The notes under the pieces are model-generated. The model was not told the origin of the DNA. It saw nothing but the letters and a program-made list of their open reading frames with translations, and ran no database searches. A program made the position numbers and the translations under genes. Shown here in pieces: positions 1-5,334 of a stretch of DNA of 5,334 nt. The DNA lies in contig CAMEQX010000115.1 of the NCBI GenBank assembly GCA_945933905.1, positions 1 to 5,334 on the forward strand. The letters run 5' to 3'. Within the stretch, counting starts at the first letter, position 1, and every line of letters starts with the position of its first letter. The DNA is from an uncultured Clostridia bacterium. Lineage in GTDB: Bacteria; Bacillota; Clostridia; Oscillospirales; Ruminococcaceae.

Positions 1-1166
1 TGCGAATACAGCTCGCTTTGCGGCTTTTCAATCAGCACAACGCCTTCTTTCCCGCGCTGCGACCGCAAAAAGCTGTCCTCGAGCAGCTCGGCGGCGTTCA
101 TCAAAAGGCGCGAGCGCTCGGTTCTGACGGAGGGCTGGATTTGGGGCATTTCCGCGGCGATTGTCCCTTTTCTGAGTGAATACGGGAAAACGTGTATCTT
201 CGCGAAACCGATTTTTTTTGCGAATTCAACGCTTTGCTCAAAATCCTCGTCGCTCTCGAACGGAAACCCAACGATAATATCCGTCGTTATCGCGCACTCG
301 GGGAAAACCTCGCGGAGCTTTTCGACAACGTGAAGATATTGCTCGGTTGTGTATTTTCGGTTCATTTTGCGCAGAATTTCATCGCTGCCCGACTGAAGCG
401 ACAGGTGAAAATGCGGGCAAAGCGCGGGAATTTCTCCGAGATTTTGGATAAGCTCGTCCGTTATCATCTCGGGCTCGAGCGAACTCAAACGTATCCTCGG
501 AACGCCGCTCTCGGAGACCGCTTTTACCGCGTCATAGAGCGAAAGTCCCAAATCCTGCCCGTAACAGCCGAGGTTTATTCCCGTGAGGACGATTTCCCGA
601 TGACCGTCCGCAAAACAGGCAGCCGCTTGCTCTCGGATATCCTCGCAGGAAAGCGAGCGAACCCGCCCGCGCGCTGTCGGGATTATGCAATAAGAGCAAA
701 ATCGGTCGCAGCCGTCCTCGATTTTGATGAAAGCGCGGGTTCTGTCTTCGTCGGGAACGGAACAGCCCTTGCAGAATTCACGGGTAAGCGGGTTTATCTT
801 GACGGTTTTGAGGCGGTTGTCAATGAAACCGTTTACATAATCGACAATTTTGTCCTTGTCGGAGTTGCCCAAAACAATGTCCGCGTCGAATTTCAGTCCC
901 GCTTCCTCGGGATAGCTCTGCGGAAAACACCCGCAAAGCACGATTACACCGCTTGGATTTTCGCGCCGATACCGCGAAGCTGCGTGACGAGCCTTAGCAA
1001 CGGCGGTTCCCGTGACCGAGCAGCTATTTATAATGAATAAATCGACGTTTTCGTCCTCGGCTTTCGTGAAACCGTTTTCAAGAAAGCGTTTTTCGATAGC
1101 CGCGCTCTCGCAGGAGTTGACCTTACAGCCGAGCGTGAGTATTTTAAAGGTGGTTTTTTCGTTCAT
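1..1166 (-). CDS. mtaB: tRNA (t6A37) methylthiotransferase MtaB, partial (C-terminus outside window)
   Basis: Reading the minus strand from the ATG at 1166-1164 gives 388 codons without a stop before the left edge. The product is a radical-SAM methylthiotransferase that adds a methylthio group at C2 of t6A at tRNA position 37, using two 4Fe-4S clusters. Visible parts: an N-terminal MTTase domain with TLGCKVNS (Cys14), NSCSVTG (Cys49) and LCGCFPQ (Cys80) as likely ligands of the auxiliary cluster; a radical-SAM core with DGCDRFCSYCIIPTARG (Cys153, Cys157, Cys160), then VLTGINLG, LSLQSGSDEILRKMNRKYT and DIIVGFPFES. The start of the expected TRAM domain lies at the edge; the family is usually about 430-450 residues, so roughly 50 are missing. 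CKVN, CIIPTARG and RRKYT-like motifs fit the MtaB branch better than MiaB or RimO. An AGGAA ribosome site lies 10 bases upstream of the ATG. The long plus-strand ORF over this region is an antisense shadow. Confidence 0.93.
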   Translation of the reverse strand, partial: MNEKTTFKILTLGCKVNSCESAAIEKRFLENGFTKAEDENVDLFIINSCSVTGTAVAKARHAASRYRRENPSGVIVLCGCFPQSYPEEAGLKFDADIVLGNSDKDKIVDYVNGFIDNRLKTVKINPLTREFCKGCSVPDEDRTRAFIKIEDGCDRFCSYCIIPTARGRVRSLSCEDIREQAAACFADGHREIVLTGINLGCYGQDLGLSLYDAVKAVSESGVPRIRLSSLEPEMITDELIQNLGEIPALCPHFHLSLQSGSDEILRKMNRKYTTEQYLHVVEKLREVFPECAITTDIIVGFPFESDEDFEQSVEFAKKIGFAKIHVFPYSLRKGTIAAEMPQIQPSVRTERSRLLMNAAELLEDSFLRSQRGKEGVVLIEKPQSELYS

Positions 1167-1218
1167 ATCCAAAAAATTCCTGTCGGAAATATACAAAAAA
1201 ATTTTTCGCTACATTTAT

Positions 1219-1247
1219 ATTATACTTTAATTCTACAAATTTTGCAA
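1219..1247 (-). promoter_or_regulatory. SigA-type promoter of mtaB
   Basis: On the minus strand, TTGCAA (1247-1242) and TATAAT (1224-1219) are separated by 17 bases. The start of transcription would be near 1212, giving a leader of about 46 bases before the mtaB ATG. The -10 is a full consensus and the -35 matches 4 of 6. The -35 box lies only 7 bases from the -35 of the divergent promoter. Confidence 0.7.
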
Positions 1248-1254
1248 TAAGGTA

Positions 1255-1283
1255 TTGACTATTTTTTAAAAAGTTGCTATATT
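1255..1283 (+). promoter_or_regulatory. SigA-type promoter of the first HPr-like gene
   Basis: TTGACT (1255-1260), a 17-base spacer and TATATT (1278-1283) form a near-consensus promoter. The predicted start near 1290 coincides with the first base of a stem-loop (1290-1320), so the mRNA would begin with a hairpin. Confidence 0.78.
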
Positions 1284-1289
1284 ATTTAC

Positions 1290-1320
1290 AAGAGCGGGGA
1301 AAAAAACAGAAATCGCTCTT
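1290..1320 (+). other. Stem-loop at the predicted 5' end of the HPr-like mRNA
   Basis: AAGAGCG (1290-1296) pairs perfectly with CGCTCTT (1314-1320) around a purine-rich 17-base loop. No T-run follows, so it is not a terminator. A hairpin starting at +1 commonly protects the 5' end from RNase attack; that role here is inferred. Confidence 0.45.
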
Positions 1321-1346
1321 ATAAAAATGAGAAAGAAGGCAAGAAT

Positions 1347-1583
1347 ATGGAAGAATTTATGATTAAGCTGAATTCGATTGACGAAGTAAAGGAGTTTGTG
1401 GCGCTCACCAACAAATGCGCTTTTGACGTTGATTTGATGTCGGGAAGATACGCGATTGACGCGAAGAGCATTATGGGAATTTTCAGCCTCGACCTGTCAA
1501 AGCCGCTCAAGATGATTGTTCACGCACAGGGCGAAGCTGCTGCCGATTTCGTTGAGGAAGCGGCAAAGTTTATTGCAGATTGA
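1347..1583 (+). CDS. HPr-fold protein without the active-site histidine, paralog 1
   Basis: This 78-residue protein resembles HPr/Crh of the PTS sugar-uptake and carbon-control system. The best landmark is KSIMGIFSL at 40-48, matching the HPr segment around Ser46 (KSIMGVMSL), the serine phosphorylated by HPr kinase/phosphorylase in Gram-positive bacteria; Ser41 is the equivalent. A gapless alignment back from Ser41 puts Ser10 at the His15 position and Asp12 at Arg17, where true HPr has GxHARPA. It therefore cannot carry phosphate from enzyme I in the usual way. HPr is about 85-88 residues; this one is shorter at the N-terminus. GAAGG (1335-1339) lies 7 bases before the ATG, which fixes the start; Met5 is an alternative without its own site. 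A close paralog follows 138 bases downstream. A Crh-like signalling role is a reasonable inference, not proven. No terminator separates it from the paralog. Confidence 0.8.
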   Translation: MEEFMIKLNSIDEVKEFVALTNKCAFDVDLMSGRYAIDAKSIMGIFSLDLSKPLKMIVHAQGEAAADFVEEAAKFIAD

Positions 1584-1628
1584 CAAAAAAGAAGAATGCC
1601 TGTTCTGCAAAATTGGGCAAAAACCCCA

Positions 1629-1657
1629 TTGACAAAGGCACGGAATTGTGCTAACAT
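1629..1657 (+). promoter_or_regulatory. SigA-type promoter of the second HPr-like gene
   Basis: TTGACA (1629-1634), a 17-base spacer and TAACAT (1652-1657), with an extended -10 TGC directly before it (1649-1651). Transcription would start near 1664, giving a leader of about 58 bases. The second paralog can thus be expressed alone as well as by read-through from 1255. Confidence 0.7.
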
Positions 1658-1687
1658 TTAAGTAGCAAAGGAAAATAATATGGGAAA

Positions 1688-1714
1688 AGTCCGCAGGGCG
1701 GATTATGAAAGGAG
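1688..1714 (+). promoter_or_regulatory. Leader hairpin next to the ribosome site of the second HPr-like gene
   Basis: TCCGC (1690-1694) and GCGGA (1698-1702) form a small GC-rich hairpin with an AGG loop, extended by a G-T and an A-T pair to 1688-1704. The ribosome site AAAGGAG (1708-1714) begins 3 bases after it and sits 7 bases before the ATG at 1722. This site decides the start: an in-frame ATG at 1680 would add 14 residues unrelated to the paralog and has no comparable site. Confidence 0.55.
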
Positions 1715-1721
1715 TTTTTTT

Positions 1722-1952
1722 ATGACTACCGCAAAAATTCACATCAACACCATTGAGGACGTTAAGAAGTTTGTTTCTATCGTAACGGGCTGCGCTTATG
1801 ACGTAGATATCGTAAGCGGAAGATACGCAATCGACGCAAAGAGCATTATGGGTATTTTCAGCCTCGACCTCTCCAAAGACCTTGAGCTGAAAATTCACAG
1901 CGATGACTGCGCTGATTTCCTCGATGATATCAAGGATTTCATTGTTGCGTAA
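1722..1952 (+). CDS. HPr-fold protein without the active-site histidine, paralog 2
   Basis: With the start at 1722 the protein has 76 residues and aligns without gaps to paralog 1 over most of its length. Residues 32-52 are identical in the two proteins, including the Ser46-type motif (Ser41 in KSIMGIFSL). The His15 and Arg17 positions of HPr are Thr10 and Glu12, so it too lacks the phosphocarrier site. Cys24, Asp27, Asp29 and His59 are shared by both copies. The C-terminal helix is more acidic here (DDCADFLDDIKDF) than in paralog 1. HPr-type phosphoserine control through HPr kinase is the likeliest link; direct partners cannot be read from sequence. It has its own promoter and ends 24 bases before a strong terminator. 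A non-PTS role for the fold is possible. I am confident of the gene and the fold, less so of the function. Confidence 0.8.
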   Translation: MTTAKIHINTIEDVKKFVSIVTGCAYDVDIVSGRYAIDAKSIMGIFSLDLSKDLELKIHSDDCADFLDDIKDFIVA

Positions 1953-1976
1953 ATCGTTAATTCAAACAATCAAAAG

Positions 1977-2006
1977 AAAAGGGAGCGTTTCGGCGCTCCT
2001 TTTTTG
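1977..2006 (+). terminator. Rho-independent terminator of the HPr-like pair
   Basis: GGAGCG (1982-1987) pairs with CGCTCC (1994-1999) around a TTTCGG loop and is followed by six T. Upstream A residues can extend the stem against the T-run, so it may also act on the minus strand. Confidence 0.9.
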
Positions 2007-2154
2007 TTGCTTATCAGACGAATTCAAAAGGCAATGTTAAAGATTTTTGTGCAATTATTCCAAAACAGCCGAATATGCGGTTTTTTAGCAATTCCTACAA
2101 TAAGATTTGCGCTATTTGACAGGAATTTCCATTGAAATACTCAATTTTCAAAAG

Positions 2155-2171
2155 GTTACAAAAAGGTTACA
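2155..2171 (-). promoter_or_regulatory. WalR/PhoP-type direct-repeat box
   Basis: The minus strand reads TGTAAC, five bases, TGTAAC. This fits the published WalR (YycF) consensus TGTWAH-N5-TGTWAH exactly. On the plus strand it is GTTACA-N5-GTTACA, near the PhoP-type repeat, as expected because the two OmpR-family regulators bind related 11-base-spaced repeats. It ends 45 bases before the -35 of the promoter of a cell-wall 3D-domain gene, and WalR targets in Bacillus include such wall hydrolases. The distance (about 90 bases from the predicted start) is larger than usual. Confidence 0.5.
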
Positions 2172-2216
2172 AAAATATTTTGTATATCTTGCACAAATTC
2201 AACAGCTTTGATATGT

Positions 2217-2245
2217 TTGACATTTACAGAACAGTAGGCTATAAT
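2217..2245 (+). promoter_or_regulatory. Consensus SigA promoter of the 3D-domain gene
   Basis: TTGACA (2217-2222), exactly 17 bases, TATAAT (2240-2245): a full match to the vegetative consensus. The predicted start is near 2252, giving a leader of about 83 bases. Confidence 0.88.
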
Positions 2246-2255
2246 AGGCATACAC

Positions 2256-2303
2256 AAGGAGAACTGCTTGAAAATAATGGCTTAAAATAAGGCTTTGCAG
2301 TTC
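2256..2303 (+). promoter_or_regulatory. Leader with 7-bp dyad and possible 5-codon ORF
   Basis: GAACTGC (2261-2267) and GCAGTTC (2297-2303) are perfect inverted repeats around a 29-base AT-rich loop. A good ribosome site AAGGAG (2256-2261) overlaps the left arm and stands 6 bases before a TTG that opens TTG-AAA-ATA-ATG-GCT-TAA (2268-2285). The real gene has its own site (GGAGG) further down. Whether the mini-ORF is translated is unknown. Confidence 0.35.
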
Positions 2304-2334
2304 ATCGGTTATAGACAAACGGAGGCAAAACCCT

Positions 2335-3429
2335 ATGAAACCACAAATTATACACGAGAAGATGAAAAAAATGTTTATGCGAAGCAGGCTTGTAAAAGCG
2401 GCAATTTTCGCTATGATAACAGCGTCGGCGCTTTTGCTCACGGGCGCGCTTTATTTCCGCGATACCGTTTATATAACGGACGACGGAGTGACAAGAGAAA
2501 TCAAGACAAATCAGTTTGATAACTACGCGATACTTAAAAGTGAAAACTATTCGCTTGAAGCAGACGACAGAATTTCCGTTGAAACAGACTCCACAAAGAA
2601 AAAACACATCATCATAAACCGCGCGTTTGAGCTGACGGTGAACGCGGACGGAGAGAGCTTCCCCGTGAAGCTTACGGAAGGCACGGTCGCGGACGCGCTG
2701 GAAAAAGCGGGAGTTACAATCGACGAGGACGATTTCGTGAATTTCAGGCTCAACGCTTCGGTTTACGACGGAATGAAGATTACCGTTTCGCGCGTGGAAT
2801 ACGTTGAAAGAAATATCGAAAGCGCACTGGAATGCGAGAAGATTTATAAGGACAACTCAAACTGGGTAATCGGCACGGAGGTTGTTCTCGAGGAGGGCGC
2901 AAACGGCGCTCACGTCACGACTTATAAGGACAAATACGTTGACGGAAAGTTTGTTTCTTCGGAGATTGTCGCCGATGAAATCACAAAGGCGCCCGTGTCG
3001 GCGGTTGTTGAAAGAGGAACAGCGCTTGCCGAGCCGTATGCGAAGATGGAAAATCCCGAGCAGCTGAAGCTGGTTGACGGAATTCCCGAGAATTACACGA
3101 GAATTATTTCGGGAAAAGCAACGGCATATTCCGCGAAGCCCGGCGCACTTACGGCGAGCGGACGTTATGCGGTTGTGGGAACGGTTGCGGTTAATCCGAA
3201 TGTAATTCCGTACGGAAGCGAGGTTTATGTTGTCGCGCAGGACGGAAGCCGCGTTTATGGATATGCGATTGCGGCGGATACCGGATACGGAATGATGGAC
3301 GGGTCGATAGCGGTTGATGTGTTTATGGGAAGCTATGAGGACTCGTGCAAATGGGGCGCGGTGTATGTTGATATTTATGTGCTTTCCGAGGGGGATAACA
3401 GGTATATAGGACAGGCGGAAAGAGGATAA
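2335..3429 (+). CDS. Membrane-anchored cell-wall protein with DUF348, G5 and 3D domains (YabE-like)
   Basis: The 364-residue product has a basic N-terminus and one hydrophobic segment at about 20-41, acting as signal or anchor, so the rest lies outside the membrane. Two DUF348-type repeats follow (about 44-84 and 97-140, the second with VKLTEGTVADALEKAGV), then a G5 domain (about 153-228), and a 3D domain (about 258-350). The 3D domain starts ISGKATAYSA and carries its three defining aspartates: Asp315 in ADTG, Asp322 in MDG and Asp328 in VDVF. The 3D fold is related to the MltA barrel, so peptidoglycan lytic transglycosylase activity is likely; G5 domains are thought to bind wall sugars. Bacillus YabE has the same order with more DUF348 repeats and about 437 residues, so this is a compact member. 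GGAGG lies 9 bases before the ATG. It is transcribed alone, between a consensus promoter and a terminator. A WalR-type box upstream fits wall-stress control. Confidence 0.92.
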   Translation: MKPQIIHEKMKKMFMRSRLVKAAIFAMITASALLLTGALYFRDTVYITDDGVTREIKTNQFDNYAILKSENYSLEADDRISVETDSTKKKHIIINRAFELTVNADGESFPVKLTEGTVADALEKAGVTIDEDDFVNFRLNASVYDGMKITVSRVEYVERNIESALECEKIYKDNSNWVIGTEVVLEEGANGAHVTTYKDKYVDGKFVSSEIVADEITKAPVSAVVERGTALAEPYAKMENPEQLKLVDGIPENYTRIISGKATAYSAKPGALTASGRYAVVGTVAVNPNVIPYGSEVYVVAQDGSRVYGYAIAADTGYGMMDGSIAVDVFMGSYEDSCKWGAVYVDIYVLSEGDNRYIGQAERG

Positions 3430-3433
3430 AATG

Positions 3434-3463
3434 CGAGCTTGCGGAGACGCGAGCTCGTTTTTT
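3434..3463 (+). terminator. Rho-independent terminator of the 3D-domain gene
   Basis: CGAGCTTGCG (3434-3443) pairs with CGCGAGCTCG (3448-3457) through ten pairs, one a T-G wobble, closed by a GAGA (GNRA) tetraloop and followed by six T. It starts 4 bases after the stop codon. Confidence 0.92.
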
Positions 3464-3502
3464 GCAAGCTGAAAAGGGCGCGAAGCGAAAAAAGTTTTAG
3501 GT

Positions 3503-3524
3503 CAAGCCTTTTTCAAAAGGCTTG
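3503..3524. repeat. Perfect 10-bp inverted repeat
   Basis: CAAGCCTTTT (3503-3512), two bases, AAAAGGCTTG (3515-3524). There is no T-run directly after it on either strand, so it is not a normal terminator. It lies inside the palindrome cluster and looks like part of an intergenic repeat element. Confidence 0.75.
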
Positions 3525-3530
3525 TGGGGC

Positions 3531-3547
3531 GTGGGGCAAAGCCCCAC
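3531..3547. repeat. Perfect 7-bp GC-rich hairpin with AAA loop
   Basis: GTGGGGC (3531-3537), AAA, GCCCCAC (3541-3547). It follows the previous palindrome by 6 bases and precedes the GCGAAGC units. No T-run follows. Confidence 0.75.
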
Positions 3548-3658
3548 ACTTGAGCGCGAAGCGCAACTCGGCGCGAAGCGCCGCCACTCGCGGCGAAGCC
3601 GCGGACTAGAGCGCGGCAAACGCGTTCAAAAGCGCTAAAGGCGTTTCTCCCCCCCAAA

Positions 3659-3731
3659 GCATTTTCATCGGCGGAAAGCCGATGAAAATGCAGCGATTTT
3701 TCGGGTTCGATGCCCGAAAAATCGCCCGCGC
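3659..3731. repeat. Double-hairpin module, copy 1
   Basis: Hairpin A: 3659-3672 pairs with 3678-3691 (14 perfect pairs) around GGAAA. A single A (3692) joins it to hairpin B: 3693-3705 pairs with 3713-3725 (13 perfect pairs) around the 7-base loop TTCGATG, closed by GG/CC. The tail CCGCGC (3726-3731) follows. The same plan recurs at 3810-3890. No T-run follows, so these are not ordinary terminators. Possible readings are a mobile palindromic element of BIME type or a structured RNA. Confidence 0.8.
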
Positions 3732-3764
3732 CTTCCGCAAAGTCACCTCTATAATAAAAAGCAT

Positions 3765-3785
3765 CCCCCTCACCCCCTCCCGCCC
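3765..3785 (-). other. G-quadruplex motif on the minus strand
   Basis: On the minus strand there are four G-runs of 3, 3, 5 and 5 with loops of 1, 1 and 3 bases (C, A, TGA). On the plus strand this is CCCCC-TCA-CCCCC-T-CCC-G-CCC. It lies between the two double-hairpin modules. The motif is clear; folding in the cell is not shown. Confidence 0.6.
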
Positions 3786-3809
3786 ACCTCGCAGCCTTAC
3801 CCCACCAAC

Positions 3810-3890
3810 CGGCTTCCTTCACGCGCACACATTGCGCGTGAAGGAAGCCGAGCAATTTCGGCGGTTCGATGCCGCCGAAATTGCCCGCGC
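3810..3890. repeat. Double-hairpin module, copy 2
   Basis: Hairpin A: 3810-3826 pairs with 3834-3850 (17 perfect pairs) around ACACATT. A single A (3851) joins it to hairpin B: 3852-3864 pairs with 3872-3884 (13 perfect pairs) around TTCGATG, again closed by GG/CC and based on GC. The tail CCGCGC (3885-3890) follows. Stem sequences differ from copy 1 but pairing is complete in both. Confidence 0.8.
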
Positions 3891-3987
3891 AGCCCCCCGA
3901 AGCAGCTCCAACAGCAAAAGCAGCCCAAGAAACAAGCCCTGTTCCTGTTCACGATAGCAAAATATAGTAAAAATGCACAAAACTTTT

Positions 3988-4017
3988 CTTTGATTTAACA
4001 CAAATTTGTAATCAAGG
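3988..4017. promoter_or_regulatory. Nested dyad just upstream of the zinc-ribbon gene promoter
   Basis: ACAAATTTGT (4000-4009) is a perfect 10-base palindrome ending 11 bases before the -35 box. It lies off-centre within a larger dyad, TTGATT (3990-3995) with AATCAA (4010-4015). The position suits a regulator site; no regulator can be named. Confidence 0.4.
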
Positions 4018-4020
4018 CTA

Positions 4021-4049
4021 TTGACGAAACGCACAAAAAATTATATAAT
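4021..4049 (+). promoter_or_regulatory. SigA-type promoter of the zinc-ribbon gene
   Basis: TTGACG (4021-4026), 17 bases, TATAAT (4044-4049). Transcription would start near 4056, leaving a leader of about 69 bases. Confidence 0.85.
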
Positions 4050-4061
4050 AAAAGTAGCTAA

Positions 4062-4100
4062 CCTAAATCATACTCGGGAATTACCCGAACGATTTAAAGG
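4062..4100 (+). promoter_or_regulatory. Two-part stem-loop in the leader of the zinc-ribbon gene
   Basis: TCGGG (4074-4078) pairs with CCCGA (4084-4088) around AATTA. Outside an internal loop, AAATC (4065-4069) pairs with GATTT (4091-4095), and CCT (4062-4064) can pair with AGG (4098-4100). It ends 11 bases before the ribosome site AAAGGA (4112-4117). It matches no riboswitch class I know. Confidence 0.45.
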
Positions 4101-4124
4101 CTTCTTTTGTGAAAGGAATTCAAT

Positions 4125-5334
4125 ATGATTTGTAACAAATGTAACAGTCAAGTGCCCGACGGGGCAAAGTTTTGCCAGAATTGCGGCGCGCTTACCGCTT
4201 CGGCTGCCGAAAAGAATTTCTGCGAAAGCTGCGGTCTCGAGCTTCCTAAGGGAGCAAAATTCTGCACGGTTTGCGGAGCAGCCGTTTCCAAAACATCAAC
4301 CGCAGAGGTAAAGCCCTCTGATGTGCTTGCGCCCGTTACTCCTATCGAGCCCGTTTCCATCGCCCCCGCAGCAGACCTCACCAAAGCTGCCGAGGAAATC
4401 GGAAACAGCGCCGTTTCCATTACCGCAAACGAGCAGCCCGCTTATTCTATCCCCGAGCCTTCAAGCGACTTCTCGATGCCCGAAATCAACACAGAAAGCA
4501 ATGAATTTGCTTCCGCACCGACCATCTTTGAGCAAAGCGAATTCGGCTATATCCCCGAGGCTCCCGTTATCGAAGAAGCTCCCGCGATTGAGGAAATTCC
4601 CGCGATGCCCGAGACTCCCGTGATGCCCGCTGCTCCCGTGATGCCCGAGACGCCCGCTGCTTCGGTTACGCCGGTTACTCCGGTTATGCCCGCAGCTCCC
4701 GAGCCGACAGGCTATTCCGCAGCAGCAGCAAGCTACGGTGCCCCGACGGCAGCTCCGGCTCCCACGCCGACAGTCGCTCCCACCTACGCTCCCGCTCCCA
4801 ATGTCCAACCGGAAAATCCTTTCGGAAACTACGGTATGGGCGCAGCTGCGGTTACTGCAAAGCCTATTAAGAAAAAGAACGTCCTCAAGCCCATTCTTAT
4901 CACGCTCGGCGCAATTCTCGGCGCTGCGCTGATTGCGGCAGGCGTGCTCTTCTTCGTTAACAAGTCCTTCCTCTTTAACCTCGTGCTCGGAAATTCGGGC
5001 TACGCGGCTATGGTTGAAGGCAACTCAATCAAGGATATCACCAACAATATTGACGTCGGCGCAATGTCTCAGGGCATAAAGTCCGCGACAAACTCCATTG
5101 CCGGCACCCTGACGCAGATGTCAAATTATTCATCGGGAATTGTCACCACAAGCGTAAAACCGATGATGTACTCCACGTCAATCGACCCCTCGAGCGTTGA
5201 TTTCAAGACGCTCGTAAACCAGCTCGGCAATATTATGCGCGAGACCTACGGCGCAAATTCCGCGAATATTTCCGTTGATTTTGACGCGGAGCTTACCGAT
5301 ACCGCTCTTTCGCAGCTCCCCGGACTTCTGAACT
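4125..5334 (+). CDS. Double zinc-ribbon, Pro/Glu-rich single-pass membrane protein, partial
   Basis: The frame stays open from the ATG at 4125 to the right edge (403 codons). AAAGGA (4112-4117) lies 7 bases before the ATG. Two zinc ribbons open the protein: Cys3, Cys6, Cys17, Cys20 and Cys33, Cys36, Cys47, Cys50, both CxxC-x10-CxxC with a following Gly. A linker of about 195 residues, rich in Pro, Ala, Glu and Val, carries imperfect repeats such as [11 protein letters not shown] (about 144-192). A basic patch KPIKKK (246-251) precedes one membrane helix (about 257-278). By the positive-inside rule the ribbons are cytoplasmic and the remaining 120-odd residues, Ser/Asn/Thr-rich, are outside. 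The outer part resembles no family I recognise. The plan recalls zinc-ribbon membrane proteins of Firmicutes such as TcaA/YvbJ, but the long linker differs. The gene is transcribed from its own promoter; substrate and function are unknown. Confidence 0.85.

Follow-up and report, generated by a model that had tools for sequence, protein, structure and literature searches.

A modular family of dispersed palindromic repeats, usually following genes, from part of a single Clostridia genus

A train of hairpins in an intergenic gap

The window (the whole 5,334-nt stretch of DNA analysed here) is contig C115 of the home genome G000, which comprises 1.84 Mb in 347 contigs and is 73.5% complete. Two adjacent stretches, 1347-1583 and 1680-1952, encode small HPr-like proteins (PF00381). 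Pfam assignments place a G5/DUF348/3D protein gene at 2335-3429 and a zinc-ribbon protein gene from 4125 onward, and the 695-nt gap between these two genes harbours the hairpins. The features of the gap are given below; the modules between 3503 and 3603 were read from the sequence.

3433-3464, + strand: terminator-like hairpin and T run from the terminator scan (stem 3433-3458, 11 pairs), behind the upstream 3D/G5 gene and before the element
3503-3524, + strand: H1-type hairpin CAAGCCTTTTTCAAAAGGCTTG, the earliest clear module of the train, also in L024 and L141
3531-3547, + strand: hairpin module GTGGGGCAAAGCCCCAC, identical in L024 and near-identical in L141
3554-3603, + strand: three short G+C-rich hairpins, GCGCGAAGCGC, CGGCGCGAAGCGCCG and CGCGGCGAAGCCGCG, modules that recur in other elements
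3632-3655, + strand: core GCGCTAAAGG followed by a decayed H4, whose AAGA-loop hairpin is gone here (intact form for comparison, GCGCTAAAGGGGTTTGGGGGAAAACAAGAGTTTTCCCCC)
3659-3691, + strand: hairpin A1 (H5 family), 14 perfect pairs, loop GGAAA, with relatives in L030, L027 and L038
3693-3725, + strand: hairpin B1, 13 perfect pairs, loop TTCGATG, found by model R1
3726-3809, + strand: linker between the two double hairpins, resembling by eye the linkers of G000 contigs C138 and C142 (L032, L033)
3810-3850, + strand: hairpin A2 (H7 family), 18 pairs, loop CACAT, in alignment A3
3852-3884, + strand: hairpin B2, 13 perfect pairs, loop TTCGATG, found by model R1
4021-4049, + strand: promoter-like site TTGACG-17-TATAAT (11/12), right of the element and before the zinc-ribbon gene

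The last of these was the only promoter-like site seen at 3380-4130. The first-pass annotation had described the two double hairpins as two copies of one module with a kept architecture. Hairpin B was indeed located twice with its 13 perfect pairs and TTCGATG loop, and B1 and B2 are true copies. Hairpin A1 has the 14 perfect pairs claimed for it, whereas A2 has 18 rather than 17, and the two belong to distinct modules with no visible common sequence: A1 is kin to a GCATTTT... palindrome family (for example in G000 contig C42), and hairpins with the loop CACAT and its kin, like A2, occur at five home-genome places including the window and at two in one relative. What had looked like a kept architecture is therefore a juxtaposition of modules. 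Both window copies share the A that links the hairpins and the tail CCGCGC, and neither is general; of 16 aligned hairpin-B copies, 10 have A at the linker position and 4 end in the tail CCGCGC, and only the first C of the tail reaches 90%. Hairpin A1 was flagged in the terminator scan, yet the T run there is an arm of hairpin B.

Both double hairpins fold strongly against dinucleotide shuffles, with z values of -8.38 (sense strand) and -6.98 (other strand) for 3655-3735 and of -11.05 and -8.76, respectively, for 3804-3892; 0 of 200 shuffles matched the real fold in each of the four folds. As had been pointed out, the stems differ while the pairs are kept: B1 and B2 differ at 5 of 13 stem pairs, each time on both arms. 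Further short hairpins and the decayed core lie at 3503-3655, so that the whole element forms a train very roughly 450 nt long, and the double hairpins reported earlier make up its right part.

Copies, module order and distribution

The exact sequence GGTTCGATGCC occurs 15 times in the home genome, each time as a hairpin B with 13/13 pairs, and two further copies with the loop CTCGATG bring the total to 17, each again with 13/13 pairs. A model search for dispersed, covarying copies had been proposed in the first-pass annotation; model R1 recovered the identical 17 home-genome copies, all above 54 bits, and gave strong matches in 3 of 43 genus genomes (G000, G069 and G079), with two others reaching only 28-30 bits. 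The home-genome stems have four sequences, GCGATTTTTCGGG, GCGATTTCGGCGG, GCAATTTCGGCGG and GCATTTTCGGCGG, all 13 places being matched in each, and a fifth stem, GCATTTTCGCCGG, was found in a relative. Alignment A1, made of 16 of the 17 copies (the other is cut by a contig end), had 195/195 cells paired, and 6 of its 13 pairs had changed two-sidedly and none one-sidedly. Slid controls were 36-55% paired and shuffled ones 83.8% on average; as the copies are related, the shuffle count is no probability. Alignment A3, comprising 7 copies of A2 plus B2, had 223/224 cells paired and 6 pairs changed two-sidedly; one pair runs G-C, G-U, A-U, the series expected of RNA.

Chance was rejected as the origin of such hairpins. 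In 20 fetched contigs and the window, many of them picked for having hits, we counted 66 perfect hairpins of at least 10 pairs, many falling in a few loop families, whereas three mononucleotide shuffles of 212,639 bases gave 0, 2 and 0. Mimicry of a tRNA T-arm was also considered, as we take the TTCGATG loop closed by GG/CC to resemble a T-loop. It was dropped because the 7 tRNAs in the scanned stretches have other T-arms and because the loop ends vary, being T-G in 53, T-A in 9, C-G in 6 and C-T in 1 of 69 hairpins (five of them H5-type and one from outside the genus).

The elements have a common order in one sense, namely H1 (AACCTTTTTCTTCAGAAAAAGGTT and kin), short G+C-rich hairpins, GCGCTAAAGG, H4 (GGGGAAAACAAGAGTTTTCCCC) and the variable palindrome H5, followed in some species by B, by H7 or other hairpins, and then by B again. 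The full module set is missing from some elements, and module sets vary between elements, as in BOX-like composites. The train from H1 to H5, with H4 as the hairpin AACAAGAGTT, is the wider core, and hairpin B is an add-on to it, present in three species and the narrowest in distribution. In G089 (L106 and L111, around 1490-1570) H4 and a hairpin are likewise followed by a short linker, a second hairpin and CCGCGC, the stems and loops being different ones.

The core hairpin H4 was found in 21 of the 43 genus genomes in up to 91 copies, and its reversed control pattern had no match in any of the 43. Across a family sample of 297 genomes, H4 occurred in 5 genomes of the same genus, with two single imperfect matches among the 292 genomes of other genera; model R1 gave only three single weak matches beyond the home genome and G069. 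A scan of public genomes for the hairpin-B pattern returned 29 stretches, 27 from two assemblies ('uncultured Clostridia bacterium' and 'Oscillospiraceae bacterium'), the other 2 being from Pseudorhodobacter and Leisingera. A 14-pair perfect hairpin with the loop TTCGATG was noticed in Pseudorhodobacter aquimaris (L046, 3784-3816), far outside the genus. A viral origin was discarded, the hairpin-B pattern having 0 matches in viral contigs and one whole element, L033, having 0 in phage and plasmid records. Rfam gave three hits for the window at E values up to 1, each below its gathering score, and 0 hits for 12 loci totalling 62,778 bases. No published description of the repeat was found in the open-licence literature.

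Placement and comparison of sites

Placement was determined relative to codon-scored gene calls made for this analysis. A first set held 60 elements from three species, none of which lies inside a scored gene; leaving out one duplicate (L063, the same place as L219) and three elements with no scorable upstream gene, 50 of the remaining 56 have their upstream gene on the same strand. Codirectional gaps favour the sense orientation by 22 to 3, and 22 gaps are convergent and 2 divergent. The second set, whose 103 elements come from G094, from G101 and from at most five other genomes and for which genes spanning H4 were excluded, has the upstream gene on the same strand in 75 elements and on the opposite strand in 24 (75 of the 99 scorable; 4 unscorable), with codirectional gaps at 29 to 18 and with 42 convergent and 5 divergent gaps. 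Divergent gaps are avoided in both sets, and a strong sense bias is confined to the first set, that of the second being weak; many sites are shared by descent, so the placement counts are not independent. In G094 and G101 (L252-L291), tandem heptamer-like repeats (TAGAGGC, TAGAAGC) lie just after many stop codons, upstream of the hairpin trains.

The gene order flanking the window is conserved in the relatives examined. In G069, G091 and G092 the two genes are separated by about 191-224 nt and the element is absent. The corresponding site of G079 holds an element with identical first hairpins and different modules thereafter, sitting, as judged by eye, between the stop codon and an apparent kept terminator. 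At the C9 site (S2) both G000 and G079 have an element and G069 has none; sites S1, S3, S4, S7 and S9 are filled in every species compared with differing module sets, and site S5 has identical modules in all three species. Taken one by one, single sites do not distinguish insertion from replacement or loss. Comparing empty with filled sites yielded no excision product, target duplication or exact ends, so mobility rests on the comparison itself; for the MITE-type features, terminal inverted repeats and target-site duplication, the sites were compared by eye, and their edges are too diverged to define ends. We infer that copies move rather than having been lost lineage by lineage. The palindromic mobile element envisaged in the first-pass annotation is thereby supported in kind, by dispersed copies with co-changing stems and by empty orthologous sites. 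In a separate observation, two home contigs align to neighbouring places of G069 (L030 at about 2214, L034 at about 1910; L222, 11018-11064) and both leave the alignment near elements, where a rearrangement point may coincide with a repeat.

Upkeep of the arms and spread of the family

Stem deviations were scored on the sense strand in two sets that overlap at seven loci (L184-L190), the G-T of L188 being counted twice. Among 1616 positions of 118 distinct hairpins from the three species and the genus samples there were 11 G-T, 1 A-C and 15 other deviations, and the one hairpin with an A-C looks like the terminator of a neighbour, read on the opposite strand. The second set (100 distinct hairpins, 1536 positions) gave 5 G-T, 3 A-C and 13 others. 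Terminator-like hairpins outside the elements had 9 of 321 positions not Watson-Crick (5 G-T, 2 A-C, 2 others) and are only a little less perfect than the element stems. The excess of G-T over A-C leans modestly towards RNA, and a mutational strand bias could also cause it. An early DNA-only reading of the 16 hairpin-B copies, which had no G-U, was softened by these later G-U deviations and by the series in alignment A3.

The two-sided changes speak against RNA. In 25 distinct H5 stems of 16 or 17 pairs (out of 44 distinct hairpins), 16 two-sided pair types were transversion-type and 7 transition-type, alongside 4 G-T and 4 other pair types, the commonest pair having been picked arbitrarily in ties; alignment A1 and the H7 part of alignment A3 add, by our reading, 7 transversion-type and 3 transition-type changes. 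The H5 ratio is close to the 2:1 of blind two-arm change, and stepwise RNA evolution should favour transitions. Neither alignments A1 and A3 nor the 25 H5 stems had an excess of G-U-accessible two-sided changes, which fits templated copying of arms better than stepwise selection on RNA. The first-pass annotation had concluded from the joint change of arms that structure is under selection. The joint change is real and the conclusion has less force than it was given, because an arm copied from its partner would show the same pattern without selection, as set out in the parts of PMC8794818 used here. Those parts name loop inversion as a footprint of template switching and also call it rare. The reverse-complementary loops CTTG and CAAG occur on one identical H5 stem (3 and 2 copies) and in 7 and 4 of 95 H5 loops overall. 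No inversion was found in H4 (92 normal, 0 flipped) or in hairpin B (53 normal, 0 flipped), and the commonest H5 loop, CGT (44/95), has no inverted partner, so the loops may be under selection or the copies recent. Templated copying is more likely what keeps the arms matched, and some loops may be under selection.

Recognition by a REP-type transposase, which had also been suggested, was not supported. Of the 43 genus genomes, 9 have PF01797 (Y1_Tnp), among them G097 with 44 H4 copies. The family is absent from G000 (73.5% complete), from both near-complete hairpin-B carriers, G069 (99%) and G079 (100%), and from the four H4-richest genomes, G090, G094, G100 and G101, with 71-91 H4 copies each; for this reason no assignment to RAYT was made. 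H4 copies within 600 nt of each other form 24 pairs in G094 (13 tail-to-tail, 0 head-to-head, 11 tandem) and 6 in G082, all tail-to-tail at a spacing of 240-251 nt. Inverted doublets of hairpin B were not seen, its sense matching that of the element in 53 of 53 cases.

One lead to another protein came from G090, G094, G100 and G101, where a DUF6017 gene has an opposite-sense H4 element just behind it (L325, 2185-3377; L326, 5-1413; L327, 5060-6700; L328, 3501-5197). A facing H4 copy lies in front of the gene in G094 and G101, a doublet in G100 and none in G090. The gene aligns between G100 and G101, as does the element behind it, and the outer flanks do not. Two proteins from these loci were tested; both contain DUF6017 and one contains HTH_36. 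As a general partner DUF6017 was rejected, since 41 of the 45 places examined (of 54 listed) are free of H4 or any other module motif nearby, including all 7 in the three hairpin-B species. No literature on DUF6017 was found among open-licence papers. The association is a lead only, and it is quite improbable that the DUF6017 protein (PF19481) moves or copies the hairpin trains as their own mobiliser while template switching rewrites both arms.

The double hairpins are modules of a dispersed palindromic repeat family which our searches located in part of a single Clostridia genus, for the most part behind genes. We consider it somewhat probable that this family spreads as non-autonomous DNA with the help of a protein mobiliser other than a Y1 (RAYT/IS200-type) transposase, and that its arms stay matched because one serves as the template for the other whenever replicating DNA folds into a hairpin. 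In the transcript of a host gene the hairpins would also form 3' UTR structure, perhaps of secondary importance. Were that structure instead the primary object of selection, the element would be transcribed with its upstream gene, would stabilise the mRNA or end transcription, and would have its arms kept by selection on RNA. The position behind genes with a strong sense orientation in three species, the G079 element lying apparently between stop codon and terminator, the 11 G-T against 1 A-C and the fixed loop sense of H4 and B agree with this. However, the window has a terminator-like hairpin ahead of the element, whose transcription would need read-through; the same gene pair lacks the element in three relatives; the two-sided changes are not biased towards the G-U-accessible kind; and in the second set both the G-T excess (5 against 3) and the sense bias are weak. 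We therefore regard selection on a 3' UTR element as possible but rather unlikely.

A discrete structured non-coding RNA with its own promoter would account for the stable folds and the covariation. It is barely plausible given module combinations that vary from site to site and a sole promoter-like site lying right of the hairpins, and it has no Rfam match. The undescribed structured RNA of the first-pass annotation, taken more broadly, is in keeping with that missing match and with more G-U than A-C among sense-strand deviations, and is graded only as possible. An ordinary REPIN/RAYT system, in which the palindromes would travel in single-stranded form with the help of a Y1 tyrosine transposase encoded at another locus, would suit palindromic, extragenic, high-copy repeats with inverted doublets at near-fixed spacing in G082, and PF01797 is found in 6 of 21 genomes with H4 against 3 of 22 without it. 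The absence of PF01797 from the seven carrier genomes named above makes such a system very unlikely. With the dispersed, templated family preferred over these readings, replication template switching over RNA selection remains the probable source of the matched arms.

By its make-up this is a REPIN/BOX-like modular repeat family, ordinary in kind; what sets it apart are the perfect stems that change on both arms together and the missing expected transposase. REPINs have a short conserved tetranucleotide at the hairpin foot; the tail after hairpin B is not conserved here. Like REP/BIME and REPIN with RAYT, as portrayed in the sections consulted of PMC2817692 and PMC3116915, the family consists of extragenic high-copy palindromes, with inverted doublets of H4 in G082 and for part of the close pairs in G094; unlike them, it lacks a Y1 transposase in near-complete carriers, strings many hairpin modules into a train and has mostly perfect stems in place of the imperfect palindromes of REP. 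BOX of Streptococcus pneumoniae is likewise a composite of modules, the family being set beside it by description, and BOX, RUP and SPRITE share stem-loops, a restriction to few species and an excess between convergent genes, which the authors read as a mark of mobile, parasitic entities (PMC3049150, in the portion drawn on here). The host differs, and here both arms of a stem change together and a single site can have different modules in different species. Stable 3'-end stem-loops, some in repeat families, are also concentrated behind genes and between convergent genes, and in the passages used of PMC1590033 they are counted singly, in contrast to the ordered trains with interchangeable modules found here. 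Template-switch maintenance of hairpins shows the same jointly changed arms and loop inversion footprint, in RNA genes according to the extracts of PMC8794818, whereas here it is proposed for an intergenic repeat.

The movement of REPs and REPINs is attributed to RAYT transposases, and a family of similar habit, inverted doublets included, in genomes that lack such a gene would indicate a second route of spread for bacterial palindromes. The co-changing arms also show that covariation, usually taken to mark a functional RNA, is possible in a repeat for which copying at the DNA level explains it at least as well, and with dozens of copies at comparable sites the question of RNA or DNA becomes testable in this genus.
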